Source: Thalassomonas viridans
Lineage (GTDB): Bacteria; Pseudomonadota; Gammaproteobacteria; Enterobacterales; Alteromonadaceae
Reading direction: 5' to 3'
NCBI RefSeq assembly: GCF_000948985.2
Contig: NZ_CP059733.1
Coordinates: 4,340,001-4,404,000, forward strand
Length of the DNA stretch: 64,000 nucleotides
Below, one piece after another: positions 1 to 64,000 of the stretch (its first letter is position 1; each line of letters starts with the position of its first letter). The notes under the pieces were generated by a model. That model saw only the letters and a program-made list of their open reading frames with translations, had not been told where the DNA came from and did not search any database. Made by a program: the position numbers and the translations under genes.

Positions 1-2400
1 AGGTGCCCGGGTTTCTCTCGACCGCGGGAAAGTACTGGCAGCCATAAAGATCCCGGCAGCGCCGTCCCTGAGGACAAAGTGGGCATCCGACTGCTCGCAA
101 GGCAGTTCAGGCAAAGACACCGGATCTTCTTTTGGCGGCGCAGCTTCACCGTTTTTCAGCAGCTTACGGGTGTTTTTACATTCCTCATTGGTACAGCCGA
201 AATATTTGCCAAAACGTCCCGACTTCAATTCCATTTGCGAGCCACAGCGATCACATTCCAGCACAGGGCCGTCATAACCCTTAATCTTAAAGCTGCCCTG
301 CTCAAGTTCATAACCGTCACACACAGGGTTGTTACCGCACACGTGCAATTTACGGGTTTCATCGATCAAGTAACTGTCCATCGCCGTCTGACACTTAGGA
401 CAACGGTGCATGGCACGCAGTGCTTCGGTTTCCTGATCTTCCGCCAGCACGCTCACCGCTTCTTCACCCGAAGTCAGGTTCATGGTGGTGGTACAGCGCT
501 CTTTCGGCGGCAGGGCATAACCGGTACAGCCTAAGAATACCCCGGTAGAAGCGGTTCTGATGCCCATCTTGCGGCCGCAGGTAGGACAGTCGATATCTGT
601 AGTAACCGGCTCGTTGCTGGGCATTCCGCCTTCATCCACAGGCTTGTCTGCCAGGCTGAGCTGCTCGGTAAAGTTTTTGTAGAACTCGTTTAATACCGCC
701 TTCCAGTCAATCTGGCCTTCGGCGATTTCATCCAGCTCCTGCTCCATATTGGCGGTAAAATCAAAGCTCATCAGCTTTTCAAAACTTTGCGATAAACTGT
801 CGGTGACAATTTCTCCCATTTTTTCCGCATAAAAACGCTTTTTGTCCAGGCGCACATAACCGCGATCCTGAATCGTGGAAATAATAGAAGCATAAGTCGA
901 CGGACGGCCGATAGAGCGTTTTTCCAATTCTTTAACCAGGGAAGCTTCACCATAGCGCGCCACAGGCTTGGTAAAGTGCTGGGACGGGGTCAGCTTATCC
1001 AGGGTTAAGACCTCACCGACAGCAATATCCGGCAGATGGGTATCGTCACCTTTGGAAAGCTGCGGATGAACCCGGGTCCAGCCGTCAAATTTCATTACCC
1101 GGCCTTTGGCTTTTAGGTCAAACTTACCGGCGCTGACGGTCAAGGTGCTGACATCATAGCGGGCAGCCGTCATCTGACAGGCAACGAACTGACGCCAGAT
1201 AAGGTCATAAAGTTTTTTCGCATCGGCTTCCATATCAGACATAAAGGCCGACTCCAGCTTGACATTCGATGGCCGGATCGCCTCGTGCGCTTCCTGGGCC
1301 CCTGCCTTGCTGCCATAGGTTTTCGGTTTTTCCGGCAAATAGTTCTCACCGAAATTTTCGCTGATATAGTTACGGCACATATCAACGGCATCTTTACTCA
1401 GGTTGGTCGAGTCGGTACGCATATAGGTAATATGGCCGGCTTCATACAAACGCTGCGCCAGTCCCATGGTACGTTTAACGCCAAAACCTAAACGGGTGCT
1501 GGCCGCTTGTTGCAAAGTGGAGGTAATAAAAGGTGCCGAAGGCGTGCTTTTCGAAGGCCGGTCTTCGCGGTTGCTGACACTGTATTTGGCGCTTTCAAGC
1601 ACTGCCAGCGCCTGTTTGGCTTCGCTTTCGTTGCCTGGCTTAAAGGCTTTGCCGTCTTCATGGGTAACATCAAGGTTAAGGGCCTGGCCGTCATTTGTGT
1701 TGGTATCGGCATTAATTTCCCAGAACTCTTTAGGCACAAAAGCCTTGATTTCCCGCTCGCGCTCCACCACCAGCTTAACCGCAACCGACTGTACCCGGCC
1801 TGCGGATAAACCACGGGCAATTTTTTTCCACAACAGCGGACTGACCATAAAGCCAACCACCCGGTCCAGAAAACGTCTTGCCTGCTGGGCGTTGACGCCG
1901 GGCATGCTGAGTTCACCCGGTGTTGAAAACGCTTGCTGAATGGCATTTTCGGTAATTTCGTTAAACACCACCCGCTTGAACTTGTCGTCACTGCCGCCGA
2001 TGATTTCTTTTAAGTGCCAGGCTATCGCTTCTCCCTCGCGATCCAAATCGGTTGCGAGATAAACAGTGTCTGCGGTATCGGCAAGCTTTTTCAGCTCATT
2101 AACCACTTTTTCCTTGCCGGGCAGGATCTGATAATCCGCCTGCCAGTCTTTTTCAGGGTCTATGCCCATGCGGTTAACCAGGGCCTGCTTGTCACGTTTT
2201 TGCTTATATTTCGCTTTTGCTTCCGGCGACATTTTACGCACTTCGGCGGGAGATTTTGCAGCAACCTTTTTACCTGTGCTACCGGTCGGCAAATCACGGA
2301 CATGACCGACACTTGACTTCACGACGAAGTCTTTACCTAGGTATTTGTTAATTGTCTTTGCTTTGGCTGGTGACTCGACAATTACCAGAGATTTTGCCAT
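1..2400 (-). CDS. topA: DNA topoisomerase I (3' end outside window)
   Basis: Type IA topoisomerase that relaxes negatively supercoiled DNA. The reading frame begins with ATG at 2400 and stays open to base 1, giving 800 codons; the E. coli enzyme has about 865, so only a short C-terminal tail is missing. The N-terminal Toprim domain carries [11 protein letters not shown] (residues 6-16) and the acidic TDLDREGEA (117-125). The catalytic tyrosine lies in [10 protein letters not shown] at about residue 326. C-terminal zinc ribbons are visible as [13 protein letters not shown] and CDRCGSQM. The gene stands alone, divergent from the arginase-family gene across a 539 bp spacer. Identification is secure. 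Confidence 0.97.
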
Positions 2401-2939
2401 ATACTTTCTAATTCCTGATGAGCTGGCGGTTTAATTTCGCCAAATTTCATGGTGTAGACTTCTGAATGCTTAAAAACCTTCTAACTTTGCGACCATGAGT
2501 GATAAATAAAGTTTGTGAATACCCCTTAAATAACGAGAGCAAAATTTCTAATTTAAAATTATCTGAATCAAATTACCCGGTTAAAATAACTATATGATTA
2601 AAAACCATATAAATAATCTAACGTGTTATCAGTAACTCTTATTAGTACCTCATATAAGTAAGTACTAGATATATATCTGTAAATATGCAAAGTGACAAGT
2701 AATTATTTTTTAATATTCGCCTATTTTCTGCTTTTCGTTATAATGTTGCCGGTATTTCCGGCGCAATCATAATAGACTTTGCAGGAAAACTTAAGAGGCG
2801 AATCACAATAAAATCAATTCGGCTTATTTTTTCTCGTAAAAAACAAGCGAAATTACAACGCCAGCCCCTAATCCACGTTTTAGCATGACGACGACCGATA
2901 GGAACAGTCGCGGTTAAAATTAATTGAAAGAGAAATGAT
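2401..2939. other. AT-rich divergent intergenic region, topA / arginase-family gene
   Basis: This 539 bp spacer must hold both divergent promoters. I see no convincing ORF. A perfect TATAAT at 2739-2744 on the + strand is the best -10 candidate, but its -35 (TTCGCC, 17 bp upstream) is poor. Transcription from there would leave a leader of about 190 nt before the gene at 2940. A small GCCGG-TATTT-CCGGC hairpin follows at 2748-2762. Confidence 0.5.
2739..2744 (+). promoter_or_regulatory. candidate -10 box for the arginase-family gene
   Basis: TATAAT matches the sigma70 -10 consensus exactly. The -35 at 2716-2721 (TTCGCC) is weak, so an activator or an extended contact would be needed. The predicted start is near 2751. 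Confidence 0.35.
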
Positions 2940-4046
2940 ATGACAGCGTTATGGTCTGCATTGCAACAGAAACTTCAACATTGCCTATGTCCTCCGGGAA
3001 ATGGTGTTTTTACCGTAAATACAGCAAAAGAACGCAAGGAACAACTGCACCAGAAGTTATTCGGGCAAAGTGAAAATATTGAGTCCTTATGGCAGACATC
3101 CTTAACTGAACTGCCGCAAAGTTCAAAAGCCGTGATCATGGGTATTGCCTCAGATTGTGGCGGCGGTATCTTACGTGGCGCCAACTGGGGACCTTTGTTC
3201 CTGCGCAATACCTTATTAAACAAATATCCAGAGTTATCCGCCTTTGATATGGGGGATATCCGGGTGATCCCTCACCTGCTCCATGACAAATATTTAAATG
3301 AAGCCACCATAGCCAACTGCCGCAAGGCCCTGTATCAGGACGAAAACAGCCCTTATGCCGTCAGCCCTTTATCCCTGACGGAAGATGTGCTGCATGATTT
3401 CTACCAGACCTTCCCTGACAAGGGCATCTTTGGCATCGGCGGCGACCACTCCATCAGCTATCCACTCACCAAAGCTTACCTGCAGGCGAAAAAAGCCCAG
3501 GGCAAACGTGCGGCGATTATCCATTTTGACGCCCATACCGATCTGCTGGTGGAGCGCCTGGGTATAGATTTATGCTTCGGCTCCTGGTGTACCCATATCC
3601 TGGATGACCTGCATGCCAACCACCACCTGATACAAGTAGGCATACGTTCAAGCGGCAAGCCTAAATCCCACTGGGAAGACACCTTCGGCGTAAAACAGCA
3701 CTGGGCCCATGAAGTGCGTGAATTTGGTGTCGATAAGGTACTCAGCAATATAATGGCCCAGCTTGAAGGGGAGAATATCGACGAGCTGTATGTCAGCTTT
3801 GATATCGATGCCCTAGACGACAGCGTCGCTTCCGCCACAGGTACCCCTGAACCGGACGGCCTGTATCTGGAAGAAGCCATGAAAATCCTGAAAAGCCTGG
3901 CGGCGGTTTATCCCATTACCGGCGGCGACATGATGGAAATAGCTCCTTTCACCGACAGCTCGGGGTCCGGGGCGGTCAGCGCCGAGAAAACCCTGGCGGC
4001 AGGCGCAGAAATTTCGGCGTTTTTACTGGAAGAAATTGCCAAGTAA
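2940..4046 (+). CDS. arginase/agmatinase/formimidoylglutamase family hydrolase
   Basis: Binuclear-manganese ureohydrolase fold, expected to hydrolyse a guanidino or formimino group. The three metal-binding motifs are intact: GGDHS (residues 167-171), HFDAHTD (195-201) and SFDIDALDD (286-294). At 368 residues it is longer than typical agmatinase (about 305) because of a roughly 60-residue N-terminal extension. The start is ATG 2940, preceded by an AAGAGAAA purine stretch. No hut, arg or speA genes adjoin it, so the substrate (arginine, agmatine, formimidoylglutamate or another guanidino compound) cannot be assigned from context. The family call is firm; the exact enzyme is open. Confidence 0.85.
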   Translation: MTALWSALQQKLQHCLCPPGNGVFTVNTAKERKEQLHQKLFGQSENIESLWQTSLTELPQSSKAVIMGIASDCGGGILRGANWGPLFLRNTLLNKYPELSAFDMGDIRVIPHLLHDKYLNEATIANCRKALYQDENSPYAVSPLSLTEDVLHDFYQTFPDKGIFGIGGDHSISYPLTKAYLQAKKAQGKRAAIIHFDAHTDLLVERLGIDLCFGSWCTHILDDLHANHHLIQVGIRSSGKPKSHWEDTFGVKQHWAHEVREFGVDKVLSNIMAQLEGENIDELYVSFDIDALDDSVASATGTPEPDGLYLEEAMKILKSLAAVYPITGGDMMEIAPFTDSSGSGAVSAEKTLAAGAEISAFLLEEIAK

Positions 4047-4072
4047 CACTGGCTGATAAAAGCTTAGTCTGC

Positions 4073-4110
4073 AATAAAGCCGCTGCCTGTTACCAGGCAG
4101 CGGCTTTATT
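4073..4110. terminator. bidirectional terminator between convergent genes
   Basis: A perfect 17 bp inverted repeat (4073-4089 and 4094-4110) with a TTAC loop. It has A-rich and T-rich outer ends on both sides, so it can terminate both the hydrolase gene and the convergent lipoprotein gene. Confidence 0.9.
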
Positions 4111-4127
4111 TAGACGGCAAGCATGAC

Positions 4128-6386
4128 TTAATCTATATTAGTACAGTCTGCCATTCTGCCAAAAGGACTCTCCAGACCCACGCTTGACGTCGGCGGTGGT
4201 ATATCCTCGTTTAACACGTCTGAAGCCAACACAGGCAAGGTGAAAATCGTCTGGGTCGCACTTTCAGTGCCGTTCACCTGGGTTGACAGAATAAGTCTGA
4301 TATCTACCCACTGGGCAAAGCTTTGCGGGTACAGGATATCAATTAACGCACTGCCCTGACTGTCGGTGGTAACCTCTCCCTGGGCGGCAACCACATTACC
4401 CGGGGTTAAAAAGCCGTTACCGTTGGTATCTTCTCCCGGATCCAGAATCCCGTCCAAATTCAAGTCTTCATTGGCGCACTCAAACTTGACATTCGGATCG
4501 GCGAACTCCTCCTGTCCGCCGGCCTCCCAGAAAAGAAATTCATCCCCGTCATACCTGGCCCACCAGCGGCCTTTATAAAAATTATTGGGGATAGCCGACA
4601 CGGTCAAATTAACATTTGCCACCGGATTGGAGTCAACATCGGTTACAAATACCGAATATTGCTTGTTATAGCTGGTGCTGTCGTGCTCTATCACGTCGTT
4701 ACCGGTGCCGACGGCAATAAATAATTCCCGGTCCGCCACGGTTAAAGTCACGGTATCGGTTTTTGTCGGATCGTCACGCACGCTCGCCTGCACCGAAACA
4801 CCATCCTGTGCCGATACGGTATTGGAAGTATAAATAGTGGAAGCACTGCCGTTACTGTCGGTCACGGCACTGGCAGGAAAAATAGTGCCGCCATTGGTAT
4901 CGGTAAGGGTAAAGTCGATATCTTTATTTTTCACCAGGTTACCATTGGCATCTTTCACCACCACGGAAATGGTTGAAGTTTGCCCGCTCGGTCCCACCGA
5001 CTTGGGCAACGCCTGGGCAACTATGGTATCGACGGTTTCGGCGATAAATTCGAACTCCAGCTGATTATTTAAAATAATATCGCCGTCGGTGCCGGTAAAA
5101 GTCACCAGGGCTTTACCGGCATTATCTGCGGTCAAGGTCGCTGTTACCAGGCCATTGTTTGTTGTCGCCGATGTTGTCGCCAGGCTGCCTCGGGTGGTGG
5201 TAAAATTAACTTGGGTACCGTCGGCCACGGCAACTCCTGAACGCAACCAGGTCAGGCTCAGGGTCGCAGTATCAGACAGTAACACATCGGGAATAGTTAC
5301 CGCAGGCACATCCGAGGGATCCACATTGGTGCCGTTGCCGTTATCAAACCCGGTAAACAGGAAAGAATCGCTCTGCACCGCCACCTCCTGGCTGACACTT
5401 GCTCCCAGGGCGCTGGCAACTATGGTATTGGTACCGCCGGATGTACCGGTAACAACTACTGTGGTTTGCCCGGTAAAGTCTGTTGTAACCGAATCGGCCA
5501 GGGTCAAGCTTGCCACGGCCCCGGCAGGCGTTTCCGTCGAGACATTGGTCAGGGAAAGGTTGACCTGGGTATTGGAAATACCATTGCCGTCAGAGTCCAG
5601 TACTTTAATGATGTAGCTATTGTCGTCATTGATGGCCAGGGAAGATGAGCCGGTTAAGCTAACGGTCGTACCCACCACCTGTACACTGACGGTATCGCTA
5701 ATAAAGTTACTGCTGGCGGTGGTGGTAATAACCCGGTTAGTAGGCTCATTATCGGTTTTCAGGGTTGCAGTTGCCTGGCCGTCTGCTCCTGTCAGGGCAT
5801 TAAGTACCTCAACTTGCCCGGAATCTGCGGTAAAGGTCACATTGACATTATCCAGCAGGTTATTATTGGTGTCTTTGGCGATAGCGGTTAAGGTGATGCT
5901 TTGCGCGCCGCTGGAGGCAATTTGCTGGCTGCTGGCAAATAAACTGATGTCGGCCAGATCCGGCAGGCCGCCGGTATTGCCGTCTCCCTGGCTGGTAAAA
6001 CTGATGTTAGCTGGGTCCACCTCTTCTACGGTGGCGGTAACCTGGCCAGCTCCCGCGGTTTCACCGGCATTTAATATTATGGTGGCTTCACCGTTAGACT
6101 GGGTATTGGCGGTGCCGATTTCCGGATTAAAAAAGGCCAGGTCAGCATTATCCAGGGTAAAGGTCACAAGTTTTCCGGCTAAAAGGGTATTGCCCTGTTT
6201 GACGGTGGCGGTAATGGTCGCCGGACTTTGCTCGGAAACCATCTCGTTGGAAATGACCAGGCTTATGGTGATTTCATCATCCGGAGTTTCCTCGCCTCCT
6301 CCGCCGTCATCACTTAAGCTGCCCCCACCGCAGCCAACCAAGATAATGAATAACGCAAAACAGCTAATACATTGATGCAGTTTCAT
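4128..6386 (-). CDS. Big_1 (invasin-type Ig-like) repeat lipoprotein
   Basis: Predicted outer-membrane or surface lipoprotein of 752 residues. ATG 6386 is preferred over ATG 6398 because GAGGGA lies 4 nt upstream of it. The signal peptide ends in the lipobox LVGC. The mature chain holds about five Ig-like Big_1 repeats of roughly 100 residues, each ending in phrases such as GQATATLKT or GLVTATLTAD. Near the C-terminus DLNLDGILDPGEDTNGNGF resembles paired calcium-binding loops of the dockerin/EF-hand kind. Such proteins usually act in adhesion or surface display, but no ligand can be inferred. It is monocistronic and converges on the arginase-family gene. Confidence 0.8.
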   Translation of the reverse strand: MKLHQCISCFALFIILVGCGGGSLSDDGGGGEETPDDEITISLVISNEMVSEQSPATITATVKQGNTLLAGKLVTFTLDNADLAFFNPEIGTANTQSNGEATIILNAGETAGAGQVTATVEEVDPANISFTSQGDGNTGGLPDLADISLFASSQQIASSGAQSITLTAIAKDTNNNLLDNVNVTFTADSGQVEVLNALTGADGQATATLKTDNEPTNRVITTTASSNFISDTVSVQVVGTTVSLTGSSSLAINDDNSYIIKVLDSDGNGISNTQVNLSLTNVSTETPAGAVASLTLADSVTTDFTGQTTVVVTGTSGGTNTIVASALGASVSQEVAVQSDSFLFTGFDNGNGTNVDPSDVPAVTIPDVLLSDTATLSLTWLRSGVAVADGTQVNFTTTRGSLATTSATTNNGLVTATLTADNAGKALVTFTGTDGDIILNNQLEFEFIAETVDTIVAQALPKSVGPSGQTSTISVVVKDANGNLVKNKDIDFTLTDTNGGTIFPASAVTDSNGSASTIYTSNTVSAQDGVSVQASVRDDPTKTDTVTLTVADRELFIAVGTGNDVIEHDSTSYNKQYSVFVTDVDSNPVANVNLTVSAIPNNFYKGRWWARYDGDEFLFWEAGGQEEFADPNVKFECANEDLNLDGILDPGEDTNGNGFLTPGNVVAAQGEVTTDSQGSALIDILYPQSFAQWVDIRLILSTQVNGTESATQTIFTLPVLASDVLNEDIPPPTSSVGLESPFGRMADCTNID

Positions 6387-6556
6387 AAAGTCCCTCATTA
6401 ATTTTTATTGTAAACCCTCTTTAGCTTAGACCTATATAGGGCAAAACGGCAGAGACGGAACAAAAAAAGCCTTAGTTGTGAGGTTTTTAAAAAACTCATT
6501 ACCTGTTAATCTATGCCCATTACAAAAACAACATGCCTTAAATAAACAGGACAGCT

Positions 6557-7888
6557 GTGAAACATACAAATTTAACCACTCGTATCGTCATTGCTATGGT
6601 CGCCGGGATTTTCGTCGGCGCCTTATTGCAAGCCTTAATGCCAAACGGCTCCGACTTTGTTATTCCCCTTTATTTATTTGATTTTTCCGTCAGGGGATTT
6701 TTCGTTGACGGCGTTTTTGAGGTCATAGGCCAAATCTTCGTCGCCAGTTTACGTATGCTGGTGGTGCCTCTGGTATTCGTTTCCCTGATCTGCGGCACCT
6801 GCTCCCTTAAAGACACCAGCAAACTGGGACGCATCGGCGGCAAGGCCATAGGTTTGTACCTGATGACCACCGCCATCGCCATCAGCTTTGCCATGTCGCT
6901 GGCGTTATTTGTCAGCCCGGGTGAAGGGGTCAATATGGCTACAGAAACCACCTTCGCCAGTAAGGAAGCCCCTACCCTGACCCAAGTGCTGATCAACATG
7001 TTCCCCAGCAACCCTTTTGCCTCTTTTGCCCAGGGTAATATGTTACAGGTGATCGTTTTTGCCCTGCTTTTTGGTATCGCCATTGCCCTGTCCGGTGAGG
7101 CGGGAGAGCGGGTTGCAAAAATCTTCACCGATATGAACGAAGTGATCATGCGCCTGGTAGGCATTTTGATGAATCTGGCCCCTTATGGCGTATTTTGTCT
7201 GTTGGCGGGTTTATTTACCGATCTGTCATTAAGTACCTTCGAGAACCTGCTGAAATATTTCCTGGTGGTGTTTTTTGCCTTGCTGGTACACGGCCTGGTT
7301 ACCTATCCGGTGATTTTAAAAGCGATCACCGGCCTGAACCCTTTGGTATTTCTGAAAAAAATGCGAAATACCATAGCATTCGCCTTTTCCACCTCCAGCA
7401 GTAATGCCACCATACCGGTAACACTGGAAACCGCCACCAAAAAAATGGGGGTAAAAAACTCCATCGCTTCCTTTACTGTGCCTTTGGGGGCCACCATCAA
7501 TATGGACGGCACCGCCATTATGCAAGGGGTTGCCACCGTTTTTATCGCCCAGGTCTTTAATGTTGACTTAAGCATCACAGATTTCCTTATGGTGATCCTC
7601 ACCGCCACCCTGGCTTCTATCGGTACCGCCGGCGTCCCCGGGGTTGGCCTGATTATGCTGGCCATGGTGCTTGAACAGGTGGGCTTACCGGTAGAAGGTA
7701 TTGGCCTTATCATAGGCGTTGACCGCCTGCTGGATATGACACGCACCGCGGTTAATGTGACCGGCGACAGCATGGTGACCATAATAGTAGGTAAAACCGA
7801 AGGTGAGTTCGACCGTGAAATCTATCAGGACGATAAGGCCGGCAGCCGGATCGAAGAAATCGACTTCCACCATTTAAAAGAGCAGTAG
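6557..7888 (+). CDS. dicarboxylate/amino acid:cation symporter (DAACS, SLC1-like)
   Basis: Inner-membrane sodium- or proton-coupled uptake of glutamate, aspartate or C4-dicarboxylates. The 443-residue chain has the multi-helix architecture of GltP/GltPh/DctA. It contains the serine-rich HP1 stretch FSTSSSNATIPVT, the family signature GATINMDGTA, and the substrate-binding helix DRLLDMTRTAVNVTGDS near the C-terminus, which aligns with the aspartate site of GltPh. ATG 6557 follows CAGGACAGCTGTGA, a plausible ribosome site. It is monocistronic and divergent from the lipoprotein gene. The precise substrate is not determinable from sequence alone. Confidence 0.9.
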   Translation: MKHTNLTTRIVIAMVAGIFVGALLQALMPNGSDFVIPLYLFDFSVRGFFVDGVFEVIGQIFVASLRMLVVPLVFVSLICGTCSLKDTSKLGRIGGKAIGLYLMTTAIAISFAMSLALFVSPGEGVNMATETTFASKEAPTLTQVLINMFPSNPFASFAQGNMLQVIVFALLFGIAIALSGEAGERVAKIFTDMNEVIMRLVGILMNLAPYGVFCLLAGLFTDLSLSTFENLLKYFLVVFFALLVHGLVTYPVILKAITGLNPLVFLKKMRNTIAFAFSTSSSNATIPVTLETATKKMGVKNSIASFTVPLGATINMDGTAIMQGVATVFIAQVFNVDLSITDFLMVILTATLASIGTAGVPGVGLIMLAMVLEQVGLPVEGIGLIIGVDRLLDMTRTAVNVTGDSMVTIIVGKTEGEFDREIYQDDKAGSRIEEIDFHHLKEQ

Positions 7889-7914
7889 ACTTTATTACTT
7901 GATTAGGCCGCACC

Positions 7915-7930
7915 CCGCAATGGATTGCGG
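7915..7930 (+). terminator. weak hairpin after the symporter gene
   Basis: CCGCAAT-GG-ATTGCGG inverted repeat 26 bp after the stop codon. No T-run follows, so termination here is only a possibility. Confidence 0.3.
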
Positions 7931-7994
7931 TCTATATACAAGGTGTACGGCTTGTCACGATCACATAAATGTAAAAACGTTCCCTGTATTATCC

Positions 7995-9908
7995 TCAAAT
8001 CTTTAACATAAACTGATTAACCTTCATCAGCTCAGGCGCATATTTTTCCCGCATAAACTTATCGCTTTTCAGCTTATCCATATCTGCGATTAAGGTACTG
8101 GTTTGCCCGGCTTCATGGCTGGATATACGCGACTGGTACTTCACCTCTGCGCCATATAAAGTTTTCGACTCGGTTGTAGTGTCTTTCTTATGGCTGATGT
8201 CCTGGGTCCAGATATCTTCAATCAAGCGTAAACTGCTGGTATCGATACTCTCGGTAACGGTTTGTGTCTCCCTGGAAATACCGCCGCCGATTGAAGCGCT
8301 TTTTTGTTCTGCCCTGGTGAACTTATGCTCCTGATCCACAGCAAGCACCTCGCCTCCTTTGGCCGCTGCCTTGATATTATATTGCTCTGAGGTCTCCACG
8401 GCTTTAGTACCTGTCTCCGCGTATCCCCTTAAAGTAGCAGCATCGTATGCCCTGGTTTGTTCTACCCCGGTATAATCCAGGCTTTGGGAGCTGAAGGTTT
8501 CCTGTTTCAGGACAAGATTTATATGGCCCCGCTGATCTTCCTTCCCTAGGTTAAAACTGCTATCAAAATCAGCAAGTAAAGAGAAACCTTCTTTAAACAC
8601 CTGCTCTTTATCGCTTGCCATATTCTGGTAGCGCGGATCCGTCTGTATCAGTTCATTGGTTAAATCTGCCGTCAACAGGCCGTCATTGACCGATTGCAAA
8701 CCGTTATTCCCTATACTCCGGGTATATTGATCCGCCAGCGAAAAAACATCAGATAAGGCGGTTTTATAGCTTTCAAGGGCGGTAGGCGTCAAAGTACCAT
8801 AACTTGAGACCTGCCCCTGGCGCACCTCATGATGACTGTTATCAATAACTTCCAGGTATTGCGCCAGCTGGGCTTCATCCAGGCGGCCTATGGCCGAACT
8901 GTCGATGGCAAAACTGACCTGCCGGGCTCCGGCGCTTACCCAATCAAATTCCAAGCTCTGCTGCCGGTTTTTGACATCGAAGGCATAGCTGTAATCCAGG
9001 CGATCTGTCATCAGATCATCCTCGCCGCCATCCCATACGCCTATGGATAAATCCACGCCGGTCAGTTGCCCGGTATCAAACCCCTTTAACACATCCAGGG
9101 TAAAGTCATGATCGCCGGTGCCGTTACCAAAAACATTGTAAGCGCTCCCCTGGCTCCGGGAAAAGTAATCATCCGCCATTTGCCCTACCTGGGAAAATAT
9201 CCCCTGCAGTGCCTGGTGCTCCTGCTCAGACAGCTCTCCCTCCACTTCATAGCTCAACTCAAAGCTGTCCAAGATATTCCCCGAGGCATGATCATAGCCC
9301 TGGCCTGAGGAAAACTGGATATGCACCACATCCCCTTCACGGGTTGTTACACTCAATTCAAACAGCTGCTTATCTGAGTCGCCGCGTTCACTGCGATAAT
9401 AGTCTTCGGCAAAGCCGGTGAGTGCCCGTTCGACCTTGTGTTCACTTTTGCTGATAAAAGATTGCTGCTCGGGACCCAATTGCCCCAGGGCCTCAAGAAT
9501 ACTGCTGGTATTGCTGTAGGCGGTGCGGACATTTTCTGAAGCCTTGTTGATGATCTCGGTTAGCTCGTCGGCACCACTCCCCTGGTTTAACCCCTGCTGG
9601 AAGTTACTGGTAACGAAGTGAACGGCCAGCTCTTCGGCTTTGGCGTCATAACCGGGAATCGCGACCAACTGCTCCTCCGGTATAATTGCCGCATTTGCAA
9701 ATTGCTGCTGCAGCTGCTGCTTTAGCAGCTTGTTGACGGCGGCATAATCCTGAACGGCACTGGTGAAATTTTCCCTGGTTTGAGCAGATAAAACGCCGGG
9801 ATCCCGGGCACTAAGGGAGACTTCATCTGAGAGGGCAAGTGAGGATATCTGGCGTTCAAGATCACTTGCAACAGGATTTCGGAGGAAAGATTCAAGAGCC
9901 GTTTTCAT
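7995..9908 (-). CDS. large protein of unknown function
   Basis: I do not recognise this 637-residue protein. ATG 9908 is chosen over ATG 9914 because CCAGGG sits 6 nt before it; at the upstream codon the site would directly abut the start. There is no signal peptide or membrane segment. The N-terminal 60 residues are Gln- and Ala-rich and probably helical (DYAAVNKLLKQQLQQQ). The middle is acidic and beta-rich (GDVVHIQFSSGQGYD, TGDHDFTLDVLKGFDTG). The C-terminal third is rich in Ser, Thr and Glu and looks like an extended or coiled region. It is monocistronic. Its upstream region has been interrupted by an IS1595-family element, so its native promoter may be affected. Confidence 0.7.
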   Translation of the reverse strand: MKTALESFLRNPVASDLERQISSLALSDEVSLSARDPGVLSAQTRENFTSAVQDYAAVNKLLKQQLQQQFANAAIIPEEQLVAIPGYDAKAEELAVHFVTSNFQQGLNQGSGADELTEIINKASENVRTAYSNTSSILEALGQLGPEQQSFISKSEHKVERALTGFAEDYYRSERGDSDKQLFELSVTTREGDVVHIQFSSGQGYDHASGNILDSFELSYEVEGELSEQEHQALQGIFSQVGQMADDYFSRSQGSAYNVFGNGTGDHDFTLDVLKGFDTGQLTGVDLSIGVWDGGEDDLMTDRLDYSYAFDVKNRQQSLEFDWVSAGARQVSFAIDSSAIGRLDEAQLAQYLEVIDNSHHEVRQGQVSSYGTLTPTALESYKTALSDVFSLADQYTRSIGNNGLQSVNDGLLTADLTNELIQTDPRYQNMASDKEQVFKEGFSLLADFDSSFNLGKEDQRGHINLVLKQETFSSQSLDYTGVEQTRAYDAATLRGYAETGTKAVETSEQYNIKAAAKGGEVLAVDQEHKFTRAEQKSASIGGGISRETQTVTESIDTSSLRLIEDIWTQDISHKKDTTTESKTLYGAEVKYQSRISSHEAGQTSTLIADMDKLKSDKFMREKYAPELMKVNQFMLKI

Positions 9909-10069
9909 TATCATCCCTGGTGAAGCTAAACATGGGTCGGTTAGTTTCTATATCGGAAAGAACATTGAAAACATTAGATATTTTTTATATTTTTGCGAAC
10001 TTTCCAAAAGCATTTAAGCGAAAGCCGCAATATTCGGACACAAGCAATATACTAGCCTGTTGGCAGTGT

Positions 10070-10077
10070 TTCCCAAA
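10070..10077. repeat. left target-site duplication of the IS
   Basis: TTCCCAAA lies directly outside the left inverted repeat and is identical to 11097-11104. Eight base pairs is the usual duplication length for the IS1595 family. Confidence 0.93.
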
Positions 10078-11096
10078 GGCTATGTTCCTTTAAATTGTAG
10101 CTATACTGTATAAGGGCACAGCAAAGAGGGTTTTACCATGAATCCAGCACAATTTAATCAGCTCATAACCGATACGAAGTATCTGACAGATAAACAGGCC
10201 AGATATCTCGAAAAGTTGCTCCAGGGAGACGACCCAATCAAGCACATCATTGATGAGCTTGAACAGCGCATGGTTGATAAACCAGAATGCCCTCATTGCC
10301 ATAGCACCTTAATAAACCGCCATGGCAAGGTTGATGAAATGCAACGTTATCGTTGTAAAAATTGCACTAAAACCTTTATGGCGACAACAGGTACACCTTT
10401 TGCCAGACTACGCCATAAGGAGCTCTGGTTAGATTATCTACGTTGTATGTTGGCGAGTAAAGTCTTACGCGATAGCGCAGCGGAATGTGGCATTAACTTA
10501 AAAACGGCTTTTCGCTGGCGGCACCGATTTTTAAAGATACCAGCCACATTAAAAGCAAAGAAGTTAGAAGGGATAATTGAAGCCGATGAGACGTTGTTTG
10601 CTTACTCGGAAAAAGGAAGCAGACAATTATCCCGCAGGCCAAGAAAAAGAGGCATGAAAGCAAGTAAACCCGGGCGCTCAGCACAAGACTGGGTGCCGGT
10701 GTTGACGGTAAGAGACCGCGGGCAACACACTTTTGAAGTGGTGCTGCCTCACGTGACGATAGAGAGCTTAACGCGGCAGTTAAAGGGTAAAGTGCAAAAA
10801 GATAGCGTTTTATGTAGTGACGGTTATAAGCCTTACATCAAGTTTTGTGTGAAAAATGATTTGATTCACAAGCGCTTAGATGTCTCAGCAGGCATAAGAG
10901 TCCTTGATCAAGTTTTCCATATCCAGAATGTGAATGCTTATCACAGCAGGCTTAAATCTTGGATGGGGCGTTTTCACGGTGTGGCGACCAAATATCTTGA
11001 AAATTATCTGGGCTGGTTCAGGTATTTGGATGCGGAAGAAAATTTGAATGAAAACAGGCTATTTCGCACTGAACAACACTTAATAGGAACATAGCC
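10078..11096 (+). mobile_element. IS1595-family insertion sequence, complete, 1019 bp
   Basis: Bounded by perfect 12 bp terminal inverted repeats (GGCTATGTTCCT at 10078-10089, its complement at 11085-11096) and flanked by an identical 8 bp direct repeat (TTCCCAAA). It contains one intact transposase gene and nothing else. Perfect ends, an intact ORF and a perfect duplication indicate a recent and potentially active insertion. It sits between the unknown protein gene (starting 9908) and the glutaredoxin-like gene (ending 11145). Confidence 0.95.
10138..11094 (+). CDS. IS1595-family (ISXO2-like) transposase
   Basis: 318-residue transposase that would catalyse movement of the surrounding element. 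An N-terminal zinc ribbon is formed by CPHC (51-54) and CKNC (73-76). A helix-turn-helix-like segment follows (DSAAECGINLKTAFRWRHRF, 112-131). The catalytic domain shows the family pattern D150 (IEADET), D228 (CSDGY), N266 (NAYHSRLK) and K273. ATG 10138 is preceded by AGAGGG. The TAG stop at 11092-11094 is embedded in the right inverted repeat, a compact arrangement. No frameshift or internal stop is seen, so the enzyme should be functional. Confidence 0.95.
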   Translation: MNPAQFNQLITDTKYLTDKQARYLEKLLQGDDPIKHIIDELEQRMVDKPECPHCHSTLINRHGKVDEMQRYRCKNCTKTFMATTGTPFARLRHKELWLDYLRCMLASKVLRDSAAECGINLKTAFRWRHRFLKIPATLKAKKLEGIIEADETLFAYSEKGSRQLSRRPRKRGMKASKPGRSAQDWVPVLTVRDRGQHTFEVVLPHVTIESLTRQLKGKVQKDSVLCSDGYKPYIKFCVKNDLIHKRLDVSAGIRVLDQVFHIQNVNAYHSRLKSWMGRFHGVATKYLENYLGWFRYLDAEENLNENRLFRTEQHLIGT

Positions 11097-11104
11097 TTCC
11101 CAAA
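11097..11104. repeat. right target-site duplication of the IS
   Basis: TTCCCAAA immediately after the right inverted repeat, identical to the left copy at 10070-10077. Confidence 0.93.
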
Positions 11105-11144
11105 ACAAGTGAAAGCTTTTCAGGAAACACTCAATATCGCAAGA

Positions 11145-11558
11145 TTAGAGTAAATTATGCTCGCCCAGTTCTTGCTTGATTAAGGCCAAATTAAAACCAT
11201 TGATAATTTTATCACCGATGACAATTTTGGGCACGCCGGGATGACCTATGGATTGATATAAAGTATCGATATCGCTGTCACCGGCTTCAATATCCCGCTC
11301 TAAAAAGGCAATATTATTGTTATTTAAAAATTCCTTGGTTTGTTTACAAAAGCCACACCACTGAGTGGTGTAAACCACAACCTTATTGCTGACATTGGCA
11401 AAATGCTTGCGAGTATCGGTTTCAATATAAGGCGGTACCTGATTATACCATTCCCAAGCGCTCTTACCGGCCAGTCCTAGGCCCAAACCTAACCCGATGA
11501 TCAGTGCATAGCTGATCACTTCTTTAACTTTACTAAGAAAACTGCTTTGATTACTCAT
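11145..11558 (-). CDS. membrane-anchored glutaredoxin-like protein
   Basis: 137-residue protein with one N-terminal transmembrane helix (about residues 15-31, rich in Gly-Leu) followed by a glutaredoxin/thioredoxin-fold domain with a CGFC redox site (68-71). A cis-proline segment appears in HPGVPKIVI and a GSH-type tail in NGFNLALIKQEL. ATG 11558 is chosen over an upstream in-frame codon at 11666 because AAGGACAG lies 5 nt before it and the upstream extension lacks family character. The topology suggests a thiol-disulfide role at the inner membrane; the partner is unknown. It is monocistronic, and its 3' flank now borders the IS. Confidence 0.8.
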   Translation of the reverse strand: MSNQSSFLSKVKEVISYALIIGLGLGLGLAGKSAWEWYNQVPPYIETDTRKHFANVSNKVVVYTTQWCGFCKQTKEFLNNNNIAFLERDIEAGDSDIDTLYQSIGHPGVPKIVIGDKIINGFNLALIKQELGEHNLL

Positions 11559-11875
11559 ACAATCTGTCCTTATTGTTATTATTTTTCCAAAACTTGCCTG
11601 TCGGCCCGGATAAAAACCCTGTGAAACAAATACAATCCCTAAAAAGAGGCGTTTGTATTTGCCCATCTTACAAAGCTTTTAACCGCTTCTCACAATCTGC
11701 CACAAGATTAAAATAAGACGGCACTGAGATCAATAGCGAAAAACAACACTGTTTACTTTTTATTAATTTTTAATTTACCTGAATTCTACCTAAAACCCAA
11801 CTAGAGTAATTCTGCTCCCGGTTGCAACTACCTGAGCCAAAAACAATAAAATAATAAAGAAAAAAGGAATTGATT

Positions 11876-12055
11876 ATGAATATTAAAAAAGCTTTATTGG
11901 TATTAAGTATTGGTGCGGATTTAGCCTTACTCTCAATAAGTGCCACCGCAGCCGGTGCCTGTCAGCGCTGTGAAGAAGCTTTGATCGCTTGTGCGTTAGA
12001 AGGCAAAAGCTGGTATGAATGTGCCCAGCAAACCAACTGGTGTACTCCCTGCTAA
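11876..12055 (+). CDS. small secreted Cys-rich peptide (framework copy 1)
   Basis: 59 residues. ATG 11876 follows AAGGAA at good spacing; an in-frame TTG 6 nt upstream is less likely. Residues 1-26 form a signal peptide (MNIKKALLVLSIGADLALLS onward, ending ATAA). The mature part of about 33 residues contains six cysteines at 29, 32, 39, 49, 56 and 59, giving C-x2-C-x6-C-x9-C-x6-C-x2-C. The symmetric spacing suggests a helical hairpin closed by nested disulfides. A second peptide with the same core spacing lies at 27779-27967. I do not recognise a family. Monocistronic. Confidence 0.75.
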   Translation: MNIKKALLVLSIGADLALLSISATAAGACQRCEEALIACALEGKSWYECAQQTNWCTPC

Positions 12056-12087
12056 TTGCCAGGCAATTGAGTTAAGCAATAATAAAT

Positions 12088-12111
12088 AACAGGAGCATGC
12101 AGTCCCTGTTT
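12088..12111 (+). terminator. possible terminator after the Cys-rich peptide gene
   Basis: AACAGG and CCTGTT arms around an 11 nt loop, followed by a short TTTT-containing stretch. The stem is short, so confidence is low. Confidence 0.3.
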
Positions 12112-12198
12112 TCAAACCACCCGATTGAATTTCCCGATAACCTTTTCACCTATACCCGGCTTATTTGCCATAAATAAGCTTAAATAAAATGTAAAACT

Positions 12199-12855
12199 TT
12201 AACGGCTGATCAGGTATAAGGTTTCCGCCAGGGAGCTGACATCAAAGGTACGCTGGGCGAAGCGCTTATCTTCATGGACAAGGGACGCCAGCTTTTCAAT
12301 CTTGAGGTTTTTATCTTTGGCAAATAAGCGCCGTATATCCTGCTCAAAAACCGGAAAAGGAGGCCCCGCCATTTCTTCAGGAGGATATTCAACCGATACC
12401 AGCAATATGCGGGTATCCGTAGTCATAAAAGTCAACAGTTTATCAACATAAGCCTGCTGCATGCCTTCGGGAAGAGCGACAAGTGAAGCACGGTCATAAA
12501 TCCAGTCAACCCGGGGCGGCAGCTCGGGGGAGAGTTTAAAAAAGTCCCCTTGCCACAGGGTCAGGTTATCATAGGAGAATAACTGAAAGTCCCCCTGATG
12601 CCGGCTTTGATAGTCAATGCCTTTTTCCCGGAAAAAATCCCGGCAGGCAATTTCACTAAGCTCGGCGCCACTGACCTGCATGCGCTCGGCAAGCCAGGCC
12701 ATATCCAGCGACTTGCCACACAGGGGCACGAAAACGTGCCCGTCTTCGTCCCGCAACAGGTTTTCCAGGTAACGACTTAAAAACGGATGTATCTCCTGCT
12801 GATGAAAGCCCAGAGCATTCCGCTCCCAACACTTATGCCAAAAAACCTTATCCAT
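12199..12855 (-). CDS. tpm: thiopurine S-methyltransferase family enzyme
   Basis: SAM-dependent methyltransferase of the TPMT family; bacterial members methylate thiopurines and detoxify tellurite or selenite. The 218 residues match the usual bacterial length. The family hallmarks are present: the N-terminal WHKCWERNALGFHQ, the SAM-binding VFVPLCGKSLDMAWLAE, the VDWIYDRASLVALP segment, and PPFPVFEQDI towards the C-terminus. It lies 34 bp downstream of sohB on the same strand and may be cotranscribed with it. The physiological substrate in marine bacteria is not established from sequence. Confidence 0.93.
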   Translation of the reverse strand: MDKVFWHKCWERNALGFHQQEIHPFLSRYLENLLRDEDGHVFVPLCGKSLDMAWLAERMQVSGAELSEIACRDFFREKGIDYQSRHQGDFQLFSYDNLTLWQGDFFKLSPELPPRVDWIYDRASLVALPEGMQQAYVDKLLTFMTTDTRILLVSVEYPPEEMAGPPFPVFEQDIRRLFAKDKNLKIEKLASLVHEDKRFAQRTFDVSSLAETLYLISR

Positions 12856-12889
12856 TTACTGCACCTGCCTGCTCATACATATTCAGGAT

Positions 12890-13933
12890 TTAGCCGGGAA
12901 AAATGCGGTTGTTCTGCCACAATTTACCGATAACATTTTCAATCGACAAAGAAGCGGCTTTAGTAAGCTTTTCCGTCAGGCCTTTTCGGGTTTCGAATTT
13001 TATCGCCACCACTTTGCGCTCCTTACTGGCGGCCTGCAGATAGTCGTCACTGGTTTGGATCTCATCCACTAACCCCAGCTCTTTTGCTTTTGTGCCAAAC
13101 CAGTGCTCACCGGTAGCCACTTTGGCCACATCCAGGCTGGGTCTGTGCTCGGAAACAAAAGCCTTAAACAACTCATGGGTTTCCTCAAGCTCTTCAACAA
13201 ACTTTTCCCGGCCCTTTTCGGTATTCTCACCGAACATGGTCAGGGTGCGTTTAAATTCACCGGCCGTCAGCTGTTCAAATTCAACATCATGTTTTTTCAG
13301 TAACTTGTTAAAGTTAGGCACCTGGGCAAGTACCCCGATAGAACCTACGATAGCAAAAGGAGCCGAGATAATCTTATTGGCAACACAGGCCATCATATAA
13401 CCACCGCTGGCGGCTACCTTGTCTACCGACACTGTCAGTGAAATATCACTTTGGCGGATGCGATCCAGCTGGGATGAAGCCAGGCCGTAACCATGTACCA
13501 TGCCGCCGCCGCTTTCCAGGCGCACAAAAACTTCATCTTCTTTATTGGCCACAGATAAAACGGCGGTGATTTCTTCCCGTAAGCCGCTCACCTCACGGGC
13601 ATCCAGGCTACCTTTAAAGTCAAGCACAAACAATCTGGGTTCCTGTTTGCCCGCTTCATCTTTACCGGCATTTTTCTCTGCCTTGGCTTTCTCTTTGGCC
13701 TGCTTCTTATCAGCCTTTTCTTTTTTCTTTAACTCTTCCTTCGACAACAGCTGATGAGTGATCTCCTGCTCAACATCTTTAAATTCGGCAGAAAGATCCG
13801 TGATCTCCAGCTCTCCTTTTTTATGTTTTTGTTTAATCGCCGAGGCTGTAATCGCCACTAAAATAGCCACCACAGCCAACACTATGGTCACGGCTTTCGC
13901 CAAAAACATGCCGTATTCGTACAAAAAATCCAA
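12890..13933 (-). CDS. sohB: probable inner-membrane peptidase SohB (S49 family)
   Basis: Signal-peptide-peptidase-like serine protease anchored by one N-terminal helix (residues 10-30) with its catalytic domain beyond it. A highly charged Lys/Glu/Ala linker (about 60-95) separates anchor and domain. The catalytic serine lies in AASGGYMMA and the general-base lysine in TAGEFKRTL, the Ser-Lys dyad of family S49. The start is TTG 13933, supported by CAGGAGAG 5 nt upstream and by agreement with the E. coli N-terminus (MDxLxEYGxFLxK). At 347 residues it matches E. coli SohB. tpm follows closely and may share its transcript. Confidence 0.93.
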   Translation of the reverse strand: MDFLYEYGMFLAKAVTIVLAVVAILVAITASAIKQKHKKGELEITDLSAEFKDVEQEITHQLLSKEELKKKEKADKKQAKEKAKAEKNAGKDEAGKQEPRLFVLDFKGSLDAREVSGLREEITAVLSVANKEDEVFVRLESGGGMVHGYGLASSQLDRIRQSDISLTVSVDKVAASGGYMMACVANKIISAPFAIVGSIGVLAQVPNFNKLLKKHDVEFEQLTAGEFKRTLTMFGENTEKGREKFVEELEETHELFKAFVSEHRPSLDVAKVATGEHWFGTKAKELGLVDEIQTSDDYLQAASKERKVVAIKFETRKGLTEKLTKAASLSIENVIGKLWQNNRIFPG

Positions 13934-14116
13934 AATGACTCTCCTGAGAGTAAAAAACCAGCAAAACCCGGCAAGGCTTTATTGGTTAGGTAGTAATTAA
14001 CACTGATTTTACACGAAAACCTTGATGTGAAAACGCTAAAGACACAAATTTTAACAACTGATTTTTCACTGTACTGCCCCGGGATTATTCCGCTATTAAT
14101 CAGCTACTCTTGCTCC

Positions 14117-14282
14117 TGCACAAGCCCTGCTCTTTCATATCCATATGATCGCAGGATAAGTACATTCATGCACAAACCCTGCTCTTTTCACATCCGTGTG
14201 ATCGCAGGATAAGTGCTTCCATGCACAAACCCTGCTTTTTTCACATCCATGTGAACGCAGGATAAGTGCTTCCATGCACAAA
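14117..14282. repeat. three tandem 52-53 bp hairpin repeats
   Basis: Copies begin at 14117, 14169 and 14222, with a truncated fourth start at 14275. Each has an outer CCTGC/GCAGG stem and an inner stem around a CC loop. The inner arms are TCATAT/ATATGA in copy 1, TCACAT/GTGTGA in copy 2 and TCACAT/ATGTGA in copy 3, so pairing is kept while sequence changes. GTGC/GCAC arms connect copies. They lie upstream of sohB and downstream of the lipase terminator. Function unknown. Confidence 0.9.
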
Positions 14283-14305
14283 AAAGCCCTCAAAGAGAGG
14301 GCTTT
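14283..14305 (-). terminator. terminator of the lipase gene
   Basis: AAAGCCCTC / GAGGGCTTT 9 bp stem with an AAAGA loop; on the minus strand it is followed by a T-run. It starts 28 bp after the lipase stop codon. Confidence 0.9.
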
Positions 14306-14332
14306 ATCTATTTCACCTGGCTATCAGGAGAA

Positions 14333-16774
14333 TTATTGCTTGACGACCTCAACATCAGTAACGCTGATCGCCTGTCCTTTAGTCACAAAGAAACCGGCAA
14401 CTTGTGCCTGCATTTCTGCTGTTGCCCGGGCGCTTAACTCAACCGAAGGCGAAGCCGTGGCATCAGCACTAGGGTTCAAAATAGAACCGTGATGACCGTT
14501 AAGGAAACGTACGGCACCTGAGCCCGTAGTCGTTTCACTTACCGCAGGTAATTCAAGTAAACGGATAGCAGCTTCAGTACCCGCCAGCGGCGAGCTAGAA
14601 ACCGTATTCGGGATAACCTGATCCGACAGGTTTTCACCGCCGTCACCGACAACTTCGATAACATGAGTCGGAGTAGCCGTTGCTTTTAGCGTTGCGGCAT
14701 AGTTAACCGGATCGCCTGAATCTGTTACCGTCTGCGCCGCAAAGGCAAAAGAGGCAAAACCGGCATCTAACTCGGCACGCTGTGCGTCATTTAACACGTT
14801 ATTGTAAAACGCCAGGTAAGACTCGATTAAAAAGTCTTCCCATTCAGGGGAAGTACTGGTGTAACCGTTGGCATTTACCGCAGCCACATAGTTCTGGAAG
14901 TCGGTAGAGCTGGCATAAGTTAAGCCTGACTTGATGGTGTCTTTAAAAGAGCCTGACTCAAGTAAGAAGTTCGCCACACCAACACCCGGCATCGCCAGCG
15001 AGTTTGAACTAATGGCAAACAAGGGATCTATGGCATCATTTAAAGGTGCATTAGCCAATGCCATCAGATTAATCCCGGTAATGGCCCCTAAAGAATGCCC
15101 CAGGAAGTGTACTTCACCGGTATTAAGGTTCAGATCAGCACCACTGGTATCAACAACGGCATTAAGGCCTAAACGTAAACCTAACATATCCACTGAACTT
15201 TGACGCAGGTTATCACGTGTCGTTAACAAGCTGGACAGGTTCATATAATGGGTAGCCGAGCCTCCCATGCCGTCGGTGGCATTAATGTCATCACTGCCAT
15301 CTCCATCAAGATCAAAACCGCGGCTGCCGTGTAATGGATGATCGATAGCAACAGTTGCAAAACCATTAGATGACAATGCGCCAGTGATCAATAACATGTC
15401 TTCTTTCTTGGAAGTAATGCCGTGCTGTAAAATCACCACCGGCCAGCCGGTTTCAGGCATAACGTAATCTGTTGGTAAACCTTGCAGTGCCCTTAATTCA
15501 TTGATCTTATCAACATCAGGTATGGTCATTTGCACGTCAAGCGCCATAGTTGCCTTAGGAGCCGGTACCGGGCTGAATTTGGTCAGGTTTCTTTCGGTAT
15601 CAACTGCCAGTACGGAACTCAGGTCACGTAACCCCGGGGCTGCCAGTCCTGCAGCTTCAGAAACCGCCATACAGGTGGCATCGTTCGCATCTAACGGCCC
15701 GGCAGGAATAGCATCCGGGTTAGATGCCGCCAGACCGGCCAACATAGCACCTGAATCACATAAACTGGTCCACCATTCATTTACCGGCGCCATCGGGTTA
15801 TCGGCCGTGGGCACGCCAGAATAATAAGGAAGAGAAACACTACCGCTATACAGGTTGGCAGTCGCGAATAGCGGGACTGAAGTTGCCGGAATAATGCCGT
15901 CTAAAGCATCCGCTGCCGACGCCCCTGTGTCTGTAACACTGACAACAGGCAATACGCCTTGACCGGCATTAGCGGCCAATAATTGTTTGGCGGTAAACAA
16001 AACGTCGGTTGTTGACTGAGTGGTCATCGCCATAGTGTAAATCAGCGAATCACGATCGGCGCCCGCTGCGACGATAGCATTTTCATAGCTGTTAACCGCT
16101 GCCTGTAAACCACGTTGAGCATCGGTGGATAGAGGATGAGTATTGATATCTTGCTGAACCAGCTCGTAAGTGCTGGAGCCAAGCACGGACTTGCCACTGT
16201 CGTCCTGAATATTCTTAGTCAGGGCAACCACATAAGTAGTTTTACCTTTAAGAGGATTTACCGGAACTATGGCGATACTGTTGCCTGACGCCTGGGCAAT
16301 AAAGTCAGTACCAAAGGTCAGTTCATTAACAACTTTACAGGCCAGGCCAAGGGAAAGGCTGGTACAGTCGGCATCAGAGGCATCGCCCCCCATCACCATC
16401 TCATAAACTTTTACAGAATCAGGAGAAAAAACGCTGTCGCCATCAAGGCTGCGTCCTTCAGGGAAATTAAGTGCGATGGTAAATGGATTAATCGTCGACC
16501 AGCCGTCCACTGCATTCATGGCAACTAAAGGATCTGAGCTGTTGCTGGCATCTGCCACAGGTAAATTCAAGGTGCCGTCTGTGGTGCCGGAAAAGAGTAA
16601 GTCGTTTGGTACGGATACCACACCATTGGTAGGATCAAAAGCAATTCGGGTATTTGCGGTAACCGCGGTGTTATTCTCTGCGACTTCCTGTTTAACATCA
16701 GAGTTGGATTCGCTACCACAGCCACTTAAACCAAGTGCGCTGCAAATCGCGAGACTAAGTACTAGCTTTTTCAT
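14333..16774 (-). CDS. extracellular lipase lipoprotein, Pla-1/cef (VolA-like) family
   Basis: Predicted surface-exposed lipase or lysophospholipase, 813 residues. The signal peptide ends with lipobox LSGC at about residue 19. The N-terminal part matches the bacterial virulence-factor lipase N-domain (TRIAFDPTNGVVSVPNDLLF). The C-terminal alpha/beta-hydrolase domain has the nucleophile elbow GHSLG with Ser561, an oxyanion-side VVILQHGITSKKEDM, and a late histidine in FLNGHHGS. Vibrio VolA, of the same family, releases fatty acids from lysophosphatidylcholine. Here it would supply fatty acids for import and FadD activation, an inference. It has its own terminator and an unrelated divergent neighbour (yciK). 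Confidence 0.9.
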   Translation of the reverse strand: MKKLVLSLAICSALGLSGCGSESNSDVKQEVAENNTAVTANTRIAFDPTNGVVSVPNDLLFSGTTDGTLNLPVADASNSSDPLVAMNAVDGWSTINPFTIALNFPEGRSLDGDSVFSPDSVKVYEMVMGGDASDADCTSLSLGLACKVVNELTFGTDFIAQASGNSIAIVPVNPLKGKTTYVVALTKNIQDDSGKSVLGSSTYELVQQDINTHPLSTDAQRGLQAAVNSYENAIVAAGADRDSLIYTMAMTTQSTTDVLFTAKQLLAANAGQGVLPVVSVTDTGASAADALDGIIPATSVPLFATANLYSGSVSLPYYSGVPTADNPMAPVNEWWTSLCDSGAMLAGLAASNPDAIPAGPLDANDATCMAVSEAAGLAAPGLRDLSSVLAVDTERNLTKFSPVPAPKATMALDVQMTIPDVDKINELRALQGLPTDYVMPETGWPVVILQHGITSKKEDMLLITGALSSNGFATVAIDHPLHGSRGFDLDGDGSDDINATDGMGGSATHYMNLSSLLTTRDNLRQSSVDMLGLRLGLNAVVDTSGADLNLNTGEVHFLGHSLGAITGINLMALANAPLNDAIDPLFAISSNSLAMPGVGVANFLLESGSFKDTIKSGLTYASSTDFQNYVAAVNANGYTSTSPEWEDFLIESYLAFYNNVLNDAQRAELDAGFASFAFAAQTVTDSGDPVNYAATLKATATPTHVIEVVGDGGENLSDQVIPNTVSSSPLAGTEAAIRLLELPAVSETTTGSGAVRFLNGHHGSILNPSADATASPSVELSARATAEMQAQVAGFFVTKGQAISVTDVEVVKQ

Positions 16775-17034
16775 TATTTCTCCCCAAGGACTAGTCTTCT
16801 TTATTTTTATAAATTTGTACTTATTAGTATCTTTTGCCTGATGTCAGTCAAAAACTAACAAGTTAGACCAGTCAAACTTAACCCAAGATTTGCCAATGTG
16901 CTAGCGGTTTTTTTGATTTCTGTCTGATTTTGCTGATATTTGCTTACTTTTAACCGCCTTAGCTCAATTTTAGCTCGTCACCGCCGCCAGCAAAGAGTAA
17001 AATCACGCCATTGTTTCGCAAAAACTCATTATTC

Positions 17035-17772
17035 ATGTTCGATTATCAAATTAAAGAAAACAGCCTGACGGATAAAACCATACTCGTAACCGGCGCCGGT
17101 GACGGCATAGGACGCCAGGCCGCCCTGACCTACGCCGAACTAGGCGCTACCGTGATCTTATTAGGCAAAACCGTGAAAAAGCTCGAAGCGGTTTATGATG
17201 AAATCGTAGAGCTGGGCTATCCCGAACCGGCGATAATCCCCCTGGATATGAAAGGCGCTACCAAGCAAAACTATATCGATATGGCAGAAACCATTAAGCA
17301 GCAGTTCGGCAAGCTCGACGGTGCCCTGCTCAATGCCTCTATGCTGGGGGAATTGACGCCGTTTACGCAAATCCACGAGCAAATCTGGAACGACGTTATG
17401 AAGGTCAATGCCAGCGCCCAGTTCCTGATGAGCCAGGCCCTGATTTCTCCCATGCTGGCCGCACCGAGCGCTTCCCTGGTCTTTACCAGCTCCAGCGTCG
17501 GCAGCAAAGGCCGCGCCTACTGGGGCCCTTACAGTGTTTCCAAGTTTGCCACCGAAGGCCTGATGGAAGTGATTGCCGACGAATACGAAACTTCCAGCCT
17601 GCGCTGTAATGCCATCAACCCGGGAGCAACCCGCACTAATATGCGCGCAAGTGCTTTCCCGGCTGAAGACAAGACTAAACTGGTAACGGCAAAAGAAATC
17701 ATGCCCCTGTATGTTTACCTGATGTCGGACGACAGTAAAGAAGTTACCGGTCAGGTATTAAAAGCGCAGTAG
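17035..17772 (+). CDS. yciK: YciK-family short-chain oxidoreductase
   Basis: NAD(P)-dependent short-chain dehydrogenase, 245 residues, with the TGAGDGIGRQ nucleotide-binding motif, the catalytic SSS segment (LVFTSSSVGSKGRAYWG), and YSVSK carrying the Tyr and Lys. It aligns end to end with E. coli YciK, including INPGATRTNMRASAFP. ATG 17035 is selected; a TTG-initiated extension from 17011 has no homologous counterpart. The usual LLNAG is LLNAS here. The substrate is unknown in E. coli too. It is divergent from the lipase gene. Confidence 0.92.
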   Translation: MFDYQIKENSLTDKTILVTGAGDGIGRQAALTYAELGATVILLGKTVKKLEAVYDEIVELGYPEPAIIPLDMKGATKQNYIDMAETIKQQFGKLDGALLNASMLGELTPFTQIHEQIWNDVMKVNASAQFLMSQALISPMLAAPSASLVFTSSSVGSKGRAYWGPYSVSKFATEGLMEVIADEYETSSLRCNAINPGATRTNMRASAFPAEDKTKLVTAKEIMPLYVYLMSDDSKEVTGQVLKAQ

Positions 17773-17786
17773 GCAACATAACCCCC

Positions 17787-17810
17787 CAGGGCCGAATTCA
17801 CATTTGGCCC
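17787..17810 (+). terminator. possible hairpin after yciK
   Basis: GGGCC / GGCCC arms around a 12-14 nt loop, about 15-20 bp after the yciK stop. No T-run follows, so it may be a Rho-dependent end or chance. Confidence 0.3.
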
Positions 17811-17937
17811 CACCGCAACATAACGTACGCTTACCTTGATACTAATCAACTAAACGCTCTCCAACCTTCGACATATTGTTAACAAAAATGATACATTTCA
17901 TTGTGCATGTTATGTATGCATCAATAAGGAAGTTCAC

Positions 17938-18564
17938 ATGAAATTATTAAGTTATTTGCTAGTAGCTAGCAGCCTGTTTACCGGAGCAGCCAATGCCGGT
18001 GATACCACAGTTGTCTATGGGGATCGCTACACCTTCACCGAGGCAGACTTCACCTTTACTCCGGGATTACCGAATACTTTCTTTCCCTCTTTGGGACAAA
18101 TGACAAGTGATAGGTATGTGGCTGAATTCCCAGTCAGGGGTGATGAAGGTCAATCGCTATTATTTGATCTGGACGTAGACGTATGGGGTAATGGTGATCA
18201 ACGGGATCAGGCTTTCTGTATATATTATGTTAATGGCGTACGTATGGAACGAGCATTAGCAGGTGTTATGGATATATGCTGGAGCGGCCAAGGATATACT
18301 TTGCCTGGAAAGAATTTCACCTACAGCGTTGACATGACAGTAACCTGCAGTGGTATAGCAGTAGGTAACGATTCTGACAACCGAAATGAACGTCTTGAGG
18401 ACTATGTTGAAATGAGCAATAAATTCAGAGGGGTACGTTTAAGGATAGATAAGCAAGGCATATATAACGGTCAATGTAAAATGATAAAAATTGAAATAGT
18501 ACCCGGTTTAAATACCCAAATTCAGCAAATTAATGCCGACTTATTTTTTGGTGAACCTCTGTAA
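17938..18564 (+). CDS. secreted protein of unknown function
   Basis: 208 residues with a clear Sec signal peptide (MKLLSYLLVASSLFTGAANA, cleavage after residue 20). The mature part is acidic and beta-rich and contains four cysteines (in AFCIYY, DICWSG, VTCSG and GQCKM) that could make two disulfides in the periplasm or outside the cell. ATG 17938 follows AAGGAAGTTCAC, a good ribosome site. I do not recognise the family. It is monocistronic and shares a bidirectional terminator with the convergent fadD. Confidence 0.75.
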   Translation: MKLLSYLLVASSLFTGAANAGDTTVVYGDRYTFTEADFTFTPGLPNTFFPSLGQMTSDRYVAEFPVRGDEGQSLLFDLDVDVWGNGDQRDQAFCIYYVNGVRMERALAGVMDICWSGQGYTLPGKNFTYSVDMTVTCSGIAVGNDSDNRNERLEDYVEMSNKFRGVRLRIDKQGIYNGQCKMIKIEIVPGLNTQIQQINADLFFGEPL

Positions 18565-18595
18565 ACTGCCAAACAACAATACGGCAACCCTAAAT

Positions 18596-18623
18596 AAGAA
18601 AGCCGGCATCAGCCGGCTTTCTT
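18596..18623. terminator. bidirectional terminator, secreted protein / fadD
   Basis: A perfect 12 bp stem AAGAAAGCCGGC / GCCGGCTTTCTT with an ATCA loop lies between the convergent stop codons. Confidence 0.92.
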
Positions 18624-18649
18624 TATAGAAAAGTTTATCCAAATAGAGG

Positions 18650-20305
18650 TTAACGCAGTTCTCTTCTTAAAATCTTACCTACATTGGTTTTCGGCAATTC
18701 ATCCCTAAACTCTACCAGCTTAGGCACCTTATAGTTGGTCAGGCGCTCGCGGCAATGGCTGATGATTTCCGCTTCTTCCAGGGCGCCGTTTTTACGCACC
18801 ACGAAAATTTTGACGATTTCACCATTCACTTCATGAGGCACGCCAACAGCAGCGGCTTCGACAATACCTTCATGCTCCATCACCACTTCTTCAACTTCAT
18901 TAGGGAAGACGTTAAAGCCGGAAACGATAATCATGTCTTTTTTGCGGTCAACAATAGTGAAATGGCCGCTTTCATCCATAGAAGCCACATCCCCGGTCGC
19001 CAGCCAGCCGTCTTTTAAAATCTCGGCGGAAGCTTCCGGCCGGTTGTAGTAACCTTTCATCACCTGCGGGCCTTTTACCCACATTTCACCGGGTTCACCC
19101 ACAGGTGCTTCGGTGCCGTCTTCCAGCATGATTTTCACATCGGTAGAGGCCGCTGGTACGCCGATAGTGCCGTCATACGCTTCCTGGTTATACGGGCTCA
19201 GACTCACCATAGGCGCACATTCCGTCAGGCCGTAACCTTCCAACAGACGGGACTTGGTTACCTGCTGCCAGCGTTCGGCCACCGGTCTTTGCACCGCCAT
19301 ACCGCCACCTAAAGACAGCTTTAATTTGCTGAAATCCAGATTGCTGAAGCCCGGAGTGTTGAGCAAACCGTTAAACAGGGTATTCACCCCGGTCAAAGCG
19401 GTAAACTTGTATTTGCCCAGTTCTTTAACAAAGTTAGGCATGTCCCTGGGGTTGGTGATCAGCAAGTTGGTGCCGCCTATGGTCAGGAACATCAGGCAGT
19501 TCGCGGTCAGCGCAAAGATGTGGTACAAAGGCAAGGCCGTTACGATCAGCTCCTGCCCTTCGTCCAGTAGCGGGCTTAACGCCGCTTTCGCCTGCTCCAG
19601 GTTCGCCACCATATTGCGGTGGGTGAGCATGGCGCCTTTGGAAACTCCTGTAGTACCACCGGTATATTGTAAAAACGCCAGATCTTCACCCTTAAGTTCA
19701 ACCGGGCTGAAAGTCATACTAGCGCCTTTGATCAGGGCCTTATTGAAACTAAGGGCATTTGGCAGATTAAACGCCGGTACCATCTTTTTGATGTATTTAA
19801 CAACAAAGTTAACCACGCCGCCTTTCACTTTACCCAGGCGATCACCCAGGGAAGTTAAAATAACATGTTCTACCGGGGTATTGTCGATCACCTGCTCCAG
19901 GGTATGGGCAAAGTTTTCGATGATCAACATGGCCTTAGTGCCGGAATCTTTTAACTGGTGCTCCAGCTCACGCGCGGTATACAGGGGGTTAACATTGACC
20001 ACAGTTAAACCAGCCAGCAAGGCGCCAAATAAGGCAATCGGATACTGTAAACTGTTGGGAACCATGATGGCGAACTTGTCGCCTTTCTTTAAGCCTAAAT
20101 CTTGCTGCAAATATGCGGCAAAAGCTTTCACCTGACTTTCTAATTCACTGTACGTGATTTCAGCACCCATGTTAATAAACGCCGTGCGCTGCGCGTATTG
20201 CTTGACGTATTTATTAAACATCTCAACAAGTGATGCATACTTGTCGGGGTTTATTTCAAACGGAACTCCTGGGGGATAACTTTTCTCAAGCCATATTTTT
20301 CCCAT
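18650..20305 (-). CDS. fadD: long-chain fatty acid-CoA ligase
   Basis: Activates long-chain fatty acids to acyl-CoA for beta-oxidation or phospholipid synthesis. 551 residues from ATG 20305, which follows AGGAGAGG and matches the E. coli N-terminus (MxKxWLxxxYPxxVPxEINP); a longer frame from 20383 is not supported. The AMP-binding signature [20 protein letters not shown] and the adenylation motifs GYGLTECAP and [15 protein letters not shown] are intact, as are [21 protein letters not shown] and the C-terminal catalytic Lys in [11 protein letters not shown]. It heads the conserved fadD-hydrolase-slp-tsaB-yoaA neighbourhood, though each is probably transcribed separately. Confidence 0.97.
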
Positions 20306-20627
20306 GGTGCCTCTCCTCTTTCTGAAATTGCTATTTATGGCCGTTATTATTTTGATAGTATCAATCTTCATTGATTCGGCCATAAAGGAAATTGAGTCAA
20401 ATAAAAACCTGAGTTTTTACTCGAAAGTTCAGCATAATTTCATATTTTTTAACAAAAGCCCAGCATTTTGTCACTAAAATGAATAATATTGCGAAAATAA
20501 CTCATAAAAATGGTTATAAGATAACTGGTGTTTGTTCCATAAAACATCAATGTCCTCCTGACATGCCGTTAGTTACTATAAAGAAGTTGCGGTAGATAAA
20601 CACCCGGTAAATTTAGCCCAATAGCGC
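20306..20627. other. fadD upstream region, no gene seen
   Basis: The 322 bp spacer holds the fadD promoter and the 3' flank of the hydrolase gene. It is AT-rich. AACTGGT at 20523-20529 resembles half of a FadR operator but lacks the mirror half, so I do not call an operator. No hairpin terminator was found for the upstream hydrolase gene's opposite side. Confidence 0.5.
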
Positions 20628-21491
20628 TTACCTGTGCCCGATAAAAGCCAATATTTTTTCTGCCGTCTGCTGCGGCTGCTCCATATGCACATGATGCCCG
20701 CCGGGCAATGCATACGCGGTAAAATTTTTAAACAGGGGGCCGAAATGCTTGATGCCGGAGGCCACCATATCTACGCCCTGCTCGCCGTAAATAAGCTGCA
20801 CCGGCACATCAATATCCCGGATCAACTGCTCCGCCTGGCCCAAAGTTAACCGGTAGGGAGAAATCATACGCAAACGGCTGTCGGCCCGCCAGATATAACC
20901 GTCCCCGCTTTTCTTCAGTCCCCGTTTTACAATCAGCTCAGCGTCCTGATAGCGCAGGTCCGACACCGACACCCGGGCATTAATAGCAGACTCTTCGCTG
21001 GTATGCAGGTTTTTCTGCTTTTTCTTCCCCTGTAAGCGGCTAAGCATGCCCTGGCGCAGCTGTTTGGTGGTCTGCTCGGCATTGGCATTAATAAAACCGA
21101 TGGAATCGATCAGGGTCAGGGATTTCACCTTTTCCGGAAAGGTTGCGGCAAAAGCTGAGGCGATCATGCCTCCCATGGAATGGGCAACAATATCCACCGC
21201 GCCCCAGCGGTTCACTTCAAACAGCTGCAACAGATCATAAACCCAGTCAATAAAATGGTAGTAGGCATCGGCGCTGCGGTGTGAAGATAAGCCATGCCCC
21301 GGCCAGTCAATCGCAATAACCTTTTTGCCGGGTAAATAAGGCATCAGCGGCAAAAAACTGGCGGCATTATCAAGCCAGCCGTGTAAACATAACACAATCT
21401 CATCCTGAGCCTTGCCACAGGTCAGACCATGTAATTCCTGCTGACCGAGATCGTAACAGACCTTAGTCAGGTCTTTGATTTCTTGTACCAT
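20628..21491 (-). CDS. alpha/beta-fold hydrolase
   Basis: 287-residue cytoplasmic hydrolase. The nucleophile elbow is AHSMGG with Ser105, the oxyanion region LCLHGWLDNAASF (34-46), a likely acid Asp in YGEQGVDM (about 239) and the histidine in GGHHVHMEQP (about 266-273). Members of this group in Shewanella and Vibrio occupy the same place between fadD and the Slp lipoprotein; they are annotated only as hydrolases, with esterase or thioesterase activity likely. Gene spacing to the downstream fadD (over 300 bp) argues against a shared operon with it, while the slp gene ends 30 bp before this start codon. Confidence 0.88.
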   Translation of the reverse strand: MVQEIKDLTKVCYDLGQQELHGLTCGKAQDEIVLCLHGWLDNAASFLPLMPYLPGKKVIAIDWPGHGLSSHRSADAYYHFIDWVYDLLQLFEVNRWGAVDIVAHSMGGMIASAFAATFPEKVKSLTLIDSIGFINANAEQTTKQLRQGMLSRLQGKKKQKNLHTSEESAINARVSVSDLRYQDAELIVKRGLKKSGDGYIWRADSRLRMISPYRLTLGQAEQLIRDIDVPVQLIYGEQGVDMVASGIKHFGPLFKNFTAYALPGGHHVHMEQPQQTAEKILAFIGHR

Positions 21492-21521
21492 TATTTTTCC
21501 GAAATATATCCTGAAACCAGC

Positions 21522-22124
21522 TTATCTTGACTTTTTTTGTGCCTGATTACCAGTAGTGGCAGCTTTTTTACCGTTAGTGGCCGAACGGCGGATCACCACA
21601 GGTGCATGGCCGTAAGGATAAGGAGTATAATGATGCCAGTAAGACGGCGTGTGCCAGAAGGGGTTTTGCACCAGCATCACATCCGCCTGCTGAATATCTT
21701 TCCATAAATGCACGGCATCGGCTTTAACGACAGGATACTGGTACGGATGCTCACCGATAGTACCGGATTCGGGCGCAGCAATATTGCCCACTACTGTGAT
21801 GCTCTTGCCTTTTTTATAAATCATGGGATCGAGCAAGCCCGGATAGTAAACCCGGAAACGCCCTAAAGTTTCGTCTTTTTGTTTCGGTCGCGCCGAAGCA
21901 CTCAGCTCGAAATGCACCACCTCAATCCGGGTACTGTCCTTAAGGTTATCCACCTTGGCAATCACTCCGCCCCAGCGTGCCTGGGCAACGGTGTCGCTAT
22001 AGCTTACCGCCAGTGCATCCTGATAGTTGGTCAGCGGCGTATCGGCGGCCAGTTGCAGTTTTTCCGGGATTGTTGAACACGCCGTCAGCACCAGCGCGCT
22101 AAAACATACCAATAATTTTTTCAT
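21522..22124 (-). CDS. yeaY: Slp-family outer-membrane lipoprotein
   Basis: 200-residue lipoprotein with signal peptide and lipobox LTAC (residues 13-16). The Slp/YeaY features are visible: ARWGGVIAKVDN, RIEVVHFELSASARP, GRFRVYYPGLLDPMIY and a C-terminal HPYQYPVVKADAVHLW. It carries an extra His- and Tyr-rich stretch (FWHTPSYWHHYTPYPYGH) and a Lys-rich tail not typical of E. coli. Position between fadD and tsaB matches E. coli yeaY. Slp proteins stabilise the envelope under stress or starvation, but the molecular function is unknown. Probably cotranscribed with the hydrolase 30 bp downstream. Confidence 0.9.
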   Translation of the reverse strand: MKKLLVCFSALVLTACSTIPEKLQLAADTPLTNYQDALAVSYSDTVAQARWGGVIAKVDNLKDSTRIEVVHFELSASARPKQKDETLGRFRVYYPGLLDPMIYKKGKSITVVGNIAAPESGTIGEHPYQYPVVKADAVHLWKDIQQADVMLVQNPFWHTPSYWHHYTPYPYGHAPVVIRRSATNGKKAATTGNQAQKKSR

Positions 22125-22163
22125 GCCTGAGATCCTAATTTTTATTCCGGCTAAAGTGCACCT

Positions 22164-22850
22164 TTATGGTGACTTTCTTGCCAGCAGCAATGCCATGCCC
22201 AAAGCAGAAGCCGACCATATACCCACCCAGATTATTTCCGGAATCAGGGTCAAGTCAGCCAAAGCCGCACCGTCGCCGATATCGCGGCCGTCAATTAAAT
22301 AAAACGGGCTAAATAAACTGTTTAATAACACGATAACGCCGATAAGCTGCATCAGCGCCTGCAAATATTTTAATTTCGGCATCTTTACCGTTACCGCCAG
22401 CATGGCCAGCAGCACGGTTAAAATGAAAAAGGTCAGCAGATCCCGCACCCAAAGCACCATGGACCCCACCAGCAACAGCACCAGAAAAGCCGAGAATACC
22501 TGAGCAATACGCTGGTGTTTACCCGCCAGGGAATAAATCAGCCCTCCCCAGAGGATGGCCCCGGCATAACCGAAAAAACTGATCAGCAAAGCGCTGCCCC
22601 CCCGGGTGGTGCATAAACCTGCGCCATTGGGAAACAACTGGATTTGTACTATCTGACCGCCGGAAACCAGGGCAGCAATGCCATGGCTGATTTCATGAAA
22701 ATAACTTTCCAGCCATTTAAAAGGAATAGATACCAGGGGAAGTTCCCGGATAACAGCAGCAGCCGCTAAAAACAGCCAAAATTGATATTGCCGGAAAAAA
22801 GAAGATTTAGGTTTTTCTTGTATGGAGGGCGAAAAAGACGGATCAGGCAA
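22164..22850 (-). CDS. M50B-like membrane metallopeptidase family protein
   Basis: Polytopic inner-membrane protein of about 228 residues with a zinc-protease HEISH motif (HExxH) in YFHEISHGIAALVSGG, followed by five or six hydrophobic segments. This resembles the peptidase M50B-like family; whether it is proteolytically active is unknown. No ATG start exists: TTG 22850 (9 nt after GGGG) or TTG 22859 are the options, and I favour 22850 with reservation. It starts inside or directly at the end of the upstream Gln-rich protein gene, so the two are translationally linked. It is inserted between slp and tsaB, where E. coli has nothing. Confidence 0.75.
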   Translation of the reverse strand: MPDPSFSPSIQEKPKSSFFRQYQFWLFLAAAAVIRELPLVSIPFKWLESYFHEISHGIAALVSGGQIVQIQLFPNGAGLCTTRGGSALLISFFGYAGAILWGGLIYSLAGKHQRIAQVFSAFLVLLLVGSMVLWVRDLLTFFILTVLLAMLAVTVKMPKLKYLQALMQLIGVIVLLNSLFSPFYLIDGRDIGDGAALADLTLIPEIIWVGIWSASALGMALLLARKSP

Positions 22851-23280
22851 ACAGGTCAACCCCGAACAACTGCTGCACGTTATCCCTTTGGGCGATGTTA
22901 TTTACCGACTGGTAGGCCGCCACCGCATTCAGGTTTTGGCTGGAAGGCCGGTCATAAGCCGTAGTACCGGCGCCCTGGGTATTATCCGATGAATCTGCAA
23001 ATAGTTGCAGCTGAGCGCCCTGGCCACTCTCCTGGCCCGCGCTCTGCTGACCAAGTCCCTGACCGGTTTGTTGCCCCGCTTCCTGTTCAAGCAGTGCAAT
23101 CGCCTGTTCATTAACATCAAAACGACCACTTTGCTGCGCACTATTACGTGTCTGCTCTTCAGCCCGTTCAAGCTGCGCGGAACTCCGCACCTGCTCCTGT
23201 TGAGCTTGCGTTGGCCGGTTTACCCGGGTAAATGAAGGGTTGATCGAATTTGAATTTACTACCTGCATAGTGGCTAACAT
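22843..23280 (-). CDS. Gln-rich hypothetical protein
   Basis: 145 residues, no signal peptide or membrane helix, rich in Gln, Ser and Gly. The middle is low complexity (EAGQQTGQGLGQQSAGQ). The ends look conserved: SINPSFTRVNR near the start and AVAAYQSVNNIAQRDNVQQLFGVDLFA-like terminal segment. ATG 23280 is taken; ATG 23268 is an alternative. The last codons overlap the start region of the M50-like gene downstream, which suggests coupling and perhaps a functional pair. I do not recognise the family and cannot assign a role. Confidence 0.65.
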   Translation of the reverse strand: MLATMQVVNSNSINPSFTRVNRPTQAQQEQVRSSAQLERAEEQTRNSAQQSGRFDVNEQAIALLEQEAGQQTGQGLGQQSAGQESGQGAQLQLFADSSDNTQGAGTTAYDRPSSQNLNAVAAYQSVNNIAQRDNVQQLFGVDLFA

Positions 23281-23372
23281 ATCAAAAAATCACCAAAGGA
23301 CAAAGTTTTTCCTTATTTTTCTTTGCCCTTTTTCTTTAGTTTTTTCCGATTTTCAGCTTTAAAAACCTGTGT

Positions 23373-24068
23373 TTATTCCCTGCCCGGCAGCTTTTTCCAG
23401 GATACCGTATCCCGAACATAAACCGGTTGCGCCTGCTCGGCACTGACCTGCTCACCGCGGGCAAAAGCCGCAGCGCCTATCGCCAGCATAGCTTCTGCTG
23501 CCGGAAACATGACTTCAGGCGAGCCGGCATTGGCTTTTAAATTCCCCAGCTTTTCTTCATAAGCATCCCAGCCGGTACCGACACCGTATGCCCCTTGAGT
23601 CAAACCGGTTAAGTGCTCGGCTACCTGCTCCGGCGGCAATACTGCATCCTTAAGTTTTGGCTGCATTATGCCGTCGCTATCGACTTCATAATAACCCAGG
23701 TAAACTTCAGACATTCTCGCATCTATGGCGGCTATCACCTGTTCTTGCTGATGCTTGTTATAGGCAAGTTGCGCCATCGCTTGCAGGGTCGATACGCCAA
23801 CCAAAGGCAGCTCGGCGGAATATGCCAGGCCCTGGGCGACACCGATCCCTATGCGTACCCCGGTAAAGCTGCCCGGCCCCTGGCCGAAAATCAGCCCGTC
23901 TAAATCTTTAAGTTTACAACCAGCTTCAGCCAGTACCTGATCTACCATAGGCAATAGCTGCAAACTGTGGGACTGGGGACAAATTTCATAGCGGGTCACT
24001 AGCTTGTCGTTATATTGCAGCGCGACCGAGCAGGCTTCGGTGGAAGCATCAATTGCCAAAAAATTCAC
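23373..24068 (-). CDS. tsaB: tRNA threonylcarbamoyladenosine biosynthesis protein TsaB
   Basis: Partner of TsaD and TsaE in t6A37 synthesis on tRNAs reading ANN codons. 231 residues with the ASKHA-fold opening MNFLAIDASTEACSVAL and the family motif GQGPGSFTGVRIGIG. The usual IDARM (AAIDARMSEVYLG) is also present. Length and order, next to yoaA, match E. coli. Transcribed after yoaA with a gap of only 18 bp, so the two are likely cotranscribed. Essential in many gammaproteobacteria. Confidence 0.97.
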   Translation of the reverse strand: MNFLAIDASTEACSVALQYNDKLVTRYEICPQSHSLQLLPMVDQVLAEAGCKLKDLDGLIFGQGPGSFTGVRIGIGVAQGLAYSAELPLVGVSTLQAMAQLAYNKHQQEQVIAAIDARMSEVYLGYYEVDSDGIMQPKLKDAVLPPEQVAEHLTGLTQGAYGVGTGWDAYEEKLGNLKANAGSPEVMFPAAEAMLAIGAAAFARGEQVSAEQAQPVYVRDTVSWKKLPGRE

Positions 24069-24086
24069 TTCTTTTCTCTCTTAAAA

Positions 24087-26051
24087 CTATGTTTTATCAC
24101 CGACATCGTCAGTAATGGTTTGTAAAAATTGCGCCGCCTGTTCCAGGTTACGGCTGCGTTTCATATCCGGCAAACTTTTCAAAAAGACCTCTCCGTAAGG
24201 ACGGTTTACCAGGCGGTCGTCACAAATCACCATAATGCCCTGGTCACTGACATCCCGGATCAAACGCCCTACCCCCTGCTTTAAGGCAATCACCGCCTGG
24301 GGCAGCTGAATATGATAAAAAGGATCTCCTCCCTGGCGTTTCACGTCTTCGCTGCGCGCCTGCAATAAAGGGTCATCAGGAGAGGCAAAAGGTAATTTGT
24401 CGATAATAACACAGGTAAGCTTGTCACCGCGAACATCCACCCCTTCCCAGAAACTGGCGGTGGCCAGCAATACCGCTTTGTCATTGTCGATAAACTCGCT
24501 GAGCAGGGTTTGCTTTGCCATTTGTCCCTGCACCAACAAAGGATTCTCCACCCGGCCTTCAAGTAACTCAGCCACCTGGTTCATCACCCGGTAACTGGTA
24601 AACAGCATAAAGCAGGCGCCGCCGCTGGCTTTTATCAACGGAATCGCCAGATCCGCCAGGGCGCTGGCACGGTTTCTGTGATTGACTTCCGGCAAAAAGC
24701 GCGGCACTACCAGTTGCGACTGCTCTTGATAATCAAACGGACTGTCCAGCAATAAATGGTTGGCCTGGTTTAAGCCTAATGGTTTGGCAAAATGCTCAAA
24801 AGTACCGTCCACCGCCAGAGTCGCCGAAGTAAAGATCCAACCGGCACCGGAAGCTTTGACATATGCGCTGAACTTATCCGCCACAGATAGCGGCGTTTGG
24901 TGCAAGACTACATGGCGGCGGGTGGTTTCATACCAGAAGCTCATACCGGTCACCTCTAAATTGGCCATAAGGTCATATTTAGCCAACAAGGTCACCGCCC
25001 GCTCAAAACAATTGTCTATGGCGTCATTGCGGGACACACATAACTTGATCACCTGGTAAAGAAAATCGAGGTCGGTTTTAATCACGGCAAAAGCCGAGGC
25101 GATACGCCCCTGACGGTGACGCTCCCGCCAGTTGCCGCGCTCGGGATCATAGGGAAATAACAGCCGGAACTCCTGGGTAGTTTTCATCAGCTTTTCCGCT
25201 GCCCGACCCAACTGTTTTACGTCTGTTAAACTGGTGCGATACACCTGGAGTACATCCGAGCACAAATCCAGCAGCTGGCGGGTAGAAAACGCCTCGCCGA
25301 AATATTCACTGGCGATATCAGAAATCTGGTGGGCCTCATCAAAAATCACCACATCCGCCTTGGGAATAAGCTCGCCAAAACCTGTGTCTTTTAACGCCAT
25401 ATCGGCAAAAAACAAATGATGGTTCACCACCACCAGGTCGGCGTCTATCGCTTTTTCCCTGGCCTTAATCAGGTAACAGTCTTTGACATGGGGGCAGTCC
25501 CGCGCCAGACAGTTATCCACGGTACTGGTGACATAAGGGAAAATCGCCGAGCCTTCCTGGACATTCACCAGCTCGCCGATATCACCGCTTACCGTGGTAT
25601 TGGCCCAGGTTTTCACCTTCACCAGATCCGACAACATCTGGGCATCGAGCTGCCCACCGCCGCTTTGATACTGCTCCAACCGGTAAAGGCATAAATAATT
25701 CGCCCGCCCCTTTAATAATGCGATTTGAGCATTGGTAGCCAACACTTTTCGGATCAGCGGCATATCTTTATGAAAAAGCTGCTCCTGCAGGTTTTTAGTC
25801 CCGGTAGAGACGATGATTTTCTTACTGCTTTCCTCCTGCTCCGCCGCTTCTTTGCTGGCAAGCAAAGCCGGAATGAGATAGGCGAAAGTTTTCCCGGTCC
25901 CCGTACCGGCTTCGACGATCAGGCTGGATTTGTTTTCAATCGCCAACGCCACTTCCATCGCCATATCGATTTGCGCCTGGCGTGGAGAAAACCCGCTGAT
26001 GGCATTGGCCAGCAAGCCATTTTCGGAAAAAGCACGTTCTACGGAATTCAT
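24087..26051 (-). CDS. yoaA: DinG-family ATP-dependent DNA helicase YoaA
   Basis: Superfamily 2 5'-3' helicase of the XPD/DinG group, 654 residues; E. coli YoaA pairs with HolC in repair of stalled forks. Walker A is EAGTGTGKTFAYL (about 47-59) and Walker B is DEAH in VVIFDEAHQ. Iron-sulfur cluster cysteines are seen in NYLCLYRL and in the closely spaced DNCLARDCPHVKDCYL. The C-terminal helicase motifs include SFWEGVDVRGDKL and QGVGRLIRD. ATG 26051. It heads the yoaA-tsaB pair. Confidence 0.95.
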   Translation of the reverse strand: MNSVERAFSENGLLANAISGFSPRQAQIDMAMEVALAIENKSSLIVEAGTGTGKTFAYLIPALLASKEAAEQEESSKKIIVSTGTKNLQEQLFHKDMPLIRKVLATNAQIALLKGRANYLCLYRLEQYQSGGGQLDAQMLSDLVKVKTWANTTVSGDIGELVNVQEGSAIFPYVTSTVDNCLARDCPHVKDCYLIKAREKAIDADLVVVNHHLFFADMALKDTGFGELIPKADVVIFDEAHQISDIASEYFGEAFSTRQLLDLCSDVLQVYRTSLTDVKQLGRAAEKLMKTTQEFRLLFPYDPERGNWRERHRQGRIASAFAVIKTDLDFLYQVIKLCVSRNDAIDNCFERAVTLLAKYDLMANLEVTGMSFWYETTRRHVVLHQTPLSVADKFSAYVKASGAGWIFTSATLAVDGTFEHFAKPLGLNQANHLLLDSPFDYQEQSQLVVPRFLPEVNHRNRASALADLAIPLIKASGGACFMLFTSYRVMNQVAELLEGRVENPLLVQGQMAKQTLLSEFIDNDKAVLLATASFWEGVDVRGDKLTCVIIDKLPFASPDDPLLQARSEDVKRQGGDPFYHIQLPQAVIALKQGVGRLIRDVSDQGIMVICDDRLVNRPYGEVFLKSLPDMKRSRNLEQAAQFLQTITDDVGDKT

Positions 26052-26132
26052 TAGGAAGTTATCGTTCTACGGGTTCAAAGGGAGTTTTTTGGCATTATAC
26101 CCAAACCGAAATAAAATGCCGATTTATTCAGT

Positions 26133-26151
26133 AAGGATTCGAGAAATCCTT
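26133..26151 (+). other. small inverted repeat upstream of the 129-residue gene
   Basis: AAGGATT / AATCCTT, 7 bp with a 5 nt CGAGA loop, 53 bp before the start of the membrane-protein gene. It may be an operator or a weak attenuator; nothing else supports either. Confidence 0.3.
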
Positions 26152-26203
26152 TTAGGATGATTTAAACTTAACCAGAGAAATTCCTTTCGAATAAGATACT
26201 GGA

Positions 26204-26593
26204 ATGGTTGGATATATAAGCGAGTTTGAATCCTTAATGTTCCCATTAGCCCTGGCTGGCTGTTTTATTTCTATGATTCTCTACATTCTTTTCGGGCAAA
26301 TCACGGTAAAAAAGCTTAGAAAAAACAGTGAAACCAAAAATTTATTAGGATTAGAATACGTAAGCGGTTGGGACATAATTAATGTCGCGCAAGCATTATC
26401 AATTCCAAGAAGCTGGCGACGTAAACTAGAAACGGGTCCATTTTCGGTTTTATACGCAAACTCAGAGGCACTTTATAAACATACAACCAAGGCAGATAGA
26501 GTATTAGCAGCAGTATTTTATTGGCTGTTAACAGCTTCTGGTTTAATTATGATCTTATTAGTTATTTTTGATGCTTTAGCATTGTTTAAATAA
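26204..26593 (+). CDS. small membrane protein of unknown function
   Basis: 129 residues with hydrophobic segments at about 11-31 and 103-126 flanking a soluble middle (WDIINVAQALSIPRSWRRKLE). It is clearly more AT-rich than its neighbours, which hints at recent acquisition. ATG 26204 lacks a strong ribosome site (TACTGGA directly abuts it); ATG 26237 would shorten the N-terminus but is no better. It converges on the MNT-HEPN gene with only a 59 bp gap and no obvious terminator. The family is not recognised. Confidence 0.6.
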   Translation: MVGYISEFESLMFPLALAGCFISMILYILFGQITVKKLRKNSETKNLLGLEYVSGWDIINVAQALSIPRSWRRKLETGPFSVLYANSEALYKHTTKADRVLAAVFYWLLTASGLIMILLVIFDALALFK

Positions 26594-26652
26594 CTAAATG
26601 TTCGTCTACAGAAATAAGACACGCCAGTCCATAGCCTTTACAACGTACTGCA

Positions 26653-27510
26653 CTATCCAAAACTGGTTATTTTTTCTTTGCACAATTTTTCGGTTAATGC
26701 TTGTAATAGTTCCACTCTTTCAGCCAACCAATTCAATTGCTCTTTAGTGATGCTGTAGCTCGGTTTATAACGGGCATCCACATAAGCTTTACGAAGTAAT
26801 TTAAAGCGTGCCTTTTCTTCTGCGGTACCTTGAGGGAATACATTAAGAAATTGGGGTTCAGCACTGGCTACCCGCTTGGCTAGCTTGGTTAAGTCATGAC
26901 TACTAGGCTTGTACCGGGTATATACTAATAAAATCGCACCATACAATCGCTCAGTAGTTTGGTGAAGTTCAAAAGCAGCTTTATTTAAATGACCATGATT
27001 TAAAGCATCATTAAACCCAACGAAACATATTTTGGCTTGATTAAACCAATATTCGAAGTCTTCTTCTGCTAATATTTTTCTTTCGTGAGCAGTTATTTCA
27101 CAGGGCTCGGCTAGCTCAAACTTCCCGGAATCAAAAAGAACAACACCTTCCCGCTGCACATCAATATAAAAATACTGGCTTTTCCTCAAACGTTTATTAA
27201 CAAACTGAATATCTTCAGCAATCAGGCTAATAGGCGTGCGATGAATAGATTTCATCAAACGCTGTTCAAGCTTATGGTTTGATTCAACTTTATTTGCCTG
27301 CTGCAGTGTTTCCGTAATTATCATCAAATCAAAGTCACTTTGATAACGATATTGCAGAGTGTCAGGGTCCAAATCTTCTACCCAATCACCACGGGCATAA
27401 CTGCCAAAAAGAATCAGCAGTTCAAGGTCTATTTCTTCCCTGATTATTTCTACAGCCCGTTGTAGTTCTTGCTGTTTGTGTTCAGGCAAATGTGCGATCG
27501 ATGTTTTCAT
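26653..27510 (-). CDS. nucleotidyltransferase-HEPN single-chain protein
   Basis: 285 residues from ATG 27510. The N-terminal minimal nucleotidyltransferase (MNT) domain has GSYARGD (36-42) and SDFDL (58-62), the GSx(n)DxD signature. The C-terminal alpha-helical domain (about 150-275) is HEPN-like, with R199-x5-H205 matching the loose Rx4-6H RNase motif. In toxin-antitoxin pairs MNT adenylylates a tyrosine in RX4HXY; here the residue two after His is Leu, so that target is absent. A longer frame from 27636 reads through a GC-rich hairpin and is rejected. Could be a self-contained regulatory enzyme, aminoglycoside-type transferase relative or defence protein. Confidence 0.75.
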   Translation of the reverse strand: MKTSIAHLPEHKQQELQRAVEIIREEIDLELLILFGSYARGDWVEDLDPDTLQYRYQSDFDLMIITETLQQANKVESNHKLEQRLMKSIHRTPISLIAEDIQFVNKRLRKSQYFYIDVQREGVVLFDSGKFELAEPCEITAHERKILAEEDFEYWFNQAKICFVGFNDALNHGHLNKAAFELHQTTERLYGAILLVYTRYKPSSHDLTKLAKRVASAEPQFLNVFPQGTAEEKARFKLLRKAYVDARYKPSYSITKEQLNWLAERVELLQALTEKLCKEKITSFG

Positions 27511-27598
27511 ATGCCAATGATAAAACAAATCGATTTTCGTTGATAGTAAAGGCTTTGCAGATAAGAGTAAAACCCGACGAAAACAGACATTTAAGCCT

Positions 27599-27621
27599 GC
27601 CCTCCCCACATGGGGAGGGGC
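27599..27621. other. GC-rich hairpin upstream of the MNT-HEPN gene
   Basis: CCTCCCC-ACAT-GGGGAGG, a 7 bp core extended by GC pairs with one bulged G. It stands out in an AT-rich spacer and lies about 90 bp upstream of the start codon. It may be a REP-like element or a leader structure. Only one copy is in this window. Confidence 0.5.
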
Positions 27622-27778
27622 ATACTCTGACTTCATCTGCCTTAATAATCACATCACTTACTTAAAAGGTAGGCTTTTCATTAAATACTTAGTCAAAAGC
27701 TATGAATAAGCCTGCTAAACACGAAATGTGCGTAAGTGAAGTTATCCATATTAAACAATAAGATAAGGAACTATCGTG

Positions 27779-27967
27779 ATGAAAAAGAAACTTTTAACCT
27801 TGCTGGTCAGTTGCGGCATGGCTGTAGGCTTTAATGTAAATGCTGTCAGCTGTGATGGCACAGCCTGGTGTATGGCGGTTTATACCGATTGTATGAACCA
27901 TGGTTATGACTCCAACTATTGCAGCAGCTTATATTGGAGCTGCGCCGGCACCTGCGTACAACCGTAA
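27779..27967 (+). CDS. small secreted Cys-rich peptide (framework copy 2)
   Basis: 62 residues from ATG 27779, which follows AAGGAA by 8 nt; the GTG just upstream is less likely. Residues 1-22 are a signal peptide ending NVNA. The mature 40 residues hold six cysteines at 25, 31, 38, 48, 55 and 59: C-x5-C-x6-C-x9-C-x6-C-x3-C. The central C-x6-C-x9-C-x6-C and a Gly four residues after the third Cys are identical in position to the peptide at 11876-12055, although other residues differ (rich in Tyr, Trp, Asp). Likely an exported disulfide-stabilised helical hairpin. Role unknown. Confidence 0.75.
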   Translation: MKKKLLTLLVSCGMAVGFNVNAVSCDGTAWCMAVYTDCMNHGYDSNYCSSLYWSCAGTCVQP

Positions 27968-27988
27968 ATTAACCTGCGCGTTAACAGT

Positions 27989-28020
27989 GGATCAGCAGTT
28001 TCCATTGTGATTGCTGATCC
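27989..28020 (+). terminator. hairpin after Cys-rich peptide gene 2
   Basis: GGATCAGCA / TGCTGATCC, a perfect 9 bp stem with a 14 nt loop, 22 bp after the stop codon. The T-run is poor, but position fits a terminator. Confidence 0.5.
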
Positions 28021-28078
28021 GGTTATGGGCCATTTCCCCTGTTAACAAACCAACATTAGGGTAAAAACGGGCCGAATA

Positions 28079-28393
28079 TCAAACAAAAATATCTAAATGT
28101 GGCGGTTCATCGTCAGGTTTTTCAGCTGACTTTTCCGGCCCGGCGTTGACATTTTCGGCTTGCTTTTCTGCCTTAGCGTTTTGATCATGATCTTGGGATC
28201 TACTCTCAGCATTTTCCTGATTCTGCTCAGGATGATAGCCGGGAATAAAAAAACTGCCCGCATGTTCAAGGTGATCCATTTCCTGTTCAAGCCCACGGGT
28301 TCTGGCTTCTTTTAACAGCGCTTTCACCTTAAGCTGTTCCGGTTTTATCGGCACAGGCACCACCCGGGTAAGCGCTGTGGTGAAAATATCCAT
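28079..28393 (-). CDS. small acidic hypothetical protein
   Basis: 104 residues starting at ATG 28393, with an excellent GAGAGGG ribosome site 5 nt upstream. The first 50 residues look ordered (VVPVPIKPEQLKVKALLKEA, EQEMDHLEHAGSFFIPGYHP). The remainder is a disordered, Glu/Asp/Lys/Asn-rich stretch that ends HLDIFV, echoing the opening MDIFT. No signal or membrane segment. It is divergent from the his operon leader. I do not recognise it. Confidence 0.65.
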   Translation of the reverse strand: MDIFTTALTRVVPVPIKPEQLKVKALLKEARTRGLEQEMDHLEHAGSFFIPGYHPEQNQENAESRSQDHDQNAKAEKQAENVNAGPEKSAEKPDDEPPHLDIFV

Positions 28394-28624
28394 TATGCCC
28401 TCTCAAGTTAATTAAAAATAAATAAATTTTCTCTCCTGATCCCTACACTATATCGGCCTGAATCCGAATCTCTGAATAAGTTAGACCATTTTTTTTTAAA
28501 ATAAGTTTATTTTCTACTTGCCCCACGCTCATTTTACCAGTAGTGTAAATAGCAATTGAGTAGATATTAATTAATCTACTGTAAAATTTTATTTACACGC
28601 AGCATTTAACGAGTTAACGAAACA

Positions 28625-28672
28625 ATGATTATAAACCTGACTAATCTTCATCATCACCACCATAACGATTAG
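28625..28672 (+). CDS. hisL: his operon leader peptide
   Basis: 15-codon leader MIINLTNLHHHHHND with five consecutive histidine codons (CAT CAT CAC CAC CAT), ending TAG at 28670-28672. Ribosome stalling at these codons under histidyl-tRNA shortage would switch the downstream RNA from terminator to antiterminator. ATG 28625 follows an ACGAAACA stretch with a weak ribosome site. It lies 156 bp before hisG and precedes a canonical attenuator, so the assignment is strong despite its size. Confidence 0.93.
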   Translation: MIINLTNLHHHHHND

Positions 28673-28779
28673 CCCATTCAGGTTTATTCGCTGGAGGGCT
28701 ATGGCTCTTTCAGCGGTGAATGCAAACAAATAACCAGTTTCCAAAACCCCCGAAAGAGTCCACCTCTCTCGGGGGTTTT
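28634..28779 (+). promoter_or_regulatory. his operon attenuator
   Basis: Terminator: AAAACCCCCGA (28743-28753) pairs with TCGGGGGTTTT (28769-28779), followed by a T-rich tract. Antiterminator: CTCTTTC (28705-28711) can pair with GAAAGAG (28752-28758), which overlaps the terminator arm. Leader pairing: AACCTGA (28634-28640, inside hisL) can pair with TCAGGTT (28678-28684). These mutually exclusive pairings match the classical histidine attenuation model. Confidence 0.9.
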
Positions 28780-28828
28780 ACTTTTTCCGGCAAAAAAATT
28801 GCCGCTAACAACAATAGGATACTGGCAC

Positions 28829-29728
28829 ATGACTACCGAAACACGTTTACGCATCGCCATGCAGAAATCTGGCAGATTAAGCGACGACACCCAAAGTCTA
28901 CTCAAACGCTGCGGTTTAAAACTCAATGTTACCGACCGCCGCCTGCTGGCCCATGTCTCCAATATGCCCGTAGATATTATGCGAGTACGCAGCAGCGATA
29001 TTCCGGGCCTGGTGATGGACGGCGTTTGCGACTTGGGCATAGTCGGCGACAATACTCTCGAAGAAGCCGCCCTTGAGCGCCAGTTGATGAGCAGCAAAGC
29101 GGAATATATTAAAACTTCGCCCCTCAATTTCGGCGGCTGCCGCTTGTCCATCGCCATGCCGGAAGAATTTGACTACCGCGGGGTAGACAGTCTCAACGGC
29201 TTACGTTTTGCCACTACCTATCCGCAGCTGCTGAAACGTTTCGCCGCTGAAAACGGCATCAACGTCGACTTTTGTATGCTCAACGGCTCGGTGGAAGTGG
29301 CTCCCCGGGTTGGCCTGGCAGACGGCATCTGCGATCTGGTCTCCACCGGCAGTACCCTGGAAGCCAACGGCCTGAAAGAGGTAGAAATCATCTTCCGCTC
29401 CACTGCTTCGCTGATCCAGACGGTGGAACAGCTCTCCCCGGAAAAACAAACCATACTCGATACCCTGTTGCCGCGTATCCAGGGGGTGATGAAAGCCAAG
29501 GAAAGTAAATACATCATGCTGCACGCCCCTAAAAACCGCATTGATGAGGTCAGCGCCCTGATGCCGGGTAAGGAAACCCCGACCATTTTGCCGCTGGCCG
29601 GACGGGATGACCTGGTGGCGGTACATGTAGTGGCGACGGAAACTATTTTCTGGGAAACCATGGAAGCACTCAAATCACTCGGCTGTAACTCCATCCTGGT
29701 GATGCCAATTGAAAAAATGATGGGTTAA
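28829..29728 (+). CDS. hisG: ATP phosphoribosyltransferase (long form)
   Basis: First step of histidine biosynthesis: ATP plus PRPP gives phosphoribosyl-ATP, with feedback inhibition by histidine. 299 residues, equal to E. coli HisG, so it is the long form with its own C-terminal regulatory domain and needs no HisZ. ATG 28829 aligns with the E. coli start ([16 protein letters not shown]). The PRPP-binding loop is seen in [14 protein letters not shown]. First structural gene after the attenuator; hisD follows 45 bp later. Confidence 0.97.
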
Positions 29729-29773
29729 GCCGTCAGGCCAACATAAGAGATAAGGCATAAGGTAATAAACACA

Positions 29774-31132
29774 ATGATCATCTGGCAAAACCTGACAGCA
29801 CAGCAACAGCAGCAGTTGCTGGCCCGACCGGCCATAGCCGACAACCAGCAGCTTTCGGCCGGGGTCGAAGACATTATCACCCAGGTAAAAACACAGGGAG
29901 ACCGGGCGCTGTTCTCCCTGACAGAAAAATTTGACGGTATCAGCCTGAGCACCCTCAAGGTGAGCCCGGCGCAAATAACACAGGCAAAGAAAGCCCTGAG
30001 CACCGAGCGTCTGGCCGCCATCAACACGGCCTATGAGCAAATCAAAAGCTTTCACCAGGCGCAGCAACCGCAGGATGTCGTCGTTGAAACCCGGCCCGGG
30101 GTTGTTTGCACCTTAACTTCGCAGGCAATCGAAAGTGTCGGCCTGTATATTCCCGCCGGCAGCGCTCCCCTGCCTTCAACGGTATTGATGCTGGGAGTTC
30201 CGGCGAAACTTGCCGATTGCGCCCGTAAAGTACTGGTGTGCCCGCCGGATAAAAACGGGCAATTGGCGGATGAAGTGCTGGTTGCCGCCGATCTTTGCGG
30301 CATAGAGGAAATTTATACCTTAGGCGGCGCACAGGCGATAGCGGCGCTTGCTTACGGCACACAAACCATAGCGCCTGTGTGCAAGGTATTTGGCCCGGGT
30401 AACCGTTATGTTACCGAAGCAAAAAAACAGCTGTCCCAGCAGGTGCCGGGCTTTGCCATAGATATGCCGGCGGGACCGTCTGAGGTACTGGTAATCGCCG
30501 ACGGTAACAGCAACCCGGCATTTGTCGCCGCCGATTTATTATCCCAGGCGGAACACGGCCCGGACAGCCAGGTGGTGCTGGTTACAGACAGCAAAGCATT
30601 AATCGCTGAGGTTGAGCAGGCATTAACGCAGCAGTTGGCACAGCTGTCCCGCCGTGATATCGCCGAGCAGGCGCTCAGCCAAAGCCGCCTGATCTTAACC
30701 GATAATTTAACAACGGCCGTGCAGGTATCGAATCAATATGCCCCGGAACACCTGATCATCCAGACCGAAAATCCCAAAGCCTTACTGGCGGGGATCCGCA
30801 ATGCAGGTTCTGTGTTTCTCGGCGCTTATACCCCGGAATCTGCCGGTGATTACGCCAGCGGCACCAACCATGTCTTACCGACTTATGGTTACTCTAAGGT
30901 ATGCAGCAGTTTATCCCTGGCGGATTTTTACCGCCGCTTTACCGTGCAGGAGATCACCAAAGCCGGTCTTGCCGGTTTAGCTCCCTGCATCACAGAACTC
31001 ACCGATGCCGAGGGCCTGGACGGCCATAAACGTGCGGTGACCATACGCCTGGAGCCGGAAAAAGCACAGGACATAGCACAAAACCAAGCCCCTGCAGCAG
31101 ATATCAGCAAACAAGGTGGATCCAATGAATAA
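29774..31132 (+). CDS. hisD: histidinol dehydrogenase
   Basis: Catalyses the last two oxidations from L-histidinol to L-histidine with NAD and zinc. 452 residues, slightly longer than E. coli (434) owing to a C-terminal extension rich in Ala and Gln. The family signature is visible in EVLVIADGNSNPAFVAADLLSQAEHGPDSQV, with the zinc/catalytic histidines in AEHGPD and in the SGTNHVLPT region. Its last 8 bp overlap the hisC start, implying translational coupling. Confidence 0.97.
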   Translation: MIIWQNLTAQQQQQLLARPAIADNQQLSAGVEDIITQVKTQGDRALFSLTEKFDGISLSTLKVSPAQITQAKKALSTERLAAINTAYEQIKSFHQAQQPQDVVVETRPGVVCTLTSQAIESVGLYIPAGSAPLPSTVLMLGVPAKLADCARKVLVCPPDKNGQLADEVLVAADLCGIEEIYTLGGAQAIAALAYGTQTIAPVCKVFGPGNRYVTEAKKQLSQQVPGFAIDMPAGPSEVLVIADGNSNPAFVAADLLSQAEHGPDSQVVLVTDSKALIAEVEQALTQQLAQLSRRDIAEQALSQSRLILTDNLTTAVQVSNQYAPEHLIIQTENPKALLAGIRNAGSVFLGAYTPESAGDYASGTNHVLPTYGYSKVCSSLSLADFYRRFTVQEITKAGLAGLAPCITELTDAEGLDGHKRAVTIRLEPEKAQDIAQNQAPAADISKQGGSNE

Positions 31133-32258
31133 CGCCAATATAGCCGCTAACCTGGCCCGAGAAGAACTCATAGACATGGTGCCTTATCAATCCGCCAGAC
31201 GCCTTCAAGCCGCCGGCGACGGCTCGGCAACAAGCCCTAAAATCTGGTTAAATGCCAACGAAGCACCGGGCCCCGGGATTTACCAGTTAACCGGCGAATG
31301 TATCAACCGCTACCCGGACTTTCAGCCGGACAAGCTGCTGAATGCCTATGCAGATTATTGCAACTTGCCGGTGGAGAATATCCTCTGTACCCGCGGGGCA
31401 GACGAAGGCATAGAGCTTTTGATCCGCACTTTTTGCAAGGCGTACCGGGATAATATCCTGATCTGCCCCCCCACCTACGGCATGTATGCCATCAGCGCCG
31501 AGAACCACGGCGCCGGTATCATACAAGTGCCGCTGGTTGACAATATATTGGATCTGGACGCTTTAAGCCGGGAAGTCGGCAATACCAGGCTGGTATTCTT
31601 GTGCTCGCCGGGTAACCCGACGGGGAACTTACTGCCGCCTGAGCAAATTGAAGCCACGCTGGAGCTGTTCAGCCAAAGCGCTATTGTGGTGGTGGACGAA
31701 GCCTATATTGAATTTTGTCCTGACAGCTCAGTGGTTAACTTATTGTCGAAATACCCCAACCTGGTAATCGTACGCACCCTGTCCAAAGCCTTTGCCCTGG
31801 CGGGATTGCGCTGCGGCTTTACCCTGGCCAGCAGTGAAATCATTACCTTGCTCAGCAAGGTCATTGCCCCCTACCCGGTACCCGGCCCGGTCGCGGATAT
31901 CGCAGTCAAGGCGCTGGAAAAACCGGCGCTGGCGCAAATGTCGGTACGGGTTCAGGAAAATAATATTCTGCGGGCCGAATTAGCCGGCTGGCTGTCGGAG
32001 CAAAGCTGGTGCCAGCGGGTATTTGCCAGCGACACCAACTTTGTTTTATTCCAGACCGGGGACAAAAATTTTATTTTCAACGCCTTAACTGACGCCGGCA
32101 TTTTAATCCGCGACCAGTCAAAACAGCCGCAGTTAAACAATTGCCTGCGTATCAGCATAGGCAGCGCACGCGAACTTAAGCTGTTAAAACAAGTGATCAC
32201 CCAGGCCTTCGCTGCACAAAAATCGCAACAGGCACAACAAACATCAACAGAGACCTAA
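31125..32258 (+). CDS. hisC: histidinol-phosphate aminotransferase
   Basis: PLP-dependent class II aminotransferase converting imidazole-acetol phosphate and glutamate to histidinol phosphate. 377 residues from ATG 31125, which follows AAGGTGG; a GTG at 31116 is less likely. Motifs include [11 protein letters not shown], the PLP-contacting [12 protein letters not shown] and VVDEAYIEF, and the Schiff-base lysine in [16 protein letters not shown]. The start overlaps the end of hisD, and hisB begins 1 bp after its stop. Confidence 0.97.
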
Positions 32259-32259
32259 C

Positions 32260-33330
32260 ATGAGCCAGCAAGATATTTTATTTATAGACAGAGACGGCAC
32301 CCTGATCGAAGAGCCGGTTACGGACAAGCAGGTGGACAGCCTGGAAAAACTGGTATTCGAACCTAAGGTGATCCCGGTATTGCTGGCATTGCAGGCAAAA
32401 GGTTATACCCTGGTGATGGTGTCGAACCAGGACGGTTTAGGCACCGACAGCTATCCGCAGCAGGACTTTGACCTGCCCCACAACAAAATGATGGACCTGT
32501 TTACTTCCCAGGGCATCACCTTTGCCGATGTACTGCTGTGCCCGCACTTTGAAGCGGATAACTGCAGCTGCCGCAAACCTAAGCTGGGCCTGGTCAGTGA
32601 TTACCTGCAACAGGGCAAAGTCAATTTTGCCAACTCTTATGTTATCGGTGACCGGGAGACAGATCTGCAGCTGGCGCAAAACATGGGCATCAAGGGCATA
32701 CGTTATAACAGGGAAAGCCTGGACTGGGATGCCATAGGCGAGCTTTTGCTGAAACAGCCGAGAAAAAGCCAGGTGGTGCGTACCACCAAAGAAACCGATA
32801 TCCGGGTATCGGTCGATCTTGATAACAGCGACGATATCAATATCAGCACCGGCTCGGGCTTTTTCGACCACATGCTGGAGCAAATCGCCACCCACGGCGG
32901 CATCAGCCTCAGCTGTAAGGTAGACGGCGATTACCACATAGACGAGCACCACAGCGTAGAAGATACCGCGCTGGCGCTGGGACAGGCATTAAAACAGGCC
33001 CTGGGCAATAAACGCGGTATAGGCCGTTTCGGTTTTGTCCTGCCCATGGACGAATGCCGCGCCGAATGTGCGATAGATTTGTCCGGACGCCCCTGGCTGG
33101 AGTTCGATGCCGAATTTACCGACAACCGGGTCGGCAATATGTCGACCCAGATGGTGTCGCACTTTTTCCGCTCCCTGGCCGATGCCATGGCAATTACCCT
33201 GCACCTGTCCACCACAGAAGGAAACTGCCACCACCAGGTGGAAAGCCTGTTTAAAGTATTCGGCCGGGCGTTGCGCCAGGCGATCAAAATTGAAGGTAAC
33301 GAACTGCCCAGCTCCAAAGGGACCCTATAG
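32260..33330 (+). CDS. hisB: bifunctional histidinol-phosphatase / IGP dehydratase
   Basis: Two-domain enzyme of 356 residues, as in enterobacteria. The N-terminal HAD phosphatase has [12 protein letters not shown] (nucleophile Asp) and a Cys/His zinc site in [15 protein letters not shown]. The C-terminal imidazoleglycerol-phosphate dehydratase has the manganese-binding [17 protein letters not shown] motif and a second HHQVES site. The fusion removes histidinol phosphate and dehydrates IGP, the tenth-last and sixth-type steps of the pathway being carried on one chain. Stop codon overlaps the hisH GTG start (TAGTG). Confidence 0.97.
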
Positions 33331-33929
33331 TGAAAAATATTATTATCGACACCGGCTGTGCCAACCTGTTTTCGGTTGAATCGGCAATCAAACGTTTAGG
33401 CTACCCGGTCGCCATATCGGATGACCCGCAGCAAATCACCCGGGCGGATAAAGTCTTTTTACCCGGGGTGGGCAATGCCCGCCACGCCATGGAAAATATC
33501 CGCCAGAAAAACCTGCTCGACGCCATCAAGGCATTGAAGCAGCCGGTACTGGGCTTTTGCCTGGGGATGCAGCTGATGGCGGAGTCATCAACCGAAGGCG
33601 GCGAAGGGGAAGAGGTTCAGGCTTTAGGCCTGATCCCCACCAGCATAGCGCCCCTGCAGGCACAAGGAAACCGCCTGCCCCATATGGGCTGGAATACGTT
33701 AACCTCAGTATCGGATCACCCGGTATTTGCCGGCGTAACTCCCGGGGATTATTTCTATTTTGTCCACAGTTTTGCCGCGCCGGTAAGTGAGTTTACCGTC
33801 GCCGGCTGTGACTACGGCAGCACTTTTTCTGCGGCAATCGCCAAAGACAACTTTATCGGCTGCCAGTTTCACCCCGAACGCTCCGGCGCCCTGGGCAGGA
33901 AGATCATCGAAAATTTTCTGGAGCTATGA
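33330..33929 (+). CDS. hisH: imidazole glycerol phosphate synthase, glutaminase subunit
   Basis: Class I glutamine amidotransferase, 199 residues, that supplies ammonia to HisF. The catalytic Cys lies in LGFCLGMQLMAESS; the His and Glu in CQFHPERSG. Start is GTG 33330, overlapping the hisB stop by one base, with no better ATG; homology begins directly (KNIIIDTGCANLFSVESAIKRLG). hisA begins 70 bp later, the only sizeable gap within the operon core. Confidence 0.96.
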   Translation: MKNIIIDTGCANLFSVESAIKRLGYPVAISDDPQQITRADKVFLPGVGNARHAMENIRQKNLLDAIKALKQPVLGFCLGMQLMAESSTEGGEGEEVQALGLIPTSIAPLQAQGNRLPHMGWNTLTSVSDHPVFAGVTPGDYFYFVHSFAAPVSEFTVAGCDYGSTFSAAIAKDNFIGCQFHPERSGALGRKIIENFLEL

Positions 33930-33999
33930 TGCAGGCAAGTAATTTCTACCGGGTAACTTTACCGATAAGACAACAAAAACTTTCAGGAGACAAGCCGCT

Positions 34000-34737
34000 A
34001 TGATAATACCGGCAATAGATTTAATTAACGGCGAAGTGGTGCGCCTGTACCAGGGCGACTATCAGCAAAAAACCCAGTACAGCTATTCTCCTAAGGAGCG
34101 CCAGCAAGCTTATGCCGACGCCGGCGCCAAGGTCATGCACTTTGTCGACCTGGACGGGGCAAAAGACAGCAACAAACGCCAGCTTGCCGCCTTAAAGCAA
34201 GTGGTCAAACACCCGACTATGATAATCCAGGTCGGCGGCGGCATACGAAGTGAACAGGATGTCGCCCAGCTGCTCGAACTCGGCGCAGACCGGGTGGTGA
34301 TCGGCAGCCTGGCCATCAAACAGCCGGAGCTGGTGCAAAAGTGGCTGGCAAAATACGGCAGTGACAAAATCGTACTGGCGCTGGATATCCGCATCGACGA
34401 ACAGGGACAAAAGCAGCTGCCCACCCATGGCTGGATAAAAGATAGCGGCATTACCTTAGAACCCCTGCTGGGCAGCTACCAAAATGCCGGTATCAAACAC
34501 GTCTTATGCACCGACATCAGTAAAGACGGCACCTTAAGCGGCTCAAACGTGGCCCTGTATAGCGAGCTTTGCCAGAAATATCCCGAAATAGCGTGGCAGG
34601 CCTCCGGCGGCATCGGCAGCCTGGACGATATTAAGGCCCTGATCCCCGCCGGGGTCAGCGGCGTGATTTTAGGCCGTTCCCTGCTGGAAGGAAAATTTAC
34701 TTTAGAGGAGGCGATCACATGCTGGCCAAACGTTTAA
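34000..34737 (+). CDS. hisA: ProFAR isomerase
   Basis: Phosphoribosylformimino-AICAR-phosphate isomerase, a 245-residue (beta-alpha)8 barrel. The first catalytic Asp lies in [20 protein letters not shown] and the second in [12 protein letters not shown]; the phosphate sites are [11 protein letters not shown] and [13 protein letters not shown] 34000 follows AGGAGA at ideal spacing. The last 19 bp overlap the start of hisF, indicating coupling. Confidence 0.97.
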
Positions 34738-35498
34738 TTCCCTGCCTGGATGTCCGGGACGGCAAAGTGGTCAAAGGGGTGCAATTCAGGAACCATGAAA
34801 TCATCGGCGATATCGTGCCCCTGGCCCGGGCCTATGCCGAGGCCGGCGCCGATGAACTGGTATTTTACGATATTACCGCCAGCAGTGACGCCCGGGTGGT
34901 GGATAAAAGCTGGGTCAGCAGGATCGCCGAAGTGATAGACATTCCCTTTTGCGTTGCCGGCGGCATCAAAAGCGAACAGGATGCCCGGCAGATTTTAAAA
35001 ATGGGGGCAGACAAGATCAGCATCAACTCCCCCGCCCTGCAAGACCCGTCGCTTGTCACCAGGCTTGCCGGTCACTTCGGCCAGCAATGCGTGGTGGTGG
35101 GCATAGACAGTTTTTATGATAAAACCACAGAACAGTACCAGGTATACCAGTTTACCGGCGATGAAAAGAAAACCTCTGCCACGAACTGGACCACCCTGGA
35201 CTGGGTCAAAGAAGTACAAACCCTGGGTGCAGGAGAAATCGTACTCAACTGCATGAACCAGGACGGGGTCCGCCAGGGATATGATCTGGAACAGCTGGCC
35301 CTGGTCCGGGACATCTGCAATATCCCGCTGATCGCCTCCGGAGGCGCAGGCAGCCGAGAGCACTTTAAAGACGTCTTTCGGCAATGCGATGTCGACGGCG
35401 CCCTGGCCGCCAGCGTCTTCCACAAAAAAATCATCGAGATAAATGCGCTCAAGCAATACTTAAGCGAACAAGAGATAGAGATCCGATTATGCAAGTAA
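34719..35498 (+). CDS. hisF: imidazole glycerol phosphate synthase, cyclase subunit
   Basis: 259-residue barrel enzyme that, with HisH, converts PRFAR and ammonia into IGP and AICAR. Catalytic aspartates are in [18 protein letters not shown] and in [13 protein letters not shown]; phosphate-binding loops are [10 protein letters not shown] and [11 protein letters not shown]. It overlaps hisA by 19 bp and the hisI start by 10 bp. Confidence 0.97.
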
Positions 35499-36109
35499 CA
35501 TTAGACAACATAGAGCTGTTAGCCTGGGATAAAATGGCGGATATGCTGCCCGCCATTATCCAGCACCAGGATACCGGCGCGGTACTGATGCAGGGCTATA
35601 TGAACCGTGAAGCCCTCAGCGCCAGCTTAAAAACCGGCAAAGCCACCTTTTTCAGCCGCTCCAAGCAAAGGTTGTGGACCAAAGGAGAAGTCTCCGGCAA
35701 CTATCTTTACCTGGATAATGTGATCAGCGACTGCGATCATGACAGCCTGCTGCTTTTCTGCCGCCCCCAGGGGCCCACCTGTCACCTGGGCACAGATTCA
35801 TGCTTTCCCGAGCAGGACATCCACCAAAAAAACTTCCTCAGTTATCTGGAGCAGATTATTGCCGCCAAAAAAGAAGAAGATCCCGGCAACAGCTACACCG
35901 CCAGCCTGTTCGCCAAAGGCACCACAAAAATAGCGCAAAAAGTCGGCGAAGAAGGGGTAGAAGTGGCCCTGGCGGCCGTAGCAGAAACCCGGGAAGACTT
36001 GCTGGGGGAGTGTGCCGATTTGTTCTACCACACCCTGGTTTTGCTGCAGGACAAGAATATCGACCTGAGTGAGGTCATGGAGGTACTCGCCAGACGGCAT
36101 CAGCAATAA
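35489..36109 (+). CDS. hisI: bifunctional PR-AMP cyclohydrolase / PR-ATP pyrophosphatase
   Basis: HisIE fusion of 206 residues. The N-terminal cyclohydrolase has [14 protein letters not shown], the zinc-related [19 protein letters not shown], and [12 protein letters not shown]. The C-terminal pyrophosphatase has [34 protein letters not shown] motifs. ATG 35489 lies within the end of hisF (10 bp overlap); longer frames upstream are spurious. It is the last his gene, and no clear intrinsic terminator is seen in the 163 bp that follow. Confidence 0.97.
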
Positions 36110-36272
36110 AACGGACAGGCACAGGGTACAGCCGGGGCGTGAGTGATCACCACTAAGATGTGGACTAAAATTAAATCATTCCCCGATACAGTGGTAGATA
36201 ACATCATCAACAACAAGATTTTAAGCAACACTTTTTCTGCAGATTCTGTTTAACCGGCAGAAGGCTGTACCT

Positions 36273-39101
36273 GTGTCCAAGCACTTAGCGTTTTTCTTAA
36301 CCCTGGCAAGCTGCTGTTACCTTGCCCCGCTTTCGTTTGCCGCCCCGCAGGAGGTGCCCGGGGCGCTAAGCACACAGGAAACGGCTATCGCCCGGGCGTC
36401 CGACAGTGAAAAAATCCCCCTGATCATCGACTTCTTATATAAAAACGTCCATTTTATGCAGGACAAGTCTTTAGCCTACTGCCGGCAGGCATTGGCGATT
36501 TTGGCCAAGCACCCCAATCCGGATTATGAAAGCCAGATCATGAGTTATCAGGCAACCGCCAATATGTACCTGGGGAAAACGACGCTGGCCACTGAGCAAA
36601 TCACCCGGGCCCTGGCCCTGGCCGACAGTCAGAACAACGATGCCAACCGCATCCTCGCCTATAAGGTCATGGGGCGCATCCAGGCGAGCTTATTTCAACA
36701 CCAGGCAGCACTGGCAACATTGGAAAAATCCTATGATATTGCGGTAAAAACAGACGATAATCGTAACCAGGCAGGTTTATTGCGCCTGATGGCCTATGAA
36801 TACAGAAACCTGTCGCTATTAGGCAAATCCCTCGAATTCCACCTACAGTCAAAAAAGCTCTACCAGGCACTGGGAGATAACAAGCAAAGCGCCCACCAGC
36901 TAGCCAATGCCGGCAGCCTCTACCGTAGTATAGGGGATCTGGACACCGCCCTGGACTACCTGCTGCAAGCCTTGAAAGTTATGCAGGATCTCGGGGATGC
37001 ACAGGCGCTGGCTATCCTGTATAACAATACCGCCCGCGTATACCAAAGCCTGGGGGATTATAACCAGGCCTTAGTTATGTACCAGGAGTCATTAACCATT
37101 AAAGAAGAGCTGGGATACCGAAGGGGCATAGTCCTGACCTTACTCAACATGGGGGAAAGCTATCGCCTGGCAGGAGAAAATACCGAGGCGCTAAACAAGC
37201 TGGAAAAAGCCCTGGCATTAGCCAGGGAAATCAAGCACACGGTTAGAGAAGGTGTGGCCGCCCTGCACCTGGGTAAACTCTACCGGGAACAGCAGGATTT
37301 CCCCCATGCAGAAGGCTACCTTACAACTGCGCTCGATATCTTCACCCGGGCAGAAAACCCAAGCCGCATTGCCGACGTCAAACTTGCCATGGGGAAAATG
37401 AGAACGATGCAGGGAGAGCATAGGGTAGCCATCGAGATGTTGAAACAAAGCATTAAGATCGCAGATAAGGCCAGCGCCAATGCAACCGTGCTGGCCGCTT
37501 ACCGGGAACTTTCCCTCAATTACGAACAGATAGGTGAATTTCAGCTGGCATTGGCGGCCAACAAGAATTACCAGGGGCTGCAAAAAGAAATATCCGGGCA
37601 GAAAAGCCAGCAACGTATAGATGTGCTTAGGGTCAGCTATAATCTGGACCAAAAACAGCGCCAGATAGAATCCCTGACACAAAAAAACAAGATTTCCGCA
37701 CTGGAAATTACCAATCAAATCGCCAAGAGAAATACCTACCTGATCGCCTTATTTTTCAGCTTTAGCCTGCTGGCCTTTGTTTATTACCGCATCAATACCA
37801 GAAGGCAACTTGCTACCGAACGTAAGGCGCTGCAAGAAATCACTGTCAGCAAGGAGAGATTAAAACTTGCCCTGTGGGGCGGCGGCAATGAATTGTGGGA
37901 CTGGGACCTGGGCAGTCACCAGGTAACCAGAATCAACCACTTCAGTGATATCAGCCTACCCGAGGCATACCCGGACAATGATATTGCACCGCTAAAAGGA
38001 AGCGTTCATCCGGACGATTATCCGCTGCTGGCACTTTCCCTTGAACAATACCTGACCAGCCACCTCGGCTTTTTCGAGGCCTGCTACCGCCTCAAACGCA
38101 AAGACGGCAGCTGGATGTGGGTGCTTGACCGGGGAAAAGCCGTTGAATTTGATCTTCAGGGCAATCCGACGCGCATCACAGGCACCTTAAGGGATATTTC
38201 GGATCTAAAATCCCATGAACAGGCGCTGATAAAACTCAATGCCGAGCTGGAACTTAGGGTGGAAAAACGCACGGCCGCCTTAAAAGTGGCCAACAGGGAA
38301 TTGCAGGATAAAATCGAAGAATTGAAAGACCTGCAACTGACGCTGGTGGAGGTTGAAAAAATCGCTTCCCTTGCCCGGCTGGTTTCAGGCATTGCCCATG
38401 AGATCAATACGCCGCTGGGCATTACCATTACCGCGGTAAGCGCCTTAAAAGAATTAACCGAGGCTTTTATCGGCAGTTTTCATGCTCAAAAATTAACCCG
38501 TTCTGAAATGGAAAATTTCATCAGCAGGCTGCAAACCAGCTGTGAATTAATTGAAAATAATGCCGCCCGCTCATCAGCCCTGATCCAAACCTTTAAACAG
38601 GTTTCAGTTGACCAGAGCAGTGAAAACGCAAAAAACTTTGATTTACAGGGCTGCATAGAACAGGCATTTACCGGCTTTAAAAGCCAGCTGGCCCAGGGAG
38701 AGCACAGCTACAGTATTGCCTGTCCCCGGAGCATTACCATATTCAGTTACCCCGAAAGCCTTATTCAGGTTATGGCAATCTTGATAGAAAACTCCCTGTT
38801 CCATGGCTTTGAAAAAACTAAGGGAGGCGTTATCAGGATAACGCTGAGCAAAAACCAGGACAGGGTCTATATCGAATATCAGGATAATGGCCAGGGCATC
38901 AAACAAGAAGATATCGACCAGCTGTTTGAGCCTTTTTATACTACAAAACGTAATAAAAATTTTACCGGCCTTGGCTTACATATTGCCTATAACCAGGTAA
39001 GCCATCGCCTGGGGGGCAGTATCTTTTACCAGATGCCGCCGCCGGAAACCGGGGCCGCCTTTACCATTTGCATTCCCGCAGACATCAGCCGTAAAGTTTA
39101 A
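36273..39101 (+). CDS. TPR-PAS sensor histidine kinase
   Basis: 942-residue membrane sensor. A signal peptide (1-23, ending SFA) leads into a periplasmic TPR domain (about 40-450, at least eight repeats such as AILYNNTARVYQSLGDYNQALVMYQ-type units). One transmembrane helix follows (about 488-507), then a PAS domain with PAC (FEACYRLKRKDGSWMWVLDRG), a coiled coil (about 650-690), and a histidine kinase. The H-box is SGIAHEINTPLG with His709; N (ILIENSLFHGF), G1 (DNGQGI), F (FEPFYTTK) and G2 (GLGLHIA) boxes are intact. Start is GTG 36273 with AAGG 8 nt upstream. No response regulator adjoins it, so its target is unknown. Confidence 0.9.
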   Translation: MSKHLAFFLTLASCCYLAPLSFAAPQEVPGALSTQETAIARASDSEKIPLIIDFLYKNVHFMQDKSLAYCRQALAILAKHPNPDYESQIMSYQATANMYLGKTTLATEQITRALALADSQNNDANRILAYKVMGRIQASLFQHQAALATLEKSYDIAVKTDDNRNQAGLLRLMAYEYRNLSLLGKSLEFHLQSKKLYQALGDNKQSAHQLANAGSLYRSIGDLDTALDYLLQALKVMQDLGDAQALAILYNNTARVYQSLGDYNQALVMYQESLTIKEELGYRRGIVLTLLNMGESYRLAGENTEALNKLEKALALAREIKHTVREGVAALHLGKLYREQQDFPHAEGYLTTALDIFTRAENPSRIADVKLAMGKMRTMQGEHRVAIEMLKQSIKIADKASANATVLAAYRELSLNYEQIGEFQLALAANKNYQGLQKEISGQKSQQRIDVLRVSYNLDQKQRQIESLTQKNKISALEITNQIAKRNTYLIALFFSFSLLAFVYYRINTRRQLATERKALQEITVSKERLKLALWGGGNELWDWDLGSHQVTRINHFSDISLPEAYPDNDIAPLKGSVHPDDYPLLALSLEQYLTSHLGFFEACYRLKRKDGSWMWVLDRGKAVEFDLQGNPTRITGTLRDISDLKSHEQALIKLNAELELRVEKRTAALKVANRELQDKIEELKDLQLTLVEVEKIASLARLVSGIAHEINTPLGITITAVSALKELTEAFIGSFHAQKLTRSEMENFISRLQTSCELIENNAARSSALIQTFKQVSVDQSSENAKNFDLQGCIEQAFTGFKSQLAQGEHSYSIACPRSITIFSYPESLIQVMAILIENSLFHGFEKTKGGVIRITLSKNQDRVYIEYQDNGQGIKQEDIDQLFEPFYTTKRNKNFTGLGLHIAYNQVSHRLGGSIFYQMPPPETGAAFTICIPADISRKV

Positions 39102-39203
39102 ATCCCTGCCAAAACAGGTATAACCCGGGTGATGTAATGTGCCGTAATATTACTGATATACAAATCTGCCTATAATATCCCTACTAAATATTCGGGAGCA
39201 ATA

Positions 39204-39287
39204 ATGGTGTTTATTCAACTTATGAGGCGAAGGCTTTCACAGGTTAAGAATAATAATATTCCCCAATTTCACTGCTTAAGTCATTAG
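39204..39287 (+). CDS. possible 27-residue small ORF
   Basis: A 28-codon frame (MVFIQLMRRRLSQVKNNN onward) begins at ATG 39204 with GGGAG 5 nt upstream and ends 9 bp before the next gene. The product is basic. The ribosome site is better than for many annotated genes nearby, and position suggests a leader peptide or a small coupled protein. No homology can be claimed. Confidence 0.35.
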   Translation: MVFIQLMRRRLSQVKNNNIPQFHCLSH

Positions 39288-39296
39288 GGAAAAACT

Positions 39297-39593
39297 ATGT
39301 TTAAATACTGGGCAATTAAAAAATACGGTACTAAATTATTACCTAAATTACGTAAACGCTACGGCGAGCAGCGCTGCTACACGGCGAGTCAGCTAAGGGC
39401 CACCGTATATCAATGCGACTTTAACCCCCAATATCTGCCTTTAGGTTATATCCTGTTCCTCAATGAAACTGAACTGAAACAAGTGCTGGCACAGGAATTT
39501 CCGGAAATTTCTGTCCCTTGCTATAAAAAAGAACTGACGGACTTTCTGAACAGCTATAAATACCAGGGCTTCCTGCAGGTATTAAGCCATTAA
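39297..39593 (+). CDS. conserved-looking hypothetical protein, 98 residues
   Basis: Small basic cytoplasmic protein without signal or membrane segment. It opens with FKYWAIKKYGTKLLPKLRKRYG and contains a compact core (YTASQLRATVYQCDFNPQYL, PLGYILFLNE) that looks like an ordered domain. ATG 39297 follows AGGGA with 6 nt spacing. It sits between the sensor kinase and a bidirectional terminator. I believe similar proteins occur in Alteromonadales but cannot name a function. Confidence 0.7.
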   Translation: MFKYWAIKKYGTKLLPKLRKRYGEQRCYTASQLRATVYQCDFNPQYLPLGYILFLNETELKQVLAQEFPEISVPCYKKELTDFLNSYKYQGFLQVLSH

Positions 39594-39631
39594 AGGTAAA
39601 GAGAAGTTCAGACCCCTTTCCCTTGCCAATA

Positions 39632-39659
39632 AGAAAGAGCCAAAAACCGGGCTCTTTCT
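39632..39659. terminator. bidirectional terminator, 98-residue gene / MAPEG gene
   Basis: A perfect 10 bp stem AGAAAGAGCC / GGCTCTTTCT with an 8 nt loop lies between convergent genes. Confidence 0.85.
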
Positions 39660-39687
39660 ACTTGATTTATCTTATGCCTTTGCTTGC

Positions 39688-40089
39688 TTAAACAAGGAAC
39701 AGGCGAATATTTTCTACCGCCAATACCAGCATCACGATAAACGTCGAAAGCATGCCTATCTGCCGCTCGCGGGTGGTGCCTATGCTCTTATTCAGTCCCA
39801 TGGCATGAAAGATACGGCCAAGCACCAGCACCGCTCCCAGCACGTGTAATAAACCGGCATTACCGCCCCCAGCCTCATAAACCGCCATTAAGAATAAAGA
39901 CAAGGGCATATATTCAACAAAGTTGCCATGGATACGCACGGCTTTGCTCAGCGGCCTTTGATCTTCACTGCCTTGCCCCAGCCCCACCTTGAACTTTAAG
40001 CGCATACGGATCACATTAACGGAGAAGACAAGCAGTAACAGGGTCAACAGGCCGGCATAAAAACCTGTGATGGCAAAACTAACATTCAT
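39688..40089 (-). CDS. MAPEG-family membrane protein
   Basis: 133 residues with four hydrophobic segments, as expected for MAPEG (glutathione S-transferase-like membrane) proteins of the YecN type. The diagnostic segment is SKAVRIHGNFVEYMPLSLFL, followed by LVLGRIFHAMGL. Eukaryotic relatives handle glutathione conjugation and leukotrienes; bacterial roles are mostly unproven. Monocistronic, with its own terminator on the downstream side. Confidence 0.88.
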   Translation of the reverse strand: MNVSFAITGFYAGLLTLLLLVFSVNVIRMRLKFKVGLGQGSEDQRPLSKAVRIHGNFVEYMPLSLFLMAVYEAGGGNAGLLHVLGAVLVLGRIFHAMGLNKSIGTTRERQIGMLSTFIVMLVLAVENIRLFLV

Positions 40090-40229
40090 AATAATTCCTT
40101 TACTAGATTAAAGAGAAACGATAACTCGCCTCTACTGTAAAGAAATATCATAAAATTAACAGGGCCAAAAAAGAAAAAAAGCGTGTTAATTCAGTAAAAT
40201 ATTATTTGAAGTGATAATGGGGGCTCAAA

Positions 40230-40250
40230 AAAGCCCGCAAAGCGGGCTTT
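40230..40250 (-). terminator. terminator of adk
   Basis: AAAGCCCGC / GCGGGCTTT 9 bp stem with an AAA loop; on the minus strand it runs into a T-tract. It begins 23 bp after the adk stop. Confidence 0.9.
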
Positions 40251-40272
40251 AGTAGCGAGCCTGGCAAAGGGA

Positions 40273-41223
<951 letters not shown>

Positions 41224-43164
41224 TTACTTGGTCAGGCTCAGCATAAGCTTATTCAAACGGCTAACAAAGCTAGCTGGATCCTGCAGGCTGCCGCGCTCCG
41301 CCAGCATCGCCTGTTCAAACAAGACTTCGGTCCATTGCTTGAACTGCTCATCATCCTGCTCATCCGCAACATGACGCACCAGGTCATGCTCACCGTTGAT
41401 TTCAAAAATAGGCTTAGATTCAGGTACCGGCTGCCCTACGGACTGCATCAGCTTCATCATCTGGCTGCTCATGTCCTGCTCGTCGGTAACGATACAGGCC
41501 GGAGAGTCCGTTAAACGCTGCGACAGGCGCACGTCTTTAACCTTGTCACCTAAGGCTTCCTTGATGCGGGTCACGACAGAATCAAACTCCTGCTCCAGTT
41601 TTTCCTGGGCTTCTTTGGCTTCTTCATCTTCCATATCACCCAGGTTCAGACCGCCACGGGCAACCGATTGCAGCTGCTTGCCGTCAAACTCGGTTAAGTG
41701 GCTGATCAACCACTCATCGATGCGGTCAGACAGCAATAAGACTTCGATGCCTTTCTTGCGGAAAACTTCCAGGTGCGGGCTGTTTTTCGCGGCTTCAAAA
41801 CTGTCGGCAACCACGAAGTAGATCTTGTCCTGGCCTTCTTTCATGCGCTCCACATATTCCGCTAGGGAAACATTTTGGGTGGCGTTGTTTTCATGGGTCG
41901 AGGCAAAACGCAATAACTTGGCAATTTGCTCTTTGTGGGTCATGTCTTCCGCCGGGCCTTCTTTTAACACTTGGCCGAATTCATCCCAGAAAGTCTGATA
42001 TTTCTCTTTATCGTTTTTGCCTAAACGCTCAAGCATAGTTAATACGCGCTTAGTACAACCCTTGCGGATAGCCTGGGTGACCTTGTTGTCCTGTAAAATT
42101 TCACGGGATACGTTTAACGGCAGGTCATTCGAGTCAAGCAGACCTTTTACGAAACGTAAGTAGGTCGGCATAAACTGCTCGGCGTCATCCATGATGAAGA
42201 CACGCTGTACATAAAGCTTTAATCCGTGCTGTTTTTCACGGTTGTACATATCAAACGGCGCCTTGGACGGAATATAAAGCAGGCTGGTATATTCGGTTTT
42301 ACCTTCTACCTTGTTATGGGCCCATAACAGAGGATCAGAGAAGTCATGGGATACATGCTTGTAGAATTCTTTATATTCGTCGTCGTTCAACTCAGACTTC
42401 TCACGCGTCCACAGTGCGGTAGCCTTGTTACAGGCTTGCCATTCTGCCGGCTTGGCCGGTACTGCCGGGATTTTCTCCCCGTCAGGGCCTTCGCTTTCCG
42501 GTACTTCGGCCACTTCCGGCGTCAGCATTTCCACCGAAACGGAAATATGATCTGAGTATTTAGTGACAATAGACTTTAAGCGCCAGTCATCAAGAAATTC
42601 TGCTTCGTCTTCCTTCAGGTGCAGGATAATGTCGGTACCACGGCCGGCCTTTTCGATACCTTCAACGGTAAAGTCACCTTCACCGGCAGAAGTCCACTGA
42701 ACACCGTCACTGGCTGCGCCACCGGCGATACGGGTACGTACCGTAACTTTATCGGCCACGATAAAGGCAGAGTAAAAACCGACACCGAACTGGCCGATCA
42801 GCTGGGAATCAGCCGCCTGGTCGCCGGATAACTTAGAGAAAAACTCGGCGGTACCGGATTTAGCTATCGTACCTAAGTGCTCGATAACATCGTCACGGGT
42901 CATACCGATACCGTTGTCGGAAATCGTGATGGTGTTATTTTCTTTATCGGCGCTGACACGCACCCGCAACTCACCGTCGCCTTCATATAAGTCCGCATCG
43001 GACAAAGCTCTAAAACGCAGTTTATCTGCAGCATCGGCGGCATTGGAAACGAGTTCACGCAGGAAAATTTCTTTGTTGGAATACAGTGAATGTATCATTA
43101 ACTGAAGTAATTGTTTTACTTCGGTTTGAAAGCCATGAACTTCTTTTTGACCAGTCTCAGACAT
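41224..43164 (-). CDS. htpG: chaperone protein HtpG (Hsp90)
   Basis: Cytosolic ATP-dependent chaperone, 646 residues from ATG 43164. AAAGGAG lies 9 nt upstream of that codon; the ATG at 43173 would abut it. The GHKL ATPase domain shows [35 protein letters not shown] and [12 protein letters not shown] middle-domain catalytic arginine region is NVSREILQ. A charged loop ([20 protein letters not shown], about 226-245) is inserted relative to E. coli. A sigma32-type promoter lies at 43293-43320, so heat induction is expected. Confidence 0.97.
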
Positions 43165-43292
43165 CTGAAACATCTCCTTTTAAATAACGTCTTGTTGCTT
43201 AAAATAAATCACTTTGTTAAATGCAGTAAAAGCACTTAACAAAAAATCAGCGTTAACCGGCGTAATATCCGGTTTGTTTATTGATAATTTAC

Positions 43293-43320
43293 ATGTGGGG
43301 CTGACGGGGAAAAATTCAAG
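43293..43320 (-). promoter_or_regulatory. sigma32 heat-shock promoter of htpG
   Basis: On the minus strand CTTGAA (43320-43315), a 14 nt spacer, then CCCCACAT (43300-43293). This is close to the sigma32 consensus CTTGAAA-N11-16-CCCCATNT and precedes a known heat-shock gene by about 130 nt. Confidence 0.8.
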
Positions 43321-43394
43321 GGAAAGTTTAAGGGAAAATTTTATTTGGACAAAAAATGTCCCTTAAACAGGATGAAGCCTGACAGCCAAAAGGA

Positions 43395-44000
43395 TCAGGC
43401 ACTGTAATTTTTTCTGCCAGATAAAGCATGGGACAAGGTATTACCGTCGACATATTCCAGCTCGCCGCCAACAGGCACGCCATGGGCTATCCTGGAAACA
43501 CTCACCTGGGATTCCCGGGCAAGATCGGCAATATAATGGGCGGTTGCCTCCCCTTCCACCGTAGGATTGGTTGCCAGGATCATTTCCTTGTATTGGCCGC
43601 TGGCCAGATGTTTGGCCAGGGTATCAAGCCCCAGGTCGTCCGGACCTATGCCGTCGATAGGAGAAAGGTGCCCCATCAAAACAAAATACTGGCCGGTAAA
43701 CTCACCGGTTTGCTCGATTGCGATCACATCCGCCGGACTTTCAACAATACAGATAATTTCAGCCAGCTGACGTTTGGGACTTTGGCAGATATCACATAAG
43801 TCCTGCTCGGTAAAATTACGGCATTTCTGGCAGTGGCCTATACTGTCCATGGCCCGTCCCAGGGCATCCGACAACTTCATGCCGCCGTGACGGTTACGTT
43901 CGAGCAAATGAAAAGCCATGCGTTGTGCGGTTTTCGCACCGACACCCGACAGGCAGCGTAACGAGTCGATTAACTCTTGTACTAAAGGACTGAATTTCAT
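43395..44000 (-). CDS. recR: recombination mediator RecR
   Basis: Acts with RecO and RecF to load RecA onto SSB-coated gapped DNA. 201 residues. The N-terminal helix-hairpin-helix is in [20 protein letters not shown], the C4 zinc finger in [16 protein letters not shown], and the Toprim domain in [17 protein letters not shown] followed by Walker-like [15 protein letters not shown]. It follows ybaB and dnaX in the standard dnaX-ybaB-recR order. Confidence 0.97.
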
Positions 44001-44112
44001 CGTATGTCCTGTTCAAAAATAAAGGTAAATAAACGCTCATCTTAAAGCAAGCGCAGGAGTGGCATCATCCAGGGATTATGCGGTCAAAGGATAACTGCCG
44101 CCCTATAAACAA

Positions 44113-44146
44113 ATCAAGCGGTAATCCACTGGAATTACCGCTTGAT
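44113..44146 (-). terminator. terminator-like hairpin after ybaB
   Basis: A perfect 13 bp stem ATCAAGCGGTAAT / ATTACCGCTTGAT with an 8 nt loop, 18 bp downstream of the ybaB stop. The following T-tract on the minus strand is interrupted (TTTGTTTATA), so read-through into recR is likely. Confidence 0.65.
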
Positions 44147-44163
44147 ATCATCAGCATAAAGGC

Positions 44164-44490
44164 TTAGAAAGGCATTTTGAATCCCGGTGGCATTTGCAGG
44201 CCGCCGGTTAAATCGCCCATTTTGGCTTTGTTCTGCTCTTCCACCCGGCGTACGGCATCGTTAAATGCGGCCGCTACCAGATCTTCCACCATTTCTTTGT
44301 CGTCTTCAAAAAGGGTGTCATCGATTTCAACACGACGTACGCTGTGGCTGCCGGTCATAGTCACTTTCACTAAGCCTGCACCGGATTCACCGGTTACTTC
44401 CATATTCGCCAGCTCTTCCTGTGCTTTTTGCATTTTAGCTTGCATCTGTTGGGCCTGCTTCATCAAGTTGCCCATGCCACCTTTCATCAT
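44164..44490 (-). CDS. ybaB: nucleoid-associated protein YbaB/EbfC
   Basis: Small dimeric DNA-binding protein, 108 residues, matching E. coli (109). ATG 44490 is chosen, with GGAG 8 nt upstream; a longer frame from 44520 is not homologous. The conserved features are [36 protein letters not shown], and the C-terminal MPPGFKMPF. Part of the dnaX-ybaB-recR group. Confidence 0.96.
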
Positions 44491-44636
44491 AATTTCATCT
44501 CCAAGGGTATTTACCGCCAAACATAGGGGTTAACGGCGTGAATTTCAAGTCCGGACTCGTTAATTTCAACTTTCTGTCCGCAAAAATCTGTATACTTAAC
44601 GGTGCACATACTATTAGGCGCAATCAAGCTCCGGTG

Positions 44637-47027
44637 CTATAAGGCGGCAATGGTTTGTTCATCCAGGGTTGCCTGGAAATCATTTTGCAGGGTCATCACG
44701 ATATCATCAGCTAATAACAGGGCTTTGGCATAGTCATAACGTTTATCATTAATATCCGCCTGGATCTGATAGGGATCAGCCACCGTTTGCTCAACTACTT
44801 CAATTTCAACGCTGATTTTACGCTGCAGATATTGGCTTAAGGCATGTTCCAGCTGCTGATGGGCGGCATCAGTTTTTAAATGCTTGGTGGATTGATCCAG
44901 CTTAAGCACCAGCAGTTCATCGGAAGAAGCTTCACTTATGGTTGCATGAATCGCCAATTGGCGTAAACGTCCGTTTAGCGCCATGGTATCTATCATATTT
45001 GCCCATTTATCCACCTGATTAGCCTTGCGGACATTGGCAGGATCAATCACGTTCGGCGTATAAGGAGCCTGGGGCAAAGTTTCCAGGGGAGGAATATCCG
45101 GCGCGGCATTGCCGCCATCAGCAACGGCTTCGGTTTCTGCAGGGGATTCATTTGTTGCCGGTTGACGCAAAGCTGCGTCATCAGGCTTTTTTCCCTTGCT
45201 CTCCTGTGCTTTTTTACGACTGCGCAACATATTCCGGGTGGCCAGCACCGCATCTACGGGTGTTTGGGCAACCGCCGTCGATGCTGGGGCATCATTTTGT
45301 GCTGCCGGGCTTTGTGGCTGTGCCTCTTGTTCCTGGGCATTTTGCATTTGGGGAGCTTGCGCTTGAAAAGCATCCTCTGCTAATGCTTGCGGTGGCGGCT
45401 CAGGGGCATTTTGCGGTGCAAAACCCTGGTTTGGGGAAAGGGGTGCTTCCGCCATCTGGCTCTGCTGTGCATTTAAATCATCCGGGCCCAAGTTGTCCTG
45501 TTCCGCCATATCTGCGCCGATTTGTGCCATGGACTCAGGCTCTGGAGCAGGTGTTTCTTGTGCTGCTGCACTTGCTGAGGGCATTTGACCGAGTGAGCGG
45601 GCAGACATTTCGATACTCTCCAGCTCGGCTGCCAGGCTCGCTTCGCTCGGGCCGCTGTTTGAAGAGGTTTGCTGTACAGAAACATCCATTTCCTGATCAG
45701 GACTATTTAAATCCGGTTCAAGGCTGTTGATCTCAGGCTCAAGGCTGCTTACTTCCGGTTCAAGACTGACCTCGGGCCCAAGGCTTTCTTGTGCGGGCTC
45801 GGGAATACTGGGAGTTTGCTTTTCCGACGTTGCTGCTGTGCTGCTGGCCACCTGGGTCTGAGGCAGCGCATGCCCGCTAAAATCAGGAACAGTAGAAGCC
45901 TCAGCTCTCGCCATTTCCCTGTCACTATCGACATCAGCTGCGGTTACCGGTTTAAAGGCAAGCAAACGCAATAGCACCATATCAAAAGCCGCCTGCTCGT
46001 CAAAGGCATAGGGCAGGTCTTTACGGCCGTTCAAGGCGATTTGATAATATAACTGCACGTCTTCGGGAGACATAAATTTGCTGAATTTCTCCAACAGAAC
46101 CTGATGCTCAGGGGCAAGATCAAAATGCTGTTTAACCACCTGTAACATGGCAATCTGGTGGAACAACTGGATCAATTCTGCCAGCAAACGGCTGTAATTT
46201 GGGGTATAAGAAGCGATTTCTAACGACAGGGCCATCAGCCCCCGGGAATCCTGCTTAAGCAGGGCCATAAGAATTTTATAAACCCAGTTTTGGTCTATGC
46301 CACCCAGCATTTGCTGCAAATGGGCTAAGGTAATGCTGCCCTGCCCTTTGGCAATCGCCTGATCGGTCAAGCTCAGGGAGTCGCGCATACTGCCGCGGGC
46401 AGCTTTTGCCAGCAGGGTTAAGGTACCGGGTTCGTGCGGAACCTCTTCCTGCTCCAGGATTTGCGTTAACTTTTCTTCAATCTGGCCGACGGTTAATGCT
46501 TTTAGATGAAATTGCAGGCACCGGGACAACACAGTTACCGGCAATTTTTGCGGATCTGTGGTCGCCAGAATAAATTTCACGTGCTGGGGCGGCTCTTCCA
46601 GGGTTTTCAGCAGGGCATTAAAACTGCTGCGCGAGAGCATATGCACCTCATCGATCAGGTAAACCTTATATCGGCCCCGGGTGGGTGCATATTGGACATT
46701 ATCGAGAATTTCCCGGGTATCATCGACTTTAGTCCGTGATGCCGCATCGATTTCAAGCAGGTCGATAAAACGTCCCTGGTCGATATCAACGCAAACATCA
46801 CATTGCCCGCAGGGCTCGGCACTGACCCCCTGCTCACAGTTAAGGCTTTTAGCAAAAATCCGCGCTATGGTTGTTTTGCCGACCCCCCGGGTGCCGGTAA
46901 ACAGGTAAGCATGGTGCAAACGCTGCTGAGACAAGGCATTCATCAGCACTGTCACTACGTGCTCTTGCCCCATCAACTCCTGAAATAACTTAGGTCGCCA
47001 TTTTCTTGCTAAAACCTGATAACTCAT
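44637..47027 (-). CDS. dnaX: DNA polymerase III tau subunit (with frameshifted short form)
   Basis: Clamp-loader ATPase and replisome organiser, 796 residues, well above E. coli tau (643). AAA+ motifs: Walker A GTRGVGKTT (44-52), a C4 zinc site in CEQGVSAEPCGQCDVC, DEVH, sensor 1 ATTDPQKLP. After domain III comes a long acidic Gln/Pro/Glu-rich linker (about 370-610) with repeated LEPE-type phrases, then an A-AAA-AAG slippery site after which domains IV-V follow (about 180 residues). A -1 shift would end translation after one extra Ala, giving a 615-residue gamma-like form. Order apt-dnaX-ybaB-recR is conserved. Confidence 0.96.
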   Translation of the reverse strand: MSYQVLARKWRPKLFQELMGQEHVVTVLMNALSQQRLHHAYLFTGTRGVGKTTIARIFAKSLNCEQGVSAEPCGQCDVCVDIDQGRFIDLLEIDAASRTKVDDTREILDNVQYAPTRGRYKVYLIDEVHMLSRSSFNALLKTLEEPPQHVKFILATTDPQKLPVTVLSRCLQFHLKALTVGQIEEKLTQILEQEEVPHEPGTLTLLAKAARGSMRDSLSLTDQAIAKGQGSITLAHLQQMLGGIDQNWVYKILMALLKQDSRGLMALSLEIASYTPNYSRLLAELIQLFHQIAMLQVVKQHFDLAPEHQVLLEKFSKFMSPEDVQLYYQIALNGRKDLPYAFDEQAAFDMVLLRLLAFKPVTAADVDSDREMARAEASTVPDFSGHALPQTQVASSTAATSEKQTPSIPEPAQESLGPEVSLEPEVSSLEPEINSLEPDLNSPDQEMDVSVQQTSSNSGPSEASLAAELESIEMSARSLGQMPSASAAAQETPAPEPESMAQIGADMAEQDNLGPDDLNAQQSQMAEAPLSPNQGFAPQNAPEPPPQALAEDAFQAQAPQMQNAQEQEAQPQSPAAQNDAPASTAVAQTPVDAVLATRNMLRSRKKAQESKGKKPDDAALRQPATNESPAETEAVADGGNAAPDIPPLETLPQAPYTPNVIDPANVRKANQVDKWANMIDTMALNGRLRQLAIHATISEASSDELLVLKLDQSTKHLKTDAAHQQLEHALSQYLQRKISVEIEVVEQTVADPYQIQADINDKRYDYAKALLLADDIVMTLQNDFQATLDEQTIAAL
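45163..45200 (-). promoter_or_regulatory. dnaX programmed -1 frameshift signal
   Basis: Slippery heptamer A-AAA-AAG in the correct phase (GGA AAA AAG) at 45192-45186. A perfect 7 bp hairpin TGACGCA-GCTT-TGCGTCA (45180-45163) starts 5 nt after it, and an AGGAG element lies about 8 nt upstream. In the -1 frame the next codons are GCC TGA, so the product ends at once. Slippery site, spacing, hairpin and internal ribosome site all match the E. coli dnaX signal. Confidence 0.9.
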
Positions 47028-47035
47028 ACCGGCCG

Positions 47036-47581
47036 TTATTCACCTTCGTACTGAAGTAAAGACAGAACAGATAAATCCAGATCCTTTAATCTGGCCTCCC
47101 CCCCCAAATCAGGCAGGGAAATAACAAAACCGGCTGCCGACACTTTAGCGCCCAGACGGCGGATAAGCTTAGTGGTGGCGTCTATGGTACCGCCGGTGGC
47201 AAGTAAGTCGTCGATGATAAGCACATTATCATCGGCAGTTAACGCATCCTGGTGTATTTCCAGGGTATCCTGGCCATATTCCAGCTGGTAATGCTCGGCG
47301 ATGGTTTCACGCGGCAGTTTGCCCGGCTTACGTACCGGAACAAAACCTACCCCCAGCGCCAGCGCCAGAGGGGCGCCAAAAAGAAAGCCCCTGGCTTCGG
47401 TGCCAACGACTTTAGTAAAACCTTTGTCTTTGAATTCATCTGCCATCAGCTTGATCGCTAATGCAAATGCTTCGGCATCATCTAAAATACCGGTAACATC
47501 ACGAAACATGACGCCTTCACAAGGATAATCAGGAATAGTGTGGACGGCGTTTTCGAGGAGTGATAATTGTTGTTCAGTCAT
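47036..47581 (-). CDS. apt: adenine phosphoribosyltransferase
   Basis: Purine salvage enzyme: adenine plus PRPP gives AMP. 181 residues. The PRPP-binding motif is [22 protein letters not shown], the adenine site in [14 protein letters not shown], and [30 protein letters not shown] core is intact. It is upstream of dnaX by only 8 bp, so apt and dnaX are likely cotranscribed. Confidence 0.97.
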
Positions 47582-47635
47582 TTGTACTTAAAATATAAAA
47601 GATAATTGCTAAGGATAAAGCAAATTGAGGCAATT

Positions 47636-48019
47636 TTATAGTGACTGACTTTGAGTATTTTGCATTGAAACTTGATTAATGACAAAAAACAACTCTTGTT
47701 CATCAACCGGCTTGGCAATTGAAAAAGTAAACATGGGATATTCGGGCAAGGCTTGCAGACTTTCCACTCCCTGAGTACTCATAAACAAAATCGGTGCGTC
47801 TTGCATCTCAGGATGCTGTCTTAGGTTTTTTACCAACACCAGGCCATTCATGACCGGCATCAGATGGTCGATAACAAACAAATCGAATTGCTGGCTCTGG
47901 GCTTTTTCAAAGCCGTCTAAACCGTTGCTGGCAGTAACCACCGTATGGCCGGCGTTTTCCAGTATAGCAGTCAGGCTGCTTAAGACATTTTGTTTGTCAT
48001 CGACAATTAATATTTTCAT
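47636..48019 (-). CDS. stand-alone receiver-domain protein (CheY-like)
   Basis: 127 residues consisting of a single response-regulator receiver domain. The acidic pair is in ILIVDDKQN, the phospho-acceptor Asp in LFVIDHLMPVMNGL (about residue 52), the conserved Thr/Ser in FMSTQG and the Lys in SIAKPVDEQ. It has no output domain, so it must act through protein contact or as a phosphate shuttle. No kinase is adjacent; the orphan TPR-PAS kinase at 36273 is 8.5 kb away and pairing would be speculation. ATG 48019. Confidence 0.88.
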   Translation of the reverse strand: MKILIVDDKQNVLSSLTAILENAGHTVVTASNGLDGFEKAQSQQFDLFVIDHLMPVMNGLVLVKNLRQHPEMQDAPILFMSTQGVESLQALPEYPMFTFSIAKPVDEQELFFVINQVSMQNTQSQSL

Positions 48020-48044
48020 AGCTGAGTTAATCAGGGATACCTAC

Positions 48045-48167
48045 TTATTGTAAAAAAGTATACCAGCCCATCAACATAGGTAATAAAGGCATACCAAACA
48101 GAACTACAAAAGCAATTAATAAGTGACGCAGAGATGCCGCGTCTTTGAAATTTTCATCGTGGGACAT
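48045..48167 (-). CDS. 40-residue single-span membrane protein
   Basis: A 41-codon frame beginning MSHDENFKDAASLRHLL with a hydrophobic span (LLIAFVVLFGMPLLPMLMG) and ending WYTFLQ. The charged N-terminus and single helix resemble small accessory subunits of respiratory complexes. The ribosome site is weak (TAAGAT). A near-perfect FNR box lies 72 bp upstream with a TAAAAT -10 candidate between, so anaerobic control is plausible. The stop lies 25 bp before the start of the receiver gene, and the two may be cotranscribed. Function unknown. Confidence 0.65.
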   Translation of the reverse strand: MSHDENFKDAASLRHLLIAFVVLFGMPLLPMLMGWYTFLQ

Positions 48168-48202
48168 ATTGATCTTACTACTCTGTTAAATGAAAGGCGC
48201 GC

Positions 48203-48252
48203 ATTTTAGCCCAAAACAAGCAACTTGCACAGGTTTAATTGACCTGGATCAA
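48203..48252 (-). promoter_or_regulatory. FNR/CRP-type site and promoter of the 40-residue gene
   Basis: TTGACCTGGATCAA at 48239-48252 matches the FNR consensus TTGAT-N4-ATCAA at 9 of 10 fixed positions. On the minus strand TAAAAT (48208-48203) is a likely -10, which puts the FNR centre roughly 45-49 bp upstream of the start, near the class II activator position. Confidence 0.6.
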
Positions 48253-48349
48253 ATTATCTTCATGTAACCCACGCTTTTCAACGAGTTGGCATAAACAATA
48301 ATATTTGCCGTATAAACAAGTTACAGCTTTTATCACCACAGAAAAATAA

Positions 48350-48368
48350 AACGGGCGCCCAGCCCGTT
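48350..48368 (-). terminator. terminator of the EGKCG-repeat gene
   Basis: On the minus strand AACGGGC-TGGGC-GCCCGTT followed by TTATTTTT. It lies downstream of a first hairpin that follows the stop codon. Confidence 0.85.
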
Positions 48369-48374
48369 ATAAAG

Positions 48375-48402
48375 GGCGGACAAAATCATATCTTTGTCCG
48401 CC
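48375..48402 (-). other. extra hairpin between EGKCG gene and its terminator
   Basis: A perfect 10 bp stem GGCGGACAAA / TTTGTCCGCC with an 8 nt loop, 19 bp after the stop codon. It lacks a T-run and may protect the mRNA 3' end. Confidence 0.7.
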
Positions 48403-48420
48403 GATTGCTAAAATGAAGAA

Positions 48421-48831
48421 TTAGCCGCCGCACTTAGCGGTTTTTTTACCTTCACCACATTTACCTTCACCACATTTGCCTGAAGATTTCTTGGCTTTTC
48501 CTTCACCACACTTACCTTCACCGCACTTGCCGGCAGCTTTGCTGGCTTTACCTTCGCCGCATTTGCCTTCACCGCACTTGCCGGAAGCTTTGCTGGCTTT
48601 GCCTTCGCCACATTTGCCTTCACCACACTTACCTGCGGCTTTCTTGGCTTTGCCTTCGCCGCACTTGCCTTCACCGCATTTGCCTTTGCCTTCTTCGCTG
48701 TGGCCGGCCACCGTCATTAACTCCTGAGCGGCAAAAGGATTAGATTCAGCCTTGGCCGGAGCCATGCTCAATGTAGAAAGCGCCATTAAGCCAAGGAATG
48801 CACCGATTGTCGATTTTTTAATTAAGTTCAT
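48421..48831 (-). CDS. EGKCG-repeat precursor peptide, HvfA-like (putative copper-binding RiPP)
   Basis: 136 residues from ATG 48831, with AGGAA 5 nt upstream; a longer frame from 48915 has no ribosome site. A Sec signal peptide ends SMAPAKA (residue 28). Five 17-residue repeats follow from about residue 50, each with GKCGEGKCGEGKA and a short Lys/Ala/Ser spacer, then AKCGG. There are 11 cysteines (52, 57, 69, 74, 86, 91, 103, 108, 120, 125, 134). EGKCG is the motif modified by DUF692/DUF2063 enzymes (HvfB/HvfC) to copper-binding thiooxazole or oxazolone-thioamide groups. Those enzymes are not encoded in this window. A plain metal-binding repeat protein is the alternative. Confidence 0.7.
   Translation of the reverse strand: MNLIKKSTIGAFLGLMALSTLSMAPAKAESNPFAAQELMTVAGHSEEGKGKCGEGKCGEGKAKKAAGKCGEGKCGEGKASKASGKCGEGKCGEGKASKAAGKCGEGKCGEGKAKKSSGKCGEGKCGEGKKTAKCGG
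48438..48684. repeat. 51 bp tandem repeats inside the EGKCG gene
   Basis: Five in-frame copies of a 51 bp unit (17 codons) at residues 50-132. Copies differ mostly by silent or Ala/Ser and Lys/Ser changes, so the peptide pattern appears to be under selection while the DNA drifts. Confidence 0.85.
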
Positions 48832-49025
48832 TTGAGTTCCTACTATATAAAGTGACCAGAGGCCGTTAATGTTATGTTTTTTATCTAGACCCAGAAAGGC
48901 AAATATAAATTTCATCCAGAATAAATTTATATTTTATTCCAGCTAAGCATGAAATATTTTCGCCATTTAGGCAAATAGCGATTACAATCGGGCCCATTTT
49001 TCATTTAGGGGCTTTTTTACCGCCG

Positions 49026-49979
49026 ATGACTGTCCAGGCCGAGCAACTTATCTTAGCACCCATGGAAGGCGTATTGGACGCACTGATGCGTGATCTTCTC
49101 ACCTCGATCAACCAGTTTGACTTATGTATAACTGAATTCATCCGGGTGGTGGACTCGCTGGTACCAAAACATGTGTTTTATAAAATCTGTCCCGAACTGC
49201 ATCAAAATGGCTTTACCTCCTCAGGCACTCCCATACGGGTGCAACTTTTAGGGCAAGAGCCGAATTGGCTGGCAGAAAACGCCATACGCGCTATTGAACT
49301 GGGTTCCCAGGGCATAGACTTGAACTTTGGCTGCCCGGCCAAAGCAGTGAATAAAAGTAGGGGCGGAGCAGTTTTACTAAAAACCCCTGAGCAGATATAC
49401 CAAATTATCAGCACAGTCAAACAGGCCCTTGGCGAACAAACCCAGGTCTCAGCAAAAATACGTTTAGGGTTTGAAGATACCAGCTTATTCAGGGAAATCG
49501 TGGACGCCGTCACCGGCGCCAATGCAGATTTACTGACGGTACACGCCAGGACCAAACTGCAAGGTTACAAGCCGCCGGCATACTGGCACTTTATCGGAGA
49601 AGCCAGTGATGTACATGCTATAGATATTATTGCCAACGGTGAAATTTGGAGCTTGCCGGATGCCGTCGAATGTATGCGGCAGGCAAAAACCAATAAACTG
49701 ATGCTCGGCAGGGGCTTACTCGCCCGCCCTAACCTGGCCAATGTGATCAAGTTCGGTGAGCAGCCGATGACCTGGCCACAGCTGTGCGACTTGCTCCACA
49801 GATACAGTGATTTGGAATTGCAGGGAGAAAAGAGTTTTTATTACTCCAGCCGCCTGAAGCAATGGCTCAGGTATTTAAAGCTGAATTACCCTCAGGCAAA
49901 TGCTTTCTTTGAGCAAATAAAAACCATGAAATGCAAAACGGAAATTACCCGGATCCTGCAGCAAATCCGCAGCTATTAA
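49026..49979 (+). CDS. dusC: tRNA-dihydrouridine(16) synthase
   Basis: FMN-dependent reduction of uridine 16 in the tRNA D-loop. 317 residues, aligned along its length with E. coli DusC (315). Diagnostic features: LAPMEGVLDALMRDLLT at the N-terminus, DLCITEFIRVVD, the catalytic cysteine in NFGCPAKAVNKSRGG, and IANGEIW followed by MLGRGLLARPNL. The ACCGCCG before ATG 49026 is a poor ribosome site; AGGGGC lies 12 nt upstream. Monocistronic, divergent from the EGKCG precursor gene. Confidence 0.95.
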   Translation: MTVQAEQLILAPMEGVLDALMRDLLTSINQFDLCITEFIRVVDSLVPKHVFYKICPELHQNGFTSSGTPIRVQLLGQEPNWLAENAIRAIELGSQGIDLNFGCPAKAVNKSRGGAVLLKTPEQIYQIISTVKQALGEQTQVSAKIRLGFEDTSLFREIVDAVTGANADLLTVHARTKLQGYKPPAYWHFIGEASDVHAIDIIANGEIWSLPDAVECMRQAKTNKLMLGRGLLARPNLANVIKFGEQPMTWPQLCDLLHRYSDLELQGEKSFYYSSRLKQWLRYLKLNYPQANAFFEQIKTMKCKTEITRILQQIRSY

Positions 49980-50128
49980 CGGCTACTGTGCGGGCAAACT
50001 GATCGGCGCCAGGGAAGGTTTTGTTGATTGAAAAACGCTTAATACCGTCAACTATTTTACTCGTCCTTCAGAGCTCCCCCAACATTGCTCTACCCTTTTC
50101 ACTTTAATACGCTAAACAGCAGGCATAA

Positions 50129-50154
50129 AAAAACCAGCCGCTTGGCTGGTTTTT
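50129..50154. terminator. bidirectional terminator, dusC / TonB2 operon
   Basis: A perfect 11 bp stem AAAAACCAGCC / GGCTGGTTTTT with a GCTT loop lies between convergent genes, with A- and T-runs on both sides. Confidence 0.93.
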
Positions 50155-50172
50155 AATACGCTTTAAAACAAA

Positions 50173-51432
50173 CTAGATAGCAACGTTCTTACGTTGAGCG
50201 GTATCTTTGATAAAAGATGCCCAGCCCTTGGCTGCCTTCTTAGTCTTAGGATCTTTTAAAGCCTTCTTGATAGCAGTATAAGCGGGCTTATATTGCTCAA
50301 GATAGAAGTAGCTTTGCGCAATTGACATCTGAATGCGGCCGACGTCTTTAGCACCTAATTCAAGGGCTTTGTTAAGCGCCTTGATGGAAGCTGCAAACTG
50401 CTCGTCCTGGTTCAATAACATACCTTGCTTACGATAATGTTTGGCATCATTGGTCAGCTTGGCAAGCTCGCCGTAATAGCTGGCAGCTTTAGCGATATGC
50501 TGGGATGCATGCCAAAAGTTAGCCAGGCTCGCCAGGTTTTTATCATCGCGAGTGATCAAGCCTTCATCAATATGCTTTTCAAGCAATACCGCTGCTTTAT
50601 AAGAGGTCTGGTTCATGGCAAACAAACTTGCCAGAGTCTTGATTTCAGACTCTTTTTCCAGGAAACCTTGCTTATAGGCCAGATCAAGCGTAGCTAATGC
50701 TTTATCGTTATCTTCTACTAACAGGTAGAACATACCAAGCTGTTGCCACCACTGCTTATTCTCAGGGAAGATCTGTAATACAGTTTCCAGCACTTTAACC
50801 GCTTCAGGGTACATCTTACGTTCGTAGTAAGACTGAACCTTAAGGATATAAGGGTTCTGATTATGCTTGTCGCCAAACGCCGCAATCGCTTTGTCTGCCG
50901 GGGCAATAATCTTATCCATCTGCTTTAAAGAATAATAAGCATTGGCAATTTTTAGCCAAACCTGGGCGTCATCTTTACCGGTGAACTCCATCCATGCCTG
51001 GTAATTAACCAGGGCATTTTTGTAGTCCTGCACCTGCATTTGCAGATCACCCAGTAACTTCAGGGCTTCGCCGTGGTCACTCTCGTTCAGGATATCCGGC
51101 TCTACCGCCTGACTAAGGTATTCAATGGCTTTTTGCTCATTGTCACCTTTAGTCGTGTACATCACCGCGATAAAACGCGCAACATAAGCCTTGTCATATT
51201 CCTTTTTGGCATTGATTTCCAAAAGGATAGCCAAGGCGCCGTCGATATCATCGGCCGAGTATAGTTCAAAAGCTTTTTGTACTTTTTTACCTACCGAAGG
51301 ACCCACAAGCTGTGTCGGGCGCTTTTTCTTTTCCTGTTTAGCTTCAGCCGCTAAAACATCGGCAGAAAAAGGTACCTGAGCACCGGCTACGGCAACGGCT
51401 AATACTAAAGAAGTAACTAATTTATTGGCCAT
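50173..51432 (-). CDS. TPR protein of the TonB2 system
   Basis: 419-residue periplasmic protein. A signal peptide (about 1-28) precedes a basic stretch (KQEKKKRPTQ) and at least seven TPR-like helical hairpins (for example DIDGALAILLEINAKKEYDK and KMYPEAVKVLETVLQIFPEN). It is the last gene of the DUF3450-ttpC-exbB-exbD-tonB operon, the same position as the TPR gene following tonB2 in Vibrio. The start overlaps the tonB stop by one base (TAATG). It is thought to be needed for function of the TonB2 complex; the exact contact is unknown. Confidence 0.88.
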   Translation of the reverse strand: MANKLVTSLVLAVAVAGAQVPFSADVLAAEAKQEKKKRPTQLVGPSVGKKVQKAFELYSADDIDGALAILLEINAKKEYDKAYVARFIAVMYTTKGDNEQKAIEYLSQAVEPDILNESDHGEALKLLGDLQMQVQDYKNALVNYQAWMEFTGKDDAQVWLKIANAYYSLKQMDKIIAPADKAIAAFGDKHNQNPYILKVQSYYERKMYPEAVKVLETVLQIFPENKQWWQQLGMFYLLVEDNDKALATLDLAYKQGFLEKESEIKTLASLFAMNQTSYKAAVLLEKHIDEGLITRDDKNLASLANFWHASQHIAKAASYYGELAKLTNDAKHYRKQGMLLNQDEQFAASIKALNKALELGAKDVGRIQMSIAQSYFYLEQYKPAYTAIKKALKDPKTKKAAKGWASFIKDTAQRKNVAI

Positions 51433-52055
51433 TATCTTCCTCCCGCGCCTTCCATTGTGAAGTCAAGCTGTACCGTTAAGCCCGGCTGTTTCACCGGCTT
51501 GCCGTCAACAACTTTCGGTTTGTACTTCCACTTACGCAAAGCACGCCTTGCTTCTTTATCGAAAATACGTTTCGGCTGAGCTTCAATAACTTTTACGTCT
51601 TCAACACCACCGATTTCGTTGATGGTAAAGGACAGTCTTACCCAACCTTCTTTACCGTCACGAGCCGCCTGTATCGGATACTTAGGCTCGATTCGTACGA
51701 TAGGTGTTGCATCACCATCGCGGCCAAAACCTGCGCCCGGGGCAGATAAACCACCGGTAGCACTCGCCATTTGTACACCAGGCATGTTAAAAGTTAAGCC
51801 CTGTGTATTTTTGTTAGTCTCTGGCTCTGGAGCCTGAGGCTTAGGCGGTGTCTTGGGCGGCGGCGGAGGCGGCGGCGGAACCCGACGACGCGTCTCAGCA
51901 GCTGATTTCGGCGGCGTAGTATTAACTTCTACGACTATATTTTCCTGCGGCTCCTCTTTGCTTCTGTCTCCACTGGAAACCAGAAACGCCATGAACGCAA
52001 AAAGTCCAAAAGTTACCGCAACACCTAGTAATATTGATACTAGAAAGCGAACCAT
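51432..52055 (-). CDS. tonB: TonB2-type energy transducer
   Basis: Transmits proton-motive force to outer-membrane receptors. 207 residues, shorter than E. coli TonB. An N-terminal anchor helix (about 4-25) is followed by a proline-rich spacer (PPPPPPPPKTPPKPQAPEPE) and the C-terminal domain with IVRIEPKYPIQAARDGKEGWV and RALRKWKYKPKVVDGKPV. Its short spacer fits the TonB2 class of Vibrio and Alteromonadales. One-base overlap with the TPR gene and 3 bp gap to exbD. Confidence 0.95.
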   Translation of the reverse strand: MVRFLVSILLGVAVTFGLFAFMAFLVSSGDRSKEEPQENIVVEVNTTPPKSAAETRRRVPPPPPPPPKTPPKPQAPEPETNKNTQGLTFNMPGVQMASATGGLSAPGAGFGRDGDATPIVRIEPKYPIQAARDGKEGWVRLSFTINEIGGVEDVKVIEAQPKRIFDKEARRALRKWKYKPKVVDGKPVKQPGLTVQLDFTMEGAGGR

Positions 52056-52058
52056 AAA

Positions 52059-52460
52059 CTACCCCTTCGCAGCAGCGATAGAAATCCGATCTATACCCGC
52101 TTCCTTAATAGCGTCCATTACTTTAACAACAATGCCGTGTTTGGCGTCTTTATCTGCTTGAATGATAACGACTTCGGTCGGTTGCTCAGCTAATAATTTC
52201 TCAATGTTCGCCGCAACACGCTCGATATCAACACGACGTTTGTCTAACCAAATTTCACCGTTGTCTTTAACCGCAACGAAAATGTTGGCTGACTTCTGCT
52301 TGCTCTGGTTAGCCGCTTTAGGTTTGTTTACTTCAATACCAGCTTCTTTAACGAAAGAAGTGGTTACGATAAAGAATATAAGCATGATGAAGACGATGTC
52401 GAGCATCGGCGTCATATCAATTGTTGCTTCTTCTTCTTCACGAATACGTTTACGTGCCAT
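52059..52460 (-). CDS. exbD: ExbD2, TonB system transport protein
   Basis: 133-residue inner-membrane protein that forms the proton-conducting stator with ExbB. Its single helix (about 15-37) carries the essential Asp in DMTPMLDIVFIMLIFFIVT. The periplasmic domain is short and ends GIDRISIAAAKG. Position between exbB and tonB fixes it as the ExbD2 of this system. Confidence 0.95.
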   Translation of the reverse strand: MARKRIREEEEATIDMTPMLDIVFIMLIFFIVTTSFVKEAGIEVNKPKAANQSKQKSANIFVAVKDNGEIWLDKRRVDIERVAANIEKLLAEQPTEVVIIQADKDAKHGIVVKVMDAIKEAGIDRISIAAAKG

Positions 52461-52472
52461 TCGAATTTCTCT

Positions 52473-52997
52473 CTAGTGATGAGGCAAACTGTCGATCAGC
52501 TTGGCCTTTGCTAGTTTAACTTTAGCGTCTAATCTTGAACTGAAAAATACGCCAGATAATGCCGCAACCATACCCGCCATCGTCGGGATTGTTGCCATTG
52601 ATATACCTGATGCCATCAGACGCGGATTACCGGTTCCCTGTTGTGCCATGACTTCGAATACGCCTATCATGCCGGTAACAGTACCGAGTAATCCAATTAG
52701 CGGACACATGGCCACTAAGGTTTTAATTGTGAGCAAACGTTGCTCAAGTAGTTCTGTCGCTTCGGAGATCCAAGTATCTCTAATACGATGTGCGTACCAA
52801 GACGTAGTGTCTTCTCTGGCATTCCAACGATTGACGATATCGTCTCTCATCTTTGGATACACAGAGGACAGGAACCAAAAGCGTTCAACCATCAGTACCC
52901 ACATCAGTAAGAGTGCGAAGGCAACAACGTACAGTACGTCACCACCTGTCGCTATAAAACTCCTGACAGATTCCCAAAGCTCTATCAGGAATAACAT
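52473..52997 (-). CDS. exbB: ExbB2, MotA/TolQ/ExbB proton channel
   Basis: 174 residues with three transmembrane segments (about 15-40, 90-115, 130-155) and the family motif GLLGTVTGMIGVFEVMAQQGTGNPRLMASGIS. Forms the pentameric proton channel around ExbD. ATG 52997 overlaps the ttpC stop codon by one base, so translation is coupled. Shorter than E. coli ExbB (244), as usual for ExbB2. Confidence 0.95.
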   Translation of the reverse strand: MLFLIELWESVRSFIATGGDVLYVVAFALLLMWVLMVERFWFLSSVYPKMRDDIVNRWNAREDTTSWYAHRIRDTWISEATELLEQRLLTIKTLVAMCPLIGLLGTVTGMIGVFEVMAQQGTGNPRLMASGISMATIPTMAGMVAALSGVFFSSRLDAKVKLAKAKLIDSLPHH

Positions 52998-54346
52998 TAT
53001 TTAGACTCCTTCTCGGCGATCGCAGCGATTAATCCAGCGCTTTGCTCGTCAAGTTTTTGCAGTAGTGACTTACTACGGCTGGCAACGATGCTGTGGATAA
53101 GGATTAACGGCAACGCACAGATCAGACCTAAAGCGGTAGTTACAAGTGCCAGAGAGATGTTACCCGCCATGATTTTCGGGTCACCGGTACCGAATAAGGT
53201 AATGGTTTGGAAAGTCATGATCATACCGATAACCGTACCTAACAGACCCATTAACGGGGCAATGGCAGCGAACATCTTGATCAGGTTGATACCACGGTCA
53301 ACTTTTGGCGTTTCACGCAGGATAGCTTCATCAAGTTTCAACTCTAAGGTTTCAGCATCAACGGCTTTGTTGTCGTGGTAGACTTTCAGCAGACGACCCA
53401 GCGGGTTGTTTTCGTTTGGCTGTTCCATATTTTTCTCTTGAGCTCTGATCTTGGCACCCATAGCGCCTAATACGATCATACGTTCAAGGGCAATCAAACA
53501 ACCTAAGATTAACAGTACCGTAATACCATAACCCACTTGTTTACCTTCATGGTAGAACTCGCTAAGTGTTTTCTTACGGGTTTCTAGTGCTAAGATCGCG
53601 CCACGGGACGGATCCACGTATAGAGGAGCGTAACCTGAATTCAAAGAGAAGAAGTTAGAGGCTGTGCTGGAGATATAACCGGCAGGCTGTTTGGCAAGCG
53701 GCTGTACCTGACCTAATTCGTCGTTAAAGTTTAAGAAACCGTCTTTAGAAAGCAGGTTGAAAGTACCGACACGGGTTACTGTCTCGGTAGACTTACTGCC
53801 GTCAAGGTTAGTGATTTCAGCTGTGAACTGAGATACCTTACCAGACTGAGTCATTTCAGTTTGCAGGGCAAACCATAATTCTTCTAAATCAGGCAGTGAC
53901 GGAATTTCTTTAGCGTTGGCGATGCGGTTAAGCGCTTCGCCACGGCCCGGGAATTCGGCACTTACGATTGAAGTTGAGATAGCACCGTAGGCATTGGCAG
54001 CCGCCGCACGGCTAACACCAAACATTTCACCTAAAGTACCGGTAGCATTGTCCAGTTCAACTTCTTTTTGCGCTAAAGTAATTTCGTTAGCAGCATATTC
54101 TTTAGTTAAACGCGCGTTACGGGCGTTTTGGTCGGCTAATTCTTTTTTGGCTTTGTTTAATAAAGCTTGCTTGTCAGCACGGGCAGATAAGAACTCGGCT
54201 TCGCGTTTCTTGTCCAGTTTGGCTTCAGAAATACGGTCGTTCTTAACTTGCTTTAACAGGTCGTCCAGGCTGTTGGCGCTTGCGGTAGCTGAGATGCCGG
54301 CTGACATAGATGCCGCAAGTAATACAAAATTAATAACTTTCTTCAT
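52997..54346 (-). CDS. ttpC: TtpC, MotA/TolQ/ExbB-family component of the TonB2 system
   Basis: 449 residues. A signal peptide (about 1-24) leads to a long coiled-coil periplasmic region (DLLKQVKNDRISEAKLDKKR, EAEFLSARADKQALLNKAKK), then a channel domain with three helices and GLLGTVIGMIMTFQTITLFGTGDPKIMAG near the C-terminus. This fusion architecture is diagnostic of TtpC, required for TonB2-dependent siderophore uptake in Vibrio. One-base overlaps with DUF3450 gene and exbB make a tight operon. Confidence 0.93.
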   Translation of the reverse strand: MKKVINFVLLAASMSAGISATASANSLDDLLKQVKNDRISEAKLDKKREAEFLSARADKQALLNKAKKELADQNARNARLTKEYAANEITLAQKEVELDNATGTLGEMFGVSRAAAANAYGAISTSIVSAEFPGRGEALNRIANAKEIPSLPDLEELWFALQTEMTQSGKVSQFTAEITNLDGSKSTETVTRVGTFNLLSKDGFLNFNDELGQVQPLAKQPAGYISSTASNFFSLNSGYAPLYVDPSRGAILALETRKKTLSEFYHEGKQVGYGITVLLILGCLIALERMIVLGAMGAKIRAQEKNMEQPNENNPLGRLLKVYHDNKAVDAETLELKLDEAILRETPKVDRGINLIKMFAAIAPLMGLLGTVIGMIMTFQTITLFGTGDPKIMAGNISLALVTTALGLICALPLILIHSIVASRSKSLLQKLDEQSAGLIAAIAEKESK

Positions 54347-55125
54347 TATTTTGCTCCTGCCGCAAATACTGGTAATTTAGTTAGATCCATTGGCAATTGT
54401 TTACGCGCCATACGAATAGTGTCGGTAACAGGTTTCAAGTATTCTTCACCCAGTTCGTCCCAGGAACGAGAATCATTGTTCCAAACCCAGGCATGTTTCA
54501 TATCAAGAGATTGTGCGATCAAAGCAACACGCCCCATGTGTACGAAGTCAGCCGTGATAGTACGGTCGCCTAAATCAAGCTCACCCTGGTAGGCGTCAAA
54601 AATCGTACCGTAGTTAGCTTCAATTTCGTAAGCTTCAAGTACCAGGCGGAATTGCTCTGAAGTAGTTACATCAGAATTACCCATTACGGTTTTTAAACCT
54701 TCGATACGCTCTTTACGGCGCTCAAGGTTCATTGGAACGTCAAGCTCAACAAATTTTTCTAACGTGTCGATCATTTTGTACATCAGAGGAACAACACCTT
54801 GCTTGATCTTATCGATACCATCGATTTGATTCTGCAAAGAAGCAATGTTTGCTTTCTGGTCATCAACCATACGCTGTACGTGGTCGTTATAACCTCTCAA
54901 TACGTCCGCTTCGTCAACAACATTGCGGTACTCAGCGATCAGCTCCTGAGTTTGCTCATAGATGTTATCGATTTTGCTTTGTGATTTGGCTGATGCTTTA
55001 AAAATTTTAGCTTCAGCTTTCTGTAATTCGGATAAGGCATCTGCCGCAGCGATGTTGCTGCCAGTTAATACCAATGCGCCAATTATCGTCGAAGCGATAA
55101 GGCTTTTCTTACTTACTCTGGACAT
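54346..55125 (-). CDS. DUF3450 periplasmic protein, first gene of TonB2 operon
   Basis: 259 residues from ATG 55125 (GGGA 5 nt upstream); a longer frame from 55173 lacks a good start. A signal peptide ends at about residue 28 (TGSNIAAADA). The mature chain is mostly helical coiled coil (AEYRNVVDEADVLRGYNDHV, DDQKANIASLQNQIDGI) with a C-terminal globular part (MKHAWVWNNDSRSWDELGEEY). DUF3450 proteins sit directly before ttpC in this gene order throughout Alteromonadales and Vibrio. A structural role in the TonB2 complex is inferred from context. Confidence 0.9.
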   Translation of the reverse strand: MSRVSKKSLIASTIIGALVLTGSNIAAADALSELQKAEAKIFKASAKSQSKIDNIYEQTQELIAEYRNVVDEADVLRGYNDHVQRMVDDQKANIASLQNQIDGIDKIKQGVVPLMYKMIDTLEKFVELDVPMNLERRKERIEGLKTVMGNSDVTTSEQFRLVLEAYEIEANYGTIFDAYQGELDLGDRTITADFVHMGRVALIAQSLDMKHAWVWNNDSRSWDELGEEYLKPVTDTIRMARKQLPMDLTKLPVFAAGAK

Positions 55126-55278
55126 AGTTCCCAACCAATTGCTATTTAACTTTGATAACAAGTGCTCTCGCACCCGTTACCGCAAATTTATTAATCTGCC
55201 GTTTTGAATTTTTATTTTTTCTAGACTAAAACTACGCAATATTCCCAGACGACAGCCAACCTGTCAACCAGGAACAAA

Positions 55279-55297
55279 GATAATAGTTATGCTTATT
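55279..55297 (-). promoter_or_regulatory. possible Fur box of the TonB2 operon
   Basis: GATAATAGTTATGCTTATT matches 12 of 19 positions of the Fur consensus GATAATGATAATCATTATC, about 155 bp upstream of the first operon gene. Iron control is expected for such operons, but the match is modest. Confidence 0.3.
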
Positions 55298-56292
55298 AGA
55301 ATTTCTTAAATAAAATATTTGTCTTCTCAATCCCCCTGACGCGGTAAACCCAACAAAAAGATTTATTGTCAACTACGGCGGAATTGACCTACTCCTAAGA
55401 AGTGTTCTCCTTAATTGTTAAACTCAATTATTCTGATATATGTTTTACTAATTCGTTCGTAGTAAGTCAAATTTAATTGGCATTTAATGCCTGCCGATAT
55501 ATGACTTGACATTTACATTATCATCATAACAAAGGAAAATCAAAGAACAAAAACCTTGTTTTTCAATCAACTAATATATAGCTAATAAAAAGAAAATACA
55601 TTTTTCCATGCGAAGCCTGAAGAAATATTTTTTCATTTTCCCTTCTGCTACAGCCCGGGACATGCGCAAAAAAAAAGCAGCAGGATATATTTCACCTCAG
55701 CGAAACTTGGCTCAGTTAGCTCTCCGGAGGCAGGTTTTCCCGGCAGGTTTTTCACAGCCGTTTTGCTAAAAAAGGGGTGGGGAAAACGACAAAGAATAAC
55801 AGACACGGCCACGGTAAATTTTTTTGCATTTTTATTTCCTGAAATTTTACTTTTTTCTCCGGTTGGAAAGCAAATTGTTCGAGTTTTAGCCAGAGGCCAG
55901 ACGCCCCGGTGCTTGCACTGCCTTCTCTCCCAGCTTTTAAGTTAAATAAAGTGTTAATCTTGACTAAAATTCTTGTAAGAAATCGCCTATTTATAATGCA
56001 GATAATCGGCATTAATCTCGCAGAGATGCCGGATTTCCGGGATTGATTTACCCAATAAATCACTCGGTACAGCTGTCATATATAGTGGTTTTAGTAAGAG
56101 AGCCGGCACTTATTTCCGTAAATTTGCAACAGATAATATGCAGTAACCGCAACATCAAGGTCTTCTGTCGGGAAAGTCACAGCTTAATAGTACACAGCAT
56201 CACCGGCTGAAAAAGGCGCCAGAGTTCTCCTGTAAAGCGGCCTTGTAAAGAGAGCTAAACAGCCCCCACAACGCCTTTTCCGGTAACAAAAA

Positions 56293-56317
56293 AAAGCTCC
56301 GGCAATACCGGAGCTTT
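56293..56317 (-). terminator. terminator of ppiD
   Basis: AAAGCTCCGG / CCGGAGCTTT 10 bp stem with a CAATA loop; on the minus strand followed by a T-run. It lies about 70 bp after the ppiD stop. Confidence 0.88.
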
Positions 56318-56346
56318 GTCAGGGGAGCCGCCCCTGGCGGCCCTGG

Positions 56347-56374
56347 TTCCTTAACTCAGAAGTGAATTAAGGAA
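56347..56374 (-). other. hairpin between ppiD stop and its terminator
   Basis: TTCCTTAA / TTAAGGAA, an 8 bp stem with a 12 nt loop. It begins 12 bp after the stop codon and may stabilise the 3' end. Confidence 0.5.
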
Positions 56375-56385
56375 ATCAGATCCTG

Positions 56386-58293
56386 TTAAAGTATAGAGGT
56401 AGGTTCTGCAACCGTTCTGCGGGTGATCTTGGCATCTACCTTTAATGAGTCCACATAACTCTTGTAAGCCGATTGCGCTAACTGGGACGTCTGCTGCTGA
56501 CGCTGGCTCTCGCTTTCCTCGGCTTCGCCCGGCTTAACCGCTTCCACCTGGATTAAAGCCTGGTCGCCGTTGGCAAGTGCCGTGATTGCCACCGACAAGC
56601 TGTCGGCGGTAGGATGGGCCAGGACGAAAGCCTCGCGGCTGATGCTGCCATCAATGCCGGCATTACTGCGTCCGATATCGGCTTTAACTTCGAAGCTGCT
56701 GTTAACCTCAGCCAGGGCTTCGCTGATATCTTGCCCGGCTTTTAACTGCGCCAGTAATTCATCGGCAAGCGTTTTTGCTTTTTCTGCAGCCTTTTTAGTC
56801 ACCAGCTCGGTTTTAATTTGCTCCTGGACTTCACTCAAAGGCTTAATATTCGCTTCCTTATACTCGTTAAGCCTAAGCACTACCACCAGCTCATCACCAA
56901 CTTCAATAACATCGGAATTAACATTATCGTTCAGCACTAACTCGGAGAAAGCAGCGTTGATCACTTTGGCATCGTTAAATGGCGCCATATTGCCGGCACG
57001 TTTTAACCAGGCAGAACTCTGCACCTGAGCATTGACGGCAGCAGCGGCATCATCCAGGCTGTCCGGGAATTCAAAACTTACTGTCGCCAGTTCCTGCTGT
57101 AATTCGAAAAACTTATCCCGAGCCCTGTCGTTGCTCAGTTGTGCCTGCAACTCATCGCGCAACTCGGCTAACGGCGTTGTTTTTTCAGGTTTGATATCTG
57201 TTAGCTTGATGATGTGATAGCCAAAGCTGGTTTTGACGATTTCGCTGACCGCACCGACTTCTGCCAGGGCAAAAGCCGACTTATCAAACTCTTCATCCAT
57301 AACGCCCGGCTCAATCCAATCCAGGTCACCGCCGTTCTCGCCGCTAAAGGTATCATCCGATTCTGTTTTTGCCAGCTCGGCAAAGTCTTCACCCTGCTTG
57401 ATACGCGCTAAAACAGCTTCGGCCTTAGTTTCCGCCGCGGCTTCGTCGTCACCAAACTCCAGCAGAATGTGGGCCAGACGACGCTGCTCTACCGTACGGT
57501 AGCTCTCGATATTTTCCTGGTAATAAGTTTCGACATCCTGATCTGATACCTGGATATCTTTGGCTATGTCATTAACATCCAAGGCGATATAATCAACTTT
57601 AACCTGTTCCTGATTTTGAAAACGTTGCTGGTTTTCCTGATAGAAGGTATTGATTTCATCATCACTCACCGACATATCTGCCTTAAACTGCTCGGCACCG
57701 ATCACGGCGTAACGGATGTCACGCTTTTGATTTTGCAATGCTGAAAGCATTTTTTCCTGGTACGGCAAGTTAAACTCACTCACTACAAGCGCCTGGCTTA
57801 GCTGGCGGCGGCTCATTTCAACCCTGAGGTAATCGCGGAAATCTGAAGACTGGAAAAAACCTGCCTGGTTGATGATGGCCAGATAGCGGTTGTTATCAAA
57901 AACTCCGTCAACCTGGAATTCAGGCATTTCACGAATCGTTTTTTTCAGGCGCTCGTCGGAAATACGGATGGCCAGGTCGTTTGTGCTTTGGTCAATGAGT
58001 TTTTCATTGATCAGATTATCCAGGACGCCGTTACGGAAATTGGCCATGTAATTGCTATCGGCCGATAACGTATCGAACATCTGGCCAAACTGCTGCGCCA
58101 TCCGGTTACGCTGCGCCTGATAAGCCTTATCAAAATCGATTTGCGATATTTTTTCACCGTTAACTTCTGCTACCGAGGTATCAACGGCATTGGTATAACT
58201 ACCTATCCCGGCAACGGCGAAGGTCAAAATAATAAAGCCAAGTATGATTTTGGCAATCATTCCCTGAGAACTTTCTCTAATATTTTCTAACAT
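56386..58293 (-). CDS. ppiD: periplasmic folding chaperone PpiD
   Basis: Inner-membrane-anchored chaperone of the SurA/parvulin family, 635 residues (E. coli 623). The anchor helix is at 13-34 (MIAKIILGFIILTFAVAGIGS); the N-terminal SurA-like chaperone region follows. The parvulin domain is at about 265-365 (RRLAHILLEFGDDE and GGDLDWIEPGVMDEEFDKSAF), then a C-terminal helical domain. E. coli PpiD helps proteins leave the Sec translocon and needs no isomerase activity. Follows hupB as in E. coli, but a terminator separates them. Confidence 0.96.
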   Translation of the reverse strand: MLENIRESSQGMIAKIILGFIILTFAVAGIGSYTNAVDTSVAEVNGEKISQIDFDKAYQAQRNRMAQQFGQMFDTLSADSNYMANFRNGVLDNLINEKLIDQSTNDLAIRISDERLKKTIREMPEFQVDGVFDNNRYLAIINQAGFFQSSDFRDYLRVEMSRRQLSQALVVSEFNLPYQEKMLSALQNQKRDIRYAVIGAEQFKADMSVSDDEINTFYQENQQRFQNQEQVKVDYIALDVNDIAKDIQVSDQDVETYYQENIESYRTVEQRRLAHILLEFGDDEAAAETKAEAVLARIKQGEDFAELAKTESDDTFSGENGGDLDWIEPGVMDEEFDKSAFALAEVGAVSEIVKTSFGYHIIKLTDIKPEKTTPLAELRDELQAQLSNDRARDKFFELQQELATVSFEFPDSLDDAAAAVNAQVQSSAWLKRAGNMAPFNDAKVINAAFSELVLNDNVNSDVIEVGDELVVVLRLNEYKEANIKPLSEVQEQIKTELVTKKAAEKAKTLADELLAQLKAGQDISEALAEVNSSFEVKADIGRSNAGIDGSISREAFVLAHPTADSLSVAITALANGDQALIQVEAVKPGEAEESESQRQQQTSQLAQSAYKSYVDSLKVDAKITRRTVAEPTSIL

Positions 58294-58505
58294 CTTTGTC
58301 TCTTATACACTTAGGGTGCTAACTTTGTGCGCGATTTTAGCAGATGCAAGGCTTCGCTTGAAGTCACAAAAGCAAAAAATAATATCAATATCGCCCTGAT
58401 TCCTGCCTCCCGTGTCAGGCGGGTTTTAACCAGTAAACGAGTATTTGCACGACTCTTTAGATTCAATCGGCGGGTTCAAGTTCAGTTAAAGCCCGTCCAG
58501 AAAAC

Positions 58506-58531
58506 AAAAGACCACCCTTAGGTGGTCTTTT
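58506..58531. terminator. terminator of hupB
   Basis: An 11 bp stem AAAAGACCACC / GGTGGTCTTTT with a CTTA loop, 24 bp after the hupB stop on the minus strand. Confidence 0.9.
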
Positions 58532-58554
58532 TAATCAATACAATAAACGCTCAA

Positions 58555-58827
58555 TTAATTACACGCGTCTTTTAATGCTTTACCAGCTTTGAAAGAAGGT
58601 ATTTTAGCAGCAGCGATTTCAATCGTTGCACCCGTTTGAGGGTTACGACCGGTGCGCGCTGCGCGGTCACGTACAGAGAAAGTACCGAAACCAACTAGAG
58701 CCACTTGCTCACCACTTTTTAATTCTTCAGTTACTGCATCAATGAACGAATCTAGAGCACGTCCGGCAGCAGCTTTTGAAATGTCTGCACCAGCAGCAAT
58801 TTTCTCGATTAGTTGAGACTTATTCAC
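58555..58827 (-). CDS. hupB: DNA-binding protein HU-beta
   Basis: 90-residue histone-like protein that bends and compacts DNA. It has the standard HU body: [20 protein letters not shown], the [25 protein letters not shown] arm with the DNA-intercalating proline, and the C-terminal [13 protein letters not shown]. Lies between lon and ppiD as in enterobacteria. Its own terminator follows. Confidence 0.98.
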
Positions 58828-59108
58828 AGTGTCTTCCCCTTCAATTGTTATTATTCAGCGCCATTTTTTTTGTTAGCGTTCTTTTAAGAGACCGTTTATA
58901 ACAAGCTTCTTTTTGAACATCAAGCGCTGAGTTAAAGAAATTTATAAAAGATAATTTTCTTTATCTTTAACCAGACCCCTTGTTGTTATTGGTGTCCAGC
59001 GTTATAAGCGTCCTTAACTTACCATAGTTTCAGCGTTTGAAAAGCGATAATTCACGATTTACCGCTTTTTTTTGCATTTTTTCGGAAAATTATCGTCTAT
59101 ATGGTTAA

Positions 59109-61457
59109 TTAAGCTTCAATTTTCCACTTTTCAACCGGCTGTTCCAGGGCCAGATCCAGCACTTCATCGATCCATTTAACCGGATGAATAGCCAGATCCG
59201 CCTTAACATTTTCAGGAATTTCTTTTAAATCCCTTTCATTGTCTTTCGGGATCACCACTGTCTTGATACCGCCGCGATGCGCCGCCAACAGTTTCTCTTT
59301 CAGGCCGCCGATAGCCAGCACCTCTCCCCTCAGGGTGATTTCGCCTGTCATGGCAACATCCGCTTTTACCGGATTTCCGGTCAGGCTGGAGACTAGCGCG
59401 GTACACATACCGATACCGGCACTCGGACCATCCTTAGGCGTGGCCCCTTCCGGAACATGCACATGGATATCACGTTTTTCATGGAAATCACTGTTGATGC
59501 GCAGCATTTCCTGGCGGCTGCGTACTACCGTCATCGCTGCCTGGATAGATTCCTGCATCACATCCCCTAGCGAGCCGGTATAGGTCAGTTTGCCTTTACC
59601 CGGCACCGAAGCGGTTTCTATGGTCAGCAACTCGCCGCCCACTTCCGTCCAGGCAAGCCCGGTCACCAGGCCAACGCGGTTTTCATCGTCCGCTTTGCCA
59701 TAATCAAAGCGCTGCACCCCCAGGTATTCCTGCAGGTTATCCTGAGTGATCACTACCTTTTTCAGGCTTTTATCTAAAAGAATGGCTTTCACGGCTTTAC
59801 GGCATAACTTTGAAATTTCCCGCTCCAGGCTACGCACGCCCGCCTCACGGGTGTAATAACGGATAATGCCGATAATCGCGCTTTCATCGATTTCAATTTC
59901 GGCCGGTTTTAAACCGTTGCGTTCGATTTGCTTGGTCAGTAAATGACGGGTAGCGATATTAAGCTTTTCATCTTCGGTGTAGCCGGACAGGCGGATGACT
60001 TCCATACGGTCAAGCAAAGGCCCCGGAATATTCATGCTGTTAGAGGTCGCCACAAACATAACATCGGATAAGTCATAATCTACTTCCAGGTAGTGATCAT
60101 TAAAGCTGCTGTTTTGTTCCGGATCCAGCACTTCAAGCAGCGCCGAAGCCGGATCACCGCGCATATCCGAAGCCATCTTATCGATTTCATCCAGCAAGAA
60201 CAGCGGGTTCTTCACCCCGACTTTCGCTATTTTCTGGATCAACTTACCCGGCAAAGAGCCGATATAAGTGCGGCGGTGACCGCGAATCTCCGCTTCGTCC
60301 CTGACCCCACCTAAGGCCATACGTACATATTTACGGCCGGTAGACTTGGCAATGGATTGGCCAAGGGAGGTTTTACCTACCCCGGGAGGACCCACTAAAC
60401 ATAAAATAGGTCCTTTAAGCTGGTTAACCCGCTGCTGCACCGCCAAATACTCGATAATACGCTCTTTGACCTTCTCCAAACCATAATGATCTTTTTCCAA
60501 AACTTCCTCGGCAAGCTTTAAATTACGCTTCAGCTTGCTGCGCTTTTTCCAGGGAACACTGATCATCCAGTCAATATAACTACGCACTACGGTCGCTTCT
60601 GCAGACATGGGCGACATCATCTTCAGCTTTTGCAGTTCCGCCAGGGTTTTTTCTTTCGCTTCTTTCGGCATTTGCGCTTCATCGATGCGCTTGGTCATTT
60701 GCTCCGCTTCATCCGGAACATCGTCCATTTCACCCAGCTCTTTCTGGATGGCCTTCATTTGCTCGTTAAGATAATATTCCCGCTGGCTTTTCTCCATCTG
60801 CTTTTTCACACGGGTACGGATCTTTTTCTCCACCTGGAGTAAATCGATTTCACCTTCCATCAGCGCCATCAGATATTCTAGGCGCTCGGCAACATCGTTA
60901 ATTTCCAGTACTTTCTGCTTGTCCAGCAGTTTCAGCGGCATATGGGCCGCCATAGTGTCCGCCAGCTGCTCAGGATCGTCGATACCGGAAACCGAAGTCA
61001 GCACCTCGGGAGGAATTTTTTTGTTTAACTTAACATAACCTTCAAACTGGGAGACAGCCGAACGCACCAGGACTTCACTTTCGACTTCCGCCGAAGCAAT
61101 CGGCGTCAAAAATTCGATATCGGCAGTGAAATATTCCGTAGTCTGCACAAATTGCTTGATGGCAGCTCTTTGCACCCCTTCCACCAATACCTTAACGGTA
61201 CCGTCGGGCAATTTCAGCATTTGTAAAATGGTGGCCACCGTACCGGTCAGGTAAACATCATCTTCAGTCGGATCATCAACGGATGCATCTTTTTGGGCCA
61301 CCAGAAAAATTTGCTTGTCATTGTCCATCGCAATATCCAGACAACGAATCGATTTTTCCCGGCCGACAAACAATGGAATAACCATTTGTGGATAAACGAC
61401 GACATCTCGCAAGGCTAATACTGGGATATCACTTACACCAGATAACTCTTTGGTCAT
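59109..61457 (-). CDS. lon: ATP-dependent protease Lon
   Basis: Degrades misfolded and regulatory proteins. 782 residues (E. coli 784). The N-terminal substrate-binding domain leads to the AAA+ module with Walker [13 protein letters not shown] (about 356) and Walker [10 protein letters not shown]. The Ser-Lys catalytic dyad is Ser679 ([11 protein letters not shown]) and Lys722 (GGLKEKLLA). ATG 61457. A sigma32-type promoter lies at 61553-61581, so heat induction is expected. Confidence 0.98.
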
Positions 61458-61552
61458 AGGTTACTCTCTTGGAAATTTATATGAGGTGAACGGTAATTGC
61501 TTGTACCTTTTTTTTCTAACATTTTATGTACAATCTTATAAAGCTTTAAAAG

Positions 61553-61581
61553 TATATGGGGATATTCAAGTATCTTTCAAC
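61553..61581 (-). promoter_or_regulatory. sigma32 heat-shock promoter of lon
   Basis: On the minus strand GTTGAAA (61581-61575), then CCCCATATA (61561-61553) with a 14 nt spacer counted from GTTGAA. This is nearly the sigma32 consensus and lies about 95 nt upstream of the lon start. Confidence 0.85.
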
Positions 61582-61592
61582 ACAGGAACAAA

Positions 61593-61618
61593 AAAAAAGA
61601 GCCTAAAGGCTCTTTTTT
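61593..61618. terminator. terminator of clpX
   Basis: An 11 bp stem AAAAAAGAGCC / GGCTCTTTTTT with a TAAA loop, 19 bp after the clpX stop and directly upstream of the lon promoter. Confidence 0.92.
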
Positions 61619-61636
61619 AAAGAAAGTGGTTAAAAA

Positions 61637-62917
61637 TTAACTATCTGACGCCGCCTGATCTTGCTGGGCTTCATACATGATAATAGGCTTGGACTCCCCT
61701 TTTATCACGGCTTCATCCACAACAACCTTGCTGGCATTTTCCATCGAAGGCAGCTCGTACATGGTATCGAGTAACACCCCCTCAACAATTGACCGCAGGC
61801 CGCGGGCACCGGTTTTGCGGACCATAGCTTTATGGGCAATAGCCAGTAAAGCATCTTTCCTGAACTCCAGTTCCACTTTTTCCATATCGAACAGGGCCAT
61901 AAACTGCTTGGTCAGGGCATTTTTCGGCTCCTGCAAAATCTGCACCAGGGCCTCTTCATCAAGCTCGGTTAAAGTCGCCACCACAGGCAAACGGCCGATA
62001 AATTCCGGGATAAGGCCATATTTCACCAAATCTTCCGGCTCGACATCCTGGAAGCGCTCGGTCAGGCTCTTGTCGGAATCTTTGCCTTTAACTTCAGCGC
62101 CAAAGCCTATGCCGGTACCCGTATGGCACCTTTGCTCGATCACCTTATCCAGGCCGGCGAAAGCACCGCCGCAAATAAAGAGGATTTTTGAGGTATCCAC
62201 CTGCAAAAATTCCTGTTGCGGATGTTTACGGCCACCCTGCGGGGGAACGGAAGCAATCGTGCCCTCAATCAATTTCAGCAACGCCTGCTGCACCCCTTCG
62301 CCGGAAACGTCGCGGGTAATGGACGGGTTATCGGACTTGCGGGAGATTTTATCGATCTCGTCGATATAAACGATACCACGCTGGGCTTTTTCAACGTCGT
62401 AGTCACATTTTTGCAACAACTTCTGGATAATATTTTCTACGTCCTCCCCCACATAACCGGCTTCGGTTAAAGTGGTGGCGTCAGCCATAGTGAAAGGCAC
62501 GTCAAGCAATCTTGCCAGGGTTTCCGCCAGTAACGTCTTACCGCTACCGGTAGGGCCGATCAACAGGATATTACTCTTACCCAGCTCAACGCCGTTATGG
62601 GAGTCGCCGTTACGTAAACGCTTGTAATGGTTGTATACGGCAACCGCCAACACCTTTTTCGCATGTTCCTGACCAATAACGTAATCATCCAGGCTGGCAC
62701 GGATATCTATGGGAGAAGGTAAGCTTTCCTTGTCTTGCTTAGGTGCAATTTCCTTGATTTCTTCACGTATGATGTCATTGCATAATTCAACACATTCATC
62801 GCAAATAAACACTGATGGCCCCGCAATTAATTTGCGTACCTCATGCTGGCTTTTACCGCAGAAAGAACAATACAGTAACTTGCCGTTATCACCGTCACCT
62901 TTTTTCATATCGGTCAT
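61637..62917 (-). CDS. clpX: ATP-dependent Clp protease, ATP-binding subunit ClpX
   Basis: AAA+ unfoldase that feeds substrates to ClpP. 426 residues (E. coli 424). The N-terminal C4 zinc-binding domain is [11 protein letters not shown] with CDECVELC. Walker A is [15 protein letters not shown], Walker [10 protein letters not shown]; the pore loop GYVGEDVE and the ClpP-contacting IGF loop ([10 protein letters not shown]) are visible. ATG 62917. It follows clpP by 81 bp and is likely cotranscribed with it. Confidence 0.98.
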
Positions 62918-62998
62918 ACGGTACCTCTAAATAAATTAATTTCTAAGTTTAATACAATTAAGTATTTCATAAATCGCGCAGATAACAATAAGGATAAA

Positions 62999-63637
62999 TT
63001 ATTTATCGTTTCTATGTTCTAATATGGCATCAACTAAGCCATATTCAACCGCACTTTCTGCACTTAAGAAATTATCCCGGTCGGTATCCTGACTTACTTT
63101 GTCAATCGGTTGTCCGGTATGCTCGGCCATCAAGGTATTTAACTTATCCTTGATATATAAAATTTCTTTGGCGTGGATCTCAAAATCGGATGCCTGTCCC
63201 TGGAAGCCGCCAAGCGGCTGATGAATCATCACCCTGGCATTCGGCAGGCAGTAACGTTTGCCTTTTTCACCGCCGGATAACAAAAAGGCCCCCATGCTGG
63301 CCGCCTGCCCGATACATACGGTACTGATATTCGGCTTAATAAACTTCATGGTATCGTATATGGCAAGGCCAGCCGTCACTGAGCCGCCGGGGGAGTTAAT
63401 ATATAAATAAATGTCTTTTTCCGGGCTTTCAGACTCCAAGAATAGCAACTGGGCAATGATCAGATTTGCCATATGGTCTTCTACCTGACCACACAAGAAG
63501 ATTACCCGTTCTTTTAATAACCGAGAATAGATATCGTAGGAACGCTCCCCTTTGGCGGTTTGCTCTACCACCATAGGCACTAATGCGCTTTCTGTAATGC
63601 TTGTTAAATCGTGAGAATTTTTATGAGAAGTAAACAA
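62999..63637 (-). CDS. clpP: ATP-dependent Clp protease, proteolytic subunit ClpP
   Basis: Serine protease forming the Clp tetradecamer. 212 residues from a TTG start at 63637: TAAGGA lies 7 nt upstream, and no ATG in frame is better. The ATG at 63688 falls inside a terminator hairpin and is rejected. Catalytic Ser114 ([11 protein letters not shown]) and His139 (MIHQPLGG) are present, with the Asp in [10 protein letters not shown]. The N-terminal propeptide ([16 protein letters not shown]) is slightly longer than in E. coli. Lies between tig and clpX. Confidence 0.96.
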
Positions 63638-63658
63638 CAGATAGTCCTTAATATAAAA

Positions 63659-63690
63659 AAATGGCTTATATGCACCCATATAAGCCATTT
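63659..63690 (-). terminator. terminator between tig and clpP
   Basis: A perfect 14 bp stem AAATGGCTTATATG / CATATAAGCCATTT with a 4 nt loop, followed on the minus strand by a T-run. It separates tig from clpP, so clpP expression depends on read-through or on a promoter inside tig. Confidence 0.93.
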
Positions 63691-63723
63691 AAGCTATTGA
63701 TTAGCCGAATGTCAATCGAAAGC

Positions 63724-64000
63724 TTACTTAGCTTGCGGATTCATAATATCCTTGAAGCTGCCTTCAACGTCTTTCACCGCTGCTTTTTCAAGTAACAAGT
63801 CAACAGCCTGCTCTTCCAGGGCAACATTTTGCATTTGCTGGTTAAGTTCTTTGTTGCTGGTGTAGTAGTCGATGACTTCTTGCGGATCTTCGTAAGCAGA
63901 AGCAGCAGACTCGATCAGCTCCTTAACTTTTGCTTCGTCAACTTTTAATTCGTTAACCTTGATCACTTCGCCCAGTAACAGGCCAACTTTTACGCGACGC
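63724..64000 (-). CDS. tig: trigger factor (3' end only)
   Basis: C-terminal 91 codons of the ribosome-associated chaperone and prolyl isomerase; the 5' part lies beyond the window. The visible part reads [20 protein letters not shown] (first complete codon at 63999) and continues [20 protein letters not shown], typical of the trigger-factor C-terminal chaperone arms. It ends MNPQAK. The order tig-clpP-clpX-lon is conserved in gammaproteobacteria. Confidence 0.95.

Follow-up and report, generated by a model that had tools for sequence, protein, structure and literature searches.

The locus described here raises the question of what becomes of a peptide precursor when the enzymes that modify its kind are missing. 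According to the available text of three papers (PMC13097082, PMC13419390, PMC12538549), EGKCG precursors of the HvfA type are converted to copper-binding 5-thiooxazoles by HvfB, a DUF692 (MNIO) enzyme, together with HvfC, a DUF2063 protein. The window, meaning the whole stretch of 64,000 nucleotides of the Thalassomonas viridans genome that was analysed (C1:4340001-4404000 of host genome G000, which comprises 7.95 Mb in two contigs, C1 and C2), contains a gene of this type standing alone. A preliminary description of the window had put forward two readings, a precursor acted on in trans or an unmodified metal-binding relative; for stand-alone precursors in general, the accessible parts of PMC12452194 likewise discuss in-trans modification and no modification as possibilities. 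We think it probable, if well short of certain, that the gene is an orthologue of the HvfA/captophorin precursors from whose locus the HvfB-HvfC pair was lost once, and that it has been kept as an enzyme-free exported protein. The features on which the argument draws are as follows.

48421 to 48831, minus strand: gene for an HvfA-type EGKCG-repeat protein without HvfB/HvfC, 136 amino acids, 11 Cys (NF050137, 89.5 bits)
48748 to 48831, minus strand: probable Sec signal peptide, residues 1-28, judged by eye
48445 to 48684, minus strand: five 17-residue repeats, each GKCGEGKCGEGK plus a spacer (translation, TRF)
48887 to 48914, minus strand: promoter-like element TGAAAT-N17-GGTCT, common to enzyme-linked EGKCG genes (motif search, block-shuffle control)
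49026 to 49979, plus strand: dusC, 317 amino acids, divergent conserved neighbour
48045 to 48167, minus strand: m40, a 40-amino-acid membrane protein, downstream neighbour, found in several linked loci too, between DUF2063 and apt
47636 to 48019, minus strand: response-regulator receiver protein (PF00072), downstream neighbour
47036 to 47581, minus strand: apt, downstream; linked loci hold the DUF692-DUF2063 pair between EGKCG and apt
44637 to 47027, minus strand: dnaX, downstream neighbour

From their sequences we take these neighbours to be dusC, apt and dnaX; a Pfam search of m40 gave no match. The EGKCG gene has an alternative start at an upstream in-frame ATG, which would give a protein of 164 amino acids. 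By eye its N-terminus resembles a signal peptide, with KK in the n-region, a hydrophobic core and AKA/ES. The motif GKCGEGKCGEGK occurs five times in the protein, starting at residues 50, 67, 84, 101 and 118 with a period of 17 amino acids, and TRF reports a period of 51, 4.7 copies and a score of 300 for the gene. Throughout the five repeats the first motif of the pair is A/S/K-GKCG, not EGKCG, and the cysteines inside each repeat are spaced CX4C. When the ten pairs among the five copies of the 12-residue motif are summed there are 48 synonymous differences and no amino-acid difference. The preliminary description was thus right that the DNA repeats vary while the peptide pattern is kept, and the signal peptide (by eye), the five 17-residue repeats and the 11 cysteines that it listed were all found again.

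The protein scores 89.5 bits against the NCBIfam HvfA domain model NF050137 (KCGExKCG_twice; cut-off 19.5), which agrees with the HvfA-like identity proposed at the outset. Against the HvfA equivalog model NF050188 it reaches 57.6 bits (cut-off 95), and an enzyme-linked relative also falls short, at 73.7. The back-translated pattern GKCGEGKCG matched the host genome five times, always within this gene (reversed control, 0). A second EGKCG gene in the host was looked for and not found: this pattern and an EGKCG alignment each matched one place. The tblastn queries for the window were the host's own DUF692, DUF2063 and DoxX proteins plus the HvfB/HvfC pair of one relative; the best E was 0.13, that is, no relative of these proteins was found in the 64 kb. 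The DUF692 and DUF2063 genes that adjoin the precursor in a captophorin/oxazolin cluster are absent from this locus, and the gene is an orphan in the window, flanked by dusC and the 40-residue membrane protein, as first described.

Relatives were surveyed in 137 genomes of the family, each at least 95% complete and drawn evenly from a larger group. An EGKCG gene was present in 108 and a DUF692 gene in 104. After merging positions we counted 112 EGKCG genes, of which 64 are linked, having DUF692 no more than 2.5 kb away, and 48 are not. The 48 comprise 42 for which no HvfB-type enzyme was found (enzyme-less), two solo precursors of genus g36 (G038 and G114) with an HvfB above the cut-off about 58-59 kb away, and four at contig ends (G046, G053, G125, G166), which were left out of the enzyme-less count. 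Half of the 42 enzyme-less genomes (21) hold DUF692 genes, all below the HvfB cut-off (0/21 above it; linked controls, 3/3). DUF692 was not found in the other 21, nine of which are listed as one contig, and DUF2063 was found in 0/21 of these as against 7/7 other genomes tested. The PF05114 bit score was considered as an indicator of enzyme type but not adopted, since sub-HvfB enzymes (G027, G042, G116) overlap the score range of the linked ones.

The order in the 32 of 64 linked regions that were annotated is EGKCG, DUF692, DUF2063, often m40, then apt and dnaX, with apt/dnaX present in 29 and dusC in 6. Among the 42 enzyme-less regions dusC is present in 34, apt/dnaX in 21, and at least one of the two in every region. 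Three genomes (G022, G037, G156) have dusC, EGKCG, DUF692, DUF2063, m40 and apt all together, and the neighbours recognised in enzyme-less loci (dusC, tpr, m40, the receiver protein, apt and dnaX) are common to linked loci. Because they share dusC and apt-dnaX as neighbours, the enzyme-less genes are orthologous to the linked ones and occupy one and the same place in the chromosome, minus the enzyme pair. A tblastn search of the 42 enzyme-less regions (approximately 10-12 kb each) with two linked enzymes detected no DUF692 remnant at E 1e-3.

In rpoB trees of 78 and then 105 genomes, all 40 enzyme-less genomes that could be placed fall into one clade of 43, whose other three members have no EGKCG match; no linked genome lies inside it. 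The clade is supported at 0.99 and 0.98 by FastTree and at SH-aLRT 100 by a quick IQ-TREE run, with one change of state. The linked genomes in the rpoB tree are 31 of 63 from the family and 7 from other families, and 25 of the 29 family genomes without an EGKCG gene were placed, four not. Two enzyme-less genomes stand outside the trees: G058 has no rpoB match, and the match in G011 is truncated by the end of its contig. Linked genera surround the clade. The two FastTree trees disagree on which linked group is closest to it, and the deeper branches are weak, so that loss is preferred over gain on the grounds of parsimony and of the linked lineages around the clade. As sampled, the clade is the Colwelliaceae. 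It includes Thalassotalea loyana, Cognaticolwellia sediminilitoris, Colwellia hornerae, Colwellia sp. 75C3 and Colwellia echini; the assignment of Thalassotalea to this family was checked, and we take the other genera to belong to it as well. One contig titled Endozoicomonas sp. G2_1 (NZ_JAGHQT010000013.1, G004) groups with Colwelliaceae by both rpoB and EGKCG locus and is probably misnamed.

The preliminary description would have been refuted by a genome with no DUF692 or DUF2063 gene anywhere together with an unmodified peptide mass; the first part does not apply, since a genome-wide search found two DUF692-DUF2063 pairs, at C1:4745945 and C2:748313. The C1 pair lies 357 kb from the EGKCG gene beside a BufA2 precursor (NF050166, 138 bits), and its DUF692 enzyme scores 392 bits against the NCBIfam BufB model (cut-off 310) and 287 against the HvfB model (cut-off 360), the best HvfB score in the host genome, so that no HvfB-type enzyme was found there. 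The C2 pair lies beside a DUF2282 precursor and DoxX; its DUF692 enzyme stays under the BufB cut-off of 310 with 293.6 bits and reaches 172.9 for HvfB (cut-off 360). By these scores and by the precursors beside them both pairs are of the bufferin type, one BufB above the cut-off and the other nearest to BufB but below it. We also aligned the host enzymes with eight EGKCG-adjacent DUF692 enzymes, two rows of which are one identical gene. At the presumed FonB Arg15-Arg16 and Asp249-Phe250 sites the eight have LRRE or FRRE, and ERDF; the host enzymes have LRTD/ERDD and LRHA/EWDN, and both are without equivalents of the Arg16 and Phe250 of Lys-Cys enzymes. Because FonB single mutants at these sites remained active, as stated in the accessible part of PMC13097082, the missing residues mark enzyme type, not incapacity, and are not decisive against modification in trans.

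The C1 row, at G000:C1:4745389-4747563 (L008:8389-10563), consists of a BufA2 bufferin precursor with two Cys-rich halves, BufB and DUF2063. The row on G000:C2 (L009:7861-10519) consists of a DUF2282 (Buf1) precursor, a BufB-like DUF692 gene, DUF2063 and DoxX, and the gene after it (L009:10574-11041) has, by eye, the look of a secreted YHS-type protein.

Two features of the precursor track the enzyme. A motif [LM]xx[GA]Y that lies between the signal peptide and the core is present in 49/50 linked precursors (the exception, G089, is from another family) and in 0/38 enzyme-less ones. Glu1, the first Glu of each repeat, is in the majority in 51/52 precursors that are linked or have HvfB elsewhere, against 2/36 enzyme-less ones, and counted by pairs, Glu precedes the first motif in 274/280 of the former and 9/164 of the latter. 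Glu1 and LxxGY are both retained by the two solo precursors whose HvfB lies elsewhere; the window protein has neither. The linked set of 50 comprises 41 genomes of the family and 9 from other families of the order; G074 (cut by its contig) and G045 (a masked stretch) were left out, and the four g21 genes (G023, G105, G133, G157) belong to the 42 and not to the 38, SCGEG replacing KCG in them. GY was not seen in their translations. A Fisher's p of 1e-24 for LxxGY was set aside, since the enzyme-less genes descend from one event and the test ignores kinship. A further motif, 'GA' in the signal peptide (linked 44/48, enzyme-less 0/38; G025 and G007 are also left out of this count), was not used because it is equally missing from the two solo precursors with a distant HvfB. 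According to the available text of PMC13097082, FonBC in vitro still accepted precursors with Glu1 changed to Ala or with single Ala substitutions ahead of the core, so the loss of Glu1 alone does not prevent modification. An enrichment of Met and His, expected of plain copper proteins, was not seen in enzyme-less proteins compared with linked ones (p 0.64).

Named GTDB loci were searched with enzyme-less proteins as queries; at least 294 matches were confirmed, and the best 80 of these 294 were examined. LxxGY occurs together with a DUF692 gene within 4 kb in 42 of these 80, and 19 have neither. The 19 are titled Colwellia, Cognaticolwellia, Thalassotalea or Litorilituus in 18 cases and Endozoicomonas sp. 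G2_1 in the nineteenth; since at least seven are already in the family count, the set is only partly independent. Within the same 80, nine loci have LxxGY but no nearby DUF692 gene, some at contig ends, and the strict LxxGY is absent from 10 of the 52 with DUF692 within 4 kb, the ten including several variants, LSSGF among them, and at least three loci whose N-terminus is unresolved. Six EGKCG loci outside Colwelliaceae (L405, L406, L409, L413, L414, L416) keep LxxGY and Glu1 with no DUF692 gene within 4 kb or before the contig end, and are candidates for true modification in trans.

The Cys repeats of the enzyme-less EGKCG proteins are under purifying selection. dN/dS is 0.008-0.072 within the genus of the window, 0.02-0.21 in six other enzyme-less genera and 0.02-0.12 in g27 and g52, whose sampled members lack DUF692; linked EGKCG genes give similar values (0.03-0.21), and all of these figures are rough, owing to high synonymous divergence, at which some pairs reach saturation and yield no value. 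Between the window gene and three congeners, the motif codons show 19-21 synonymous and no amino-acid changes. In the aligned Cys columns of seven enzyme-less genera, summed over pairs that are not independent and in an alignment that favours Cys on Cys, 9/465 are replaced, while 182 carry a synonymous TGT/TGC change. With the enzyme pair gone from the locus and the protein under such strong selection, the EGKCG protein probably works without that modification. In genus g21 (L125, L128, L137, L143) the orthologues have a repeat that now reads SCGEGMKHKDKK, with one Cys per repeat along with Met and His.

The promoter-like element is shared across the classes. TGAAAN-N16/17-GGTC lies upstream of 77/96 EGKCG genes, where block shuffling predicts 0.32, with a spacing of 17 in 68 genes and 16 in 9. 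By class it precedes 38/42 enzyme-less genes, 2/2 with HvfB elsewhere and 37/52 linked genes; it also precedes 29 among the best 80 of 294 named loci, against 8/1600 background windows. A stricter form matches once in the 64-kb window, at the EGKCG gene, and at three sites in the host genome: this gene, a DUF417 gene, and about 250 nt before a third gene, the counterpart of which in G001 is a Trans_reg_C regulator. The DUF417 membrane protein gene, weakly RclC-like (a partial match of 32.7 bits; cut-off 275), is preceded by the element in the host (G000:C1:5175138, L333) and in G029, with Pfam run on both. In G001 and G003 a similar site stands before a gene whose N-terminus resembles that of the DUF417 gene, which brings the total to 4/5 Colwelliaceae genomes searched. 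Other matches precede AhpC/TSA genes (G012, G029), rpoH (G029) and a thioredoxin-like gene (G054). Since the six-genome search gave 18 matches against 7 in the reversed control, single sites are weak and may be chance. The shape of TGAAAT-N17-GGTCT suggests an ECF-sigma promoter, and the EGKCG and DUF417 genes possibly belong to a shared stress regulon.

Modification in trans by one of the host's two bufferin-type pairs is unlikely. The pairs do exist, the available text of PMC12452194 suggests this route as a possibility for stand-alone precursors, and genus g36 has its two solo precursors with a distant HvfB; yet those two precursors retain the features that the window protein lacks, the host enzymes, at 287 and 173 bits, do not reach the HvfB cut-off and have no Arg16/Phe250 equivalents, and relatives in which no DUF692 gene was found keep the same EGKCG gene. 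As both pairs are bufferin-type and 21 of the 42 enzyme-less genomes have no DUF692 or DUF2063 gene found, this half of the original proposal is disfavoured, and the other half, an unmodified metal-binding relative, would fit far better. Still less credit goes to an enzyme outside DUF692 acting on the cysteines of the Colwelliaceae protein. The well-kept GKCGEGKCGE pattern could be an enzyme's motif, but every neighbour recognised in the enzyme-less loci is common to linked loci. It is most improbable that the gene is merely decaying after the loss of its pathway. In favour of decay are the missing enzyme pair, the changed g21 motif and the three of the 43 clade genomes in the tree that have no EGKCG match; dN/dS well below 1, the retained Cys columns and the presence of the gene in 40 of the 43 speak against it. 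For the 21 genomes in which no DUF692 gene was found there is strong reason to think that the protein is unmodified, and descent and sequence suggest the same for the window genome.

Following loss of the HvfB-HvfC pair from the locus, once, on the stem of the Colwelliaceae as sampled, the EGKCG protein would have been kept as a plain exported protein. Envelope or oxidative stress would switch on its synthesis from the ECF-sigma-like promoter; after export by Sec it would act through its 11 free thiols, spaced CX4C in each repeat. From family descent and ligands we infer that its most likely role is that of a periplasmic Cu(I) or soft-metal buffer in the style of a metallothionein, possibly with a sacrificial thiol function too. 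The main alternative is that the protein does not bind metal but serves chiefly in the periplasm as a sacrificial thiol that protects against reactive chlorine or peroxide; it deserves about one chance in four. The element before DUF417 genes in most of the Colwelliaceae searched, and before the AhpC/TSA, rpoH and thioredoxin-like genes, is in its favour; against it, those single sites may be chance given the control, and the RclC match is partial.

An ex-RiPP precursor is thus the history that we rather favour: after one ancient enzyme loss, the Colwelliaceae would have kept the protein, the locus and the stress promoter, dropped the recognition motif and come to use the bare cysteines. If so, EGKCG repeats are useful without thiooxazole, and the clade offers a natural knock-out experiment on what thiooxazole contributes to EGKCG proteins. 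The database names of the type 'oxazolone/thioamide-modified metallophore' would then be wrong for this clade. Among the UniRef matches listed, two Colwellia proteins (P0030, P0060) are named 'HvfA family oxazolone/thioamide...', and P0060 corresponds to G115, a genome where DUF692 and DUF2063 were not found; a modification should not be named from the precursor alone. Setting the features that track the enzyme (LxxGY, Glu1) apart from those independent of it (Cys repeats, promoter) would also yield a testable recognition motif for HvfB/HvfC.

Several known systems resemble this locus in part. The HvfA/oxazolin of the hvf operon, as described in the available text of PMC13419390, has a Sec signal, as the window protein seems by eye to have, and shares its paired EGKCG core and Cys-rich character, but its operon holds hvfB, hvfC and hvfX, none of which is near the window gene. 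Fontiphorin FonA and the captophorins (PMC13097082, accessible part) share the EGKCG repeats of the Lys-Cys type; FonA is modified to 5-thiooxazole by FonBC, whereas an HvfB-type pair was not found in the host genome. The bulbicupramide precursor MmrA of Microbulbifer, also from marine Gammaproteobacteria, has EGKCG pairs in cassettes and, in the available part of PMC12538549, adjoins mmrB-mmrC, unlike the window gene, which has no such pair. Buf_EGKCG/oxazolin type 1 (Antoine 2025, PMC12452194) likewise has 17-residue repeats of two motifs each; the available text already reports this repeat type and stand-alone genes, with 67 of 2583 EGKCG genomes lacking an MNIO. Stand-alone genes are called rare there, whereas here they extend to a whole clade, are syntenic and lack the recognition-like features. 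Bufferins of both kinds, BufA1 and BufA2, occur in the host genome with their own enzymes, and their precursor sequences and motifs differ from EGKCG. Metallothioneins and Csp copper-storage proteins are small proteins with many unmodified cysteines, as the window protein probably is too, metallothioneins acting in another compartment than the putatively exported window protein. A literature search, with subscription papers mostly outside its reach, found no published account of the enzyme-less state in Colwelliaceae. An HvfA-type EGKCG protein with 17-residue repeats is a known kind of protein; what is new is its history.
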